From Pseudomonas grandcourensis (GTDB lineage Bacteria > Pseudomonadota > Gammaproteobacteria > Pseudomonadales > Pseudomonadaceae), in assembly GCF_039909015.1 (NCBI RefSeq), contig NZ_CP150919.1, forward strand, positions 5,308,501 to 5,372,500: a stretch of 64,000 nucleotides of DNA, given 5' to 3'. Position numbers and translations under genes: made by a program. How positions within the stretch are numbered: position 1 is the stretch's first letter; the number at the start of each line of letters is the position of its first letter. This document shows, piece by piece, positions 1 through 64,000 of the stretch. The notes beneath the pieces are model-generated. The model was given only the letters and a program-made list of their open reading frames with translations. It was not told the DNA's origin and searched no databases.

Positions 1-1
1 T

Positions 2-2440
2 GCCGACGGCAGCCTGGCGCCGCTGGACATGGGCCGCCTGAACACCATCGTCACTGAAGCGTGTGAAGGCCTGGAAGAGGTCGACGGCGACCTGATCCAG
101 CGCGAAACCCTGAAGAACCTGTACGACGGCGTGGCCCTGACCGACGTCAACACCGCCCTGGTGATGACTGCCCGTACCTTGGTTGAGCGCGAGCCGAACT
201 ACTCGTTCGTGACCGCCCGCCTGCTGATGGACACCTTGCGTGCCGAAGGCCTGGGCTTCCTCGGCGTGGCCGAAAGCGCTACCCACCACGAAATGGTCGA
301 CCTGTACGCCAAGGCCCTGCCAGCCTACATCTCCAAAGGTATCGAGTTCGAACTGCTGAACCCTGTGCTGGCCTCCTTCGACCTGGAAAAACTGGGCAAG
401 GCGATCAACCACGAGCGCGACCAGCAGTTCACTTACCTGGGCCTGCAAACCCTGTACGACCGTTACTTCATCCACAAGGATGGCGTGCGATTCGAACTGC
501 CGCAGATCTTCTTCATGCGCGTGGCCATGGGCCTGGCGATCGAAGAGAAGCACAAAGAAGACCGTGCGATCGAGTTCTACAACCTGCTGTCGTCCTTCGA
601 CTACATGTCGTCGACTCCGACCCTGTTCAACGCCGGTACCCTGCGTCCACAGCTGTCGAGCTGCTACCTGACCACCGTGCCGGATGACCTGTCGGGCATC
701 TACCACGCGATCCACGACAACGCCATGCTGTCCAAATTTGCTGGCGGCCTGGGCAACGACTGGACGCCGGTTCGTGCGCTGGGTTCGTACATCAAGGGCA
801 CCAACGGCAAATCCCAGGGCGTTGTTCCGTTCCTGAAAGTCGTGAACGACACCGCCGTTGCCGTTAACCAGGGTGGCAAGCGCAAAGGCGCTGTGTGTGC
901 CTACCTGGAAACCTGGCACATGGACATCGAGGAGTTCATCGAACTCCGTAAGAACACCGGTGATGATCGTCGTCGTACCCACGACATGAACACCGCCAAC
1001 TGGATCCCTGACCTGTTCATGAAGCGTGTCTTCGATGACGGCAAGTGGACCCTGTTCTCTCCATCCGAAGTACCGGACCTGCACGACCTGACCGGCAAGG
1101 CCTTCGAAGAGCGCTACGAGTACTACGAAGCCCTGACCGAGTACCCGGGCAAGGTCAAGCTGTTCAAGACCATCCAGGCCAAAGACCTGTGGCGCAAAAT
1201 GCTGTCCATGCTGTTCGAAACCGGCCACCCATGGCTGACCTTCAAAGACCCGTGCAACCTGCGCAGCCCGCAGCAGCACGTTGGCGTGGTCCACAGCTCG
1301 AACCTGTGCACCGAGATCACCTTGAACACCAACAAGGACGAGATCGCCGTTTGCAACCTGGGCTCGATCAACCTGCCGAACCACATCGTCAACGGCAAGC
1401 TGGACACCGCCAAGCTGGAACGCACCGTGAACACCGCCGTTCGCATGCTCGATAACGTTATCGACATCAACTACTACTCGGTGCCGCAAGCGAAGAACTC
1501 CAACTTCAAGCACCGTCCGGTCGGTCTGGGCATCATGGGCTTCCAGGACGCTTTGTACCTGCAGCACATCCCTTACGGTTCCGACGCTGCCGTCGAGTTC
1601 GCCGACAAGTCGATGGAAGCGGTCAGCTACTACGCGATCCAGGCTTCCTGCGACCTGGCCGATGAGCGTGGCGCCTACGAGACGTTCCAGGGTTCGCTGT
1701 GGTCCAAAGGCATCCTGCCGCTGGATTCGCAACAGATCCTGATCGAGGCCCGTGGCCAGAAGTACATCGATGTCGACCTGAACGAATCCCTGGACTGGGC
1801 ACCGGTTCGCGCCCGTGTACAGAAAGGCATTCGTAACTCGAACATCATGGCCATCGCACCGACCGCGACCATCGCCAACATCACTGGCGTATCGCAGTCG
1901 ATCGAACCGACCTACCAGAACCTGTATGTGAAATCGAACCTGTCGGGCGAATTCACCGTGATCAACCCGTACCTGGTTCGCGACCTGAAAGCTCGCGGCC
2001 TGTGGGACTCGGTCATGATCAACGACCTGAAGTACTACGACGGTTCGGTGCAGCAGATCGAGCGCATCCCGCAAGAACTCAAAGAGCTCTACGCGACTGC
2101 CTTCGAAGTGGACACCAAGTGGATCGTCGACGCCGCCAGCCGTCGTCAGAAGTGGATCGACCAGGCTCAGTCGCTGAACCTGTACATCGCCGGCGCTTCG
2201 GGCAAGAAGCTGGACGTGACCTACCGCATGGCCTGGTACCGTGGCCTGAAAACCACTTACTACCTCCGTGCCCTGGCTGCGACCAGCACCGAGAAGTCGA
2301 CCATCAACACCGGCAAGCTGAACGCTGTTTCCAGCGGCGGCAACCACGGTGACGACTCGGTCCTGGCAGCTCCTGCCGGCCCAGCTCCAGTGCCAAAGGC
2401 TTGCGCCATCGACGAGCCGGATTGCGAAGCTTGCCAATAA
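2..2440 (+). CDS. nrdA: Ribonucleoside-diphosphate reductase class Ia, alpha subunit (5' end missing)
   Basis: Large catalytic subunit that reduces ribonucleoside diphosphates to deoxyribonucleotides, working with the NrdB radical subunit. The frame is already open at base 2, so the start and the N-terminal ATP-cone region lie outside the window; about 812 residues are present. Visible family features are the SSCYLTTVPDD active-site cysteine segment, the NLCTEI motif, the PTATIANITG..SIEPTYQN segment, and a C-terminal CEAC cysteine pair (2426-2437) that accepts electrons from thioredoxin or glutaredoxin. A strong terminator follows 35 bases after the stop. nrdB is not next to it but 47.5 kb downstream on the same strand, which is unusual because the two genes are normally adjacent. 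Identity is certain; only the length is incomplete. Confidence 0.97.
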   Translation, partial: ADGSLAPLDMGRLNTIVTEACEGLEEVDGDLIQRETLKNLYDGVALTDVNTALVMTARTLVEREPNYSFVTARLLMDTLRAEGLGFLGVAESATHHEMVDLYAKALPAYISKGIEFELLNPVLASFDLEKLGKAINHERDQQFTYLGLQTLYDRYFIHKDGVRFELPQIFFMRVAMGLAIEEKHKEDRAIEFYNLLSSFDYMSSTPTLFNAGTLRPQLSSCYLTTVPDDLSGIYHAIHDNAMLSKFAGGLGNDWTPVRALGSYIKGTNGKSQGVVPFLKVVNDTAVAVNQGGKRKGAVCAYLETWHMDIEEFIELRKNTGDDRRRTHDMNTANWIPDLFMKRVFDDGKWTLFSPSEVPDLHDLTGKAFEERYEYYEALTEYPGKVKLFKTIQAKDLWRKMLSMLFETGHPWLTFKDPCNLRSPQQHVGVVHSSNLCTEITLNTNKDEIAVCNLGSINLPNHIVNGKLDTAKLERTVNTAVRMLDNVIDINYYSVPQAKNSNFKHRPVGLGIMGFQDALYLQHIPYGSDAAVEFADKSMEAVSYYAIQASCDLADERGAYETFQGSLWSKGILPLDSQQILIEARGQKYIDVDLNESLDWAPVRARVQKGIRNSNIMAIAPTATIANITGVSQSIEPTYQNLYVKSNLSGEFTVINPYLVRDLKARGLWDSVMINDLKYYDGSVQQIERIPQELKELYATAFEVDTKWIVDAASRRQKWIDQAQSLNLYIAGASGKKLDVTYRMAWYRGLKTTYYLRALAATSTEKSTINTGKLNAVSSGGNHGDDSVLAAPAGPAPVPKACAIDEPDCEACQ

Positions 2441-2474
2441 GCTGAGCCCGTGAGCGCCGCAAGGCGCTTACTCG

Positions 2475-2516
2475 AAACCCCCGATCAGCCTCTGGCGGAT
2501 CGGGGGTTTTCTTTTG
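2475..2516 (+). terminator. Rho-independent terminator of nrdA
   Basis: A hairpin with arms AAACCCCCGATC (2475-2486) and GATCGGGGGTTT (2498-2509) is followed by a T-rich run. It lies 35 bases past the nrdA stop. Confidence 0.9.
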
Positions 2517-2531
2517 TCCATTTCAAATCAA

Positions 2532-2618
2532 GAGATCGCAGCCTCGTTTCACTCGACAGCTCCTACCAGGAATCGCATTCCAATGTAGGAGCTGTCGAGT
2601 GAAACGAGGCTGCGATCT
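2532..2618. repeat. Long inverted repeat between nrdA and flgE (REP/BIME-like)
   Basis: Two nearly perfect arms of about 33 bases (2532-2565 and 2585-2618) surround a loop of about 19 bases. The arms contain GAGCTGTCGAGTGAAACGAG, a different core from the other REP hairpins in the window. It sits between the convergent nrdA and flgE terminators, a typical place for Pseudomonas intergenic palindromes. Confidence 0.85.
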
Positions 2619-2628
2619 TTTACATAGA

Positions 2629-2655
2629 CAAAAAAAGCCCCTCTTTCGAGGGGCT
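2629..2655 (-). terminator. Terminator of the flgBCDE operon
   Basis: Stem AGCCCCTC / GAGGGGCT (2636-2655) with a run of U residues on the minus strand, located 23 bases beyond the flgE stop. Confidence 0.85.
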
Positions 2656-2677
2656 CCTTGCACTGCACTTTCCAGCA

Positions 2678-4018
2678 TCAAGTCATCTGAATGATGGTCT
2701 GCATGATGGTGCTCTGGGTGGAGATGGTCTTGGCGTTCGCCTGGTAGTTGCTCTGCGCCTTGATCAGGTCGACCAGTTCGTTGGTCAGGTTGACGTTGGA
2801 CTCTTCCAGGGAGTTGGAAACGATCGAACCCAGGGTGCCCGTCTCCGGCGCATCGTAGCCCGGAATACCCGAGCTGTAGGTTTCCTTCCAGCTGGTGCCA
2901 CCCACCGGCTGCAGACCTTGTTCGTTGGTGAAACTGGCCAACGAAATCTGGCCGATTGGCTTGGTCTGGTTGTTGCTGAAGTTGGCCAGCAGTACGCCGC
3001 TGCCGTCGATGGTCAGGTTGGTGATCTGGCCAGTGGCATAACCGTTCTGCGATGGAATCGAACGCGCGGTGTCGGCGTTGAACTGGGTGGTGCTGCCCAT
3101 GGCGATGGTCAGGCCCGCCGGATCGGCCGCCGCGCCGTTGGCTGTCCAGACACCGTTGGTGACGGTGCCCGGCGTCCAGTTGCTGATTTTCAGGTCATTG
3201 CTGGTGGTCGATGTTGCCGGGGTCGTCGGCGGCGTTACTGGCGTACTGACCGAAAGCAGTTTGCCGGATGTATCAAATGTCATGGTCGAAGCGATTGGAT
3301 CAACTGCACCCGTGCCGGTAGGCGAGGAACCGTCCGGGTTACGGCCATCGATCAGGGTGTAGGTATCCCAAGTGTTCGGCCCGGTCTTGACCATGTATTG
3401 ATCCATGGTGTGCTGGTTACCCTGAGTGTCGAAAATCGGGGTACTGAACTGCTTGGTGAAAGTTGCCTGTTTGGTCGGATCGAATTTGTTGGTGGCGACT
3501 GACTGATCAATCACCACGGCCGTAGAGTTCAGGTTGATCGTCGACGAAACGGTGCTGGTGGATTTCGGCGCCAGATTGGAGGTGTCGATCCGCAGGTCGG
3601 TCAACACGCCGTTGAGGATCTTGCCATTGGAGTCCACGCCATAACCCTGCAGACGGGCCGTACCGTCGCTGTTCGTCACGTAGCCATCCTTGTCGGTCTT
3701 GAACGTACCGGCACGGGTGTAGGTCAGCGAACCGTTGTTGCTCAGGACGAAGAAGCCATTGCCCTGGATACCCATGTCGAGCACGTTGCCGGTGTTGCTC
3801 ACGTCACCCTGGCCGAATTGCTGGGAAATGTTGGACAGGCGCACGCCGTTGCCGACGGTCTTGCTGCCGGTGCCAAGGCGAGTTGCCGAGTACACATCTT
3901 CGAATTCTGCACGGGACGACTTGAAACCGGTGGTCGCGACGTTGGCGATGTTGTTGCCGGTCACGTCCAGTTGTTTGTTGGATGCAAAGAGACCGCTAAG
4001 GCCGATATTAAAAGACAT
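2678..4018 (-). CDS. flgE: Flagellar hook protein FlgE
   Basis: Structural protein of the flagellar hook, exported through the flagellar type III apparatus and polymerised outside the cell. The 446-residue protein begins with the flagellar rod/hook N-terminal motif (SGLFASNKQLDVTGNNIANV) and ends with the family C-terminal helix (NLTNELVDLIKAQSNYQANAKT), both needed for axial packing; the middle is Thr/Ser-rich and variable, as in other Pseudomonas hooks. It is the last gene of flgB-flgC-flgD-flgE, 31 bases after flgD, and is followed by a terminator. Expression is expected from the sigma-54 promoter upstream of flgB. Confidence 0.96.
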   Translation of the reverse strand: MSFNIGLSGLFASNKQLDVTGNNIANVATTGFKSSRAEFEDVYSATRLGTGSKTVGNGVRLSNISQQFGQGDVSNTGNVLDMGIQGNGFFVLSNNGSLTYTRAGTFKTDKDGYVTNSDGTARLQGYGVDSNGKILNGVLTDLRIDTSNLAPKSTSTVSSTINLNSTAVVIDQSVATNKFDPTKQATFTKQFSTPIFDTQGNQHTMDQYMVKTGPNTWDTYTLIDGRNPDGSSPTGTGAVDPIASTMTFDTSGKLLSVSTPVTPPTTPATSTTSNDLKISNWTPGTVTNGVWTANGAAADPAGLTIAMGSTTQFNADTARSIPSQNGYATGQITNLTIDGSGVLLANFSNNQTKPIGQISLASFTNEQGLQPVGGTSWKETYSSGIPGYDAPETGTLGSIVSNSLEESNVNLTNELVDLIKAQSNYQANAKTISTQSTIMQTIIQMT

Positions 4019-4049
4019 AATCCACTCCTTTGTGCCGGGTTAGTCGGCC

Positions 4050-4772
4050 TTACATGCCAATGGTTTGTACTTTGGACAGAGCGACAGTGCCCAGCCCGGC
4101 CAGATTGAGCATCAACTCACCGCCAGTCTGGCTGATCGTCACGCTGTTGACGGTCGCTGGCAGGTTGGTGATCAGCGCCACGGACTTCCCGTCGATCGTG
4201 CTGGTAGCGCCGAAGGTGTAAGTGCCTGCAGCTACCGTTTCGCCCGCGTCATTCTTGCCGTCCCAGATGAAACTGGCGTTGCCTGCTTTCTGAGCGCCCA
4301 GGTCGATGGTGCGTACGGTCTTGCCGCTCGCATCAGTGATCTTCAGGGTGGTGGCGGCCACCGACGATGGCACCACCACCGTACCGCTGAGGCTCTTCGA
4401 CGTGTCGACCACAGCCTTGTCACCGGGTGCAATGACCGAACGCCCCACAAGCGACGAAGCCTGTAATGCCTGGGACGAGTTGTAGTTGCTGGCCAGCCCG
4501 CTCACGGTGTCGTTGAGCGAGGTGATGCCTTCCAGGCTGCTGAACTGCGCCAACTGGGCCACGAAAGCACCGTTGTCTTGCGGCTCCAGCGGGTTCTGGT
4601 TTTTCAGCTGGGTCACCAGCAACTGCAGGAATGCATCCTTGCCCAAGGCTTTGTTGCCCGTGGCGCTGCCGGTTGCCGACGCGAGGCCGTCAGTCGTGGA
4701 GGTGGTCTTGACCGAAGAATTGGCCAGGATATCCTTGAGGCTCAAACCACTGGTGGAATCGGTAACACTCAT
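4050..4772 (-). CDS. flgD: Flagellar hook capping protein FlgD
   Basis: Scaffold that caps the growing hook and is needed for FlgE assembly. The 240-residue protein has the N-terminal FlgD segment (LGKDAFLQLLVTQLKNQNPLEPQDN followed by FVAQLAQFSSLEGI), then the FlgD Ig-like/tudor fold with a FIWDGKNDAGETVAAGTYTF strand characteristic of the family. It lies 15 bases after flgC and 31 bases before flgE, within one operon. Identity follows from these motifs and the gene order. Confidence 0.95.
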   Translation of the reverse strand: MSVTDSTSGLSLKDILANSSVKTTSTTDGLASATGSATGNKALGKDAFLQLLVTQLKNQNPLEPQDNGAFVAQLAQFSSLEGITSLNDTVSGLASNYNSSQALQASSLVGRSVIAPGDKAVVDTSKSLSGTVVVPSSVAATTLKITDASGKTVRTIDLGAQKAGNASFIWDGKNDAGETVAAGTYTFGATSTIDGKSVALITNLPATVNSVTISQTGGELMLNLAGLGTVALSKVQTIGM

Positions 4773-4787
4773 CTGAGTCGCCCCTTA

Positions 4788-5231
4788 TCACTGACCGAGG
4801 GTCAGGACCTTCTGCATCATGGTTTTGGCGGTGTTCATCATTTCGGCGTTGGTCTGGAACGAACGGCTCGCGGAAATCATGTCGGCCATTTCCTCCACCA
4901 CGTTGACGTTCGGGTAGTAGACGTAACCCTTGGCATCGGCCGCCGGATGGTTCGGCTCGTAGCGCGCTTCAAGATTGCTCTGGTCTTCGACCACACCCAG
5001 CACCTGAACACCCTGACCGGCGGCGTCCTGGCTCTGGAACAGCGAATCGCTGCCGCCGCTCTGCCCGCCCTGGAACATGGTGGCGAATACCGGGTGGCGC
5101 GCACGGTAGGTCTGGTCGATGCTCGACGAGACTGTCTCGGCGTTGGCGATGTTCGAAGCGACGGTGTTCAAACGCGTGGTCTGCGCACTCATGCCGCTAC
5201 CGGCAATGTTGAAAACACTGGATAGAGACAT
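4788..5231 (-). CDS. flgC: Flagellar basal-body rod protein FlgC
   Basis: Proximal rod component. The 147-residue protein starts MSLSSVFNIAGSGMSAQTTR with the shared N-terminal rod motif (LNTVASNIANAET), includes the FlgC-typical VNVVEEMADMISASRSFQTN segment and ends in the C-terminal helix with AEMMNTAKTMMQKVL. It is separated from flgB by 3 bases and from flgD by 15 bases, so translation is probably coupled along the operon. Confidence 0.95.
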   Translation of the reverse strand: MSLSSVFNIAGSGMSAQTTRLNTVASNIANAETVSSSIDQTYRARHPVFATMFQGGQSGGSDSLFQSQDAAGQGVQVLGVVEDQSNLEARYEPNHPAADAKGYVYYPNVNVVEEMADMISASRSFQTNAEMMNTAKTMMQKVLTLGQ

Positions 5232-5234
5232 GGC

Positions 5235-5642
5235 TTACTCTCCGCGCAGGGCTGACACCAGCCCTTTGAATTTGCTGTTGAGCAGGGTGAAGCTGGCCTG
5301 GAAGCCGATCGCGTTTTCCGCGTAGTTCGACTGCTCCAGCTGAGCATCCACCGTGTTCTGGTCGATCGACGGTTGCATCGGCGTGCGATACAGCAACGAT
5401 TCGTCGCCATTGCCCAGGCCTTCAGCCTCGATATGACGGCTGTTGGTCATGTTCAAGGCGAAGGTGCCGCTTTTGGTTTTCTCGTTCTGCTCGGCGAGCA
5501 CTTTCGAGAAGTCCAGGTCCCGAGCCTTGTAGTTCGGGGTATCGGCGTTGGCGATGTTGTTGGCCAGGACTTCGGCACGCTGGGCGCGGAAGCCCAGGGC
5601 TTGTTCGTGGATACCGAGCGCTTTATCGAAGCTGATGCTCAT
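5235..5642 (-). CDS. flgB: Flagellar basal-body rod protein FlgB
   Basis: First rod protein and first gene of the flgBCDE operon. The 135-residue protein carries the rod motif (RAQRAEVLANNIANADTPNYKARD) and a C-terminal helix (YAENAIGFQASFTLLNSKFKGL). The ATG is preceded by GAAGG nine bases upstream. A sigma-54 -24/-12 element 44-61 bases upstream places this operon in the RpoN/FleR class of flagellar genes, as is known for other Pseudomonas. Confidence 0.95.
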   Translation of the reverse strand: MSISFDKALGIHEQALGFRAQRAEVLANNIANADTPNYKARDLDFSKVLAEQNEKTKSGTFALNMTNSRHIEAEGLGNGDESLLYRTPMQPSIDQNTVDAQLEQSNYAENAIGFQASFTLLNSKFKGLVSALRGE

Positions 5643-5685
5643 GTCGGGAAACCTTCGGGTGACCTGATTTTTCGTAGGATCAACT

Positions 5686-5703
5686 TAGCAAGCCCCATGC
5701 CAA
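5686..5703 (-). promoter_or_regulatory. Sigma-54 promoter of flgBCDE
   Basis: Minus-strand sequence TTGGCATGGGGCTTGCTA has GG and GC separated by exactly ten bases, matching the RpoN consensus TGGCAC-N5-TTGC with one change. It predicts a start near 5676 and a leader of about 35 bases before flgB. Confidence 0.85.
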
Positions 5704-5705
5704 TT

Positions 5706-5730
5706 CAAAAAGCCCCGAAAACCGGGGCTT
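5706..5730 (-). terminator. Terminator insulating the flgB promoter
   Basis: Stem AGCCCCG (5711-5717) / CGGGGCT (5723-5729) with a U run on the minus strand. It lies directly upstream of the flgB sigma-54 promoter and would stop leftward read-through from cheR. Confidence 0.75.
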
Positions 5731-5839
5731 TGCCGGCCATGGCAACGCGGCAATGCCAGAAAAGCGGCAACGGTTTTCCGCCGGATGCCGCTTTTCTGCC
5801 GCTTGGGTCCCATCTCACCAACACCACCGAACAACTGTT

Positions 5840-5927
5840 GTAGGAGTGAGCCTGCTCGCGATGACGGTGTATCAGTCACCGGATATGTCGAATGTGAAAC
5901 CGCTATCGCGAGCAGGCTCACTCCTAC
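5840..5927. repeat. Paired REP hairpin
   Basis: Perfect 23-base inverted arms (5840-5862, 5905-5927) with core GAGTGAGCCTGCTCGCGAT, 42 bases apart. This is the common P. fluorescens-type REP pair between flgB and cheR. Confidence 0.9.
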
Positions 5928-5964
5928 AGGGGATTTGTGGTGTGCAGGAGGGATAATTCAGGCA

Positions 5965-6001
5965 TAAAAAAACGGGAGCCCCTGAGGACTCCCGTTTTTT
6001 G
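5965..6001. terminator. Bidirectional terminator after cheR
   Basis: Stem AACGGGAG (5971-5978) / CTCCCGTT (5989-5996) flanked by A-runs on the left and T-runs on the right, ending 16 bases before the cheR stop codon position. It can end transcripts in either direction. Confidence 0.85.
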
Positions 6002-6016
6002 ACAACACCAGAAAAA

Positions 6017-6844
6017 TCACTTCGCCTGGTAAATGATCCCCGGGCTGCACTGAACCATCTGATAATGATCCGGCAAACCGTTCAGCGCTTCGGAAGCACC
6101 GAGGAACAGGTAACCACCCGGCTTCAACGTGCTGTGGATGCGCAACAGGATGTCCTTCTTCACCTCGGCGGAGAAGTAGATCAATACGTTGCGGCAAAAC
6201 ACGATATCGAACTTGCCGAGGCTCGCGTAGCTGTCCAGCAGGTTGAACGAACGGAATTCCACACGGCTCTTGATCGGCGCCTTGATCGCCCAGCGCCCCG
6301 GCCCTTTCGGATCGAAATAACGCTGCAGGCGCTCGGGCGACAGACCGCGGCCGATGGCCAGGCTGTCGTACTCGCCGGTCTTGCAGTTGTTCAGCATGGT
6401 GCCGGACAGGTCGGTGGCAACAATCTGCACCCCCATCCGTAACTGGCCCAGGTTCACCCGCTCGAACTCGTCGATGGACATCGACAGCGAATACGGTTCC
6501 TGGCCCGACGAGCACGCTGCCGACCAGATGCGCAGGCGCTGGCCGGGACTGGCCTTGATCGCTTCGGGCAGTACCTTGTTCTTCAAGACTTCAAACGGGT
6601 AGGTGTCACGAAACCACAAGGTTTCGTTGGTGGTCATGGCATCGACCACCTGCTCGCGCAACCCGCTGCGCGGCTGGGTCTGCATGCGCTGAACCAGTTC
6701 CCCCAAAGACTTGATGCCTTGCTGTTCCATCAGTTTGTTGAGACGGCTGGAGACCAGGTACTGCTTGTTTTCACCGAGCAAAATGCCACAGGCTTTTTCC
6801 AGGAATACCCGGAACTGTTCGAAATCCAAATTACCCGTAGACAA
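6017..6844 (-). CDS. cheR: Chemotaxis protein methyltransferase CheR
   Basis: S-adenosylmethionine-dependent enzyme that methylates glutamates on chemoreceptors during adaptation. The 275-residue protein has the N-terminal CheR helical domain including MTTNETLWFRD, then a Rossmann-type SAM domain (LRIWSAACSSGQEPYSLSM, FDIVFCRNVLIYFS, GYLFLGASE). The start is a TTG at 6844-6842, eight bases after AGAGG; no ATG gives the conserved N-terminus. It follows cheV by 45 bases and probably forms a cheV-cheR operon, as in other pseudomonads. Confidence 0.95.
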   Translation of the reverse strand: MSTGNLDFEQFRVFLEKACGILLGENKQYLVSSRLNKLMEQQGIKSLGELVQRMQTQPRSGLREQVVDAMTTNETLWFRDTYPFEVLKNKVLPEAIKASPGQRLRIWSAACSSGQEPYSLSMSIDEFERVNLGQLRMGVQIVATDLSGTMLNNCKTGEYDSLAIGRGLSPERLQRYFDPKGPGRWAIKAPIKSRVEFRSFNLLDSYASLGKFDIVFCRNVLIYFSAEVKKDILLRIHSTLKPGGYLFLGASEALNGLPDHYQMVQCSPGIIYQAK

Positions 6845-6889
6845 TGATGCCGCCTCTTAAATCGTGTTGACTGCCAGGGGCACGGGCCC

Positions 6890-7822
6890 CTAGCTGATAT
6901 CTGCTGCTTTGATCCGGTCGACTACCCGGGATGCCAGGTCATCAGGACGGAACTTGGCAAGGAAGTCATCGGCACCGACCTTCTTGACCATCGCCTGATT
7001 GAATACCCCCGACAACGAAGTATGCAGGATGATATGAAGCTTTTGCATGCGCGGGTCGTTGCGGATTTCCGCCGTCAGGGTGTACCCGTCCATCTCCGGC
7101 ATCTCGATGTCGGAGATCATCATCAGGAACTCTTCTTCCGGCTTCTTGCCCTCGTCGACCAGCTTGCGCAAGTAGTCCAGCGCTTGCCGGCCGTCGTTCA
7201 ACGCCACCACTTCGACGCCGACCGTTTGCAGGCAACGCGTGACCTGCTTGCGCGCCACCGATGAGTCGTCGACCGTCAGCACGCGCAACGAAAGCGCCTT
7301 GTGCTGGGTTTCGACATCCACCACACCGACGGAAATCGCTTCCGGCGTCGGCGCCACTTCCGCCAACACCTTCTCGACGTCGATGATTTCGACCAACTGA
7401 TTGTCGACCCGCGTCACCGCCGTCAGGTAGTGATCGCGTCCGGTGCCCTTGGGCGGTGGATGGATCTCCTCCCAGTTCATGTTGACGATGCGCTCCACCG
7501 AGCGCACCAGGAAACCCTGGGTCTTGGTGTTGTACTCCGTGATGATCACGAAGGGGTTGTTCTTGTCCTTCAACGCGCCGGAGCCGGTCGCCATCGCCAG
7601 ATCAAGGATCGGAATGGTCGCCCCCCGGATGTTCGCCACGCCGCACACGACAGGACTGGATTTGGGCATCAGCGTCAGTTTGGGGCATTGCAGCACCTCC
7701 CGAACCTTGAATACGTTGATCCCGTACAGCTGCTGGCCGTCGAGACGGAACAACAACAGCTCAAGGCGATTCTGCCCCACCAGTTGCGTGCGCTGGTTTA
7801 CCGAATCCATTACACCAGCCAT
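6890..7822 (-). CDS. cheV: Chemotaxis coupling protein CheV (CheW-receiver hybrid)
   Basis: Scaffold protein that links chemoreceptors to CheA and may act as a phosphate sink. The 310-residue product has an N-terminal CheW-like domain (about residues 10-160, with GVANIRGATIPILDLA) and a C-terminal receiver domain (about 180-305) with the acidic pair VDDSS, phospho-acceptor ISDIEMPEMDG and a Thr/Lys pair (HTSLSG, FLAKF). The ATG at 7822 is chosen because AGGAG sits seven bases upstream; a longer frame to 7873 has no such site. It is transcribed divergently from flgA and followed by cheR. Confidence 0.94.
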   Translation of the reverse strand: MAGVMDSVNQRTQLVGQNRLELLLFRLDGQQLYGINVFKVREVLQCPKLTLMPKSSPVVCGVANIRGATIPILDLAMATGSGALKDKNNPFVIITEYNTKTQGFLVRSVERIVNMNWEEIHPPPKGTGRDHYLTAVTRVDNQLVEIIDVEKVLAEVAPTPEAISVGVVDVETQHKALSLRVLTVDDSSVARKQVTRCLQTVGVEVVALNDGRQALDYLRKLVDEGKKPEEEFLMMISDIEMPEMDGYTLTAEIRNDPRMQKLHIILHTSLSGVFNQAMVKKVGADDFLAKFRPDDLASRVVDRIKAADIS

Positions 7823-7877
7823 GCCCAGACTCCTACGCCAACGCCAAGTGTTGTTGCGACGCGCCTTCATCACTAAA

Positions 7878-7893
7878 CGGCACGGCGCTTGCT
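7878..7893 (+). promoter_or_regulatory. Sigma-54 promoter at flgA
   Basis: CGGCACGGCGCTTGCT matches the RpoN consensus with GG-N10-GC spacing. The predicted transcription start is near 7903-7905, almost on the flgA start codon at 7906, so either the message is nearly leaderless or the real flgA start lies further downstream. Confidence 0.8.
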
Positions 7894-7905
7894 TTTTTAA
7901 TCGTT

Positions 7906-8664
7906 ATGAACACAGAACCGACATTTTTTCGACGCCTGACCACCCCCTACCGCAAGTTGCTCGGCGTGCTGGCGGCTGTTTGCCTGCTCAACACTGGCAG
8001 CCCTGCCCTTGCTGACGCGGTTACCTTGCCTGACATGCTTATCGGCGTCACTCAGGGCTTTCTTGAATTCACCGTAGAAGACTATCTGGCTACCAGTCAA
8101 ACGGAAGGTCGCTACGAGATCCAGGTCAACCCGCTCGATCCGCGCATGCACATGCCCATGTGCGACAAGGAATTGACAGCAACGCTCGAGAGTCCCAAGC
8201 CGCTGGGACGGGTCACGGTCAAGGTTCGCTGCGAGGGCGCGTCCCCCTGGACGGTGTTCGTACCCGCTCAAGTCCGCCTGTTTCGCGATGTCGTGACCAG
8301 CGCCCGGCCACTGCGCCGCGCCGCCATTGTCGAGCCTGAGGATGTGGTCCTGCGCGAGCGCGATATCAGCCTCATCAGCCAGGGTTACCTGACCTCCCTG
8401 GATCAGGCGATCGGGCAGCGACTGACCCGACCAATGGTCGCCGACCAGGTGATTACCCTGGTGCATATCGAACAGGCCGAGGTCATCCGCAAGGGCGATC
8501 AGGTGGTGATCACCGCCCGTAGCGGTACCCTCAGCGTGCGCATGCCGGGCGAAGCACTGTCAAACGGCAGCCTGAGCGAACAGATCCGGGTGAAAAACCT
8601 CAATTCCCAACGAGTCATCAAGGCGCAGGTCATGGCGCCGGGGCAGGTGGAAGTGTCCATGTAA
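7906..8664 (+). CDS. flgA: Flagellar P-ring assembly chaperone FlgA
   Basis: Periplasmic chaperone that helps form the FlgI P-ring in peptidoglycan. The 252-residue protein has a signal peptide (KLLGVLAAVCLLNTGSPALA, roughly residues 17-37), then the FlgA/SAF region with ARPLRRAAIVEPEDV and the C-terminal beta-clip segment (IRKGDQVVITARSG, KNLNSQRVIKAQVMAPGQVEV). No clear ribosome binding site precedes the ATG at 7906, and the sigma-54 promoter practically touches it; another start within the first residues cannot be excluded, although the signal peptide supports an early one. Confidence 0.93.
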   Translation: MNTEPTFFRRLTTPYRKLLGVLAAVCLLNTGSPALADAVTLPDMLIGVTQGFLEFTVEDYLATSQTEGRYEIQVNPLDPRMHMPMCDKELTATLESPKPLGRVTVKVRCEGASPWTVFVPAQVRLFRDVVTSARPLRRAAIVEPEDVVLRERDISLISQGYLTSLDQAIGQRLTRPMVADQVITLVHIEQAEVIRKGDQVVITARSGTLSVRMPGEALSNGSLSEQIRVKNLNSQRVIKAQVMAPGQVEVSM

Positions 8665-8768
8665 GGCGCTCTGTTCATCTGAATGTGGCGCTTGCCGCGG
8701 CGGTTCCCTAGACTGTGTTCCATGCACGGCAAGCGCTGGCGCGCGCAAGGTTCATTGATAAATGAGCC

Positions 8769-8795
8769 TAAAGTTTTCCAGGGAATGGCCGAAAC
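8769..8795 (+). promoter_or_regulatory. Sigma-28 (FliA) promoter of flgM
   Basis: TAAAGTTT, an 11-base spacer, then GCCGAAAC closely match the FliA consensus TAAAGTTT-N11-GCCGATAA (8/8 and 6/8). It lies 38 bases before flgM and drives late flagellar expression of the anti-sigma factor. Confidence 0.85.
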
Positions 8796-8832
8796 CATGG
8801 CAAGCGTCCAAATTCCCAGAGGTTTTTTTATC

Positions 8833-9159
8833 ATGGTCATCGATTTCAGCCGTTTGAACAGCTCCTCGTCCCTTACGGGCAGTACACGTACCAGCGCCAG
8901 CAAGGAAAGTGCCGAGGCCGGCAAATCCGCGCCGCTGGAGTCCGCGGCCGAACAGGCCGGTACCGTCAAAAGCGGGGAATCGGTACATCTCAGCAATGAG
9001 GCTCAACAGTTGCAGAAGGTCACTGACAAGCTGCGCGATCAGCCTGCCGTCGACAACGCCCGCGTGGCCGAGTTGAAAGCAGCGATTGCCGATGGCAGCT
9101 ATAAAGTCGACAGCAACCGCGTAGCCAGCAAACTGCTCAACTTCGAAGCCCAGCGCTAG
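8833..9159 (+). CDS. flgM: Anti-sigma-28 factor FlgM
   Basis: Binds and inhibits FliA (sigma-28) until the hook is complete, then is exported. The 108-residue product begins [11 protein letters not shown], has the disordered Ser/Ala-rich N-terminal half and the conserved C-terminal FliA-binding helices ([46 protein letters not shown]). The start at 8833 is preferred over an earlier frame because it gives the conserved N-terminus and lies just after the FliA promoter. flgN follows 48 bases later. Confidence 0.94.
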
Positions 9160-9207
9160 GCCACCGCCGGCGCCAGGCTTTTGGACGCTTAAAACCCAAG
9201 GCCAGCC

Positions 9208-9675
9208 ATGCACGACACTAATTTACTGCAACTGATCACCGACGACTTTGCTCCAGCGCAACACCTGCTGGAATTACTGCAGACCGAATCCCTCGCATTG
9301 CATGGCCGCGACATGCCATTGCTCGAGAACATCCTGGCGCAGAAACAGGCATTGATCGTTTTGCTCGAACAGCATGGCCGCAAGCGCAGTGAAATCCTCG
9401 CCAGCCTGAACCTGCCAACCAACCGTGGCGGTCTGGAACAATTGGCCGACCAGTCGAGCATTGGCGAGCAGTTGCTGGCACAAAGTGACGTGCTGACCGA
9501 TCTCCTGGCCCAGTGCCAGGCCATCAATGCCAACAATGGCCAGTCGATCCTCATTCAGCAGGCAGCGACGGCCACCCAGCTGAAAATCCTCACCGGCGGT
9601 GAAACCCCGGCGCTTTACGATGCCAGCGGAACATTCTCCAAGCTTGCCAAGCCGCGCCAGCTCAGTCAGGCATAA
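9208..9675 (+). CDS. flgN: Flagellar export chaperone FlgN
   Basis: Cytoplasmic type III chaperone for the hook-filament junction proteins FlgK and FlgL. The 155-residue, mostly helical protein (LLQLITDDFAPAQHLLELLQTESLAL) matches the FlgN family in size and position after flgM. It probably shares the flgM message; flgZ follows after 92 bases. Confidence 0.92.
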   Translation: MHDTNLLQLITDDFAPAQHLLELLQTESLALHGRDMPLLENILAQKQALIVLLEQHGRKRSEILASLNLPTNRGGLEQLADQSSIGEQLLAQSDVLTDLLAQCQAINANNGQSILIQQAATATQLKILTGGETPALYDASGTFSKLAKPRQLSQA

Positions 9676-9767
9676 GCCGGTCAATGCCCCCGCTCTATCA
9701 AGACGCGCAACATACTGGCAAACTGATAGCCTGCCGTAGTCAAATTTTGTCTGGAGATTGATTAACC

Positions 9768-10514
9768 GTGTCCAATGCCTTATCCGTGGATGATGCTCCG
9801 CAGCCACCCAAGGTGCTCTCCACGCCCTTGGAAATCTCCAGCAACCTGCGCCAGCTGCTCGAAAGCCATGACCCGCTGATCATCACGTTCCACGAGCGCA
9901 GCCAGCGCTTCCAGAGCTACCTGGTGGACCTGGACCGTGACAGCAACATGATTGCCCTGGACGAAATGATTCCCCGTGACGGCGAGCGTTACCTGCTGGC
10001 GGGCGAACCGTTCAGGGTCGAAGGCTTCCACGAAGGCGTGCGCATCGCCTGGGAAAGCAACGGCCAGTTGAACATCGACGAATCCGCTGGCAGTCGCTGC
10101 TATCGCGGCTCCCTGCCCGATGAAGTGGTGTACCACCAGCGCCGCAATGCGTTCCGCGCCGCGCTGAAACTGGCACAACTGGTCAACGTCAATCTCGACG
10201 GCGAAAAGCTCAAGGCGCCGATCAGCGGCAAGCTGCTGGATATTTCCGCTACCGGCTGCAAACTGCGCTTCGACGGCGACATCACCGGCAGCCTGCAACT
10301 GGGTCAGGTCTACGACCGTTTCAACGCCGACCTGCCCTTTGGCAAGATGACCGCGCCGGTCGAGTTGCGTTATCTGCACTTCGAAGAAAGGATTTCCACC
10401 ACCTTCGCCGGCATTCGCTTCCACAACATGAGCGGGCTGGTGCAGCGTCAGGTCGAACGCTTCGTCTACCAGTTGCAACGCGAAGCACGCCGCTTCGACA
10501 AAGACGACATGTAA
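9768..10514 (+). CDS. flgZ: PilZ-domain flagellar brake protein (YcgR/FlgZ type)
   Basis: Cyclic di-GMP receptor that slows or redirects flagellar rotation. The 248-residue protein has an N-terminal YcgR domain (about residues 15-115) and a C-terminal PilZ domain (about 120-240) with both binding motifs visible: RRNAFR (RxxxR) and DISATGCKL (D/NxSxxG). The start is GTG at 9768 with GGAG about ten bases upstream. Its place right after flgMN is the flgMNZ arrangement known in P. fluorescens. A strong terminator follows the stop. Confidence 0.92.
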
Positions 10515-10525
10515 TAGAGCGGCAA

Positions 10526-10567
10526 CAAAAAACGGGCAGTCCCTTGCGGAGACTGCCCGTTTTTTTG
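10526..10567. terminator. Terminator between flgZ and the MFS gene
   Basis: Ten-base stem ACGGGCAGTC (10532-10541) / GACTGCCCGT (10551-10560) with A-run before and T-run after; serves the convergent flgZ and MFS genes. Confidence 0.9.
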
Positions 10568-10577
10568 TGCCCCGGTT

Positions 10578-11948
10578 TTATGGCCTGGCCTCGGTAAAGC
10601 TCTGCTCGCGGCCCGAGTCAGGATCTTCTGGTGGCTCATCGGAATCAGGCCCAGATTCCGGTTCGGCTGGCGGCTCCGGATTCACCGGATTGCACATCTG
10701 ATCCTGCACCACCTGTTCATCGACACGCGGGTCCAGGCAGGCCACCAGTGGCGAACTTGTCATATTGTCCGGCATGGCCACGTGATGCAGCGGTGCGTCG
10801 TCTACCTGATGCAGGTTGGTCACCGCTTTCGGGCGAATCCGCCATACCAGCACCAACGCAAAGAAACTGAAGAAGGCATAGAGCATCTGGCTGCCGAACA
10901 GCTTCATCAGCACGCCTGCCACCAGTGGCCCGATACTCGCGCCAACGCCGTAGGTCACCAGCAACATTGCCGTCAGGGACACCCGGCGATCGCCTTCGAC
11001 ATGGTCATTGGAGAACGCCACCGCCAACGGATACAGGCAGAACTGCACCAGCGAACAGAGGAACCCGGCGATGAACAATACCTCCAGCGGCACCTGCGGC
11101 ATGATCGCCAGCGGCAGGGCAGCCAGTGCCAGGCTGAACGCGAAACTGCGGATCAACACGGCCCGATCGTAGCGGTCGGACAACCAGCCCAACGGCCACT
11201 GCACCAGCAGCCCGGCAAAAATGCAGCTACCCATGAACAGACCGACCTGCTCGGTGGACAACCCTTGCTGCGAGGCATACAGCGGCGCCAGACCGTAGAA
11301 CGAACCGACGATCAGGCCTGCCCCGAGCACCGTGCTCAGTGACTGCGGCACGCGCTTGATAAAGAACCGTGGTTCCATCGGTGCCGGATGCAACGGTGCC
11401 GGGTGAATCCGTCGGGTCAGGGCCACGGGTACCAGACACAACGCGAAACACAGGGCGACCAACATCAGCAATTCAAGCCCCAGCCCTGGGTGCATGACCA
11501 GAATCAACTGCCCCAGCACCAACCCCAGGTACGAAGCGATCATGTAGCCGCTGAAGACCATGCCGCGCTGATTGGCATCGGCCTGCTCATTGAGCCAGCT
11601 CTCGATCACCATGTACTGGCACATCATGCCGAGGCCGACGATCACCCGCAAAAACAGCCAGGCCGGCAACCAGTCCACCAGGCCATGGCCGAGCACCGCC
11701 GCGCCAACGATCCCGGCACACGCCGAATAGGCCCGGATATGCCCGACCCGGGCAATCAACCGGTGACCGATCTTGCCCCCCAGCACCAGGCCGAAATAGT
11801 TGGCGGCCATCAGCGCACCGACCCACAGACTGTCGACATGGTCGGCAGCCAGGCGCAACGCCAGGTAAGTACTCAACAGACCCGAGCCGATCAACATCAT
11901 CAGCGAGGCGAAATACAGCGCTCGAAAGGATTTCCAGATTTGGCGCAT
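10578..11948 (-). CDS. MFS transporter (YcaD-like)
   Basis: Inner-membrane secondary transporter of the major facilitator superfamily; the substrate is not predictable. The 456-residue protein shows about twelve hydrophobic segments, a loop-type GxLxxR motif after helix 2 (LGGKIGHRLIARVGH) and its counterpart in the second half (PLGWLSDRYDRAVLI). The last 50 residues form a hydrophilic, Pro/Glu/Asp-rich cytoplasmic tail (ending DSGREQSFTEARP), longer than usual. It stands alone between flgZ and the glutamine synthetase-like gene. Confidence 0.85.
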   Translation of the reverse strand: MRQIWKSFRALYFASLMMLIGSGLLSTYLALRLAADHVDSLWVGALMAANYFGLVLGGKIGHRLIARVGHIRAYSACAGIVGAAVLGHGLVDWLPAWLFLRVIVGLGMMCQYMVIESWLNEQADANQRGMVFSGYMIASYLGLVLGQLILVMHPGLGLELLMLVALCFALCLVPVALTRRIHPAPLHPAPMEPRFFIKRVPQSLSTVLGAGLIVGSFYGLAPLYASQQGLSTEQVGLFMGSCIFAGLLVQWPLGWLSDRYDRAVLIRSFAFSLALAALPLAIMPQVPLEVLFIAGFLCSLVQFCLYPLAVAFSNDHVEGDRRVSLTAMLLVTYGVGASIGPLVAGVLMKLFGSQMLYAFFSFFALVLVWRIRPKAVTNLHQVDDAPLHHVAMPDNMTSSPLVACLDPRVDEQVVQDQMCNPVNPEPPAEPESGPDSDEPPEDPDSGREQSFTEARP

Positions 11949-12018
11949 CGGCGTTCCGAGCGGCTCCTTGCAGTGAGAGTCGGCTATCGCTAAACGATAG
12001 CCGGATGTCGACGGGACG

Positions 12019-13365
12019 TCAGGCCTGGGCTGCTAAAACACGCCTTTCCCAGGGAGTAATTTCATCATGGAAACTGGTCAGCTCCAGTGTCTTCGAAGCG
12101 ATGTAGCCTTCGATGAATTCCGCGCCGAACAGTTCCTTGGCCAACTGACTACGTTTCAGACGCTCAAGTGCCGCATGCAAGGTACACGGCAACGAAAGAT
12201 TGTCCGGCACTTCGAACTCACCCTGGATCGGCGCACTCGGCTCCAATGCCTTCTCGATGCCATACAACCCCGCCGCCAGGCTGGCGGCAATCGCCAGATA
12301 CGGGTTGGCATCGGCCCCCGGCAAGCGGTTCTCGACCCGACGGGCCACCGGCAAACTGGCCGGAATCCGCAGCCCCGCCGTCCGGTTGTCGTAGGACCAG
12401 CAGGCATTATTCGGTGAGGCGTAAGGGTGGCACAAGCGCTGATAGGAGTTCACGTTCGGCGCAAACAACGCAGTGAAATCGGCCATGCACGTTTGCTGAC
12501 CGGCAATGAAATGGCGGAAGGTGGCCGTCTCCTGCCCCGCCTCGTCGCTGAACACGTTACGCCCCGAATCGATCTCGACCACGCTCTGGTGGATATGCAT
12601 CGAACTGCCCGGCGTATGCGCCAACGGCTTGGCCATGCACACCACGCTCAGGCCGTGCTTGAGGGCCACTTCCTTGAGCAAGTGCTTGAACAGGAACGTC
12701 TGGTCGGCCAGCAACAGCGGATCACCGTGCAGCAGATTGATCTCGAACTGGCTGACGCCCATTTCGTGCATGAAGGTATCGCGAGGCAACCCCAACGCAG
12801 CCATGCACTCATAGACTTCATTGAAGAACGGCCGCAAGCCGTTGTTGGAACTGACGCTGAACGCCGACTGACCGTCTTCGCGGCGACCGTCCAGCCCCAG
12901 TGGCGGTTGAAAAGCCAGGGTCGGATCGGTGTTGGGGGCGAAGACAAAAAACTCGAGCTCGGTCGCCACCACAGGCGCCAGGCCGCGGGCCGCGTAACGG
13001 GCAATCACCGCCTTGAGCTGGCCACGGGTCGACAGGTTGGAACTGGTGGTGGTGCCCAGTTCATCCGCATCGCAAATGGCAAAGGCCCGCGGTGGATGGC
13101 TCCAGGGCAAGCGATGAATTTGCGCAGGGTCCGGGATCAGCGCCAGGTCGCCATCGTCGCTGCCGTAAAACCGCGCTGGCGGATAACCGCCCATGATGCA
13201 TTGCAGCAGCACACCCCGCGCCATCTGCAAACGTCGACCGTCGAGAAAACCCTCGGCGGTCATCACTTTGCCCCGTGGAACGCCATTCAAATCCGGCGTG
13301 ACACATTCAACTTGATCAATACCCGTCAATCGCTGCGCGAGTGAACTCAGGCCAACGGTCGTCAT
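12019..13365 (-). CDS. Glutamine synthetase family ligase (PuuA-like)
   Basis: ATP-dependent ligase joining glutamate to an amine, probably a polyamine or related amine and not ammonia. The 448-residue protein has the glutamine synthetase catalytic features: ATELEFFVF (metal-binding glutamate), GSSMHIHQS, and RVENRLPGADANPYLAIAA. It lacks the adenylylation-site context of housekeeping GlnA. No other putrescine genes are adjacent, so the exact amine is unknown. Confidence 0.85.
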   Translation of the reverse strand: MTTVGLSSLAQRLTGIDQVECVTPDLNGVPRGKVMTAEGFLDGRRLQMARGVLLQCIMGGYPPARFYGSDDGDLALIPDPAQIHRLPWSHPPRAFAICDADELGTTTSSNLSTRGQLKAVIARYAARGLAPVVATELEFFVFAPNTDPTLAFQPPLGLDGRREDGQSAFSVSSNNGLRPFFNEVYECMAALGLPRDTFMHEMGVSQFEINLLHGDPLLLADQTFLFKHLLKEVALKHGLSVVCMAKPLAHTPGSSMHIHQSVVEIDSGRNVFSDEAGQETATFRHFIAGQQTCMADFTALFAPNVNSYQRLCHPYASPNNACWSYDNRTAGLRIPASLPVARRVENRLPGADANPYLAIAASLAAGLYGIEKALEPSAPIQGEFEVPDNLSLPCTLHAALERLKRSQLAKELFGAEFIEGYIASKTLELTSFHDEITPWERRVLAAQA

Positions 13366-13464
13366 GACGCTATCCTTGTTATTGTGCGGGCCGCGAACGG
13401 CGACCGTACAAAATAGGCTCCACGTGTTCGGAATTTCAAGCAGCGTTAATAAATATGCTGCCGG

Positions 13465-14157
13465 TCAGGGCAGGTAAAGACGGAACACTCCACCACCCAA
13501 CGGCCCGCCATTGCTGATTTCGGTACGCCCACTCACGCCATTGCGCTGATGCAGCGCGGCAATTCGCCCGGCAAAGTACAGGCCCAGCCCGGTGCTGCCG
13601 GTGCTTTGATTGATGCCCTGCACATAATCGGCCTGACGCTCGATCATCTGCGCCGGATACCCCTGGCCATCGTCATTGATGGTCAACACCAGTTGCCCGG
13701 CTTCGTCGCTGACGCTGATCAGAACGGCATGCCGTGCAAAGCGAATGGCGTTGTTGATGCAGTTGGCCAATACCGACGCGATCAACTCGCGGTCGAAGAA
13801 ACCCAGCGGGCACAGCGGGTCCACTTCATAGGTGGCCATGATGCCGCGGCTGGCGAACACCTCCTGATGACAGGCCAGTTGCGCTTCGATGAAGTCGTCC
13901 AGTTCATGGTAGGCCGGTTGCAATGGCATCTGGTTGACGCCGAGCTTGTACAGCCCCAGCAACTGCACCAGCATGCCGTTGAGGTGGGCGAATTCGAAGT
14001 CGATCACACCCTGCTCCGGCGCCTGCCGCGCCGACTCCGGCAATCGCCCCAGCCACTGGCTGTGGGCCTGCATCAACATGGCCAGCGAGTTCTTCATGTC
14101 GTGCACGGTAGAGGCGATTACCGTGGAGAAATCCAGTGCCTGTTCGTTGTCGTTCAT
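13465..14157 (-). CDS. Sensor histidine kinase (soluble, no visible input domain)
   Basis: Histidine kinase of 230 residues containing an H-box (TVHDMKNSLAML), N-box (NCINNAIRFA), G1 (DDGQGYP) and G2 (GSTGLGLYFAGRIAALH). There is no transmembrane segment or recognised sensor domain, so it is a short cytoplasmic kinase. The ATG at 14157 overlaps the stop of the upstream response regulator gene as ATGA, meaning translational coupling and a matched two-component pair. A longer frame to 14250 would overlap the upstream gene by 97 bases and is less likely. Input signal unknown. Confidence 0.85.
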   Translation of the reverse strand: MNDNEQALDFSTVIASTVHDMKNSLAMLMQAHSQWLGRLPESARQAPEQGVIDFEFAHLNGMLVQLLGLYKLGVNQMPLQPAYHELDDFIEAQLACHQEVFASRGIMATYEVDPLCPLGFFDRELIASVLANCINNAIRFARHAVLISVSDEAGQLVLTINDDGQGYPAQMIERQADYVQGINQSTGSTGLGLYFAGRIAALHQRNGVSGRTEISNGGPLGGGVFRLYLP

Positions 14158-15758
14158 TGGCCAAGCGCCTTGCTTTTCAGCTTCTGGTAACGCGGATAGC
14201 GCGCGTCGGAGTCGGGCATCAGGCCAACCATTTTCAGGCAGGTCCGACATTCTTCCAGCTCCGCCGAAGGAACGCTGGTATCGGTGCCATGCAACAACGA
14301 CTGCGCCATGTTCAGGGCGATACTGATGTTCTTCGGTTGCATCGCCAGGGCCTTGCGGAATACCTGCCGGGCCTCCACCAGGTTGCCGGTCTTGTAGACG
14401 CGCACCCCCTGACGGTTGAGTTCCGCGGCGGCATTGCCGGAATTGAGGATGCTCGGGTCGTCGGTCTGCTTGGCGATGTCCTTCATGACCACCGGATCGT
14501 CGCCGTAGATTTCCACGCAGTTTTTAAGCATCGCGGTCCCTGCCTCGGTCTGCCCGAGCAGTTTCAGCTGCTTGGCCACCAGCAAAGCCGCCTCGGCGCT
14601 CATGAATTGCTCCATGCCATCCAGACGCAGCAAGGCTTGCTCGGTGAGCTTGTCCGCCGTCTCGGCGTCGTTGAGCAACAGGCTGGTGGCCTTCATCAGG
14701 CGCGCGCGGATTTGCAGGCCCGGATCGGAGGGATTTTCCTTGGCCACGGCACTCAATGTGGTGTTGATTTCCAGGCGGGTGCGCGTGTCCAGGCCCCGTT
14801 CGCTGCCCTTGCTGATCAACGCATGGGCCAGGCCGAGGTTGCTTTCGGCATCCTTGAACCGCGATTGCGCACCCTGGCTCACGGCCTGGCGATAGGCCTT
14901 GGCCGCCGTGTCGAAGTCCTCGTTGGTCATCGCCAGCTTACCGAGCAACGCTTGCCGGCGTACCGCCAGCGGCGACAGGCGAATCGCCTCTTCCAGGACG
15001 CGCTGCGCACCCTTGGTATCCCCTTCGGCGACCAGCACGTCCGCCATGCCGTCATACAGCGACGGCATCATCGGGAAGACTTTCAGGGCTTTTTCATAAA
15101 TGCCCTTGGCCTGCCCGACCTGACCACGCTTGAACAGCAACTTGCCCAACCCGGCAAACGCCCATGGCAACGGGCGGTCGGCGATGATGCCGTCGTAGAG
15201 ACGCTCCAGCGCTTCGTTCTGATTCAGGTCGCGCAGGGCATCGGCGCGATAGCGCAGGCACAGCGGCGAGTAACGAATATCTTGTTTACACAGGGCGATG
15301 CAGGCATTGAGCACCTCCATCGGCTTGCCCCGGTCGAGGGCCTGCAGGATCGGCTTGAGCAGTGTCTTGCGCTGCTCCAGGCGCTCCAGGCGCTGAGCCA
15401 GGCTGGAACGGTTGAACGGCTTGGTCAGGTAGGCATCGGGCTCATGCTCCAATGCACTGAGCACCATGGCCTGGCTGGTTTCGGCGGTGACCATGACGAA
15501 CACCGCTTCATGGCTGATCAGTTTTTCTACCATCAGGTCTTCGAGCACCTGCTGGCCATTCTTCTTGCCGTCACCCAGGTGAAAGTCCTGCAGGATGAAG
15601 TCATATTGCTTCTGCGAGCACATTTTCAGCGCCTGCTCGCCGGTATCGGCAGTGTCCACTTCCTTGACGCCCAGTTCACGCAGCATCGACCTGACCGAAC
15701 TGCGGAAGTCCGAGAAATCATCGACGATCAGAAAACGCTTTTGGTGATACGACAGCAT
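14154..15758 (-). CDS. Response regulator with TPR-type repeats
   Basis: Protein of 534 residues with an N-terminal receiver domain (about 1-130: FLIVDDFSD acidic pair, ILQDFHLG phospho-acceptor, VTAETS, YLTKPFN) followed by roughly 380 residues of helical tetratricopeptide-like repeats (GDTKGAQRVLEEAIRLSPLAVRRQALLG, NLVEARQVFRKALAMQPKNI). There is no DNA-binding output, so signalling is expected through protein contacts. It is coupled to the downstream kinase by a four-base overlap. The pair is conserved in my memory of pseudomonads but has no established name that I can give. Confidence 0.85.
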   Translation of the reverse strand: MLSYHQKRFLIVDDFSDFRSSVRSMLRELGVKEVDTADTGEQALKMCSQKQYDFILQDFHLGDGKKNGQQVLEDLMVEKLISHEAVFVMVTAETSQAMVLSALEHEPDAYLTKPFNRSSLAQRLERLEQRKTLLKPILQALDRGKPMEVLNACIALCKQDIRYSPLCLRYRADALRDLNQNEALERLYDGIIADRPLPWAFAGLGKLLFKRGQVGQAKGIYEKALKVFPMMPSLYDGMADVLVAEGDTKGAQRVLEEAIRLSPLAVRRQALLGKLAMTNEDFDTAAKAYRQAVSQGAQSRFKDAESNLGLAHALISKGSERGLDTRTRLEINTTLSAVAKENPSDPGLQIRARLMKATSLLLNDAETADKLTEQALLRLDGMEQFMSAEAALLVAKQLKLLGQTEAGTAMLKNCVEIYGDDPVVMKDIAKQTDDPSILNSGNAAAELNRQGVRVYKTGNLVEARQVFRKALAMQPKNISIALNMAQSLLHGTDTSVPSAELEECRTCLKMVGLMPDSDARYPRYQKLKSKALGQ

Positions 15759-16025
15759 CGAAGATTTCCAGGCAATTTAAGAAGAAGAACCCAAAGGCAA
15801 ATACACGGACGGACTCAGCTTCGCAGCCCTTGATTTGGCGCGCAGATGATAGCTGGTAGCCCTTAGCCATCAAACACCTTCTCATCGCCAATCAACACAT
15901 GCATCGACGCGAGAAAAGGCTCGTAACTGCCCGTGTTATCGGCCAGCCATGGCATTCCCTTGAGAACCTTCCCCAACGCTCACTCTGAATATGTGAAGGC
16001 GTTACAGAAAACGAGACATCACGCA
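15759..16025. other. Intergenic region upstream of the response regulator gene
   Basis: About 270 bases between the response regulator gene start and the tRNA terminator. It should contain the promoter of the regulator/kinase pair; I see no repeat, structured element or credible small gene in it. Confidence 0.5.
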
Positions 16026-16068
16026 CAAAAAAGCCCCACCGGAATCAATCTTCCGGCAGGGCTTTTTT
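16026..16068 (-). terminator. Terminator of tRNA-Arg(CCT)
   Basis: Hairpin AAGCCCCACCGGAA / TTCCGGCAGGGCTT with T/A runs on both sides, 25 bases past the 3' end of the tRNA gene. Confidence 0.85.
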
Positions 16069-16092
16069 GGACAGCAAAGTGCTGATGAATGA

Positions 16093-16169
16093 TGGTGTCC
16101 CAGGGCAGGTTCGAACTGCCAACCTTCCCCTTAGGAGGGGGATGCTCTATCCAATTGAGCTACTGAGAC
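16093..16169 (-). tRNA. tRNA-Arg (anticodon CCT)
   Basis: Cloverleaf readable on the minus strand: acceptor GTCTCAG / CTGGGAC, discriminator A, encoded CCA, D-arm TAGCTCAATTGGATAGAGCA, anticodon stem TCCCC/GGGGA with loop CTCCTAA (anticodon CCT, reading AGG), and a T-arm with GGTTCGAACTGCC read on the opposite strand. Confidence 0.95.
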
Positions 16170-16459
16170 ACACGATGACCGCGACGATACGCGGTGCGAT
16201 GGACGGCGAGCATGTTAACGGCCGGGCTGGCTTTTGTCATGTCGTCCGTAGGCTTTTTAAGTGTAGGCAGACGCCTCGGCCGGGCGCGGACTTGTTTACC
16301 GTGCAAATTGCATCACTGCAAAAAGCCATCATTGCAAAATGCAATACAGCACTTTACCAAAAATAACTTAATTCATTGTTTTTAAAGAATTTAATTGCCG
16401 ATAAACTCTGGCATGCGAGCTGCTTCTGCTGTTCTCACAGAACAACCGAGGCCCGCCCC

Positions 16460-16681
16460 ATGAAGAGCGCCCTTTCACTCTCCTATGCCATCGCACTGGC
16501 GGTTTTAGCGGGAGTTCATTTTGTTCCCGAGAGCAGCGCTATGCAGGTTGCCCAACGTATGCCGCATTACCTTCAGTTGCAGAAGGCACCGCAGCTGGCA
16601 GTGACGAGTGACCGGCACGGCTTTGTCAGTCAGGAAAACACCCTGATGCCGGCTCCATCCGCAGAACGTTTGGTATTTTGA
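16460..16681 (+). CDS. Small hypothetical exported or membrane-anchored protein
   Basis: 73-residue product starting MKSALSLSYAIALAVLAGVHF, an N-terminal hydrophobic segment that could be a signal peptide or anchor, followed by a polar stretch with no recognised domain. The ATG at 16460 follows an AACCGAGG stretch. It is 23 bases before the next small membrane gene and both probably share a transcript. I do not recognise the family. Confidence 0.6.
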   Translation: MKSALSLSYAIALAVLAGVHFVPESSAMQVAQRMPHYLQLQKAPQLAVTSDRHGFVSQENTLMPAPSAERLVF

Positions 16682-16704
16682 ATGACCCTCACCAGGAGTA
16701 CTGC

Positions 16705-16884
16705 ATGTCCAGATCAGCCGCGAGTTTCTTCATCCTCGCCTTGTCGAGCGGCATTTTTCATCTGTCATTGACCCAGGACATGGTCGTCACCCTTCCCCTG
16801 ATCGCCTGTGGCGTATTCAGTGCGCTTTTCGTGCTCGCATTGATCGCCGGGCGCAAGATCAAGTTTGATCCGGTACTGCGTTGA
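16705..16884 (+). CDS. Small hypothetical inner-membrane protein
   Basis: 59-residue protein with two hydrophobic segments (SAASFFILALSSGIFHLSL and TLPLIACGVFSALFVLALIAG) and a basic C-terminus. The ATG at 16705 is chosen because AGGAG lies six bases upstream. An inverted repeat (ATGGCAG / CTGCCAT, 16892-16920) follows but lacks a T-run. Function unknown. Confidence 0.65.
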   Translation: MSRSAASFFILALSSGIFHLSLTQDMVVTLPLIACGVFSALFVLALIAGRKIKFDPVLR

Positions 16885-16954
16885 TCCTGACATGGCAGAC
16901 CCGCTGCAAGGGCCTGCCATCCATCCTGAATTCACCCCCGCCATACGACTTCCC

Positions 16955-17188
16955 CTAGTAAATCGGCCATTTGCCACTATTCTGTAAAAGGTAAGGAACA
17001 GGGATCGAGTTCACTTTTTCCTGCCCGTCGGAAACCTTTCGTCGGGTGGAGAAAGCCCGAAGTGATACGGCCTGGTCGAACTTTTCAAACCAGTCCGCAT
17101 TTCTGATAATTGGTGCTGGCAGAACGCCTTTATCCAGTTCAATATTTGTCACAGAATTGACGCCAAGGATATGGCTACTTTGAGGCAT
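16955..17188 (-). CDS. Hypothetical small protein
   Basis: 77-residue frame from an ATG at 17188 with AGAGG eight bases upstream; the product (MPQSSHILGVNSVTNIELDK...) has no membrane segment and no recognised domain. It is divergent from amrZ across about 110 bases. The good ribosome binding site favours a real gene, but the family is unknown to me. Confidence 0.45.
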   Translation of the reverse strand: MPQSSHILGVNSVTNIELDKGVLPAPIIRNADWFEKFDQAVSLRAFSTRRKVSDGQEKVNSIPVPYLLQNSGKWPIY

Positions 17189-17298
17189 GATGCGCGCCTC
17201 TATCAATTCAGGTTGAACATTTGGTCAGAGCGCTTGTCCTACCAGACATCCTGCGGCCAATCCCGAAAACCGCTCCCCTGAACTAACCGGTTAAATAT

Positions 17299-17625
17299 AT
17301 GCGCCCATTGAAACAGGCAATTTATTCCAGCCGTACGGCTGACAAGTTCGTCGTACGTCTGCCAGACGGAATGCGTGAACGCATTGCCGAGGTGGCTCGC
17401 AATCATCATCGCAGCATGAACTCCGAAATCATTGCGCGCCTTGAGCAGAGTCTTATTCAGGAAGGCGCACTGGGAGAAGAGTTGAGCATGCGCCTGGACA
17501 GCCCGGAGCTTTCCTTGCACGAACGGGAGCTGCTGCAGCGCTTCCGCCAGCTCTCCCATCGACAGCAGAACGCCCTGGTTTCGCTGATCGCCCATGACGC
17601 TGAAATGGCCGCCGACGCGTCCTGA
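17299..17625 (+). CDS. amrZ: Ribbon-helix-helix transcription factor AmrZ (AlgZ)
   Basis: Global regulator that in Pseudomonas controls alginate, motility, twitching and cyclic di-GMP genes. The 108-residue product has the AmrZ signature: a flexible N-terminus, the DNA-contacting beta strand ([23 protein letters not shown]), the RHH helices ([17 protein letters not shown]) and the C-terminal tetramerisation region ([20 protein letters not shown]). It has its own terminator at 17641-17669, and an IS element begins 80 bases downstream without touching the gene. Confidence 0.95.
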
Positions 17626-17640
17626 TTCAGCCAGAAAGCC

Positions 17641-17669
17641 CAAGCCAGCCTGATCGCTGGCTTTTTTTT
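17641..17669 (+). terminator. Terminator of amrZ
   Basis: Stem AGCCAGC (17643-17649) / GCTGGCT (17656-17662) followed by eight T residues, 18 bases after the amrZ stop. Confidence 0.9.
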
Positions 17670-17686
17670 GCCTGAAATCCGGGCAC

Positions 17687-17705
17687 AAAAAACCCGCCAA
17701 ATGGC
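17687..17705. terminator. Left half of a terminator split by the insertion element
   Basis: AAAAAACCCGCC here and GGCGGGTTTT at 19139-19148 are the two arms of one former hairpin with loop AAAT. The insertion element separates them, so the arms are now 1.4 kb apart. Confidence 0.8.
17696..17705. repeat. Target-site duplication, left copy
   Basis: GCCAAATGGC, a ten-base palindromic direct repeat identical to 19132-19141, bordering the insertion element. Confidence 0.85.
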
Positions 17706-19131
17706 TAATGCCAGTCAGTTAAGCTGACTGGCATTTTTGTTTTTGATCGGATACTTCGGCGATTTGAGCCTGATTGCGCGGGGATAAATGCGTTCCTCCC
17801 GGCGATGCGGCAAGACATAGTGTGGGGCCGAGGCATGTAACTCGGCGAGATATTTGGGGATGCTCCCCGAGCGATCTACAGAAACACCGTTGATAAACCC
17901 CAGGATCGCCCAAGTGCACGCGGTGAAGCTCAGTTCGCACGGATGGATGCCCGGACAATGGCGACTCATTTCCACCATCTGATAACGCAACAGGTTGTAG
18001 CCCAGCAACACGCCCCACAACTCTTGCTCGATCATCTCGGGCGTCTTGCTACGCAACGTGTAGCTGCTGTTGAGCAGTGTCTGTTTCATTTCCCTGAACC
18101 CTAATTCGATCTCCCAGCGATGGCTGTACAGGTCGACGATTTCATCGGATGGGAAACGCAGCGGATCGGCCATCGACGTCAAAATCTGACAGGCCTTGCC
18201 CTTGACGGTTTTGCTCAGGAGCCTTGCGGTCAGGCGCTCCGGCAATCCCGGCCATTGCTTGCGGGCTTGCGGCGAAGTACTTAACAAGACAACCGCATCC
18301 TGGCGCCCCAAACGCTGAACCACTTCGTACTGCGTGCCTTTGCGTAACGGCATCAGCCAATGCCGCTCGGTGCCGGCCTGCTGCCATTGGTGCAACAACC
18401 CCAAAGAGTAGAAACCGCGATCGAACAGCGTCAGCGAGTGATCCGGCGTGGTGTCGATCAGTTGCTCTGCCAGCTTCATTTCGTTGCTGCGATAGCCGTC
18501 AAAAGCGCTGCCGATCAGCAAATGGCTGGTCAGCTCCATTTGGCAGACCATGCGTACCTGAGGAAAACCGGTATCGCCATGCTGGTTGCTGGCGGAGTCG
18601 TAACGCGCACGGTTTTCGGGGGTGTCGGGCGTTCGCCAGACGACGCCGTCGACCCCCAGCAAACGCAACCCGGCCCAGGTCGGATGGCCGGCCGCTTCAT
18701 GCCAGCTTTGCTGCGTCAGATCGAAGACTTGTCGTACCGCCTCGCTGCCCAATCGCTGACGAGCCTGGACTACGGCGCTGGGCGCGACCAGCGGGCGTTG
18801 CCCGGGCAGCATGATGTTCATGCGACTGACCACATCCCACGCCGACATGCGCCGGAAAAACGCCATGGAGATGACGCACCAAAGCATCATTTCCAAGGGT
18901 AAGCGTCGCTTGCGCAAGGTGGCGACACCGGCTTGTTCCAAGGCCTGTTCGACCAGCGATGGATCAAGCAACGAGTCCAATCCCTCGAGGGAATTGGGAG
19001 TCGAGACGAAGTTGTGGGTCAGTTCCAGTGCCCGAGCCAGACGCATAAAAAAATCCGATGCCTATTCAGGCATCGGATTTTGATTTCTTGCGGCCAAAGG
19101 TCAAGCAATGAGACTTAACTGATCGGCATTA
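17706..19131. mobile_element. Complete IS4-family insertion sequence (1426 bp)
   Basis: Ends are 18-base inverted repeats TAATGCCAGTCAGTTAAG (17706-17723) and, on the other strand, TAATGCCGATCAGTTAAG (19114-19131), 16 of 18 identical, flanked by ten-base direct repeats. It encodes one full-length transposase. Each end also carries a terminator-like hairpin: 17707-17735 (12-base perfect stem followed by T-rich sequence) and 19047-19083 (12-base perfect stem with a U-run on the minus strand), the latter immediately upstream of the transposase start. Intact ends, target duplication and open frame suggest a recent insertion. Confidence 0.92.
17715..19046 (-). CDS. IS4-family transposase
   Basis: 443-residue DDE transposase. 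Catalytic segments are visible: first aspartate in [13 protein letters not shown], second in [10 protein letters not shown], and the glutamate in the IS4 signature [16 protein letters not shown]. The stop codon lies inside the left inverted repeat. The start at 19046 lies directly beyond an inward-facing hairpin terminator that would block transcription entering from mgtE. Confidence 0.95.
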
Positions 19132-19141
19132 GCCAAATGGC
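19132..19141. repeat. Target-site duplication, right copy
   Basis: GCCAAATGGC, identical to 17696-17705. It is followed by GGGTTTT, the remaining right arm of the split terminator. Confidence 0.85.
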
Positions 19142-19161
19142 GGGTTTTAGTGAAGTGGACT

Positions 19162-20604
19162 TCAGAGCAGGAAGATTGTCGCCAGCCCCAGGAAAATGAA
19201 GAAGCCGCCGCTGTCGGTCACGGCCGTGATCATCACACTGGCCCCCATCGCCGGGTCGCGCCCCACCTTCACCAGGGTCATCGGGATCAAAACCCCCATC
19301 AACGCCGCCAGTAGCAAGTTGAGCGTCATCGCGGCGGTCATCACCACGCCCAATGACCAACTGCCATAGAGCAGGTAGGCGACCACACCAATCACCCCGC
19401 CCCAGATCACGCCGTTGATCAGCGCTACCGCCAATTCCTTGCGCATCAGGCGCGAGGTATTGCCGGTGCTCACCTGGTCCAGCGCCATGGCCCGAACAAT
19501 CATGGTGATGGTCTGGTTACCCGAGTTACCGCCGATCCCCGCCACGATCGGCATCAAAGCCGCAAGCGCCACGAGTTTCTCGATCGAACCTTCAAACAAA
19601 CCGATGACCCGAGAAGCCACGAACGCGGTAATCAGGTTGATCGCCAGCCAGGCCCAACGGTTACGCAGGGATTTCCAGACCGACGCAAAAATGTCTTCTT
19701 CTTCACGCAGACCCGCCATGTTGAGAACTTCGCTTTCGCTCTCTTCACGGATCAGGTCGACCATTTCATCGATGGTCAGACGACCGATCAGCTTGCCGTT
19801 CTTGTCGACCACGGGGGCGGAGATCAAGTCGTAACGTTCGAACGCCTGGGCGGCGTCGTAGGCGTCTTCGTCCGGGTGGAAACTCACCGGATCGCTGGCC
19901 ATCACCTCGGCAACCTGTTTGTCCGGATCGTTGACCAGCAAGCGCTTGATCGGCAACACGCCCTTGAGGACGCCGTCGTAATCGACCACGAACAGCTTGT
20001 CGGTGTGGCCCGGCAACTCCTTGAGACGGCGCAGGTAACGCAAGACCACTTCAAGGCTGACATCCTCGCGGATGGTCACCATCTCGAAGTCCATCAGCGC
20101 ACCGACCTGCTCCTCGTCGTAGGACAGGGCCGAACGCACACGCTCGCGTTGTTGCTGGTCGAGGGTCTCCATGAGCTCATGGACGACGTCTCGCGGCAGC
20201 TCGGAGGCCAGGTCAGCGAGTTCGTCGGCATCCATGTCCTTGGCGGCTGCCAGGAGCTCGTGATCGTCCATGTCGGCGATCAGCGTTTCACGGACCGAAT
20301 CGGATACTTCAAGGAGGATGTCGCCGTCGCGATCGGCCTTGACCAGTTGCCAAAGCGTCAGACGATCGCCCAGCGGCAAGGCTTCAAGGATGTAGGCAAC
20401 GTCGGCGGAGTGCAGGTCATCGAGCTTGCGTTGCAACTCGACGAGGTTCTGCCGGTGGACCAGGTTCTCGACCCGGTCATGATGCGGGCCTTCCTGGCGG
20501 TGAGTCAGGTCTTCTACAACTCGCTGGCGCTGCAGCAGTTCGACCACCTGAGCCAAGCGATCCTGCAAGCTTTCCTGCGTTTTCTTTACTTCAACATCGG
20601 ACAT
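19162..20604 (-). CDS. mgtE: Magnesium transporter MgtE
   Basis: Inner-membrane Mg2+ channel gated by cytoplasmic Mg2+. The 480-residue protein has the N-terminal superhelical MgtE domain (about residues 30-135), two CBS domains (about 140-265, e.g. VMASDPVSFHPDEDAYDAAQAFERYDLISAPVVDKNGKL) and five C-terminal membrane segments including the pore motif LMPIVAGIGGNSGNQTITM. The start at 20604 (MSDVEVKK) is favoured over an earlier in-frame methionine because it gives the usual length. Its natural downstream terminator was split by the IS, so transcripts may now run into the element. Confidence 0.95.
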   Translation of the reverse strand: MSDVEVKKTQESLQDRLAQVVELLQRQRVVEDLTHRQEGPHHDRVENLVHRQNLVELQRKLDDLHSADVAYILEALPLGDRLTLWQLVKADRDGDILLEVSDSVRETLIADMDDHELLAAAKDMDADELADLASELPRDVVHELMETLDQQQRERVRSALSYDEEQVGALMDFEMVTIREDVSLEVVLRYLRRLKELPGHTDKLFVVDYDGVLKGVLPIKRLLVNDPDKQVAEVMASDPVSFHPDEDAYDAAQAFERYDLISAPVVDKNGKLIGRLTIDEMVDLIREESESEVLNMAGLREEEDIFASVWKSLRNRWAWLAINLITAFVASRVIGLFEGSIEKLVALAALMPIVAGIGGNSGNQTITMIVRAMALDQVSTGNTSRLMRKELAVALINGVIWGGVIGVVAYLLYGSWSLGVVMTAAMTLNLLLAALMGVLIPMTLVKVGRDPAMGASVMITAVTDSGGFFIFLGLATIFLL

Positions 20605-20897
20605 AGGCGAACTCCACTCCCAGCAGCGGGGCACGCCGGAAGGATCAATCAGTCAATTCATGATTGGTGAAACGGGGTACTGAGTAACTACTGGGTAAGT
20701 CCATGGAGGTATTCCACAAGCCCCGGCGGGGCTGACGGGCGCAATGATACACCGCCTGACGGTTTTAAACGTTAAAAAATCTCGGCTGAAACAAGCGCTT
20801 GCACAACAAACCTGAGCATCGTCCTGATCCATGAAAATGCGACGACGCATTCTGAAAGGAAAACACACACACCCTTCGAAAATTGTAGTCGCTACCC
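20605..20897. other. mgtE upstream region
   Basis: About 290 bases before mgtE that should hold its promoter. I find no riboswitch-like structure, repeat or credible gene. Confidence 0.4.
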
Positions 20898-21130
20898 TTG
20901 AAAAGGAACGTCACGGCGGACGCTGGGGAGCATGCAGAGGCGATCATCAATCAGCGGGTGGTCGCCGGCATGAGCCAGCAAGACGTCGAAAGCGCTCTCT
21001 GCAAGCCGGACAGGATCAGTATTCGCAATTCAGCCACGAGCTACCGCTACGACACCCAGAGAGGTCGTAGTGCATACGTGGAGTTCGACGAGAGGGGATG
21101 CACGAAAGGAAAAGCCAAATTCCAGACGGC
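20898..21130 (+). pseudogene. Possible remnant of a small BamE/SmpA-like domain gene
   Basis: A frame starting at TTG 20898 encodes a short sequence resembling the BamE/SmpA-type pattern (INQRVVAGMSQQDVESALCKPDRIS, SYRYD, SAYVEFDERGCTKGK), but it lacks a lipoprotein signal peptide and has no stop before the terminator at 21131; the frame runs on into the tRNA genes. A decayed gene or domain fragment is the simplest reading. Confidence is low because the match is a visual pattern only. Confidence 0.35.
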
Positions 21131-21158
21131 AAAAAGCCCGCATGAAATGCGGGCTTTC
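21131..21158 (-). terminator. Terminator of the tRNA-Arg pair
   Basis: Hairpin AAAGCCCGCAT / ATGCGGGCTTT with an A-run that reads as U on the minus strand, eight bases beyond the downstream tRNA. Confidence 0.85.
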
Positions 21159-21165
21159 TGTTGTA

Positions 21166-21242
21166 TGGTGCACTCGACAGGATTCGAACCTGTGACCGCT
21201 CGGTTCGTAGCCGAGTACTCTATCCAGCTGAGCTACGAGTGC
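21166..21242 (-). tRNA. tRNA-Arg (anticodon ACG), copy 1
   Basis: 77-base cloverleaf with acceptor GCACTCG / CGAGTGC, discriminator A and encoded CCA; anticodon stem CTCGG/CCGAG with loop CTACGAA (anticodon ACG, read as ICG after deamination). The gene body is identical to copy 2 as far as I can compare. Confidence 0.96.
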
Positions 21243-21315
21243 AATTTGTGTTTTTATACCAGATCACAACTGGTTGAAGCCAAGTTACTTGCATTGCTGC
21301 AACCAACTCTTAAAT

Positions 21316-21392
21316 GGTGCACTCGACAGGATTCGAACCTGTGACCGCTCGGTTCGTAGCCGAGTACTCTATCCAGCTGAGCTACGAGTGCA
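21316..21392 (-). tRNA. tRNA-Arg (anticodon ACG), copy 2
   Basis: 77-base cloverleaf matching copy 1, 73 bases upstream of it on the same strand. The order rsmA, tRNA-Ser, tRNA-Arg resembles the csrA-serV-argV arrangement of enterobacteria. Confidence 0.96.
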
Positions 21393-21498
21393 TTTGTTGC
21401 CGCGCATTATAGGCCGTCTAATCTCTATGTCAAACACTTTTTCTAGTAATTTCAACAACTTACCGAAGAAGCCAGATTACAACGTACTACGCAAATAA

Positions 21499-21589
21499 TG
21501 GCGGAGAACGGGGGATTCGAACCCCCGACACCCTTTTGAGGTGTACTCCCTTAGCAGGGGAGCGCCTTCGGCCACTCGGCCAGCTCTCC
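21499..21589 (-). tRNA. tRNA-Ser (anticodon GCT)
   Basis: 91-base type II tRNA with acceptor GGAGAGC / GTTCTCC, discriminator G and CCA, anticodon loop around GCT (CTCCCCTGCTAAGGGAG) and a long variable arm (TACACCTCAAAAGGGTGT). It lies between rsmA and the tRNA-Arg pair. Confidence 0.96.
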
Positions 21590-21651
21590 GCAACACGGGG
21601 CGTATATTAACCAGCTTCTTCCCCGTTTGCAAACATAAAAAACGATAAAAA

Positions 21652-21840
21652 TTAATGGCTTGGTTCTTCGTCCTTCTCTTTCTTGATACGCAGGTAAATT
21701 TCTTCCCGGTGAACAGCCACCTCTTTGGGGGCATTAACGCCGATGCGCACTTGATTTCCTTTGACGCCGAGCACGGTCACGGTGATTTCGCCATCACCGA
21801 TAATCAGGCTTTCTGCGCACCGACGAGTCAGAATCAGCAT
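21652..21840 (-). CDS. rsmA: RNA-binding post-transcriptional regulator RsmA/CsrA
   Basis: Dimeric RNA-binding protein that represses translation by binding GGA motifs in leaders and is sequestered by Rsm small RNAs in the Gac pathway. The 62-residue product [19 protein letters not shown]... is a full-length CsrA, including the RNA-contacting R44 region ([12 protein letters not shown]). The ATG at 21840 is favoured by AGGAG six bases upstream. It lies between lysC and the tRNA cluster. Confidence 0.96.
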
Positions 21841-21983
21841 ACCTTTCTCCTCACGCATTACATTTCAGGGACAACAGTCTGCAAAAAAAAGGCACTCGAC
21901 CCACAACCGGAGCGGTCGCAGCCCTACATGCCTGAGTATTGACTAGCGCGAGCAAAAGAACAGCCTCGAGGTTCACGCCATTC

Positions 21984-22019
21984 AAAAAAACAAAAGGCGC
22001 GGTCAGACCGCGCCTTTTG
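21984..22019 (-). terminator. Terminator of lysC
   Basis: Stem AAAAGGCGCGGT / ACCGCGCCTTTT with a short loop and an A-run that is U-rich on the minus strand, ten bases past the lysC stop. Confidence 0.9.
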
Positions 22020-22028
22020 GCAAACGCA

Positions 22029-23270
22029 TCACTCGCCCTGGCGGGCCGGTGCGTCCAGTTCGAAAGCCGTGTGCAGAGCGCGCACAGCCAGTTCCAGATA
22101 CTTCTCTTCGATCACTACGGAGACTTTGATTTCCGAAGTCGAGATCATCTGGATGTTGATGCTTTCCTTGGCCAGGGATTCGAACATGCGGCTGGCCACG
22201 CCTGCGTGAGAGCGCATGCCGACGCCGACGATCGACACCTTGGCGATCTTGGTGTCGCCCACGACTTCACGGGCACCCAGCTCGCCAGCGGTCTTTTCCA
22301 GCACGGCCTGCGCCGCCTGGTAGTCGTTGCGGTGCACGGTGAAGGTGAAGTCGGTGGTGTTATCGTGCGCAACGTTCTGCACGATCATGTCGACTTCGAT
22401 GTTCGCGGCACTGATCGGGCCGAGAATCTTGAAGGCAACGCCCGGGATGTCTGGCACGCCACGGATGGTCAGCTTGGCTTCATCGCGGTTGAAAGCGATA
22501 CCGGAAATGATCGGCTGTTCCATGGTTTCCTCTTCATCAATAGTAATGAGGGTGCCCGGACCCTCCTTGAAGCTGTGCAGTACGCGCAGCGGAACGTTGT
22601 ACTTGCCGGCGAACTCGACCGCGCGGATCTGCAGCACCTTGGAACCGAGGCTGGCCATTTCCAGCATCTCTTCGAAGGTGATCTTGTCCAGCCGCTGAGC
22701 CACGGACACCACACGCGGGTCGGTGGTGTAGACGCCGTCGACGTCGGTGTAGATCTGGCATTCGTCAGCCTTCAGGGCTGCCGCCAGCGCCACGCCGGTG
22801 GTGTCGGAGCCGCCACGACCGAGGGTAGTGATGTTGCCGTGCTCGTCGACGCCCTGGAAACCGGCGACAACCACCACACGACCTGCCTTCAGGTCACCGC
22901 GAATCTTCTGGTCATCAATCTGCAAGATACGCGCTTTATTGTGCGCGCTATCCGTCAGGATCCGCACCTGGTTGCCGGTGTACGACACCGCCGGCACGCC
23001 GCGCTTGATCAGCGCCATGGCCAACAGGGCAATCGTCACCTGCTCACCGGTGGAAACGATCACGTCCAGCTCGCGCGGAACCGGTTGGCCGTCGCCACTG
23101 ATTTGCTTGGCCAGATCGATCAGACGGTTGGTTTCGCCGCTCATTGCAGACAGCACAACCACCAGGTCATCGCCGGCATCACGGAATTTCTTAACCTTGT
23201 CGGCGACCTGCTCGATTCTCTCGACAGTGCCGACCGAGGTGCCTCCAAATTTCTGTACGATCAAAGCCAT
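22029..23270 (-). CDS. lysC: Aspartate kinase LysC
   Basis: Phosphorylates aspartate in the first step of lysine, threonine and methionine synthesis. The 413-residue protein has the kinase domain (MALIVQKFGGTSVG at the N-terminus, GRGGSDTTGVALAAAL, DVDGVYTTDPR) and two C-terminal ACT domains (ITIDEEETMEQPIISGIAFNRDEAKLTIRGVPD and VSIVGVGMRSHAGVASRMFE) for feedback control. The ATG at 23270 is preceded by AGAGG. It lies between alaS and rsmA, the common Pseudomonas order. Confidence 0.96.
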   Translation of the reverse strand: MALIVQKFGGTSVGTVERIEQVADKVKKFRDAGDDLVVVLSAMSGETNRLIDLAKQISGDGQPVPRELDVIVSTGEQVTIALLAMALIKRGVPAVSYTGNQVRILTDSAHNKARILQIDDQKIRGDLKAGRVVVVAGFQGVDEHGNITTLGRGGSDTTGVALAAALKADECQIYTDVDGVYTTDPRVVSVAQRLDKITFEEMLEMASLGSKVLQIRAVEFAGKYNVPLRVLHSFKEGPGTLITIDEEETMEQPIISGIAFNRDEAKLTIRGVPDIPGVAFKILGPISAANIEVDMIVQNVAHDNTTDFTFTVHRNDYQAAQAVLEKTAGELGAREVVGDTKIAKVSIVGVGMRSHAGVASRMFESLAKESINIQMISTSEIKVSVVIEEKYLELAVRALHTAFELDAPARQGE

Positions 23271-23361
23271 TTCAAAGCCGCCTCTGCCCATGAAGGGCGC
23301 CCAAATAATCACTCAAACAGCGTTGCGGCCCACCACTAGACTGCGGGCCGCAAGTACTGCC

Positions 23362-25983
<2,622 letters not shown>

Positions 25984-26129
25984 TAGGTTCTTCCACGGAG
26001 GCTGCGGCCAAAGGCCTGTTCGAAACGTCAACAGACGAAGCGACGGCAAAGGGCCGCATTATATCGGCCCTGCGCGCGGGGTACAGCGTGTTTATACGAT
26101 AGAAACGGTCAATTGGAGTGCTAACGCTA

Positions 26130-27134
26130 TCACTTGCGCGAAAAGTCGACGAATGTCGCGACGACCTGCTCGATTTGCGCACGGCTGATGTCCATGTGCG
26201 TGACCATGCGCAGACGCGCGGCGGCACTGAGCTTGATCCCGCGCTCGACGGCAAAGGCCTTGATCGCTTCGGCTTGGTCGCCCATCTGCACGTAAACCAT
26301 GTTGGTCTGCACCGGCTCGACCTCGAAGCCCGCCCCGCGCAGGCCTTCGGCCAGCAACTGTGCGTTGGCATGGTCATCGGCCAGGCGCTGTACGTTGTTA
26401 TCCAGCGCATACAGGCCTGCCGCCGCGAGAATACCGGCCTGACGCATGCCGCCACCGACCATCTTGCGCAGGCGCCGGGCCTTGCCGATCAGCTCGGCCG
26501 AGCCGCACAGCACCGAACCGACCGGTGCACCCAGGCCTTTGGACAGGCACACCGAGACGGAATCGAAATACTGGGTGATTTCCCGGGCATCCACACCCAG
26601 TTTCACTGCCGCGTTGTACAGACGTGCGCCGTCCAGGTGCAGTTGCAAGCCATGCTCGCGGGTAAAACTGCGCGCCCGGGCCAGGTATTCCAGTGGCAGG
26701 ACCTTGCCTTGCATGGTGTTTTCCAGCGCCAGCAAACGGGTGCGGGCGAAATGGAAGTCGTCCGGCTTGATCGCCGCAGCGACCTGCGCCAGGTCCAGCG
26801 AACCATCGGCCTGCACTTCCAGCGGCTGTGGCTGGATCGAACCCAGCACCGCCGCGCCACCACCTTCGTATTTATAAGTGTGGGCCTGCTGGCCGACGAT
26901 GTACTCGTCACCGCGCTCGCAATGGGCCATCAACCCCAGCAGGTTGCTCATGGTACCGGTCGGCACGAACAGTGCGGCGGCGAAACCCAGGCGCTGGGCC
27001 AGTTCGGCTTCCAGACGGTTGACCGTCGGATCTTCGCCATACACGTCATCGCCGGTCGCGGCCTTGGTCATCGCGTCGAGCATGCCGGCGCAAGGTTGGG
27101 TGACGGTGTCGCTGCGAAGATCGATAACACTCAT
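26130..27134 (-). CDS. ltaE: Low-specificity L-threonine aldolase
   Basis: PLP enzyme cleaving L-threonine or L-allo-threonine to glycine and acetaldehyde. The 334-residue protein starts [18 protein letters not shown], the family N-terminus, and has the PLP-lysine segment [17 protein letters not shown]. It stands alone upstream of alaS and is divergent from the riboswitch-controlled ribH. Symbol assigned by family; ltaA and glyI are other names in use. Confidence 0.92.
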
Positions 27135-27333
27135 GAATCTGGCCTCGGTAAGCAGGGGAAATCCCTTTCAGGTAGGAATTACTGCGGGCATGGCGACGAT
27201 TAATCAACCCTTGGGCTCGGATAATGCTCACTAATAAAGCGAAATACTCGATAGCAATCATCCAAAAGGGGCCATGCGCACACCGCAAATATGTGATAAA
27301 AACGCTGCGCCGCCAAACATTCGGGCGGCAAAA

Positions 27334-27500
27334 ACGTTCTCAGGGCGGGGTGCAACTCCCCACCGGCGGTAATTGCGCGCAATGCGCATAGCCCGCGAGC
27401 GCTTGGCGACGACGACGCTTCGGCGGTGGTTGGCGGCAAGGTCAGCAGACCCGGTGTGATCCCGGGGCCGACGGTCATAGTCCGGATGAAGAGAGAACGG
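27334..27500 (+). ncRNA. FMN riboswitch (RFN element)
   Basis: The conserved RFN core is readable: CTCAGGGCGGGGTGCAA at the start, CCCCACCGGCGGTAAT, AGCCCGCGAGCG, GGTCAGCAGACCCGGTGTGA, GGCCGACGGTCATAGTCCGG, ending ATGAAGAGAGAACGGG. It lies about 105 bases upstream of a lumazine synthase gene and should reduce its expression when FMN is abundant. Confidence 0.96.
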
Positions 27501-27575
27501 GATTGACAACAAAGGGCCGTGCGCCGGCATTCGTGCGAGCGTGCGCACCCTCAGATCCCCTTCGATTCATAACGC

Positions 27576-27598
27576 CCTGTTTTTCACACAAACAGGAG
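27576..27598 (+). promoter_or_regulatory. Hairpin over the ribH ribosome binding site
   Basis: CCTGTTT (27576-27582) pairs with AAACAGG (27590-27596), covering part of the AGGAG Shine-Dalgarno (27594-27598) before the ATG at 27606. It is a plausible expression platform for the FMN riboswitch acting on translation. Confidence 0.6.
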
Positions 27599-27605
27599 TC
27601 AGAAC

Positions 27606-28115
27606 ATGCAACCCACCGCAATCGACAGCAAAAGCAAACACCATCAGGGCGAGCGCGTAGCGTTCATCCAGGCCTGCTGGCACAAGGACATTGTCGACCA
27701 GAGCCGTAAAGGCTTCGTCGCCGAAATGATTGCCCAGGGTTATCAGGAGTCCGACATCGATTTCTTCGAAGTCGGCGGCGCCTTTGAAATGCCCCTGCAC
27801 GCCAAGTTGCTGGCCAAGACCGGTCGTTATTCCGGCATCGTCGCGGCAGCCCTGGTGGTGGACGGCGGCATCTACCGTCACGAGTTCGTCGCCCAGTCGG
27901 TAGTCAGCGGCCTGATGCAGGTGCAACTGGAAACCGAAGTGCCAGTGTTCTCGGTGTCCCTGACCCCGCATCACTTCCATGCCGGCGAAGAGCACCAGAA
28001 GTTCTTCTTCGAGCATTTCCTGCATAAAGGCCAGGAAGCGGCGAAGACCTGTGCGGATACGTTGCTGAAGATCCGTAGCCTGCGTCGCAGCGAGCCGCGT
28101 GCGCTAGCCGTGTAA
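27606..28115 (+). CDS. ribH: 6,7-dimethyl-8-ribityllumazine synthase (RibH2 type)
   Basis: Makes the riboflavin precursor lumazine from a pyrimidine amine and dihydroxybutanone phosphate. The 169-residue protein has the family features FVEVGGAFEMPLHAKLLA-like (here FFEVGGAFEMPLHAKLL), VVDGGIYRHEFV and the catalytic histidine region TPHHFHAGEEH, and resembles the decameric RibH2 type of Brucella more than the usual RibH. It is alone behind an FMN riboswitch, without ribBA, ribE or nusB, which suggests a second, inducible copy. Confidence 0.9.
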   Translation: MQPTAIDSKSKHHQGERVAFIQACWHKDIVDQSRKGFVAEMIAQGYQESDIDFFEVGGAFEMPLHAKLLAKTGRYSGIVAAALVVDGGIYRHEFVAQSVVSGLMQVQLETEVPVFSVSLTPHHFHAGEEHQKFFFEHFLHKGQEAAKTCADTLLKIRSLRRSEPRALAV

Positions 28116-28129
28116 TCACCGCAAACCCT

Positions 28130-28217
28130 GTAGGAGCGAGCCTGCTCGCGATGGCGGACTTTCAGTCGACATTTATGCTGACTGATACACCGCTATCGCG
28201 AGCAGGCTCGCTCCTAC
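28130..28217. repeat. Paired REP hairpin
   Basis: Perfect 23-base inverted arms (28130-28152, 28195-28217) with core GAGCGAGCCTGCTCGCGAT, between the convergent ribH and astE genes. Confidence 0.9.
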
Positions 28218-28235
28218 ATGGGCTCTACGCTGAAT

Positions 28236-29246
28236 TCAGGCCAGGTTTTCGTCAGTGGTCGGCACGACCAGGATGCCGGCACGCAAACCATTCTTCACCT
28301 TGGGGTTCGGGAAGATGATCCGGGCGCCCTCTTCTTCGATGATCCAGCGGGTATTGGCGATGTCTTCCGCCAGCAGGTAACCCACTTCCAGCTCGGAAAA
28401 GTTCTCGATGTCCGCCGGCAGGTTCAGGCGGAAGCTGTCGCTGTGCTTGATGATTTCCCGTGCCACGCTGTACAGCTGCAAACCGTCCAGTGCCGTTTCA
28501 GTCAGTTCCGGCTCGGTGCCTTCGATGATCTGCTTGAGGCGCTTCTCCAGCAGCGAGACGTTGACCCCGTCGTTCTGACCAAACGGCCGCGCCTTGCCCA
28601 ACTCCAGGGTGAAGGCCTCGGCACCCAGTTTATCGTAGGTATAGGAGCTGAACACGATGGACGGCTTGTTCTGCAACAACACCGCTTCCATGCCGGCAGC
28701 ACGCAGGCGCGCCAGTTCGTGGCGCGAATGCTGGCGGTCTTCTTTCCACGGGTACAAGGCGAACTGCTCGATTTTCGAGCCACGAATCGCCGTGTGCAGG
28801 TCGTAGTGCAGGCGCTGGCGATCCGGCAGGCTGAAGAAGCTGGCAGCCAAACGCTCCAGCTCACAGGCGCGCAGGGCTTCGCAACCGCTGCTTTGTTCGT
28901 GACGGCCATTGAACAGCCGATTGACGTCCTGCTCGACGAAACGCTCGCCCTTGCGAATCGCTTCCGGGTTGCCGAACAGGAACAGAATACGTGCGCGCGG
29001 CTTCAGGTCGCCGCGGGCAATGTCGTGCAACAGGCGATCGAGCAACTCGATCGGCGCTGTTTCGTTGCCGTGGATCCCTGCCGACAGCAGCAGGTCCAGG
29101 CCGTTGTCACGGGCTTCAGGTGGCCGGACTTCCAACGCACCTTCGCTCAACCAGCGCATGCGCACGCCTTCGACAGTCAGTTGAGTCTTCTCCGCCGGTT
29201 CGCGGCCGGCGAGGGTCAGTTCAAGCAGTTTGCCGAGGGCGAGCAT
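28236..29246 (-). CDS. astE: Succinylglutamate desuccinylase
   Basis: Last enzyme of the arginine succinyltransferase pathway; releases glutamate and succinate. The 336-residue protein is an M14-type zinc carboxypeptidase fold (aspartoacylase family) with [13 protein letters not shown] (zinc ligands H and E), the [20 protein letters not shown] segment and [17 protein letters not shown]. It ends the aru/ast operon, 12 bases after a small conserved gene. Confidence 0.95.
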
Positions 29247-29258
29247 AGAGCGGTTTCC

Positions 29259-29549
29259 TTAGTGGTCGTGGTTGCAATCCGGGCCGTGAACGTGATCCTC
29301 GTCGTCGCTGAGGTCAGCCGGTTCCATCTCCAGTTGCAGACTTACCAGATTAGTCGCCAATGGGCGCAATAGCAGGTTGGCGTACTCGGCGTCGCCTTCT
29401 TCGACGTCCACACCGATCAGCAACTGGCCACGGCCGTCCTGCTGGATCCACAGCTCTTTACCTTGCCACAGGACCGCGACGCGGGTGCAGGAAGTCTCCA
29501 GTTGCGTGCCGTCGGTGTCTTCAAGGATCAGCTGCAGGGTATCGCTCAT
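29259..29549 (-). CDS. Conserved small protein of the arginine succinyltransferase operon
   Basis: 96-residue acidic protein ending in a His/Asp/Cys-rich tail (DDEDHVHGPDCNHDH) that might bind metal. A protein of unknown function occupies the same slot between aruB and aruE in P. aeruginosa (from memory, PA0900). It lies 61 bases after astB and 12 bases before astE, so it is co-transcribed. No function can be assigned. Confidence 0.85.
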   Translation of the reverse strand: MSDTLQLILEDTDGTQLETSCTRVAVLWQGKELWIQQDGRGQLLIGVDVEEGDAEYANLLLRPLATNLVSLQLEMEPADLSDDEDHVHGPDCNHDH

Positions 29550-29610
29550 GTCTTTACGCTCTCGTTTGAGATGAAGCAGTGCGCCACCTTGCTCGGCAGC
29601 GCACCGTCGA

Positions 29611-30957
29611 TCAATTGATCTGGAATGGATAAACCGCGCCCAGTTTAAGGATTTGCGTCAGTTCATCCAGTGCCGTCCGGCACTCAAGCAGCAATTGCGG
29701 GTCCGCCAGATCGTTTTCGGTCATGCGGTCGCGGTAGTGCTTTTCGACCCATTCGGTCAGTGTGCCGTACAACGGTGCCGTCATGATAACCCCTGGATTG
29801 ACGGCCGCCAGTTCGGTTTCGTTGAGTGCGACGCGCAACCGCAGGCAAGCCGGGCCACCACCGTTCTGCATGCTCTGCTTGAGATCGAAGACTTTCACTT
29901 CGCGGATCAGGCCGCCGGAGCTGGTCAAACCCTGCAAGTACTGCCAGACACGCTCGTTGCCACGGCATTCTTCCGGCACGATCAACAGCATGGAGCCGTC
30001 AGGGCGCGACAGCAGCTGGCTATTGAACAGGTAGGAACGTACCGCGTCTTCCACGCTTACTGCGGAACGCGGTACGCATACGGACTGAAATTTCCCACCG
30101 ACTTTGGCGAGTTTGCTCTGCAGTTCAGCGAGCATCTGTTCGGTGTCGAGGAACGCGTCCTCGTGATAGAACAGCACTTCGCCATTACCCACCGCGATCA
30201 CATCGTTGTGGAACACGCCCTGATCGATCACCGACGGGTTCTGCTGGGCGTAGACCACGCCGTCATCGCTCAAGCCGTGCAAACGGGCAACGGCCTGGGA
30301 CGCTTCGAGGGTCTGGCGCGCCGGGTACTTCTGCGGTGCCGGGTAGCGGGTATCGAACGCGCTGCGGCCGAACACGAAGAACTCGACACCGGCTTCGCCG
30401 TATTCACGGCAGAAACGCGTGTGGTTGGCCGCGCCTTCGTCACCGAATTGCGCCACGGCCGGCAAGGCGGCGTGGTGGGCGAAGTGTTTCTGGTCAGCGA
30501 ACATCGCCCCCAGCACGCGGCTGGTGGTCGGGTGTTCGATGCTGCGGTGATATTTGCAGTTGAGGTTGGCGGCGGTGAAATGCACACGGCCATCAGCGGT
30601 GTCGGCGCTCGGGCTGACGGTGGCGGCGTTGGCCACCCACATGCTCGAGGCCGAGCAACTGGCCACCAGCAGCGGCATTGCGTCTTTGGCGGCGCGCTCG
30701 ATCACTTCAGCATCGGTGCCGCCAAAGCCCAGGCGACGCAGTGCGGCCACATCCGGGCGCTCTTGCGGTGCCAGCACGCCTTGCTGGAAACCCATTTCCA
30801 TCAGCGCTTTCATCTTTGCCAGGCCTTGCAGCGCCGCTTCCTTGGGGTTGGAAGACTGCTGGCTGTTGCTCTGGGACGCGACGTTGCCGTAGGACAGGCC
30901 GCCGTAGTTATGGGTCGGCCCCACTAGACCGTCAAAATTGACTTCATAGGATTTCAT
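29611..30957 (-). CDS. astB: N-succinylarginine dihydrolase
   Basis: Converts N-succinylarginine to N-succinylornithine, CO2 and ammonia. The 448-residue protein starts [22 protein letters not shown], the family signature, and includes [22 protein letters not shown] with catalytic histidine and glutamate and [14 protein letters not shown] with the active-site cysteine. It follows astD after a 167-base gap occupied by a REP pair. Confidence 0.96.
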
Positions 30958-31029
30958 CAGCGAGGCTCCACGAGAATCTGTTGTTATAGGCTTCAGTAAC
31001 TAACTGTTCAGTGCGACCGAGTCGCGGCC

Positions 31030-31118
31030 TTCGCGGGCAAGCCCGCTCCCACAGGTTCAGCAGTGTTCACAAATTTTGTGTTCGACGCAGTCCTTGTGGG
31101 AGCGGGCTTGCCCGCGAA
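31030..31118. repeat. Paired REP hairpin inside the ast operon
   Basis: Inverted arms of 24 bases (31030-31053 and 31095-31118), core GCGGGCAAGCCCGCTCCC, between astD and astB. A hairpin here may reduce or stabilise the downstream part of the message. Confidence 0.9.
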
Positions 31119-31124
31119 TGGGCG

Positions 31125-33616
<2,492 letters not shown>

Positions 33617-33686
33617 GCTATCTCCTCAAACGGGCCGCTTGCGCCACCCGTGAAACTTCGCTGCTTTCTAGGCATCAATTGCGACG

Positions 33687-34706
33687 TTAAACCGCGACCA
33701 GGCGCACGCTGGCACCCTCGCCGACACCCAGGGCTTCGGCCGCTTCCAAGTCCAGGGTCACCGGTTTGCCCGGCGCGTAATCGAGCTCGAGCATCACCGC
33801 GCGGTAGTCCTGCAACTGGGCATTGGCCACCAGATACTGGCGACCGACGCCTTTGACCGGTTCGCCGATCTTCACCGGTACCACACGGCTCTGGGCGATC
33901 GAACGAATCCCCGAGACACGGGCATGCAGGGTCGGGCCACCGTCGAAGATGTCGATGTAGTGATCGGTCTCGAAGCCTTCGCGCATCAGGATGTCGAAGG
34001 TGATCTGCGCCCGCGGGTGCACCTGGCCCATGGCTTCTTGAGCGGAGTCCGGCAGCAGTGGGACGTAGATCGGATAGTGCGGCATCAGTTCGGCGAGGAA
34101 CGTACGGCTTTTCAGCCCGCACAGACGCTCGGCTTCGGCGTAGTTGAGGTCGAAGAAGTTGCGACCGATGGCATCCCAGAATGGCGAGTCGCCGTTTTCA
34201 TCGCTGTAACCGACGATCTCGGTCACCACCGAATCGGCAAAACGCTCCGGATGGCTGGCCACGAACAGCAAGCGGCCACGGGAGTTGAGCTCCGACCACG
34301 GCGATCCCACCAGCTCGCGCTGCACATAGAAGCTGGTCAGCAAGCTGTTGCCGGTCAGGTCATGGCACTGCGAGAGCACGTGGATCTTGTTGTGAATCTT
34401 CAGCTCGCGGGAAGCGTGCACGAAGGTTTCGTTGCGAAAGCTGTAGAACGGCTCGGAGTAACCGGCCGATGCCACGATGGCCGAGCAACCGACCAGCTTG
34501 CCGGTGGCAGAGTCTTCAAGGACGAAGAAATAGCTTTCCTCACCGTTGAAACTCACTTCAGCGGCGAACGAGGCTTCGCTTGCGGCGATCTTGTCGCTCA
34601 GGCGTTCAACGTCATCCGGCAAGGAAGTGACACCAATCGGACTGTCCGCAGCCAGACGCTGTACCTCGCCCAGATCAGCCATTTGCGCGGGGCGCATCAC
34701 CAGCAT
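33687..34706 (-). CDS. aruF: Arginine/ornithine N-succinyltransferase, alpha subunit
   Basis: Partner of the beta subunit. The 339-residue protein from ATG 34706 (MLVMRPAQMADLGEVQRLAADSPIGVTSLP) has the same domain pattern as its paralogue, including ATGKLVGCSAIVASAGY and RLLFVASHPERFADSVV. The frame stays open to 34871, but that extension runs through a REP element and is not credible. It follows aruC after 209 bases. Confidence 0.95.
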   Translation of the reverse strand: MLVMRPAQMADLGEVQRLAADSPIGVTSLPDDVERLSDKIAASEASFAAEVSFNGEESYFFVLEDSATGKLVGCSAIVASAGYSEPFYSFRNETFVHASRELKIHNKIHVLSQCHDLTGNSLLTSFYVQRELVGSPWSELNSRGRLLFVASHPERFADSVVTEIVGYSDENGDSPFWDAIGRNFFDLNYAEAERLCGLKSRTFLAELMPHYPIYVPLLPDSAQEAMGQVHPRAQITFDILMREGFETDHYIDIFDGGPTLHARVSGIRSIAQSRVVPVKIGEPVKGVGRQYLVANAQLQDYRAVMLELDYAPGKPVTLDLEAAEALGVGEGASVRLVAV

Positions 34707-34771
34707 GGTGTCACTCCTTTTTCTAAAACTCTTTGAGGAAAATAAGCCGGCCCTGCCTTTTGAAGACCTCG

Positions 34772-34852
34772 GTAGGAGCGAGCCTGCTCGCGATGGTGGA
34801 TCAGCAACAAAGTAGTCGACTGACACACCATCGCGAGCAGGCTCGCTCCTAC
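34772..34852. repeat. Paired REP hairpin between aruC and aruF
   Basis: Inverted arms of 27 bases (34772-34798, 34826-34852) with core GAGCGAGCCTGCTCGCGAT and a 27-base loop. Confidence 0.9.
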
Positions 34853-34915
34853 AGAAAAGCGGGGCCGGCATAAAAATTGGGTTCGACGCCTGACTTGCAG
34901 GCGTCGAAGGGTCTA

Positions 34916-36304
<1,389 letters not shown>

Positions 36305-36445
36305 TTAACTGGCGGCGGGCGTTTGCGGCAGGCTTGCTGCGTTGTAACGCTTGCCAATGGTCCGAGTGCGGTAAATATGTACCGCACAGCGTCCAGGTTC
36401 GCGGGTTTTCCTAGTGGCCCTTCAAAGCCAACGGCCACTGACCCC

Positions 36446-39400
36446 ATGACTACCGAATCTACTGCCACTGTTACTTCCGATGCTTTCAGGCCGGATGCTC
36501 ATTTCCAGCATCTGCAGAATGTCATCCCCTCCTGGCTCCGCCATACGGCGCCCCACCGACGCGAGGCGCTGCGCAACATCACCCCTGCCCTCCCCGCCGG
36601 ACTAGGGGCCGCATCGAAACATCACCACACCGAACTCACCAGATTGATCGCCCGACAGGTCTCCAGCCAAAACCAGGTCGACAAGGCGCTGGCCAACCTG
36701 CAGAACCCCGCGGACTTCGCCGAACCGTTGCTCAAGGCCGAAATCAAGCGCCGCTTCGGCCTGGATCTGAATGTGCGCGAAACGTTTTTGCGCCTCTACC
36801 TACCTGATCACCTGCCGTGGCTACGGCTGAAGTCGGGCGCTGCGCGCATCTGGACGGTATCGCTACTGGACGCCGCGCTGCACAATTTCGAAGATGCCGA
36901 GACCCGCTTCGATGCCTTCGAGCCGGCCTCGACGTACATCACCGCGCCGTCTTCCAACGGGCAATTCCTGACTTTGCCGCTGATCCTGGAAAAAATGCCT
37001 GTCACGGCATTTACCGGCATGTGTCGGGGGCTGGACATTGGCCAGCGCTATAAAACCTATCTGGAAGACAACCTGAGTATCGGCAACCCGGTGGACTCGG
37101 CGCTGCTGCAAGGGAAAATCCGCGACAGCCAGAAATCCGCAATCACCGCCGCATTGCACCTGGCGCAGATGCAAAACCTGCTGGGCAGCGACACCCACAG
37201 CCTGATGCTCGGCCTGCTCGACAACCTGCCGCATCTGCGCCTGCACAGGCAGCCATGGCGCGGTCATGACCTGACGATCCTCAACGCGCGCCTCACCGGC
37301 ATCCTGCTGTTTGCCCCAGACCTGGAGCGCGCTCGGGAAGTGGTTCGCGTGGTGGCTTATATACCGGGCGACCCCGAACAGCCGATCAAGGAATACCCCT
37401 CGTCTGCGGCCTTCGCCGAGGAACTGGGCTGGCGTCTATGTGACCCCGCCTATCAACAGTTTTTCAGTCGCTTCATTAACCATGAGGACCGCGGTCACTT
37501 TTTCGCACAACTGAACCAGTTGCTTGTGCCGATCACCTGGCAACCGGTCCAGCCAGGCGATCCTCGTCCGACCTGGCGGGAACAGCCCAACCCGCGCGCG
37601 GATCTGAAGATCGTGGCAACGCCTGTCACAGCAGACCTGTGGACTCACCTCTACCAGAGCAAACTCAACAAGATCCTCAACGATGCGCGGGTGATCGCGG
37701 TGTCCACTGCAACGGTCGACCAGAAAGCCCGCTGGGCGCTGTGGGATTCCTTCACGGAAATTGCCTCGGCACTGCTGAACATCGCCGCTTTCGTCGCACT
37801 GCCGTTCGTGCCGTTTCTCGGCGAACTGATGCTGGGCTACATGGCCTACCAGTTGCTCGACGAAACCTTCGAAAGCGTGGTCGACTGGGCCGAGGGGCAG
37901 AGTCGCGAGGCCTTCGGGCACTTGATGGGGGTGGTGGAGTCCGCGGTGCAACTGGGGACCTTTGCCGCAGGGGGTGCGATCGCCGCCGGCGAATTTCGCT
38001 CGGTATTGCCCCGGGAGATCGTTGAATTCATCGACCGCTTCAATACGGTAAAACGGCCGAACGGCGACACCCGCTACTGGCAGCCCGACCTGACCGGCTA
38101 TGAACACCCCGGGGTTTTACCCAAGGATGCAAAACCGGATGAGCTGGGATTGCACCCGCATCAGGGCAAAAACCTGCTGCCCCTGGAAAACAAGCACTAC
38201 GCCGTGAGCAAGACCCCGCTAACCGGCGAGTACCGCATCGACCACCCCACCCGCCCTGACGCCTACAAACCACAACTGCGACACAACGGCAGCGGTGCCT
38301 GGCAAACCGAACTCGACCAGCCGTTGAGCTGGGACCAGTCCACCGTATTGCACCGTGTCGGCCCGGACATGCAGCGTTTTTCGGCCAGCACCCGCGAGCG
38401 CATCCTCAGCATCAGCGGCAGCCACGAAGATGCCCTGCGCAAGATGCACGTGAATGCCGGACAGGTGCCGCCGCTATTGGCCGACACACTCAAACGCTTC
38501 GGGATCGAACAGGACATACAAGCCTTTATCGATCAGATCGGCAGTGACCAGCCGGAACACTTCCTCAAGGCGGATCCGGTGACACAGTTGGAACTGCTCA
38601 ATGAAAACGGCTACTGGCCGGCAGACAAAGGCTTGCGACTGTTCGACGACAATACGCAAACCCTTTGGCAAAGCCCGGCACCCGATGTGCCCGTGGTGCA
38701 AATCGATATCGCCCGCCTCACCGACGGCGACCTGCTGAAAACCTTTCTCCTGGCCCTGTCGGACAGCGAAGCCAGAACGCTGCTGGGCGAAGAGTTCGGT
38801 CACCGCTCCCCAACCGCGGAAAACCGGGCGCAGCGGTTGCGCCAGATACTCGCGCGGCTTGCCGAACAGAAACGGCAGACGCTGTTCGACCAGCGTTACC
38901 GCCGACTCGAACGTGGCGCTCGCGCAGCCGTACAAGTGGTCATGGATGCCGAACCCGGGCTGCCACGCAGCGTTGCACAAGCGATTGTGGACACAGCAAG
39001 CGACCTGGAACTGCAGCAGCTGAAAAACGCAACCCTTGCCCCTCGATTAGCCGAGCTGAGCCGGGAGGCCAGACTGCAAGTGCGCGTGACTCGCGCCTAC
39101 GAGGGGCTTGAATTGCCATCGACCGAGAACAACCTCGACACCGACCGGCTGGCCTTGCACACCCTGGAAAAACTGCCGGGCTGGACGGCAGAGCTACGTC
39201 TGGAAATCCGCCAGTACGCCCATGAAGGTCCGCTGATCGACAGCCTTGGCCGTGTCGACGCGCCCCTGCGTAAAGTGCTGGTGCTCAGAGAAGAAGGCTC
39301 GTATCAGGCCTTCGATCATGACGGCGAAGAACTCAGCGGCACGGGCTCGCTTTACACCTGCCTGCTACAGGCCATGCCGGACAGCGAACGCACCGCCCTG

Positions 39401-41476
39401 AATCTGAATATCGGTGAAGGTGAACGGCTCAAGCAGCTGATTCGCCAGCACGCCTTGAGCCGTGATGCATTGCGCGCGCTGCTGGCTCAACACCCCGACC
39501 TCAAACCCACCTACGACCCAAAGGTGATGCGCTTGCTTGGTGGCGGTGACGGGTATCGTCAAATGCCACGCAACATACCGACCTTGCAAAGTCGGGCGCA
39601 GACACTGTTTCCCCATCTGTCCGCCGAAGAGCTCGACGCCTTCGTCGAACGCTTGCAGCAACACCCCAGCGGACCACGGGCAGAACTGAGTCGGCTGATG
39701 ACTCAACACGCGCAACTGCTGGAGACGCTTTCGTCCTGGCGCGATGAAATTCCGCTGTTCATTCCGGATACGCAAATCGGGATCACGCCCGAGCAATTCG
39801 CTGCGCAACAGCAGGTCCGCCGTCAATTCACTATCCATCTGGCCGACTGTTGGCGCCAGCAATGGACCCTCCCCGAGACCGCGCTTGAAGCAGTCGACCT
39901 CAACTTCCTCCAACCCATCATCGGCCAATTACCAACCCTGGGCACCGACTTCAGCGGCATCAGCATGCTAAGGATGGATGGCGGTAGCGCCACGCGGGGC
40001 ATGCACGAGTTTCTGCGCAGTTTTACCGGGCTACGTTTCCTGAAACTGCGCGACTTCAACCTTGGTCGCCTGCCGGACACCCTTGCATCGCTGCAACTCG
40101 AAGAGCTCATTCTGAGCAATTGCGCGATCACCCTCAGCCCCGAAAGCCAAGTCGGGCTCGCGGGCCAACATCGGTTGACCACAATGGACTTGTACAAGAA
40201 CCCCCTGGGCCTGGCACCCGATGTCGGCAGCATGCCCGATTTGAACTACATCGACCTATCGCAAACAGGCATCACTGAACTCCCGCGCGAATTGATGACG
40301 CGTCCGCGCCTGCGCACCGCCCTGCTCAATGACAACCAGATCAAAGAGTTGTCCGGCGCACTGTTCACGCTGCAACGAAGCACCCAGGAGGGGTTCGACC
40401 TGGGCAACAATCCGTTTTCCGGCGCAACCCGTGAACGCCTCAAGCAGCACTTCCTCCAGACCCATCAGGACTTCGGTATCTTTGCCGAGGAAGCCGACAT
40501 CCACCGCGTGCAAGCGCTGTACCCCATGATGGACCAAGAGGACGCCAGCAAATTCGCGCTCCTGTTACCCGGCACACTGGACGAGGGTCGAATCGCATTG
40601 ACCCGCTTGGAAGCGGAACTCACCACCCTTGAAAACGACCTGTCGGCCTGGACCGGCAATATTCCAGCCGTCCACCCCCACAGCAACCAACCCTTCACGG
40701 CCCAGCAACTGCTGATCGAACATTCGACGCGGGACGCATTCAGAGAGTCCGTACTGCGCTGCTGGCGCCGGGAAACCGGTCCGGATGATTTCAACGATAC
40801 GCTGCAGGCGACTACTTATGACCTGAGTCTGGAGACGCGGATTACCGGCAACCTGCCGACACTGAGCGCAGACTTCAGCCATGTTTCCATGGTTTACCTG
40901 AGTAGCGAGAGCGGCCTGACCACAGGTATCACCGGGTTCCTGGAGCGCTTCCCCAAACTCAAGACCCTGGTGATCAACGACTTCAGGCTGGGCGATATCC
41001 CGGAGGCGATTTTCCGGATGAGCGATTTGAAGTCTCTCAATCTCCTGGACTGCAACATCACCCTGACCCCGCAGTCGGTCCTGAACCTGGCCGAGATGGC
41101 CCGGCTGGAATTCATCGACTTGAGAAACAATCCACTGGGGCTTGCTCCGGATATCAGCCAGATGACGGACCTGGCGACCTTGCAACTGGACAACTGCGAG
41201 CTCAGCGAATTACCCGCCGGACTGATGCAGCTCAAGAGCCTGGAAACCGTGGACCTGAGCGACAACGCGATCAGCCAGATACCCGCCGACCTCCTCGAGC
41301 TACCGTTGGAGGTCGCCGAAAGCATCAGCCTGCGGGGTAATCCGTTGTCTGAAGAAAGCCTGCAAATCCTGCTTGAGTATTTCAGGCTGACCAGCGTCGA
41401 CTTCGGAGTTCAGGAAGTCATCGATCGAGCAGAACTGGAGGTGTCGACATCCGAGACGTCCGAACCGGAAAGTTGA
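36446..41476 (+). CDS. Giant leucine-rich repeat protein of the dermonecrotic-toxin-like (DUF6543) effector type, without a NEL ligase domain
   Basis: 1676-residue protein of unknown target. The N-terminal half (about 1-900) resembles the large dermonecrotic-toxin-like region found in pseudomonad LRR proteins and contains two hydrophobic stretches (about 442-470 and 490-520, e.g. LLNIAAFVALPFVPFLGELMLGYMAY). Two LRR blocks follow (about 1165-1330 and 1475-1640), each preceded by a similar helical linker (LSSWRDEIP, LSAWTGNIP). Related proteins usually continue into a NEL-type E3 ubiquitin ligase domain with a catalytic cysteine; this one stops right after the last LRR. ATG 36446 is chosen because the upstream frame is antisense to aruC, but no good ribosome binding site is visible. 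It lies between argR and aruC on the opposite strand. Confidence 0.75.
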   Translation: MTTESTATVTSDAFRPDAHFQHLQNVIPSWLRHTAPHRREALRNITPALPAGLGAASKHHHTELTRLIARQVSSQNQVDKALANLQNPADFAEPLLKAEIKRRFGLDLNVRETFLRLYLPDHLPWLRLKSGAARIWTVSLLDAALHNFEDAETRFDAFEPASTYITAPSSNGQFLTLPLILEKMPVTAFTGMCRGLDIGQRYKTYLEDNLSIGNPVDSALLQGKIRDSQKSAITAALHLAQMQNLLGSDTHSLMLGLLDNLPHLRLHRQPWRGHDLTILNARLTGILLFAPDLERAREVVRVVAYIPGDPEQPIKEYPSSAAFAEELGWRLCDPAYQQFFSRFINHEDRGHFFAQLNQLLVPITWQPVQPGDPRPTWREQPNPRADLKIVATPVTADLWTHLYQSKLNKILNDARVIAVSTATVDQKARWALWDSFTEIASALLNIAAFVALPFVPFLGELMLGYMAYQLLDETFESVVDWAEGQSREAFGHLMGVVESAVQLGTFAAGGAIAAGEFRSVLPREIVEFIDRFNTVKRPNGDTRYWQPDLTGYEHPGVLPKDAKPDELGLHPHQGKNLLPLENKHYAVSKTPLTGEYRIDHPTRPDAYKPQLRHNGSGAWQTELDQPLSWDQSTVLHRVGPDMQRFSASTRERILSISGSHEDALRKMHVNAGQVPPLLADTLKRFGIEQDIQAFIDQIGSDQPEHFLKADPVTQLELLNENGYWPADKGLRLFDDNTQTLWQSPAPDVPVVQIDIARLTDGDLLKTFLLALSDSEARTLLGEEFGHRSPTAENRAQRLRQILARLAEQKRQTLFDQRYRRLERGARAAVQVVMDAEPGLPRSVAQAIVDTASDLELQQLKNATLAPRLAELSREARLQVRVTRAYEGLELPSTENNLDTDRLALHTLEKLPGWTAELRLEIRQYAHEGPLIDSLGRVDAPLRKVLVLREEGSYQAFDHDGEELSGTGSLYTCLLQAMPDSERTALNLNIGEGERLKQLIRQHALSRDALRALLAQHPDLKPTYDPKVMRLLGGGDGYRQMPRNIPTLQSRAQTLFPHLSAEELDAFVERLQQHPSGPRAELSRLMTQHAQLLETLSSWRDEIPLFIPDTQIGITPEQFAAQQQVRRQFTIHLADCWRQQWTLPETALEAVDLNFLQPIIGQLPTLGTDFSGISMLRMDGGSATRGMHEFLRSFTGLRFLKLRDFNLGRLPDTLASLQLEELILSNCAITLSPESQVGLAGQHRLTTMDLYKNPLGLAPDVGSMPDLNYIDLSQTGITELPRELMTRPRLRTALLNDNQIKELSGALFTLQRSTQEGFDLGNNPFSGATRERLKQHFLQTHQDFGIFAEEADIHRVQALYPMMDQEDASKFALLLPGTLDEGRIALTRLEAELTTLENDLSAWTGNIPAVHPHSNQPFTAQQLLIEHSTRDAFRESVLRCWRRETGPDDFNDTLQATTYDLSLETRITGNLPTLSADFSHVSMVYLSSESGLTTGITGFLERFPKLKTLVINDFRLGDIPEAIFRMSDLKSLNLLDCNITLTPQSVLNLAEMARLEFIDLRNNPLGLAPDISQMTDLATLQLDNCELSELPAGLMQLKSLETVDLSDNAISQIPADLLELPLEVAESISLRGNPLSEESLQILLEYFRLTSVDFGVQEVIDRAELEVSTSETSEPES

Positions 41477-41493
41477 TCGGGATCAGGCGCGGA

Positions 41494-42474
41494 TCAACCG
41501 CGCTCCGGCGGCACCGATGACAATTCGAACGGGCTGCTGCTGCGCCGCTGGTTGCGATCTTCCCGCGGCGTGGCACCGAAGAAATTGCGGTAGGCGCTGG
41601 AGAAATGCGGCCCCGAGGAGAAGCCACAGGACAGGCCGATCTGGATGATCGACTTGCTGGTTTGCATCAACATTTGCCGGGCCTTGTTCAGGCGCAGCTC
41701 CAGGTAGTACTGGCTCGGCACACGGTTGAGGTATTGCTTGAAGATCCGCTCCAACTGCCGACGGGACACGCACACATGTTGGGCGATTTCGTCGGTGGTC
41801 AGCGGCTCTTCGATGTTGGCTTCCATGAGCAACACGGCTTGAGTGAGCTTCGGATGGCTGGAACCGAGGCGGTTCTGCAACGGAATGCGCTGGCGTTCGC
41901 CGCCCTCGCGGATGCGCTCGACCACCAGTTCTTCGGATACCGCACCGGCCAGTTCCGCACCATGGTCGCGGGCCAGCACGGCCAGCAACAGGTCGAGCAC
42001 CGACATGCCGCCGCACGCGGTCAGGCGATCGCGATCCCAGTCGAACAGGTGGCTGGTGGCGATGACCTTCGGAAAGCGCTCAGCGAAATCGTCCTGCCAG
42101 CGCCAATGCACGGCCGCGCGATAACCGTCGAGCAAGCCCAGTTGTGCCAGCGGGTAAACCCCGGCCGACAGACCGCCGATCACGCAACCGGAACGCACCA
42201 GTTGTTTGAGCGCACTGCTGAGCGCCGGCGCCAATGCGGTCGGTGGTTCGTCAGCGAGCAGGAACAGTTTCTGGAAGTTTTCGAGTTTGCCGGTCCACGC
42301 CTCACCCGGCAATTGCCAGGCGTTTTCGGCCGGCGGTTCGGCCTGCAGGAACGACAACTCGTAAACCACGTCCGGATGCACACGCTGGGCAACACGCAAG
42401 GCCTCCTCAGCCAGCGCAAGCGTCAGTGCTTTAGTGCTGGGCCAAATCAGGAAACCAATTCGATGGGCAGTCAT
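41494..42474 (-). CDS. argR: Arginine-responsive regulator ArgR (AraC/XylS family)
   Basis: Transcription factor that activates arginine catabolism and uptake and represses some biosynthesis genes in Pseudomonas; unrelated to E. coli ArgR. The 326-residue protein has an N-terminal DJ-1/PfpI-like amidotransferase-fold domain (about 1-190) and a C-terminal AraC-type double helix-turn-helix (PLTTDEIAQHVCVSRRQLERIFKQYL, SIIQIGLSCGFSSGPHFSSAYRNFFG). It is convergent with the LRR gene, with only 17 bases between stops, and follows the aot transport genes as in P. aeruginosa. Confidence 0.95.
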   Translation of the reverse strand: MTAHRIGFLIWPSTKALTLALAEEALRVAQRVHPDVVYELSFLQAEPPAENAWQLPGEAWTGKLENFQKLFLLADEPPTALAPALSSALKQLVRSGCVIGGLSAGVYPLAQLGLLDGYRAAVHWRWQDDFAERFPKVIATSHLFDWDRDRLTACGGMSVLDLLLAVLARDHGAELAGAVSEELVVERIREGGERQRIPLQNRLGSSHPKLTQAVLLMEANIEEPLTTDEIAQHVCVSRRQLERIFKQYLNRVPSQYYLELRLNKARQMLMQTSKSIIQIGLSCGFSSGPHFSSAYRNFFGATPREDRNQRRSSSPFELSSVPPERG

Positions 42475-42587
42475 GGTGGGCAATCCGAAGCGAAAACAGT
42501 GTTAAAAGCCAGAAGCGGCTGCAACCAAATTAGACCATCTGGCGCGCGCTGCGCAGCATGGCCTAATTTGGTGCGTAACGGGAGCGA

Positions 42588-43352
42588 TTACTTCAAGCTG
42601 CCGGACAGGAATTGCTGCAAACGCTCGGATTGCGGGTTCACCAGCACTTCGCGCGGGTTGCCGCTTTCTTCGACCAGACCTTTGTGCAGGAACACCAACT
42701 GGTTCGACACTTCGCGGGCAAAGCCCATTTCGTGGGTCACCACGACCATGGTCCGGCCTTCCTGGGCCAGGGCCTGCATGACTTTCAGCACATCGCCGAC
42801 CAGCTCCGGGTCGAGGGCCGAGGTCGGCTCGTCGAACAGCATCACCTCAGGCTCCATCGCCAGCGCACGGGCAATCGCCACGCGCTGCTGCTCGCCGCCG
42901 GACATGTGGCCAGGGTAAGCATCCTTGCGATGGGCCACGCCCACCTTGTTCAGGTAGTGCTCGGCTTTCTCGCGAGCTTCAGCCTTGGACATGCCCAGCA
43001 CATGCACCGGCGCTTCCATGATGTTTTCCAGCGCGGTCATGTGCGACCACAGGTTGAAATGCTGGAACACCATCGACAGGCGCGAACGCATGCGTTGCAG
43101 CTGTTTCGGGTCGGCCGCCTTCAGCGCGCCGTCCTTGTTCGCCACCAGCTTCAGCTCTTCGTTGTTGAGCAGGATCCTGCCCGCGTGCGGCTGCTCCAGC
43201 AGGTTGATGCAGCGCAGGAAAGTACTTTTGCCGGAGCCACTGGAACCGATGATGCTGATCACATCGCCGGCTGCCGCTTTCAGGGACACGCCCTTGAGCA
43301 CTTCGTGACTGCCATAGCGTTTATGCAGGTCTTGGACTTCAAGTTTGTACAT
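42588..43352 (-). CDS. aotP: Arginine/ornithine ABC transporter ATP-binding protein
   Basis: Cytoplasmic ATPase of the basic amino acid importer. The 254-residue protein shows Walker A (GSSGSGKSTFL), signature (MSGGEQQRVAIARALA), Walker B (EVMLFDEPTSAL) and the H-loop (VVVTHEMGFA). It starts 37 bases after aotM. In P. aeruginosa another gene, aotO, lies between aotM and aotP; there is no room for it here. Confidence 0.95.
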   Translation of the reverse strand: MYKLEVQDLHKRYGSHEVLKGVSLKAAAGDVISIIGSSGSGKSTFLRCINLLEQPHAGRILLNNEELKLVANKDGALKAADPKQLQRMRSRLSMVFQHFNLWSHMTALENIMEAPVHVLGMSKAEAREKAEHYLNKVGVAHRKDAYPGHMSGGEQQRVAIARALAMEPEVMLFDEPTSALDPELVGDVLKVMQALAQEGRTMVVVTHEMGFAREVSNQLVFLHKGLVEESGNPREVLVNPQSERLQQFLSGSLK

Positions 43353-43389
43353 GCTGTCGGTTCTCACAAAAACAGTCAGTCAGTGGTAT

Positions 43390-44088
43390 TCAGTGCTTGC
43401 GCGGGGCCAGGTAGCCCAGCCAGCGGCGCTCGGCCATCTTGAACAGCTTCACCAGGATGAAGGTCAGGCACAGGTAGAACACGCCGGCGGTGATGTACGC
43501 CTCGAACGGCAGGTAGAACTGGGCGTTGACCGTGCGCGCGGCACCGGTGATGTCGATCAGGGTCACGATGGACGCCAGACTGGTGGTCTGCAGCATCATG
43601 ATCACTTCGTTGCTGTACTGCGGCAGCGCGCGGCGCAGGGCCGACGGCAGCAGGATGCGCTTGTACATTTTGAACCGCGACATGCCCATGGCCTTGGCCG
43701 CTTCGATCTCGCCGTTCGGCGTGGCGCGCAGGCTGCCGGCGATGATTTCGGCGGTGTAGGCGCTGGTGTTGATCGCGAACGCCAGGCACGCACAGAACGT
43801 TGCGCTGGACAGCCACGGCCAGAGGAAGCTTTCACGCACCGCTTCGAATTGCGCCAGACCGTAGTAGATCAAGAACAGCTGCACCAGCATCGGCGTGCCG
43901 CGGATCACGTAGGTGTAGAGCCAGGCCGACATGTTGACGACCGCGTTTTTCGAGACGCGCATCAGGCCCAGCGGCAAGGCGCACAGCAAGCCGAAGAACA
44001 GCGACAGCGCGAGCAGTTTGAGGGTGGTCACCAGGCCGCCGAGGTACAGCGGCAAGGCCTCCCAAATGACGTTGTAGTCGAAGATCAT
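43390..44088 (-). CDS. aotM: Arginine/ornithine ABC transporter permease AotM
   Basis: Inner-membrane permease of the HisM type, 232 residues with five hydrophobic segments and the EAA loop (EIEAAKAMGMSRFKMYKRILLPSALRRALP). The start overlaps the aotQ stop by four bases (ATGA), showing translational coupling. Confidence 0.94.
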   Translation of the reverse strand: MIFDYNVIWEALPLYLGGLVTTLKLLALSLFFGLLCALPLGLMRVSKNAVVNMSAWLYTYVIRGTPMLVQLFLIYYGLAQFEAVRESFLWPWLSSATFCACLAFAINTSAYTAEIIAGSLRATPNGEIEAAKAMGMSRFKMYKRILLPSALRRALPQYSNEVIMMLQTTSLASIVTLIDITGAARTVNAQFYLPFEAYITAGVFYLCLTFILVKLFKMAERRWLGYLAPRKH

Positions 44089-44774
44089 AGATCAGCCGCC
44101 CTTACGCCTACCGAGTAGCGCTTCTCAAGGTGACGCAATGCCAGCAACGACACACTGGTGATCACCAGGTACATCGCGGCCACTGCGAGGAAGAAGGTGA
44201 AAGGCTCGCGGGTGGCATCGGCCGCCTGCTTGGCCTTGAACATCATGTCTTGCAGACCCACCACCGAAATCAGCGCGGTCGCCTTGGTCAATACCAGCCA
44301 GTTGTTGGTGAAACCCGGAATCGCCAGGCGAATCATCTGTGGCACCAACACCCGGAAGAACACCTGAAAACTGCTCATGCCGTAAGCCATGCCGGCTTCG
44401 GCCTGACCTTTGGGGATCGCCATGAAGGCGCCACGGAAGGTTTCCGACAGGTACGCACCGAAGATGAAGCCCAAGGTGCCGATACCGGCGGCCAACGGGT
44501 TCAGGTCGATGTACTCGTCAAAGCCGAGCAGCGGTGCGACGCGGTTGAGCAGGTCCTGTCCGCCGTAGAAAATCAGCAGGATCAGCACCAGGTCGGGAAT
44601 ACCGCGGATCACCGTGGAATACAGGTCGCCCAGCCAGGCCAGCCAGCGCACCGGCGACAGACGCAGTGCCACGCCGATCAGGCCCAGAACGATGGCCATG
44701 GCCATGGACGACAAGGCGAGCTGAAGCGTCAGCCAAGCGCCATCGAGGATGACAGCCCCGTAGCCTTTCAACAT
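44085..44774 (-). CDS. aotQ: Arginine/ornithine ABC transporter permease AotQ
   Basis: Second permease, HisQ type, 229 residues with the EAA loop (GQAEAGMAYGMSSFQVFFRVLVPQMIRLAIPG). It pairs with AotM in the membrane. It lies 91 bases after aotJ and overlaps aotM. Confidence 0.94.
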   Translation of the reverse strand: MLKGYGAVILDGAWLTLQLALSSMAMAIVLGLIGVALRLSPVRWLAWLGDLYSTVIRGIPDLVLILLIFYGGQDLLNRVAPLLGFDEYIDLNPLAAGIGTLGFIFGAYLSETFRGAFMAIPKGQAEAGMAYGMSSFQVFFRVLVPQMIRLAIPGFTNNWLVLTKATALISVVGLQDMMFKAKQAADATREPFTFFLAVAAMYLVITSVSLLALRHLEKRYSVGVRAADL

Positions 44775-44865
44775 GATTCAGGTCCTCGAAAGTTGGGATG
44801 AAAAAATGGCGCAAACCTCAGAGATCCTGTTGCTTGCGCCATTTCGGACTTGTCGCTGGGACGTA

Positions 44866-45642
44866 TTACTTGCCGTAGATATCGAAGGCGAAGTACTTGT
44901 CCTGGATTTGCTTGTACTTGCCGTTCGCACGAATGGCCGCGATAGCGTTGTTGAGCTTGTCCAGATCTTCCTTGTCGCCTTTGCGCACCGCGATGCCTAC
45001 GCCGTCGCCGAAGTATTTGACGTCGGTGAACGCAGGGCCGACGAAGGCGAAACCTTTACCGGCGTCGGTTTTCAGGAAACCGTCATCCAGAAGCGTAGCG
45101 TCTGCCACGGTGCCGTCGAGGCGGCCGGCGGCCACGTCGAGGTAAATTTCGTTCTGCGAACCGTAAGGCTTGATCTCGGCACCCAGCGGGGCCAGGACTT
45201 CGCGGGCGAAACGCTCGTGGATCGAACCACGCTGCACGCCAATGTTCTTGCCCTTGAGCTCGGTCAGGCCTTCACTGACCTGAGTGCCTTCCTTCATCAC
45301 CAGGCGAGCCGGGGTGTTGTAGTACTTGTTGGTGAAGTCCACGGACTTCTTGCGATCTTCAGTGATCGACATGGACGACAGGATCGCGTCGATCTTGCGC
45401 ACTTTAAGCGCAGGGATCAGGCCGTCGAACTCTTGCTCGACCCAAACGCACTTGACCTTCATCTCTTCGCACAGAGCGTTGCCGATGTCGTAGTCGAAAC
45501 CAACGATGCTGCCGTCCGGCGCTTTGGACGCGAACGGAGGGTAAGCCGCCTCGATACCGATTTTCAGAGGTTTTTCATCGGCGAAGGTTGGCAGGGACAG
45601 CACGGACAGTGCCAGGGCGCCAAGCAGCACGAGTTTCTTCAT
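44866..45642 (-). CDS. aotJ: Arginine/ornithine-binding periplasmic protein AotJ
   Basis: Solute-binding protein, 258 residues with a signal peptide ([21 protein letters not shown]) and the family 3 pattern ([50 protein letters not shown]). The ATG at 45642 follows GGAGT; an earlier frame lacks a signal peptide. It is the first gene of aotJ-aotQ-aotM-aotP-argR. Confidence 0.95.
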
Positions 45643-46159
45643 CTTGGGACTCCATCGGTAAAGGGCAAAAACGGCAGAGTGAGCAACAGCCCAATATGCG
45701 AGTGAGTGGAACCGGAAAGCAGTGCTGCGTCCTACATTGCGCGTGCGAAATTTCAACACGAGCAACGACGAGCGAGTGATCGGCATTCTAACGACAGGCC
45801 CGAGGCCGATATTTCTTCAATGCGACAACTAATTACAGAAGCACTGAGAAAGCCGTTTTAGCGCGTTGACAGCCCTGCAAAATCATGCAAGAGCAAAAGA
45901 CATTGAACCGATCTATGTTGCAAATTGCGGGCCTATTATTGGCAAACCCTTCTAATCCGGCAAGCGCAGTGTAGTGGCTTATTTTTTTGAGGCGCATTTC
46001 AGGCCCGGATTTGGCCTCCGGCGTTTCCCAATGCCCCGTATTGGCGCGATGCGGTTACACATTCAGTAACCTGAAAGAATGCGGGTAACAGTAGGAATCG
46101 TCCTACGGCTGAAGCCGATATTTATTGGCTGTTGTTTATTGGGTGTCTGACAGATCGCC
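45643..46159. other. aotJ promoter region
   Basis: About 500 gene-free bases with an A/T-rich stretch. It should contain the aot promoter; one ArgR-type half site is listed separately. No credible gene was found. Confidence 0.5.
45812..45827 (-). promoter_or_regulatory. ArgR half site upstream of aotJ
   Basis: Minus-strand TGTCGC-N8-AA (TGTCGCATTGAAGAAA), 170-185 bases before the aotJ start. A weaker match, TGTCAA-N8-AA, lies 44 bases further upstream, about two of the usual 21-22-base spacings. Confidence 0.5.
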
Positions 46160-46250
46160 TTCGCGGGCAAGCCCGCTCCCACAGGGATTTGCGGTGTGCA
46201 CGCGATCTGAACCACACCACGAAACCTGTGGGAGCGGGCTTGCCCGCGAA
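46160..46250. repeat. Paired REP hairpin
   Basis: Inverted arms of 26 bases (46160-46185, 46225-46250), core GCGGGCAAGCCCGCTCCC, downstream of acsA; the same type as at 31030. Confidence 0.9.
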
Positions 46251-46285
46251 GAGGCCAGCCCAGCCAACACAAAAACCCCAGACAC

Positions 46286-46323
46286 AAAAAAGCCCCGCCA
46301 GGCGCAACACCTGACAGGGCTTT
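46286..46323 (-). terminator. Terminator of acsA
   Basis: Imperfect stem from AGCCCTGTCAGG to CCTGGCGGGGCT on the minus strand, followed by a run of U residues, just after the acsA stop. Confidence 0.85.
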
Positions 46324-46343
46324 CAGTGACTCAGAACCAGCGC

Positions 46344-48299
46344 TTACGCGACATTCATCGTCTTGTGCGTATCAATCAGGTGCTGCACCACACTCGGATC
46401 AGCCAAGGTGGAGATATCACCCAACCCATCGTACTCAGCCGTCGCAATCTTGCGCAGAATCCGCCGCATGATCTTGCCCGAGCGAGTCTTCGGCAGCCCC
46501 GGTGCCCACTGGATCACATCCGGCGAAGCAATCGGGCCGATCTCCTTGCGCACCCAGTTTTTCAGTTCCAGGCGCAGTTGCTCGTTCGGCTCTTCACCGT
46601 TCTTAAGGGTGACATAGACATAAATGCCCTGCCCCTTGATGTCGTGCGGCACACCGACCACAGCGGCTTCGGCGACTTTCGGGTGAGCGACCATCGCGCT
46701 TTCGATCTCGGCGGTACCCATGCGGTGGCCGGACACGTTGAGCACGTCGTCCACGCGACCGGTGATCCAGTAGTAACCATCGGCATCGCGACGGGCGCCG
46801 TCACCAGTGAAGTACATGCCACGGAAGGTCTTGAAGTAAGTGTCGACGAAGCGGTCATGGTCGCCAAACAGCGTACGCGCCTGGCCTGGCCACGAATCGA
46901 GAATCACCAGGTTGCCCTCGGCCTCGCCTTCGACGATGTTGCCCAGGTTGTCCACCAGTGCCGGCACCACGCCGAAGAACGGACGCGCCGCAGAGCCTGG
47001 CTTGAGCGCATGAGCGCCGGGTAGCGGGCTCATCATGTTGCCGCCGGTTTCGGTCTGCCACCAGGTGTCGACGATCGGGCAACGGGACTTGCCGACATTC
47101 TTGTAGTACCAGTCCCAGGCTTCCGGGTTGATCGGCTCGCCCACCGAACCCAACAGGCGCAGGCTGCTGCCGTCAGCCCCTTCAACAGCGGCGGTGCCCG
47201 AAGCCATCATGGCGCGGATTGCGGTCGGCGCGGTGTAGAGGATGTTGACCTTGTGCTTGTCGACGATCTTCGCTACCCGGGTGATGTCCGGGTAGTTCGG
47301 CACGCCTTCGAACAACAGCGTGGTCGCGCCGTTGGCCAGCGGGCCGTAGACGATGTAACTGTGGCCGGTGACCCAGCCGACGTCGGCGGTGCACCAGAAG
47401 ATTTCACCCGGGCGGTAGTCGAACACGCGCTCGTGGGTCATGGCTGCATACAGCAGGTAGCCGCCAGTGGTGTGCTGCACGCCCTTGGGCTTGCCGGTGG
47501 AGCCCGAGGTATAAAGGATGAACAGCGCTTCTTCGGCGCCCATCTCTTTCGGCGCGCAAACGGTGCCGGCCACCTTCATCAGGTCCTCGAACCAGATGTC
47601 GCGATGCTGGTTCCACTTGATGTCGCCACCGGTGCGCTTGCACACGATGACTTTCTGGATGCTGCTGGTTTCCGGGTTGGTCAGCGCGTCGTCGACGTTG
47701 GCCTTGAGCGGGATCCTCTTGCCGGCACGAATACCTTCGTCAGCGGTGATCACCACTTTGGATTTGCAGTCGATGATGCGACCGGCCAGGGCTTCCGGCG
47801 AGAACCCGCCGAACACCACCGAGTGAATCGCGCCGATCCGGGTACAGGCCAGCATGGCGACCACGGCTTCGGGGATCATCGGCATATAGATAGTCACCAC
47901 GTCGCCGCGGTGCACGTCCTGGCCACGCAGGGCGTTGGCGAACTTGCACACTTGCTCGTGCAATTCGCGGTAGGTGATGTTGCGGCTTTCGGCAGGGTCA
48001 TCGCCCTCCCAGATGATCGCGACCTGATCACCGCGCTCGGCCAGATGGCGGTCGAGGCAGTTGTAGGAAACGTTCAGGGTGCCGTCGGCGAACCATTTGA
48101 TGTCGACATGGTGATCGTCGAAGGAAGTCTGCTTCACCGTGGTGAAAGGCTTGATCCAGTCGAGGCGCTTGGCTTGCTCGCGCCAGAAGCCGTCGGGGTT
48201 GACGACCGACTGCTGGTACATCGCCTTGTAGGTCGCCTCGTCGGTCAGCGTGTTAGCCAGAACCTCGGGACGAACGGGATACAGGGAAGCCGCACTCAT
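46344..48299 (-). CDS. acsA: Acetyl-CoA synthetase
   Basis: Activates acetate to acetyl-CoA through acetyl-AMP. The 651-residue protein has the adenylation motifs ([64 protein letters not shown]) and the acetylation-site region near the C-terminus ([17 protein letters not shown]). It lies upstream of aotJ as in P. aeruginosa. Confidence 0.97.
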
Positions 48300-48440
48300 C
48301 TTTCTTACCTCGGTGGAATAGTTGTTTTTGTATGACCACGTTTTAGCGGGGCCGGGCCTATAGAACCATTCGACGATGGTAGTAACAAGCCCCTACAAAA
48401 TGTCGTGAAAAACCTTCAAACCCACTACCGCCGCGGTACC

Positions 48441-48466
48441 TGTGGGAGCGAGCCTGCTCGCGAAGG
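48441..48466. repeat. Single REP unit
   Basis: One unpaired REP unit with core GGGAGCGAGCCTGCTCGCGA. Unlike the others in the window it has no inverted partner nearby. Confidence 0.75.
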
Positions 48467-48670
48467 GGCACTAAAGAACACCCATTTCAAGGCTGAGACC
48501 CGCACAGACCGGGGATTGTTACAGGATCTGTCAAAAGTGTTTATCAAATCCACGGCTATATGGACGAGGCGCCCACGCCTAAAATCAGCCACGCCAACAA
48601 GGCAACCTGATTAACCCAGTTGCAGCCCCCACGAAGGCAGTTAATCAAACACCCTGGTACTGAAGCTCCA

Positions 48671-48695
48671 CACGCAATCCCAAAAGGATTGCGTG
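48671..48695 (+). promoter_or_regulatory. Hairpin upstream of the DUF2790 gene
   Basis: Perfect ten-base inverted repeat CACGCAATCC / GGATTGCGTG with a five-base loop, 33 bases before the ATG. It could be an operator, a leader structure or an attenuator. Confidence 0.5.
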
Positions 48696-48727
48696 CCCCC
48701 TTTCGACCTCTAAAAGGTAAATATTAA

Positions 48728-48991
48728 ATGAAAGCTTTATTGGTTCTGGCCCTCAGCAGCGTGTGCGTAACCGCCATGGCCGGCGAGGTCCCGACTGATG
48801 TCGCCCAGCAACAACCACCCATCGAGGAATACACTTACTCGATGAATCTGGACATCGCCAAAGTGATCTCCATGAGCGAAGCACCGAACGTGTGTGAAGT
48901 TGTACCGATGAAAATGGAATACGAAGACTCCAACGGCCAACGGCATATCCTGCGTTACAGCGCGATGGGCAACGGCTGCTCCAACGGCTGA
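48728..48991 (+). CDS. DUF2790-type small periplasmic protein
   Basis: 87-residue protein with a signal peptide (MKALLVLALSSVCVTAMA) and the short DUF2790 pattern (YSMNLDIAKVISM...CEVVPMKMEYEDSNGQRHILRYSAMGNGC). Several paralogues occur in pseudomonads; some are linked to metal-responsive regulation, but no function is proven for this one. Ribosome binding site AAAGG lies seven or so bases upstream. Confidence 0.8.
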   Translation: MKALLVLALSSVCVTAMAGEVPTDVAQQQPPIEEYTYSMNLDIAKVISMSEAPNVCEVVPMKMEYEDSNGQRHILRYSAMGNGCSNG

Positions 48992-49180
48992 TCTCCTGCT
49001 TCACCCCTCCCCCAAAAGGTTCGACCCACCCGCCGCGATCAGGCAGATGAAGCGCCGAACCTTAAAGATCTATTAATTCGATTGCTTTAAGCATTTATTT
49101 GCGCTTTTTAATCGAAATGGCAGGCGTAGAATCAACTGCAACCCAAGACAAACAACACCTGCGAAACTGGAGTAACGACC

Positions 49181-49456
49181 ATGAAAACCCAACTGATCCT
49201 CGCCCTGACCCTCTCCGTCCTGGCTGCCAACACCTTCGCTGCCGATGGTTACGACCGCACCGGCTCGGCTGCTTACACCACTGAAGCCGCTGTCGTTTCC
49301 GACGGTTACGACCACACCGGTTCCGCATCCTTCGCCGCCGATGGTGCCGATCACATCGGCGCAGGCAAACTGGCCTCCGATGGCGCTGACCATACTGGTG
49401 CCGCCCGCCTCGCCGCCGATGGCGCAGATCACGTCGGCGCCGCTCACCTGAGCTGA
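49181..49456 (+). CDS. Small exported protein made of 13-residue tandem repeats
   Basis: 91-residue protein with a signal peptide (MKTQLILALTLSVLAANTFA) and a mature part consisting of one degenerate and about four regular 13-residue units of the form (A/S)DG(Y/A)DHxG(A/S)xxLA. Each unit has a DGxDH core, giving regularly spaced Asp and His that could bind metal ions, though this is only inference. GGAG lies seven bases before the ATG. Unlike most small genes here, its coding frame is internally repetitive at the DNA level. Confidence 0.8.
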   Translation: MKTQLILALTLSVLAANTFAADGYDRTGSAAYTTEAAVVSDGYDHTGSASFAADGADHIGAGKLASDGADHTGAARLAADGADHVGAAHLS

Positions 49457-49476
49457 TCCGCCAGCGTGACTTCACA

Positions 49477-49496
49477 GCCCGACTTCGGTCGGGCTT
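49477..49496 (+). terminator. Hairpin after the repeat-protein gene
   Basis: Stem AGCCCGAC / GTCGGGCT-type hairpin (49477-49496) with only a weak T-run, 20 bases after the stop. Confidence 0.6.
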
Positions 49497-49983
49497 AGTT
49501 GTGTCTGGAGCCTGAGAAAACCCCACCGAAACACAAGATGTAGTGAAAAAAGCCTTTTTTGGTTATTTCTTGAACAAAAATAATCCGGGGCAAAAAATCA
49601 GGAAAAAAAATCTTCCCCCGCCAATGCCCTCCAAAGCCCTGTAAACCCTCACTCCGACCGAAAAACGGCCCCCGTCGACCGATCCGTGAGCCATTTCGCC
49701 GCACCACAGCACGCAAAACTTCCCTATAATGCGGCCTTAAACGGGCCTGCAATATTCCCTTACAGGGACGAAAAGCCAGTCTGAAGCCCCGCACAAGCGA
49801 TCAAAGCTTGCTGCGCCCATCAGTGGCTCTCGGAACCCCGTACAAAATTCTGTTTGATGCCTGCGTATAGCTGCCGCAAAAAACGATTCCTTTAGATCCA
49901 ACGCGGCCAGTAAGGCCGTGTGAAAAACTGACCTATCCAATTTCACACGGGCACACTGGCCCTCACGCAGGAGACGACACGTC
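49497..49983. other. nrdB upstream region with long structured leader
   Basis: Nearly 490 gene-free bases. The first part is A/T-rich. TATAAT at 49725-49730 is a strong -10 candidate without a clear -35, which would give a leader of about 245 bases. I could not find convincing NrdR boxes. Confidence 0.5.
49916..49950 (+). promoter_or_regulatory. Perfect hairpin in the nrdB leader
   Basis: CCGTGTGAAA (49916-49925) and TTTCACACGG (49941-49950) form a ten-base perfect inverted repeat with a 15-base loop, ending 33 bases before the nrdB ATG. Confidence 0.55.
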
Positions 49984-51231
49984 ATGCTGAGCTGGGACGA
50001 ATTCGACAAAGAAGACACGGAAGTAGCAGTCAAGGGCACTAACGCTGGCCACGCCACCGAAGCCAACATGGACCGTCTCGACAGCGCCGGCGGTGCCGCC
50101 GCCCTGGAAGCCCGTGCCGTGACCGCCACTGACTCCGCCGCCGTTGCCCGCGCCAAAGCTGCCCTGGATTCCCTCGACGTCGCCGAAGGCCTCGCCGAAC
50201 TCGAAGGCGCCTCCGCCCGTGTCGCCGTTGACGAAAAGCGCATGATCAACTGCCGCGCCGACCTCAACCAACTCGTACCCTTCAAGTACGACTGGGCCTG
50301 GCAGAAGTACCTGGACGGCTGCGCAAACCACTGGATGCCGCAAGAAGTCAACATGACCGCCGACATCGCCCTCTGGAAAGACCCGGAAGGCCTGACCGAC
50401 GACGAGCGCCGCATCGTGATGCGCAACCTCGGCTTCTTCTCCACCGCCGACTCCCTGGTTGCCAACAACCTGGTCCTGGCCGTGTACCGCCTGATCACCA
50501 ACCCGGAATGCCGCCAGTACATCCTGCGCCAGGCCTTCGAAGAGGCGATCCACACCCACGCCTACCAGTACTGCATCGAATCGCTGGCCATGGATGAAGG
50601 CGAAATCTTCAACATGTACCACGAGATCCCGTCGGTCGCGAAAAAAGCCACCTGGGGCCTGAAATACACCCGTTCGATCTCCGATCCGAAGTTCGAAACC
50701 GGCACCGTCGAAACCGACAAAGAGTTGCTGCGCAACCTGATCGCCTACTACTGCGTTCTGGAAGGCATCTTCTTCTACTGCGGCTTCACCCAGATCCTCT
50801 CCATGGGCCGCCGCAACAAAATGACCGGCGTCGCCGAGCAGTTCCAGTACATCCTGCGCGACGAATCCATGCACCTGAACTTCGGCATCGACGTGATCAA
50901 CCAGATCAAAATCGAAAACCCGCATTTGTGGGATGCCGAGATGAAGGAAGAGGCTTCGCAGATGATTCTGCAAGGTACTCAGCTGGAGATCGAATACGCA
51001 CGTGACACCATGCCTCGTGGGGTGTTGGGTATGAATGCGGCGATGATGGAGGACTACCTGAAGTTCATCGCTAACCGTCGCCTGTCGCAGATCGGTTTGA
51101 AGGAAGAGTATCCAGGGACGACCAACCCGTTCCCTTGGATGAGCGAGATCATGGACTTGAAGAAAGAGAAGAACTTCTTTGAGACGAGAGTGATTGAGTA
51201 TCAGACTGGTGGGGCTTTGAGCTGGGATTGA
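49984..51231 (+). CDS. nrdB: Ribonucleoside-diphosphate reductase class Ia, beta subunit
   Basis: Radical-generating diiron subunit that partners with NrdA. The 415-residue protein begins [14 protein letters not shown], has an N-terminal extension of about 80 residues typical of pseudomonads, and the diiron ligands in [13 protein letters not shown] and [14 protein letters not shown], with the C-terminal tail that docks to NrdA. GGAG lies nine to ten bases upstream of the ATG. It stands alone, far from nrdA, and is followed by a terminator. Confidence 0.97.
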
Positions 51232-51296
51232 TTCCCTAGTCGTGAAGTCGCATCAAAACCTGAACCCATCTCATAAAAAATGAAACGGGTTCTGCG

Positions 51297-51327
51297 AAAA
51301 GGGTTGCCAGCTGGCAGCCCTTTTTTT
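51297..51327 (+). terminator. Terminator of nrdB
   Basis: Stem GGGTTGCCAG / CTGGCAGCCC (51301-51320) with one G-U pair, followed by seven T residues. Confidence 0.9.
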
Positions 51328-51511
51328 GTTTTTGCTTCGGCGAAAACGAGACTATTGCGGTCGAAGAGGTAGAAGTTTCAGAGCGCGACATTGACCGCAT
51401 CGAGAAATCCGTGCGCGCCGGGTAAGGAATCCATGAGGTATTTCCTCGACTGGCGACGGTAGGCACACGGAAGGATTGTGAAGGGGTGAACCTAGTCGTT
51501 CATTTTACTAA
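51328..51511. other. Gene-free start of the accessory region
   Basis: Contains a short open stretch (ends ...IDRIEKSVRAG, stop near 51423) that looks like the tail of a lost gene. Otherwise nothing recognisable. Confidence 0.35.
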
Positions 51512-51817
51512 GAAGGCGCTCCTGTTCGCTATATCGGTGGTGACGATCCTGCCGATGCGGCGGCGGTGCGTGAGCTAGATCTCCAGAAGAAGTTTTACTT
51601 AGGGGCGGCACAGCTCGCGGAGAAGCTCAGTCTGACGCAGCCAAAGGCCAGAGCATTACGAGTCCACTTAGGGGGCGATGAGGATGTGTCCTGCCGTCAT
51701 GTCTTTGAGTTTGACTCGACCAGACATCCCTGCTTTTCTGACAATGCGTTCAGGAGAATGCGTGAAACCCTGGATTACCTGGATATCGAGGAGATTTGGT
51801 GGGCGCGTCCGCGATAG
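51512..51817 (+). pseudogene. 3' fragment of an unknown gene
   Basis: Frame open from 51512, just after a TAA, to a stop at 51817. It encodes a coherent polypeptide (VRYIGGDDPADAAAVRELD..., FYLGAAQLAEKLSLTQPKARALR, LDYLDIEEIWWARPR) that reads like a C-terminal winged-helix-type domain. No good start codon or ribosome binding site is present apart from an internal GTG at 51566. It looks like the tail of a truncated gene. Confidence 0.45.
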
Positions 51818-51828
51818 GAGAAGCTGAC

Positions 51829-52020
51829 TCAAAGCTCGGCGGTCAGCACCTTGATACCAACCGCTTCGCAGAACCGTCCCACAGCGGTCAGCGATTTCCC
51901 TACCCACACTGACTCGCGCCGCGAGCAGATCGGCAGCCACTTGGCGCCGAGGCGCAGTTACAGGCGCCAGGTCTCGCGGTCCCGCAGCACGCGAAACTCT
52001 CGCGCCGCCCCGGTCTCGAC
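51829..52020 (-). pseudogene. Decayed gene fragment with in-frame stop
   Basis: Minus-strand frame encodes ...REFRVLRDRETWRL, an in-frame TAA (51958-51960), then LRLGAKWLPICSRRESVWVG and a sensible C-terminus ending GIKVLTAEL with TGA at 51829-51831. A further in-frame TAG lies at 52021-52023. The pieces read as one former protein, perhaps of the type carried by integrative elements, but I cannot name the family with confidence. Confidence 0.5.
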
Positions 52021-52174
52021 CTACGCGCCAAGGTCTACTGCTCAATGGATCTCTTCATTGGCAGCCCTTTCGTTCCACTACTACGCCATGCCCCCTTTCG
52101 CCGAACATGGCTATAGCAAAAAGCCATCTTAAAGGGCGCAACCAAATCTCGGATCACGATGCCGCGCCCGATTG

Positions 52175-52366
52175 TCACGCATTGGCGCTGACTAGCTCAG
52201 TCCACAATTGCCTCGGCTCGCCCACCTGTGACTCCATCTCCCGAATCGAATCAACCACCAACCCGCGTCTGATTTCCGGTAAGCGCTCCATAAACCCAAG
52301 GACAGCGCGCTCAGCCGCAAAATCAGCCGCGCCTTGCAAGCATGAATAACGATTACAGCCTCTACA
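52175..52366 (-). pseudogene. Decayed gene fragment
   Basis: Minus-strand frame of about 63 codons (QGAADFAAERAVLGFMERLPE, GEPRQLWTELVSANA) ending in TGA at 52175-52177 and bounded upstream by an in-frame TAG (52367-52369) with no start. A second frame just upstream begins RRHLYLDSSVEAVI, reminiscent of a PIN-type toxin N-terminus. Together they suggest remnants of an older integrated element. Confidence 0.45.
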
Positions 52367-52516
52367 CTACTATCAAGATACAAATGTCGACGGCGCTTCA
52401 CGAAGATGGCACAGTGACACACAGCTCAAAAACTGAGGTAGTGCCGCTATAGACGTCGCCAAGAGCCTGCGCAGCGCTGCATGATTTTGAACCATTCAGC
52501 ATAAGGATTTGCGTCA

Positions 52517-55285
52517 ATGACCGCATGCACCCCTGCTGTTAATCCCATAAAAGCTTGGCTCAGTGAATTTTTACTCACCCGAGAGCTATTCAAAGGCCCC
52601 AACGGCAAACCTCTGTATAGCTACCAACTGTCCGAACACGAGTACGCATCCTTACGTGATTTGCTTCGAAAGTATTTGCGTCTGGCGTCCAGTCCAGTCC
52701 AGTTCATACACCTGGGAGCATGTTTTTGTTTATTCGTCAGTGAGCAGTACCGTAGAAATTACAACAGCTCATGGTCCTGGTCAGGCGCTGAGAGCGAGTT
52801 AGCCGTCTCACTTTCACACAGCCAGCATGCAACCTTGACCAGTAAAGGACTGGAATACTGGAAGCGCCCTATTCGATACCGTGAAAACGGTAGGGATTGG
52901 CTAGGGTCACTTTTCGCAGAAGGTGGGTTACCTTGGCCCCTAGTTCAAAAGGAATCACATGGCTTTGGCAAAGCCGTCAATCGAGGCATTAATCTCTTCA
53001 GTGCAGGGAGCAGCCACCGAACAACTGCTGACCTAATAGCGGCGCACGAAGATGAATTGCCAATTTCCTTTCGAAATCTAGAAACCAGGCAGCTGCTTGC
53101 CGGCATTGTTGAACAGTTGATGCATCTGGCGGGGCAATATCCGCTTAAGGATCAGAAAGACCCGGCTGCCTACCTGGATAAAGTCGCTCCTGAGTGGACA
53201 GAAGCCTTTCCAATCCCTCTCGATGAAACTAACGCTAGAGGCCTGATTAATGATTGGCTACATGATGCTGGCAAGCAGCGGCTTGATAGCAAAGAGGCCC
53301 TAATTCAAGCCCGAGCATTCACCTGTGAGCATTTTCTATTAGGCACACTGCCAGACTGGAGGATTAGGACAGAGCTTGCCTTACCAAAGGAACACTCATT
53401 TGATATTGATGCCCAGCAGCTGGGTAGCACTCGGCTCGATCAAGCCTATTACGAAGGTGAGCACATACTAGCTCGTGGGCCTGCGGTGTATGCCCAGCTG
53501 AACGAGTCGCGTCTGACGATCCGCTTCTCCAATCCCTCAATATCAATAGAACGTCGCCGGCTAGGCGAACCTGTCACGCTGCGCTTACTCGACAATGGAC
53601 GAGTTGTTCAATGTTACCAATTCGACGGCAGCGAGTTGGATTACGAAGAGACGCCGTTAGTTTTTGAGCAGCGGGCTGACTGCTGGCAATTAGTCGGAAC
53701 GTCCTCTTGCGGTGTTGCTGGTGAGTCCGCACGTATTCGCATTCCGACCAAATTTAGTATTTCGTCAGACGGCCCCGCACCATCGCTACTGACTACCGAC
53801 AGAGAGAACGGCCAGTGGCTGGATTTACGGGCCGACATATCGCTCCAAAACGGCCCTGATCTCTATCGAATCGAGCTAAATAAAAATCTAAACGAACACC
53901 GTAAGCCCGCTCTGGCCGGTGTTCAGGGCCTCTATGACAGCAATCCGAGTGTTGTGTATTTGGGTTGGCCACGACTGGAGCTGCCCGAAGACTATGAGTT
54001 TGGTTTGGGCGATATTCTAGAGTTTGCTAATGGGCAACCCCTGGATAGTCTTCGCCGTAACGGCCCTTTAGGTGTCGTTCGTTACAACTTAAAAAGCCGC
54101 ACGGGAAAAACGCTGTTAACACGCCGTTTTGCCGTCTTACCCAAAGAATTCAGTACCTCGTTGCTTCCCGCAACCACCGAAAAACCTGCGCGATTGCAGG
54201 TCAAAGGTGCGCTCCAGCTTGACTTGAAAATCGACAGCTCGCTGCTAATGGCCAAGCGGTTGGAGTCTGATCAGCCCGTAACCACTTTCAGCCTTATTCA
54301 CCCAACCGATGCACCTCCTGCTGGTTTTACGCTGAAGATCGACCAGAAAAACAGCAATCAGCCACTACAACTTCGTCTCCCGTATCCGTATCAAGGGGCA
54401 CGGCTTATTGGACCAGACGACCGGCCTTCACGAGCACATGAACTTACGTTAGCTGAGCTAATAGGTCATCGCATTGCATTGACCTCAGGACAAGCTCAAG
54501 GGCAAAGCTTCTACATGCAATTGGAACTGGTGTGCGAGGCGCTGCCGCATCCAAAACGGCACTATGAGATCAAAGTAGGCTCATCGCCCACGCTGCTAAA
54601 TTTATTTAGCTACCAAAATGACATGCTGCAAATGCTAGGAGCAGTCGACGAACAAGATGCGTTTATCAGACTCACCCTAGAAACCGAAAAGCGTGCGCTC
54701 AGCCTGAATATCAGACGGTACAACGGCCGCTTGCAATGGGAAAATCGAGACACATTCACGATCTGCGAAATAAGTAACGCGACAATTTTGAATGAAACCG
54801 AAGCTGAAGCAATGTTGCTTTCCGATCCTAAGCAAGCACCAGTCAGAATTGAGGGACTCAAGAGCCAAGGTGTTACCACCGGGCGATTTATTATACCCAA
54901 CACCATGCAACGTGATGGCCCATGGCTAATCTATCCTGCCAAAGATAGTAAAACTCAATTTCGCCCTGCGCTGTTCGTGTCGACATCGTCGATTGCTGAA
55001 ATTCAAACTGAAGTTTTTTCCCTGCACAGGGCAACACAGGTTTACCACCCAAAAACCAACCCAGATGCCATCAGTCAACAAATCACCGCGATGGCAATAG
55101 AGTTTGGACACAGCGGCTGGCAATATTTAGCGGATTTGAAGCAGCACTACGCACACCTGCCGTTGTCTTCATTTGAAAGCTGGAAGGCACTGTCAAAGCA
55201 ACCAGAGGCGCTTGCATTCGCGGTGCTCCGACTAGAAATGGACGAAGCTAGCATCCACTGGCGATCAGTCCAGCAATCAAATTAG
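52517..55285 (+). CDS. Large protein resembling the STY4851/ECs_5259 (YjiT, DruH-like) family
   Basis: 922-residue cytoplasmic protein without a signal peptide, membrane segment or recognised catalytic motif. The N-terminal region (IKAWLSEFLLTRELFKGPNG, KPLYSYQLSEHEYASLRDLL, GLEYWKRPIRYRENGRDWLGS, LFAEGGLPWPLV) recalls the STY4851/YjiT family, which in enterobacteria sits beside a DUF1998 helicase and which I associate with the Druantia type III defence protein DruH. The link is from memory and needs a profile search. The gene has visibly more A/T-rich codons than neighbouring core genes, suggesting acquisition. Only a fragment of a possible partner follows. Confidence 0.55.
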   Translation: MTACTPAVNPIKAWLSEFLLTRELFKGPNGKPLYSYQLSEHEYASLRDLLRKYLRLASSPVQFIHLGACFCLFVSEQYRRNYNSSWSWSGAESELAVSLSHSQHATLTSKGLEYWKRPIRYRENGRDWLGSLFAEGGLPWPLVQKESHGFGKAVNRGINLFSAGSSHRTTADLIAAHEDELPISFRNLETRQLLAGIVEQLMHLAGQYPLKDQKDPAAYLDKVAPEWTEAFPIPLDETNARGLINDWLHDAGKQRLDSKEALIQARAFTCEHFLLGTLPDWRIRTELALPKEHSFDIDAQQLGSTRLDQAYYEGEHILARGPAVYAQLNESRLTIRFSNPSISIERRRLGEPVTLRLLDNGRVVQCYQFDGSELDYEETPLVFEQRADCWQLVGTSSCGVAGESARIRIPTKFSISSDGPAPSLLTTDRENGQWLDLRADISLQNGPDLYRIELNKNLNEHRKPALAGVQGLYDSNPSVVYLGWPRLELPEDYEFGLGDILEFANGQPLDSLRRNGPLGVVRYNLKSRTGKTLLTRRFAVLPKEFSTSLLPATTEKPARLQVKGALQLDLKIDSSLLMAKRLESDQPVTTFSLIHPTDAPPAGFTLKIDQKNSNQPLQLRLPYPYQGARLIGPDDRPSRAHELTLAELIGHRIALTSGQAQGQSFYMQLELVCEALPHPKRHYEIKVGSSPTLLNLFSYQNDMLQMLGAVDEQDAFIRLTLETEKRALSLNIRRYNGRLQWENRDTFTICEISNATILNETEAEAMLLSDPKQAPVRIEGLKSQGVTTGRFIIPNTMQRDGPWLIYPAKDSKTQFRPALFVSTSSIAEIQTEVFSLHRATQVYHPKTNPDAISQQITAMAIEFGHSGWQYLADLKQHYAHLPLSSFESWKALSKQPEALAFAVLRLEMDEASIHWRSVQQSN

Positions 55286-55286
55286 T

Positions 55287-55625
55287 CATGACTGGAGGTT
55301 TCAACTTGATCAAGAAGCACTTCTTAAGCTTTGGTTGGGTAGCCAGTTCTCCATCTCACCTGAAATTGAAATAAAAGAACGAAGCAGGGAGCTTCAACAC
55401 GCGAGAGTGATAACAGTAGATTGGGCATCGGGTAAGCGCAGCAAAGTTTTCCTTGATCAAGGAATGGGTTACTGGCGAGGTAGAATGCCGTATCGCGACC
55501 AGATGGGGTTTGACTTCCGCGCTAACCACGAGAGCCAAGCGCTACAAATGCTGGAGAAATATAAAATGGCGCAAATGTGTCCTAGCGGCGATTGGCCCAC
55601 TTACATGAGTCTGCTCGTGAGCTAA
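55287..55625 (+). pseudogene. Probable C-terminal remnant of a partner gene (DruE-like helicase?)
   Basis: A frame open across the stop of the preceding gene gives about 110 residues (DWRFQLDQEALLKLWLGSQF, RVITVDWASGKRSKVFLDQG, MGYWRGRMPYRDQMGFDF) ending at TAA 55625. There is no convincing start or ribosome binding site. Its position right behind the DruH-like gene is where the large helicase gene would begin, so a deletion that left only the helicase tail is a reasonable inference. It could instead be a small independent gene starting at 55335. Confidence 0.4.
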
Positions 55626-56054
55626 GCCAAGCCAAGCACCCAATGAGTCAGAGAGTGGTGTCCACCTAAGGTAAAGTGGACGCCACTCGTCTGTCTTTAA
55701 AGGCGCTCCAAAATTATCTGTGCGTCGGATTTCTTTAGACCACTACACAAATCGAACATCTGAAAGCCCCCGATCTGATCGGGGCGTTCTTATGGGGTAG
55801 GAAAACACCTACTGGCAATCTCAGTAGTAGCTAAACCTCCTACAGAAAATCCAGCACATTCTGTATTGAGGGTCACTCCAAGCAACTCTAAACTTTATTG
55901 CAAGCGCCTAAGAAACGCCCAACGTAGAAGCGACTTCATCACACAGAATGCATGCTGGCATCCGCCATACATGCGCAATCCTGTGGGTAGGAGGAACCGC
56001 TTGTTGGGATTTCTTAAATCCTCTACGTCGGGCTCTGGCCATTTTCAACTTTAT
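55626..56054. other. Non-coding stretch before the BRO-N gene
   Basis: About 430 bases with an IS-end-like inverted repeat (55653-55688), a terminator-like hairpin (CCCCGATC / GATCGGGG, about 55767-55784) and the leader of the BRO-N gene. Short frames on both strands lack start signals. Confidence 0.5.
55653..55688. repeat. Inverted repeat, possible insertion-sequence end remnant
   Basis: GAGTGGTGTCCAC and GTGGACGCCACTC form 13-base arms (12 of 13 paired) around a ten-base loop. The motif resembles ends seen on some IS3-type elements, but no transposase is present. Confidence 0.5.
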
Positions 56055-56063
56055 ACGTAGAGG
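56020..56063 (+). promoter_or_regulatory. Hairpin sequestering the ribosome binding site of the BRO-N gene
   Basis: CCTCTACGT (56020-56028) pairs perfectly with ACGTAGAGG (56055-56063), which includes the AGAGG Shine-Dalgarno. An alternative pairing GAGGA (55991-55995) with TCCTC (56019-56023) could release it. Confidence 0.5.
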
Positions 56064-56071
56064 TAATGGAT

Positions 56072-56635
56072 ATGCCTGTAAATACTTCACTCCGATCAGT
56101 AATCTCTGATCCTTTCCATCCAATGATCTTTACCCTCCATAACCTACCGCTCCATGCCCTCCTGCTGGAAAATCAACCATGGTTCTGTGCCCGTGACATT
56201 GGCCGCTTGATGGGTGTCCATCTGAGTGATCGCATGGTCAGCAAACTGGATAAGGATCAACGCTGCTTCTTGTGGATTGAGTATTTCCGACAACCACGGA
56301 AACAGCTAATGCTCAGCGAGTCCGGTGTGTATGCACTATTGGTGTATCACTATGTTCCCGCAAATCGATTGTTACGCGAATGGCTGACCCAGCAGGTTGT
56401 GCAGGCCTTACGTGATGCCGTGCAGCCGTATGCTGCGGATCGACCGATGTTGAGTTCGTTGGACTGGCCGGAAATGTCGTTAAATCTGCTGCACTGGCGG
56501 GGTGAAAGTTGGATTCGGCTACGAGACATGCCTTACCTGTTAGACGATCAAACGCAGCGGCGGGTGTTGGTAGCTAAGCCTTGGTGGCGGAAGGTAGCCC
56601 GGGTGTTTCAGTCGTCGAAGCATTCGAGGGACTAA
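56072..56635 (+). CDS. BRO-N domain antirepressor-like protein
   Basis: 187-residue protein with an N-terminal BRO-N domain (MIFTLHNLPLHALLLENQPWFCARDIGRLMG, LMLSESGVYALLVYHYVPANRLLREWL), as in phage antirepressors, and a divergent C-terminal part. ATG 56072 is preferred over 56066 because AGAGG then lies eight bases upstream. Such genes are usually phage-derived; no other phage gene is visible here. A hairpin covers the ribosome binding site, hinting at translational control. Confidence 0.8.
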   Translation: MPVNTSLRSVISDPFHPMIFTLHNLPLHALLLENQPWFCARDIGRLMGVHLSDRMVSKLDKDQRCFLWIEYFRQPRKQLMLSESGVYALLVYHYVPANRLLREWLTQQVVQALRDAVQPYAADRPMLSSLDWPEMSLNLLHWRGESWIRLRDMPYLLDDQTQRRVLVAKPWWRKVARVFQSSKHSRD

Positions 56636-56643
56636 GGACAGCC

Positions 56644-56674
56644 TGTAGGAACGAAAACGCGAGGGTTTCCTACA
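56644..56674. repeat. Inverted repeat TGTAGGAA...TTCCTACA (copy 1)
   Basis: Eight-base arms at 56644-56651 and 56667-56674 with a 15-base spacer, between the stops of the BRO-N and nuclease genes. The same arms recur at 57895-57912. Confidence 0.6.
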
Positions 56675-56770
56675 AGCACTTCACCAACTGTCCTCATTTC
56701 CATAACCAGCAACTCGCAGCCTCTCAATATTTGCAGGCAACAGCCCTCACTGCCTCAGCACACAGTTCAA

Positions 56771-57868
56771 TCAGGCTTCAATTGCTTCCAACCGCTGCTT
56801 CAACTTCTCATTCAGCAACGCTCCATGTACTCCAGAATGAATTTCCCGATGGCAACTTGGGCACACGGCTCCCACATAGCGCGGGTGATCTAGTCCACCA
56901 TCTGAGAGCCGGTTTACGTGATGCGGCTCTAAGTAGGGGGTGCCATCCTTTTTCGTAAAAGGAGCCGGTTTCTCACAGCTCTCACATTCTCCCTTGGCGC
57001 GCATCAGCACATAGTGCGCAACCTTTCGGCTGCGCTGGTAGATCTTACGCGGAGCGGATACCCCTAAATCATCGCTGCTGGGCTTACATGCAGCCAGCGC
57101 AGCCAACCGCGCAGCATCCAGAGACCCGGAAAGGTCAGCCTCATCTTCATCCTGTTCTTCAGCTTCAATTGCTTCAGCAGGAATTGCCACAGGGACTAAC
57201 CGAAAAACAATCGCCGTCCGATCCTGGCCGCTCACATCCGGCTGGATCTGCTCAAACGTGTCGGCGCAAGAAAACTCGCCCATGTAAGCGTTGCCTTTAC
57301 CTTTGCCTAGGGACTTAAACAAGTGAAGCGCTCGACCATCCACGGCATGCTCAGCAATGGCTCGGTTGCCACGGGTCAAAGTCATCGGCCCGCGCTGCCC
57401 TTCACCGGTATAAAAGTAGGCGCCGTCTTCCCAGTGGTCGGCATACCCGTATTGTTCACCGCTATCGCCAGTGAACAAAAAAATCGCAGGGTAGGTAGCG
57501 GACGCTGCAATGCCGCTTTGCAGGCTTCCACCGAACGGTCCGTTGATTTCAGTTTTTCGGTCGTAAACAGCTCCCGGTCTGAACTGCAAGACATGCGTGC
57601 CCTCCCCACTCGGTAACTCCACAACAGTGAAGCCCCGCTTTTTTAGATAACTGTTGGTCGGGTGCCCACCGGAGAACTCTCCTACGGCAATGCCAGTTGC
57701 CAGAGAGACGATTTTCTTCGCCGGATACAGTTCGCCGCCCGAGTGAACGGCGTAACGGTGAGCTAAGTTTTTTTCCCAGCCCAGCCACTCGTGCTTACTC
57801 CGAAATTTACGGTCAAATTCCAGCAACGCTTTGTCTATTCGTTCCTTCGAAACCGCTTTGATCACCAC
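56771..57868 (-). CDS. SRA-HNH modification-dependent endonuclease (ScoMcrA type)
   Basis: Likely type IV restriction enzyme cutting modified foreign DNA. The 365-residue protein has an N-terminal region of about 80 residues, a ScoMcrA/YDG-type SRA-like recognition domain (about 85-215: GAVYDRKTEINGPFGGSLQ, GYADHWEDGAYFYTGEGQ, NRAIAEHAVDGRALHLF) and a C-terminal HNH nuclease (about 275-355: CESCEKPAPF, YLEPHHVNRLSDGG, GAVCPSCHREIHSG) with paired CxxC zinc ligands. All catalytic residues appear intact. Which modification it reads, 5-methylcytosine or phosphorothioate, cannot be told from sequence alone. Confidence 0.88.
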   Translation of the reverse strand: MVIKAVSKERIDKALLEFDRKFRSKHEWLGWEKNLAHRYAVHSGGELYPAKKIVSLATGIAVGEFSGGHPTNSYLKKRGFTVVELPSGEGTHVLQFRPGAVYDRKTEINGPFGGSLQSGIAASATYPAIFLFTGDSGEQYGYADHWEDGAYFYTGEGQRGPMTLTRGNRAIAEHAVDGRALHLFKSLGKGKGNAYMGEFSCADTFEQIQPDVSGQDRTAIVFRLVPVAIPAEAIEAEEQDEDEADLSGSLDAARLAALAACKPSSDDLGVSAPRKIYQRSRKVAHYVLMRAKGECESCEKPAPFTKKDGTPYLEPHHVNRLSDGGLDHPRYVGAVCPSCHREIHSGVHGALLNEKLKQRLEAIEA

Positions 57869-57894
57869 GAGTGCTGCCCTTTATCGACAATGGC

Positions 57895-57912
57895 TGTAGG
57901 AAAATTCCTACA
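57895..57912. repeat. Palindrome TGTAGGAA-AA-TTCCTACA (copy 2)
   Basis: Eight-base perfect arms with a two-base spacer, 27 bases upstream of the nuclease start. Its position fits an operator for that gene. Confidence 0.6.
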
Positions 57913-58065
57913 ATCACCAAAGTATCAAAAGGCTTCAATTTGTTATAGGGCGAAAAGCCACTATTTCTAAGCGCTATTGCTCAATAACGGGCAGCGGTGG
58001 AATGGACCAGCCGCTGTTCGCCTGCTACATGAATCTCATATCTTCCACGACAATACTCTGCGCCC

Positions 58066-61000
58066 TCACCTCCCCAACCCACTAATCCGCCACGGACACA
58101 CCGCTGCCCTAACCCCACTCGGCCCAACAATCTCCGGCGTCTGCCCCAAGGACCTCGCACTCAACACACTCCCCACCCGCTCAATCAACTGATCAAACCC
58201 CAACGTCGCATCCTCCTGATGCAATTTGCGCAGTTGTTCGACCAGGGCATAGGTAAAGGCCCCATAGCTGTTCGACCCCACCTCATACTCATTGGCTTTT
58301 TCGTTCTCCCGCGCGGCATAGAGCATCAGCGGCATGTACGGCCCATGGTGGCCGTAGAGTTTGCCTTGGCGCAGCAGTTGGGCTTTTTTCTCGGGACGAA
58401 GGCCCGTGGCGGCGCCTTGGGTGGTGCGGGTGCGGGTGAGGCCGCGGGTTTTGTTGTCTTGTTCGCTGAAGTCGCGGCGGTCGCTGTCGACGGCGTAGAC
58501 GCGGCGGTCCCAGTCGCCGGCGTAGGGGTCCCAGCGCAGCATGCGGTGGCGGATGTCGCTGGGTGGGGTGATGCCACGCACGCGGCCGTTGCCGCGGGTC
58601 ATGCCGCCGGCGTAGCAGCAGTCGAACATGACGGTGAGTTTGGCGCCGTGGCCGTCCGGGTCGAATGGCAGGTGGCTGTAGAACTGGCGGAACAGTTTGT
58701 CGGTGAAGTGGGTGCTTTCGTCGTCCCAGTCGAAGTCGTGGAGCACCAGGGTTTCGTCCATGCAGTCGGCTTCGCCGCTGCTGCTGTAGACCGGCAGTTG
58801 AGTGCCGTGGCCGGAGTAGAACAACACGCGCTCGTCCCCGGCGCGGGCGCCTTCCACCAGCCATTCGAGGCGCTCGACGAAGTTGGCCCGGGTCGCTCGG
58901 GCGTCGTGCAGCAATCGGATGTCGCCAGCGTCGTAGCCGCTTTCCTGGAGCATGCGGCTGATCAGGTAGGTGTCGTTGATGCAGCCGTCCAGGCGTGCAC
59001 TCGGGTCGAGGTAATCGTTGATGCCGACCACCAGGGCGCGGCGTTTGCGTTGGCCGCTGCGGGACAGGAACGCTGGCACTTCCAGTGCCCGTGCGGCCAC
59101 CACATCACGGGCCAATTGCGGCCAGAGGCCGGTCTGGCTGGTGGGTGACGACAAGTAGGCCTGGGCGGCGTGGTTGAGGTCGAGCAGGTCATCGCGCAAT
59201 GGCAAGGTGAATTCGGTTTGCAGGTCGACCCGCGCGGAATCCGGCGAGGTGATTGGCCGGGTCAGCAAGCCGTCGTTGGGGTTATAGAGGTGGAACCAGC
59301 GGCGGATGCCTCGGCCGTTTTCGCTCAGGCGCAGGACTCTCCCGCCCCACACTTCGCGCATCACCAGCGGCAGTGCGATCGGTGAGCCGAAGCTGACGAA
59401 CACCCGGCCATCGATGCGCTTGAGTGCCGAACCTTTTTTCGCCACCGACCGGCGCAGGGCGTCGTAGCCGATCAGGCTGCCCAAGCCTTGGGCGAAGATG
59501 ATCTGCGGATTGAATGCGTCGATCTTTGCGAGCAGATGTTGAGTCAACTCCGTGCGCAAATCGGCGTCTTCGATCCATTGCACGAGGGCGCCCACCGTGG
59601 TGCGCAACATCTGGTTGACCGGCAGGCCCCAACTGCCGAAGTTCTCGTCGGCCTTGCCCCTGGCATCGGCCCTCAGCATCGCCAGGCCTCGGGTGATCTG
59701 GGCGAAGTCCGGCCCCTCCTTGAGTTGCTCATCGAAGCACAGAAAGTCGATGTCCTGGTCATCGATGGGGCGACCGTTCTGTGCCAGTTGAGTGCGGATC
59801 AAGGTGCGCCATTGTTCCTGCCAGTTCGCATCGATACCGCCCTGCCCGCCCGTTGCCCGGCTGAACCCCACGCCGGGCAGGCACAGGACGCGCAGCCGTG
59901 TTGGCGCGACCTCCGATCCCGGCTCGACCAAGGCTTTGCTGGCCGGCGCCGCCACCGGGGGCACCGTTTGCCCTTGGGCGGTGACCATCAAATCCTGCAG
60001 GCGCCGCAGTTTCGCCTCCAGGCTGTCTGCACTGGGCGCGGCAGGCGTGAGTGCCGCCTGGCCCGGATCAGCCAGGGCACGACTGCGGTTGCCAAGAAAA
60101 CCGCTGACCCACTGGGCGCTGCTCTTCCAGATCTGCTCTGGATCGAGGCCATCGAGGTAACCGGTGGCGCTGTCCACCACCTGTCGGCTTTGGGTCGCCA
60201 GTTCGGACTCGATCAATGGCAACCCGGCGCGACTCGGCACCACGGTGGCCGCCAATGTCGGCGCTGCCGTTACGCTCGGTGCGGCACGCCAGATGGGTGC
60301 ATTGCCGAAGTGCTGCGCGGCGACCACCCGTGGGCCGAGGGCACTGCGCGGCACCTTGAAGTGATCGCAAAGAAACGCCAGCAAACTGGTGTGATCGTAG
60401 TGCTGCGCCTGGACATCGCCCGTCCAGGGGATCAAACCCGGCTTGAGCCACGGCGAAGCCAGGATCGCCGGTACACGCACGCCGAGGCGGGTGAAGGGGT
60501 TCTTCCAGGGCACATCGACCGTTGAACCGGTTGCCACGCAAGTTGGCGGCACCACGTGGTCTTGGAAGCCGCCATGTTCGTCGTACAACAGCACGAACAA
60601 GGTTTTGCTCCAGACAGCGGCATTGGCCGACAAGGCGTTGAACACCTCGCCGACGAACTGATCGCCAAAGCGCAAATCTTCAGGTGGATGATGGGACACG
60701 TTTGGCCCGAGTTTGCCGTTGAGCAGGCCATAGCTCGGTTCGATCCACGACAGTTCAGGGAGTTTGTTTCCGGCGACGTCTGCCTTGAAGTCGTCGATGC
60801 TCAGGTGCTGCAAACCACCCTTGACCAGCGCCGCCAACGGAACAGCGCCGTCGGAATAAATGCGCGCGTCATGGCCGTTGTTGCGCAGCAGCGAAAAAAT
60901 GCTCTCGCCGCCGAACTGTGCGATCAGGCTTTTGATGCCGGCCAGTACCGTGCCGGTGGAGGGCATCAGTAGATGACCATTGCAACTGCCGAGCATGGCA

Positions 61001-61569
61001 AAAAAACGGTTCGGCCAGGTCGGGCCTGGGACCGAGGAAAACCAGCGGTCGCACACGGTGAAATTGCGCGCCAATCCGTGGATGGCCGGCAGCGTATCCT
61101 TCGCGGGCGTAGCGCCGAACGGGATGTAGTTCATCGCCCGCTGGGCCATGGATTGCGACCAGGTTTTGTACACTTTCAGGTCGGTGCGGGCCTTGTCGTA
61201 GGCGTCCTGGGCAAAACCATTGAGCGTGGGGTTGGCCGGGCTGGTCTTGAAGGCGACGCCCAGTTGTTTCTCTACATTGACGAACTCGTGACCAAGGTCG
61301 AAACCCTCGCTGTTGCTCGGCGGCAACGCCGGAGGCAGAGGGGGCGGCGGCGCCCACAGGCTGTAGTTCTCCGGGAACTCCGAGGCCTGGGTGATCACCG
61401 TCGAATTGCCATTGGCCAGCTTCAGCGGGTTGGTGCTGGGCGCCTTGCGGTTGATACCGTCACACGCGGGATTAATGCTTGTGTAATCCCCCAGCAAATG
61501 GTCGAACGAACGGTTTTCCATCATCAGTACGACAACGTGTTCAATCCCGGCGGGCCAGTTGTTCGGCAT
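58066..61569 (-). CDS. Phospholipase C-type phosphoesterase / hydrolase-like / caspase (C14) fusion protein
   Basis: 1167-residue protein with three parts. Residues about 1-430 are an acid phosphatase/phospholipase C-type phosphoesterase with metal-site motifs (VVVLMMENRSFDHLLG, SWIEPSYG, VSHHPPEDLRFGDQFVG, and LLYDEHGGFQDHVVPP near 330). Residues about 560-840 resemble an alpha/beta hydrolase, but the nucleophile elbow reads FAQGLGSLIGYD near 694, with glycine where GHSLG would place serine. Residues about 843-1150 are a caspase-like peptidase with the histidine (LFYSGHGTQLP, near 917) and cysteine (VMFDCCYAGGM, near 985) dyad. No signal peptide is seen. It follows the SulP gene by 44 bases on the same strand. 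Substrate and role are unknown. Confidence 0.85.
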   Translation of the reverse strand: MPNNWPAGIEHVVVLMMENRSFDHLLGDYTSINPACDGINRKAPSTNPLKLANGNSTVITQASEFPENYSLWAPPPPLPPALPPSNSEGFDLGHEFVNVEKQLGVAFKTSPANPTLNGFAQDAYDKARTDLKVYKTWSQSMAQRAMNYIPFGATPAKDTLPAIHGLARNFTVCDRWFSSVPGPTWPNRFFAMLGSCNGHLLMPSTGTVLAGIKSLIAQFGGESIFSLLRNNGHDARIYSDGAVPLAALVKGGLQHLSIDDFKADVAGNKLPELSWIEPSYGLLNGKLGPNVSHHPPEDLRFGDQFVGEVFNALSANAAVWSKTLFVLLYDEHGGFQDHVVPPTCVATGSTVDVPWKNPFTRLGVRVPAILASPWLKPGLIPWTGDVQAQHYDHTSLLAFLCDHFKVPRSALGPRVVAAQHFGNAPIWRAAPSVTAAPTLAATVVPSRAGLPLIESELATQSRQVVDSATGYLDGLDPEQIWKSSAQWVSGFLGNRSRALADPGQAALTPAAPSADSLEAKLRRLQDLMVTAQGQTVPPVAAPASKALVEPGSEVAPTRLRVLCLPGVGFSRATGGQGGIDANWQEQWRTLIRTQLAQNGRPIDDQDIDFLCFDEQLKEGPDFAQITRGLAMLRADARGKADENFGSWGLPVNQMLRTTVGALVQWIEDADLRTELTQHLLAKIDAFNPQIIFAQGLGSLIGYDALRRSVAKKGSALKRIDGRVFVSFGSPIALPLVMREVWGGRVLRLSENGRGIRRWFHLYNPNDGLLTRPITSPDSARVDLQTEFTLPLRDDLLDLNHAAQAYLSSPTSQTGLWPQLARDVVAARALEVPAFLSRSGQRKRRALVVGINDYLDPSARLDGCINDTYLISRMLQESGYDAGDIRLLHDARATRANFVERLEWLVEGARAGDERVLFYSGHGTQLPVYSSSGEADCMDETLVLHDFDWDDESTHFTDKLFRQFYSHLPFDPDGHGAKLTVMFDCCYAGGMTRGNGRVRGITPPSDIRHRMLRWDPYAGDWDRRVYAVDSDRRDFSEQDNKTRGLTRTRTTQGAATGLRPEKKAQLLRQGKLYGHHGPYMPLMLYAARENEKANEYEVGSNSYGAFTYALVEQLRKLHQEDATLGFDQLIERVGSVLSARSLGQTPEIVGPSGVRAAVCPWRISGLGR

Positions 61570-61613
61570 GGTTCGCTCCTTGATGTGAAGTCTCTATTTC
61601 GATCTCGCGGGTT

Positions 61614-63404
61614 TCACGGCAACCGGTTCCCTTCATCTTCCCGCTCCCTGTCATCCACCTGATAGTTCGCCACATAACTATCCACAGCCGTCCCAATCGT
61701 TGGGAAGAACGCCGTCTCCCCCAGCCGCGCAAACAACCCGAACCGCTTGAGCTTGTCCTTGACCGGGTCTTTCATCTCGGCAATGCACAACTCGATACCC
61801 GCCGCGTGCAGGGTGTCGTCCAGTTCGGCCAGCATGTCGGCGGAGGTCACGTCGACGCTGGTGACCGGTTCTGCGGCGACCACCAGCCAGCGCACAGGTG
61901 TGGGCGATGCCGCCACGGCGTCCAGCACGCGGTCGCTGAATAGTTCGGCGTTGGCGAAGAACAAGGGTGCATCCCAGCGAAACAGGACAAGGCCGGGGAT
62001 CAGGCGCGCGTCTGGGTAGCGTTTGATGTCGTGGTAGCCCTTGACCCCATCCGCGCGCCCCAATACCGCGGAGTACGGGCGCCAGCCATCCCAGAGGAAC
62101 TCAATGACGGCAATCACGATGGCCAGGCCGATGCCCTCGATCGCGCCGAACACGGTCACGCCGACCGTACAGACAATCGACAGCCAGCATTCCCAGCGCT
62201 GGATGCGATAGATCCGGCGCAGGTCGGCGATTTCGATCAGGCCAATGGCCGAGGCGATCACGACTGCCGCCAGGGCGCTGGACGGTAAATGCTGCAACAG
62301 GTCCGGTGCCACCAGCAGCAGCAAGGCAACCGCCAGTGCGCCGACGACGCCGGTCAGTTGGGTTTTGGCGCCGGCGGCCTCGGCCACGGGCGTACGTGAC
62401 GAGCTGCTGCTGATCGGGAAGCCCTGGAAAAAACCGGCAGCCAGGTTGGCGATGCCGAGGCCTACCATTTCCTGGTTCGGGTTGACGTAGGTTCGGGTCC
62501 GCGCCGCATAGACGCGGGAGAGCACGCTGGTGTCGGCGAACGAGACCAGTGCGACGGCACACCCGCCGATCAAAACCGGGACGATATCGGCGCTGGTGAT
62601 CCAGGGGATGGCGAAACCGGGCAAGCCCTGGGGGAGTGAACCGAGGACCGACACTCCGGCGCGTGTCGCCAGGTCGAGCACTCCCACCACGACCGTCGCG
62701 CCTACCACGGCGATCAGGATGCCCGGCAGTCGCGGCCATCTTTTGAGTAGCAGGATCGCTGCCAGGGTGAGCCCGCCCACCGTGAAGGTGGTCCAGTTGA
62801 CCTTTCCCTCCATCACCGCTGAGGCGATGGCCCATATGTTTCTCAATGGGCCCTCGGATTCAATCGAAAAACCGAACAGTTTGGGCAACTGGCTGATCAA
62901 TACCGTCAGTGCGATGCCGTTCATGTAGCCGTAACGGATCGGTTTGGACAGCAGCTCGGTGATAAAACCCAGTCGCGCGATACCGGCCAGGATACACACC
63001 GCTCCCGAGACGATCGCCATCATCCCCGCCAGGGCGACGGCACGCTGCGGGTCGCCGCCGGAGAGTGGAATGATCACGGCAAGGATGACGGCCACCAGGG
63101 AGGAATCCGGCCCCATCACCAGAATTCGGCTGGGGCCGAACAAGGCATAGAACAGCAGCGGAACGATGGTCGCGTAGAGGCCATAAATGCCGGGCACGCC
63201 CGAAGCCACCGCATAGGCGATACCGACGGGCACCAGCATCGTGGTCAGCACCAGGCCGGCCACGATGTCATAACGCAACCATGCCGGTTGGTACTCGCGC
63301 AGCATGCCCAGCCCCGGTAGCCAGCGGCGCCAACCGGTCTGTTCGTCCCGGCGAGCTATCCGGCCCTGCTCCGGGAGGGGGGGCGAAGCATCTGTTTGGC
63401 TCAT
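61614..63404 (-). CDS. SulP family anion transporter with STAS domain
   Basis: Inner-membrane transporter of sulfate, bicarbonate or a similar anion. The 596-residue protein has a hydrophobic core of about ten or more segments with the SulP pattern (GLVLTTMLVPVGIAYAVASGVPGIYGLYATIVPLLFYALFGPSR, NQEMVGLGIANLAAGFFQGFPISSSSSRT) and a C-terminal STAS domain (about 470-585, with ELCIAEMKDPVKDKLKRFGL). The downstream caspase-fusion gene begins 44 bases after its stop, so they may share a transcript. The exact anion cannot be inferred. Confidence 0.92.
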   Translation of the reverse strand: MSQTDASPPLPEQGRIARRDEQTGWRRWLPGLGMLREYQPAWLRYDIVAGLVLTTMLVPVGIAYAVASGVPGIYGLYATIVPLLFYALFGPSRILVMGPDSSLVAVILAVIIPLSGGDPQRAVALAGMMAIVSGAVCILAGIARLGFITELLSKPIRYGYMNGIALTVLISQLPKLFGFSIESEGPLRNIWAIASAVMEGKVNWTTFTVGGLTLAAILLLKRWPRLPGILIAVVGATVVVGVLDLATRAGVSVLGSLPQGLPGFAIPWITSADIVPVLIGGCAVALVSFADTSVLSRVYAARTRTYVNPNQEMVGLGIANLAAGFFQGFPISSSSSRTPVAEAAGAKTQLTGVVGALAVALLLLVAPDLLQHLPSSALAAVVIASAIGLIEIADLRRIYRIQRWECWLSIVCTVGVTVFGAIEGIGLAIVIAVIEFLWDGWRPYSAVLGRADGVKGYHDIKRYPDARLIPGLVLFRWDAPLFFANAELFSDRVLDAVAASPTPVRWLVVAAEPVTSVDVTSADMLAELDDTLHAAGIELCIAEMKDPVKDKLKRFGLFARLGETAFFPTIGTAVDSYVANYQVDDREREDEGNRLP

Positions 63405-63522
63405 GAACCGCCCTCGTTGATGGACCGCGCAAACTCCGGGATATCGAAGTGATCTCAGTGTAGCTATTGCTTCGAATGCGCCATCACTGGAAGCTGTTCA
63501 CCTAAAGGACTTGGAACCCGAC

Positions 63523-64000
63523 ATGAAATTCGACCTCGCCTACTGCCTCAGCCTCAACGACAAGTTGTCGATCTACGACGTTCGGGATCTGAACTTCGAC
63601 GAGACGATGGATTTCGACTCCGCCAGGGAACACTTCCAGTGCCCCAACGATGCCTGTCGCCTGGCGTTCGATGCCACCAATGAGCTGGGTACCTTCAACG
63701 CCAAGAATGTGAACTACGTGCGCACACCGCACTTCAAGAACCTGCCGAGTACGCGGCATGTCGAGGGCTGCCCTTATGTCAGCTTGAAGACGCCGATGTC
63801 GGGTGTGGATGAGGCGGAAACGGATGACAGTCGCGAGGAAAATTTCCCGTCGGAATTGTTACTGACTCGGCGTGAATATGTGCGTAAGCCGCCCAGCCCG
63901 GTGGTGATTGCCGATGTGGTTCGGGATAAGCCATTGGCGCCTAAAGCGGCTAGCAACGTCGAGCAACCGAACAGGGAATCGGCCCCGGACAAGACCAGCG
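63523..64000 (+). CDS. Hypothetical protein with CoiA-like Cys/His cluster (3' end missing)
   Basis: Frame open from ATG 63523 to the window edge (159 codons). Near the N-terminus it has Cys and His residues in the order C40-x4-C45-x24-H70-x8-H79-x3-C83 (FQCPNDACRLAF, PHFKNLP, RHVEGCPY), like the zinc-binding N-terminus of CoiA-type nuclease proteins. The rest is polar. It is divergent from the SulP gene. GGAA lies about eight bases before the ATG. Function cannot be assigned until the C-terminus is seen. Confidence 0.65.
   Translation, partial: MKFDLAYCLSLNDKLSIYDVRDLNFDETMDFDSAREHFQCPNDACRLAFDATNELGTFNAKNVNYVRTPHFKNLPSTRHVEGCPYVSLKTPMSGVDEAETDDSREENFPSELLLTRREYVRKPPSPVVIADVVRDKPLAPKAASNVEQPNRESAPDKTS

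Follow-up and report, generated by a model that had tools for sequence, protein, structure and literature searches.

What could a bacterial protein do that joins a phosphoesterase, an alpha/beta hydrolase and a metacaspase in one chain? The question is raised by a gene at 58066..61569 of the window, that is, the whole 64,000-nucleotide stretch of DNA of the soil bacterium Pseudomonas grandcourensis analysed here; this gene and all its features described below lie on the minus strand. It encodes a 1167-aa fusion in a single open frame without stops, and placement of the 1167-codon gene on its own genome was 100% and likewise stop-free. The three-domain layout recurs in 46 further database clusters, which argues that the fusion is no frameshift artefact, and a later search added eight proteins of the same layout, one of which (P0259) lacks the N-terminus.

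Domain architecture and catalytic residues

The N-terminus of the protein is directly the phosphoesterase domain, with no export signal visible there on inspection of the sequence. This phospholipase C (PLC)-type domain (residues 9-407; 60349..61545) matched the PF04185 profile over its full length (positions 1-356 of 356) with 205.6 bits against a cut-off of 23. Residue conservation was counted over 47 aligned proteins. The first metal/catalytic motif, ENRSFDH (residues 18-24; 61498..61518), keeps E18, N19, S21 and D23 in 46 of them, the remaining row being a gap, whereas Thr184 in GPTWPNR (61018..61020), the probable nucleophile, is invariant together with N187 and R188; we take the role of this threonine from the plant NPC and AcpA literature. 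Equally invariant are D330, E331, H332 and G333 of the second metal motif, YDEHGGFQDH (residues 329-338; 60556..60585), and H338 is kept in 46/47. The phosphoesterase catalytic residues are intact in this alignment and the domain is a predicted phospholipase. Assignment to the phosphocholine-specific PLC (TIGR03396) was discarded, as its score of 147.1 bits lies below the equivalog cut-off of 580.25. Plant NPC4 (8hav/8haw) shares the fold and catalytic residues, with 33% identity over the aligned part of 8hav and an alignment to 8haw that reaches residue 536, beyond the catalytic domain; unlike the fusion, NPC4 carries no protease.

At the opposite end, residues 842-1147 (58129..59046) adopt a caspase fold of the metacaspase type. 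The catalytic His921 (58807..58809) and the D983-C984-C985 triplet (58615..58623), which holds an S1-pocket Asp and the catalytic Cys985, are present in 47/47 aligned proteins; the roles of D983 and Cys985 are presumably those described for MCA2 of T. brucei and Yca1 of yeast. D866, also in 47/47, would form with D983 an acidic S1 pocket for Arg or Lys at P1, both being what we take to be the equivalents of the MCA2 pocket residues. Arabidopsis MC4/MC9, Yca1 and MCA2 share the fold, the His/Cys dyad and the acidic S1 pocket with the fusion, but its metacaspase domain, unlike theirs, is placed behind two other enzymatic folds. The preliminary description had proposed three domains in one chain with an intact phosphoesterase metal site and an intact caspase dyad. 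The profile matches, the uninterrupted frame and the near-complete conservation of the main metal-site residues (46-47/47) and of H921 and C985 bear this out; the outcomes that it had named against itself, a frameshift joining two genes and a C-terminal third without a caspase fold, did not materialize, and the survey of the same architecture that it had called for returned the clusters and proteins mentioned above.

The intervening alpha/beta-hydrolase domain (residues 558-806; 59152..59898), assigned by its fold, is devoid of the catalytic serine. A complete Ser-Asp-His triad was not found in it: Gly695 replaces Ser at the nucleophile elbow AQGLGS (residues 693-698; 59476..59493), though the probable triad acid Asp766 (59272..59274; D in 46/47) and histidine His800 (59170..59172; H in 45/47) are retained. 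Column 695 of the alignment contains 37 S, 8 G, 1 E and 1 D, the glycine being that of the clade of the fusion protein itself. Since 37 of the 47 proteins keep the serine, its loss is lineage-specific; the hydrolase described earlier as dead-looking is a predicted pseudoenzyme within this clade. In the family at large the alignment marks this serine as expendable, unlike the PLC and caspase residues. Purifying selection acts on all domains of the fusion protein, the hydrolase included despite its lost serine: dN/dS of the latter ranged from 0.083 to 0.150 across six comparisons confined to the glycine clade.

Linkers and a candidate cleavage motif

In the predicted model, linker 1 (residues 450-557; 59899..60222) is partly helical, connects the phosphoesterase to the hydrolase and falls below a pLDDT of 50 at residues 495-512 and 534-556. 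Linker 2 (residues 807-842; 59044..59151) leads from the hydrolase to the caspase, with pLDDT <50 at 823-839, and a loop between the large and small parts of the caspase (residues 1024-1062; 58384..58500), which contains R1042-G-L, does so at 1037-1053. A motif of the form R-[AGST]-[LIVM], i.e., Arg-(small)-(aliphatic), recurs in these linkers of low confidence and would suit a metacaspase. Candidate self-cleavage sites are R497-A-L499 in linker 1 (60073..60081) and, more weakly, R827-A-L829 in linker 2 (59083..59091), with Arg at column 827 in 19 of 27 representatives.

The motif was noticed by visual inspection, and its enrichment was assessed on the very sequences in which it had been noticed, with shuffles that ignore shared ancestry. 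On these terms, linker 1 bears it in 21/27 representatives, whereas shuffling gave 9.1 on average and in 0/2000 rounds as many. It recurred in 8/8 held-out relatives, against 3.9 expected (6/3000 shuffles); the nearest discovery-set relative of these eight is always P0043, at 36-64% identity, and some of them are 84% alike. Linker 2 did not clearly replicate in the eight held-out proteins (4/8 against a null of 2.0; 310/3000), the reversed motif shows enrichment there too, and in the standalone hydrolase-caspase family the linker 2 signal looks partly structural, lying beside a conserved Trp. The strict form of the motif was not found in P0111 or P0048, both with PLC and caspase domains.

These data have to be weighed against a multifunctional hydrolase with an allosteric protease, whose phosphoesterase and caspase act on a common target or membrane, in which no inter-domain cleavage occurs and the linkers are spacers. 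Such an arrangement would agree with the behaviour of linker 2, with an enrichment that could stem from ancestry, and with the comparable motif density of folded parts: relative to expectation, it amounts to 2.7 and 3.0 in the linkers and 2.8 in the folded large part of the caspase, the folded hydrolase, the phosphoesterase and the small caspase part giving 1.8, 0.7 and 0.6, respectively. We nonetheless consider it rather unlikely: the linker 1 motif replicated in held-out proteins, and the Arg of column 497, although absent in 4 of the 27 representatives, has the highest count (23/27) among columns 450-557, inside a low-confidence segment. In eight hand-chosen caspase-free PLC proteins the motif appeared in two within 110 residues past the domain, a count with no shuffle null that also speaks against mere spacers. 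Together, the linker motif, the metacaspase-type S1 pocket and the published caspase precedents lend indirect and limited support to self-processing, which the preliminary description had put forward purely as inference.

Locus, partner domains and known systems

The fusion gene is preceded on the same strand, at a distance of 44 bases, by a SulP transporter gene, DruH/YjiT adjoins the fusion gene, and the next downstream gene in the window encodes a restriction-like HNH protein. Among 298 genomes of the genus, nine carry the fusion gene, its own included; one relative (G021) has the same SulP-side flank without it, with methylase and PDC-M33A-like genes there, and locus L012 contains Mza-like and Vsr genes. 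The gene occupies a variable site among restriction and defence genes. Its upstream neighbour varies: some loci have SulP there, others have a 351-aa protein or a gene whose MBL match is sub-threshold, and no constant partner gene emerged over the loci examined. PADLOC matched the generic caspase model PDLC02987 (E=2.2e-15) alone, and no complete named defence system.

Phosphate scavenging by PF04185 proteins is known from other bacteria and, along with the adjacent SulP gene, would accord with a housekeeping enzyme of lipid or phosphate metabolism (membrane remodelling, phosphate starvation) equipped with a regulatory protease; the variable site, at which some genomes have the gene and others do not, and the inconstant upstream gene make this improbable. 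Quite improbable, too, is an exported or injected antibacterial effector, e.g., of a type VI system, whose phospholipase would hit rival cells and whose caspase would hit rival proteins: pseudomonads do use phospholipase effectors of that system and the distribution is sporadic, but the identified neighbours, i.e., transporter, restriction-like and defence genes, argue weakly against it.

The hydrolase and caspase alone constitute an abundant standalone family of more than 2000 clusters, so the phospholipase looks like an exchangeable add-on. Indeed, the same core is joined to a FAD lactone oxidase, N-terminal in P0050 and C-terminal in P0242 and P0254 (P0052 has a C-terminal FAD oxidase match below the cut-off), and to a phospholipase D with two HxKxxxxD motifs in P0246, which suggests that the core may be a reusable trigger and the add-on its weapon.

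According to Kaur et al. 2020 (PMC7159879), caspase domains of VMAP (MoxR-vWA) ternary systems always have an alpha/beta-hydrolase gene next to them, and effectors are proposed to be set free there by proteolysis. The fusion shares this coupling of a caspase-superfamily domain to an alpha/beta hydrolase and, given that the link is published there for conflict systems, appears as a variation on a known theme; in VMAP systems caspase and hydrolase are encoded by distinct adjacent genes, alongside MoxR, vWA and VMAP, whereas the fusion is one chain with a PLC domain. A general scan, run without dedicated profiles, recognised no MoxR, vWA or VMAP genes among the scanned neighbours. The same study describes EACC1-associated caspases as fused to variable effectors, with auto-proteolysis proposed; these resemble the fusion in joining caspase to effector, and differ from it in that its caspase is C-terminal. 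The corresponding model NF047832 scored 34.9 against a cut-off of 140. In canu (caspase-nuclease) defence loci a caspase turns on a pro-effector, but as separate proteins with an MBL nuclease rather than a phospholipase in cis (PMC12799240). In the window, the next gene downstream is the HNH one and no MBL-type pro-nuclease gene; the gene with a sub-threshold MBL match, at locus L009, is located upstream. A caspase-like protease likewise frees the membrane-damaging bacterial gasdermin, a pore-former in trans, the fusion being an enzyme in cis (PMC9612521). Finally, the GDSL lipase-amidase-metacaspase of Chitinophaga pinensis also combines lipase and caspase in one chain, with a different lipase family and an extra amidase, and is a single sequence named in the cited passage of PMC3501461.

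Proposed mechanism and significance

We tentatively favour, as falling somewhat short of probable, a cytoplasmic single-chain conflict effector that damages the cell, in which the protease would set free or unlock a phospholipase that attacks membranes. The chain would rest inactive in the cytosol until an infection or damage cue activates the metacaspase, the pseudo-hydrolase perhaps sensing the cue as a lipid or protein ligand. The metacaspase would then cut after Arg in the phosphoesterase-hydrolase linker, with R497 as candidate and R827 and R1042 as weaker ones, and the cut would release or unlock the phosphoesterase to attack phospholipids of its own cell. Possible though doubtful is the fuller version, a one-gene suicide switch made of a metacaspase, a lipid- or ligand-sensing pseudo-hydrolase and a phospholipase, whose protease cuts at Arg-Ala-Leu linker sites so that the freed lipase digests the membrane of its own cell, the hydrolase-caspase trigger being loaded with different warheads across bacteria (phospholipase C, phospholipase D, oxidase), as a cis counterpart of caspase-gasdermin pairs.

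C985, T184, R497 and R827 offer precise and easily testable sites, and a natural pseudoenzyme clade beside serine-keeping clades, together with several warhead swaps, provides material for comparison. If true, caspase-controlled membrane destruction, known from gasdermins, would also occur within one protein that carries an enzyme as its warhead, and the large hydrolase-caspase family would be a general trigger module.

Architecture and active sites of the fusion protein

The fusion gene (58066-61569, minus strand) is one unbroken frame of 1167 aa. Pfam placed PF04185 at residues 9-407 and PF00656 at residues 842-1147, both well above their cut-offs, and matched no domain between these parts, where the alpha/beta-hydrolase lies (residues 558-806); NCBIfam yielded sub-threshold matches only. 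These results bear out the preliminary description, which had read a phosphoesterase and a C-terminal caspase fold in one chain. Nor is the fusion a frameshift artefact, since the frame is intact and 46 clusters of relatives (P0002-P0047), among the 120 matches retrieved with the full protein as query, carry both domains with 87-100% query coverage. The three-domain architecture is settled. The phosphoesterase begins right at the N-terminus, inspection of which revealed no export signal.

Residues were counted over the 47 full-length rows of the alignment. In the phosphoesterase, T184, N187, R188, D330, E331 and H332 are each present in 47/47, E18, N19, S21 and D23 in 46 (the other row being gapped) and H338 in 46; caspase residues H921, C984, C985, D866, D983 and E939 are likewise invariant. 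The metal motifs and the His/Cys dyad (H921, C985) are hence intact, as first described. The reported glycine at the hydrolase serine position holds for the window protein and its clade (8/47), but the serine is kept in 37 relatives (column 695: S 37, G 8, E 1, D 1); D766 and H800 occur in 46 and 45 rows, respectively. The eight Gly695 proteins (P0001-P0008) are each at least 78% identical to the window protein, which suggests that the serine was probably lost once in this clade and, judging from the alignment, probably separately in P0029 and in P0041. Raw pairwise dN/dS values (Nei-Gojobori script) were low in six comparisons inside the glycine clade (hydrolase 0.083-0.150, phosphoesterase 0.052-0.167, caspase 0.033-0.208), and the serine-less hydrolase is therefore not decaying. 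Against the serine-keeping locus L009, the hydrolase value (0.266) was higher than those of the phosphoesterase (0.146) and caspase (0.166).

Distribution and exchanged partners

PF04185 and PF00656 also co-occur in P0048 (40% covered), in the distant P0111 and in eight clusters from a later search (P0250, P0251, P0253, P0255, P0256, P0258, P0259, which has no N-terminus, and P0260); P0002 alone represents 143 sequences. P0111 (1460 aa, 28% identity over 33% of the query) is otherwise little like the fusion protein and maybe an independent fusion. The own genome carries the fusion at one place only, one further PF00656 place elsewhere (a frame of 344 codons) and no second PF04185 place at E 0.001. 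Within the genus, 9/298 genomes matched at E 1e-100, own genome counted; eight matches are full-length, among them those of the own genome and of a second genome from its species, and the ninth (G005) is a hydrolase-caspase devoid of the phosphoesterase. The hydrolase-caspase profile matched 2/398 genomes of the phylum at E 1e-60, including the own one, and 1/297 in the order of genome G511, namely G511 itself. Given so few matches, the gene is rare and scattered. Many relatives come from metagenomes, and named carriers include Pseudomonas, Roseateles and Thiobacillaceae.

The hydrolase-caspase core without phosphoesterase forms a large family of 2110 matches, the best 120 of which retain the His-Ser nucleophile motif in 118 and both caspase motifs in 119. 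The same core is joined to an FAD lactone oxidase N-terminally in P0050 and C-terminally in P0242 and P0254 (below cut-off in P0052), and in P0246 to a PLD-like domain bearing two HxKxxxxD motifs. Thus, two unrelated phospholipase types, PLC-type and PLD-like, share one trigger-like core. In P0263 and P0267 the caspase is fused to a DUF7379 domain situated late in the chain, and P0267 additionally matches LCAT and PGAP1 barely above cut-offs; this pairing is perhaps a separate caspase-hydrolase invention. The hydrolase-caspase of G511 (L089:10181-12517) has its N-terminal part in a different frame from the rest, and a second, separate caspase-like gene with a sub-threshold NF047832 match directly follows it. 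The standalone gene of G005, a Pseudomonas (L090:9064-11654), lies 23 bases before a peptidoglycan-binding/TIGR02594 gene, a possible cell-wall-cutting partner.

Candidate cleavage sites in the linkers

R-A-L was noticed in both linkers on reading the alignment, and the motif R[AGST][LIVM] was then counted in the same set, using 27 of the 47 proteins as representatives (<75% identity). In the predicted structure, R497-A-L and R827-A-L sit within low-confidence segments of linkers 1 and 2, and R1042-G-L within a third; the window protein holds the motif in 11 places, several in folded parts. The motif occurred in 23/27 representatives in linker 1 (450-557; shuffled mean 11.4) and 24/27 in linker 2 (807-842; 8.7), counts reached by 0/1000 shuffles, and in 12/27 in the caspase loop (1024-1062; 5.7, 4/1000). 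Narrower linkers gave 21/27 (null 9.1) and 24/27 (null 8.0), both 0/2000, with 18/27 positive in both. Arg occupies column 497 in 23/27, the top count of all columns 450-557, and column 827 in 19/27. Among these representatives, acidic and Q/N control patterns showed no enrichment. Linker 1 had a mild excess of a K/H pattern followed by Pro (5/27, null 1.2; 10/2000) and, in a held-out set, of a Lys pattern (3/8, null 0.6; 34/3000); both would also be acceptable to a metacaspase. Reversing the motif gave enrichment in linker 2 (17/27, null 8.7; with Pro, 12/27, null 2.6) and none in linker 1.

Held-out relatives, found afterwards, carried the motif in linker 1 in 8/8 (null 3.9; 6/3000) and in linker 2 in 4/8 (null 2.0; 310/3000); these eight are interdependent, since pairs reach 84% identity and each is closest, within the discovery set, to P0043 (36-64%). 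In the standalone family, 64/80 representatives have it in the hydrolase-caspase linker (null 25.2), perhaps partly as a structural feature beside a conserved Trp. Eight hand-chosen caspase-free PLC proteins showed it after the domain in 2/8. In the folded large part of the caspase the motif is 2.8 times as dense as expected, and in the folded hydrolase 1.8 times, which speaks against its specificity; the phosphoesterase and the small part of the caspase have 0.7 and 0.6 times the expected density. From these patterns, linker 1 is a good candidate for cleavage and linker 2 a weaker one. The plant NPC4 structure 8haw, titled as an auto-activation mechanism, aligns with model residues 7-536, including the linker 1 helices, so that the candidate cut at R497 would lie inside a stretch with a possible regulatory role for the phospholipase.

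Gene neighbourhood and possible role

A SulP gene lies 44 bases upstream on the same strand. Convergent Bro-N and HNH genes (56066-57868) adjoin the fusion gene downstream; the HNH product is type IV restriction enzyme-like (PADLOC E=9e-20), and its versions share 39-47% identity between strains by ORF comparison. Further downstream is a DruH/YjiT-family gene (52517-55285; NF038336, 789 bits), with no Druantia helicase recognised among the window ORFs scanned. Locus L012 has Mza-like and Vsr genes downstream, and genome G021, with no match to the fusion protein, is 93% identical up to the SulP end, followed by methylase and PDC-M33A-like genes. The site thus varies in whether it holds the fusion gene, and it carries restriction and defence genes; this suggests, without proving, a defence role. 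L012 also carries a 267-base copy of the fusion gene 3' end (13646-14606; 94% to the window) behind the intact gene, with a 209-aa open frame between them, perhaps an insertion that duplicated the gene end. In L006-L008, L083 and L084 a gene directly upstream replaces SulP; its 351-aa product (L006:8911-9966) has no Pfam match and hydrophobic stretches near both ends. In L009 the upstream gene is lipoprotein-like, with a sub-threshold MBL match, and the downstream gene is ChaN-like. No constant partner gene emerged from the loci compared.

In the available parts of the sources, every VMAP protein with a caspase domain has an alpha/beta-hydrolase gene next door, and effector release by proteolysis is proposed (Kaur et al. 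2020, PMC7159879); canu loci encode a pro-nuclease switched on by a caspase (PMC12799240), and in bacterial gasdermins caspase-like proteases and others cleave at Leu or Arg (PMC9612521). A survey from 2012, covering 671 prokaryotic metacaspases, names one lipase-amidase-caspase chain, and the words "phosphoesterase" and "phospholipase" are absent from its main text (PMC3501461). Where tested, the fusion protein did not clearly show the features that mark membership in these systems; by analogy, it may work like them. The best explanation, which we hold tentatively, is a conflict effector with a protease-controlled phospholipase, for which we infer cleavage, lipase activity, trigger and toxicity alike.
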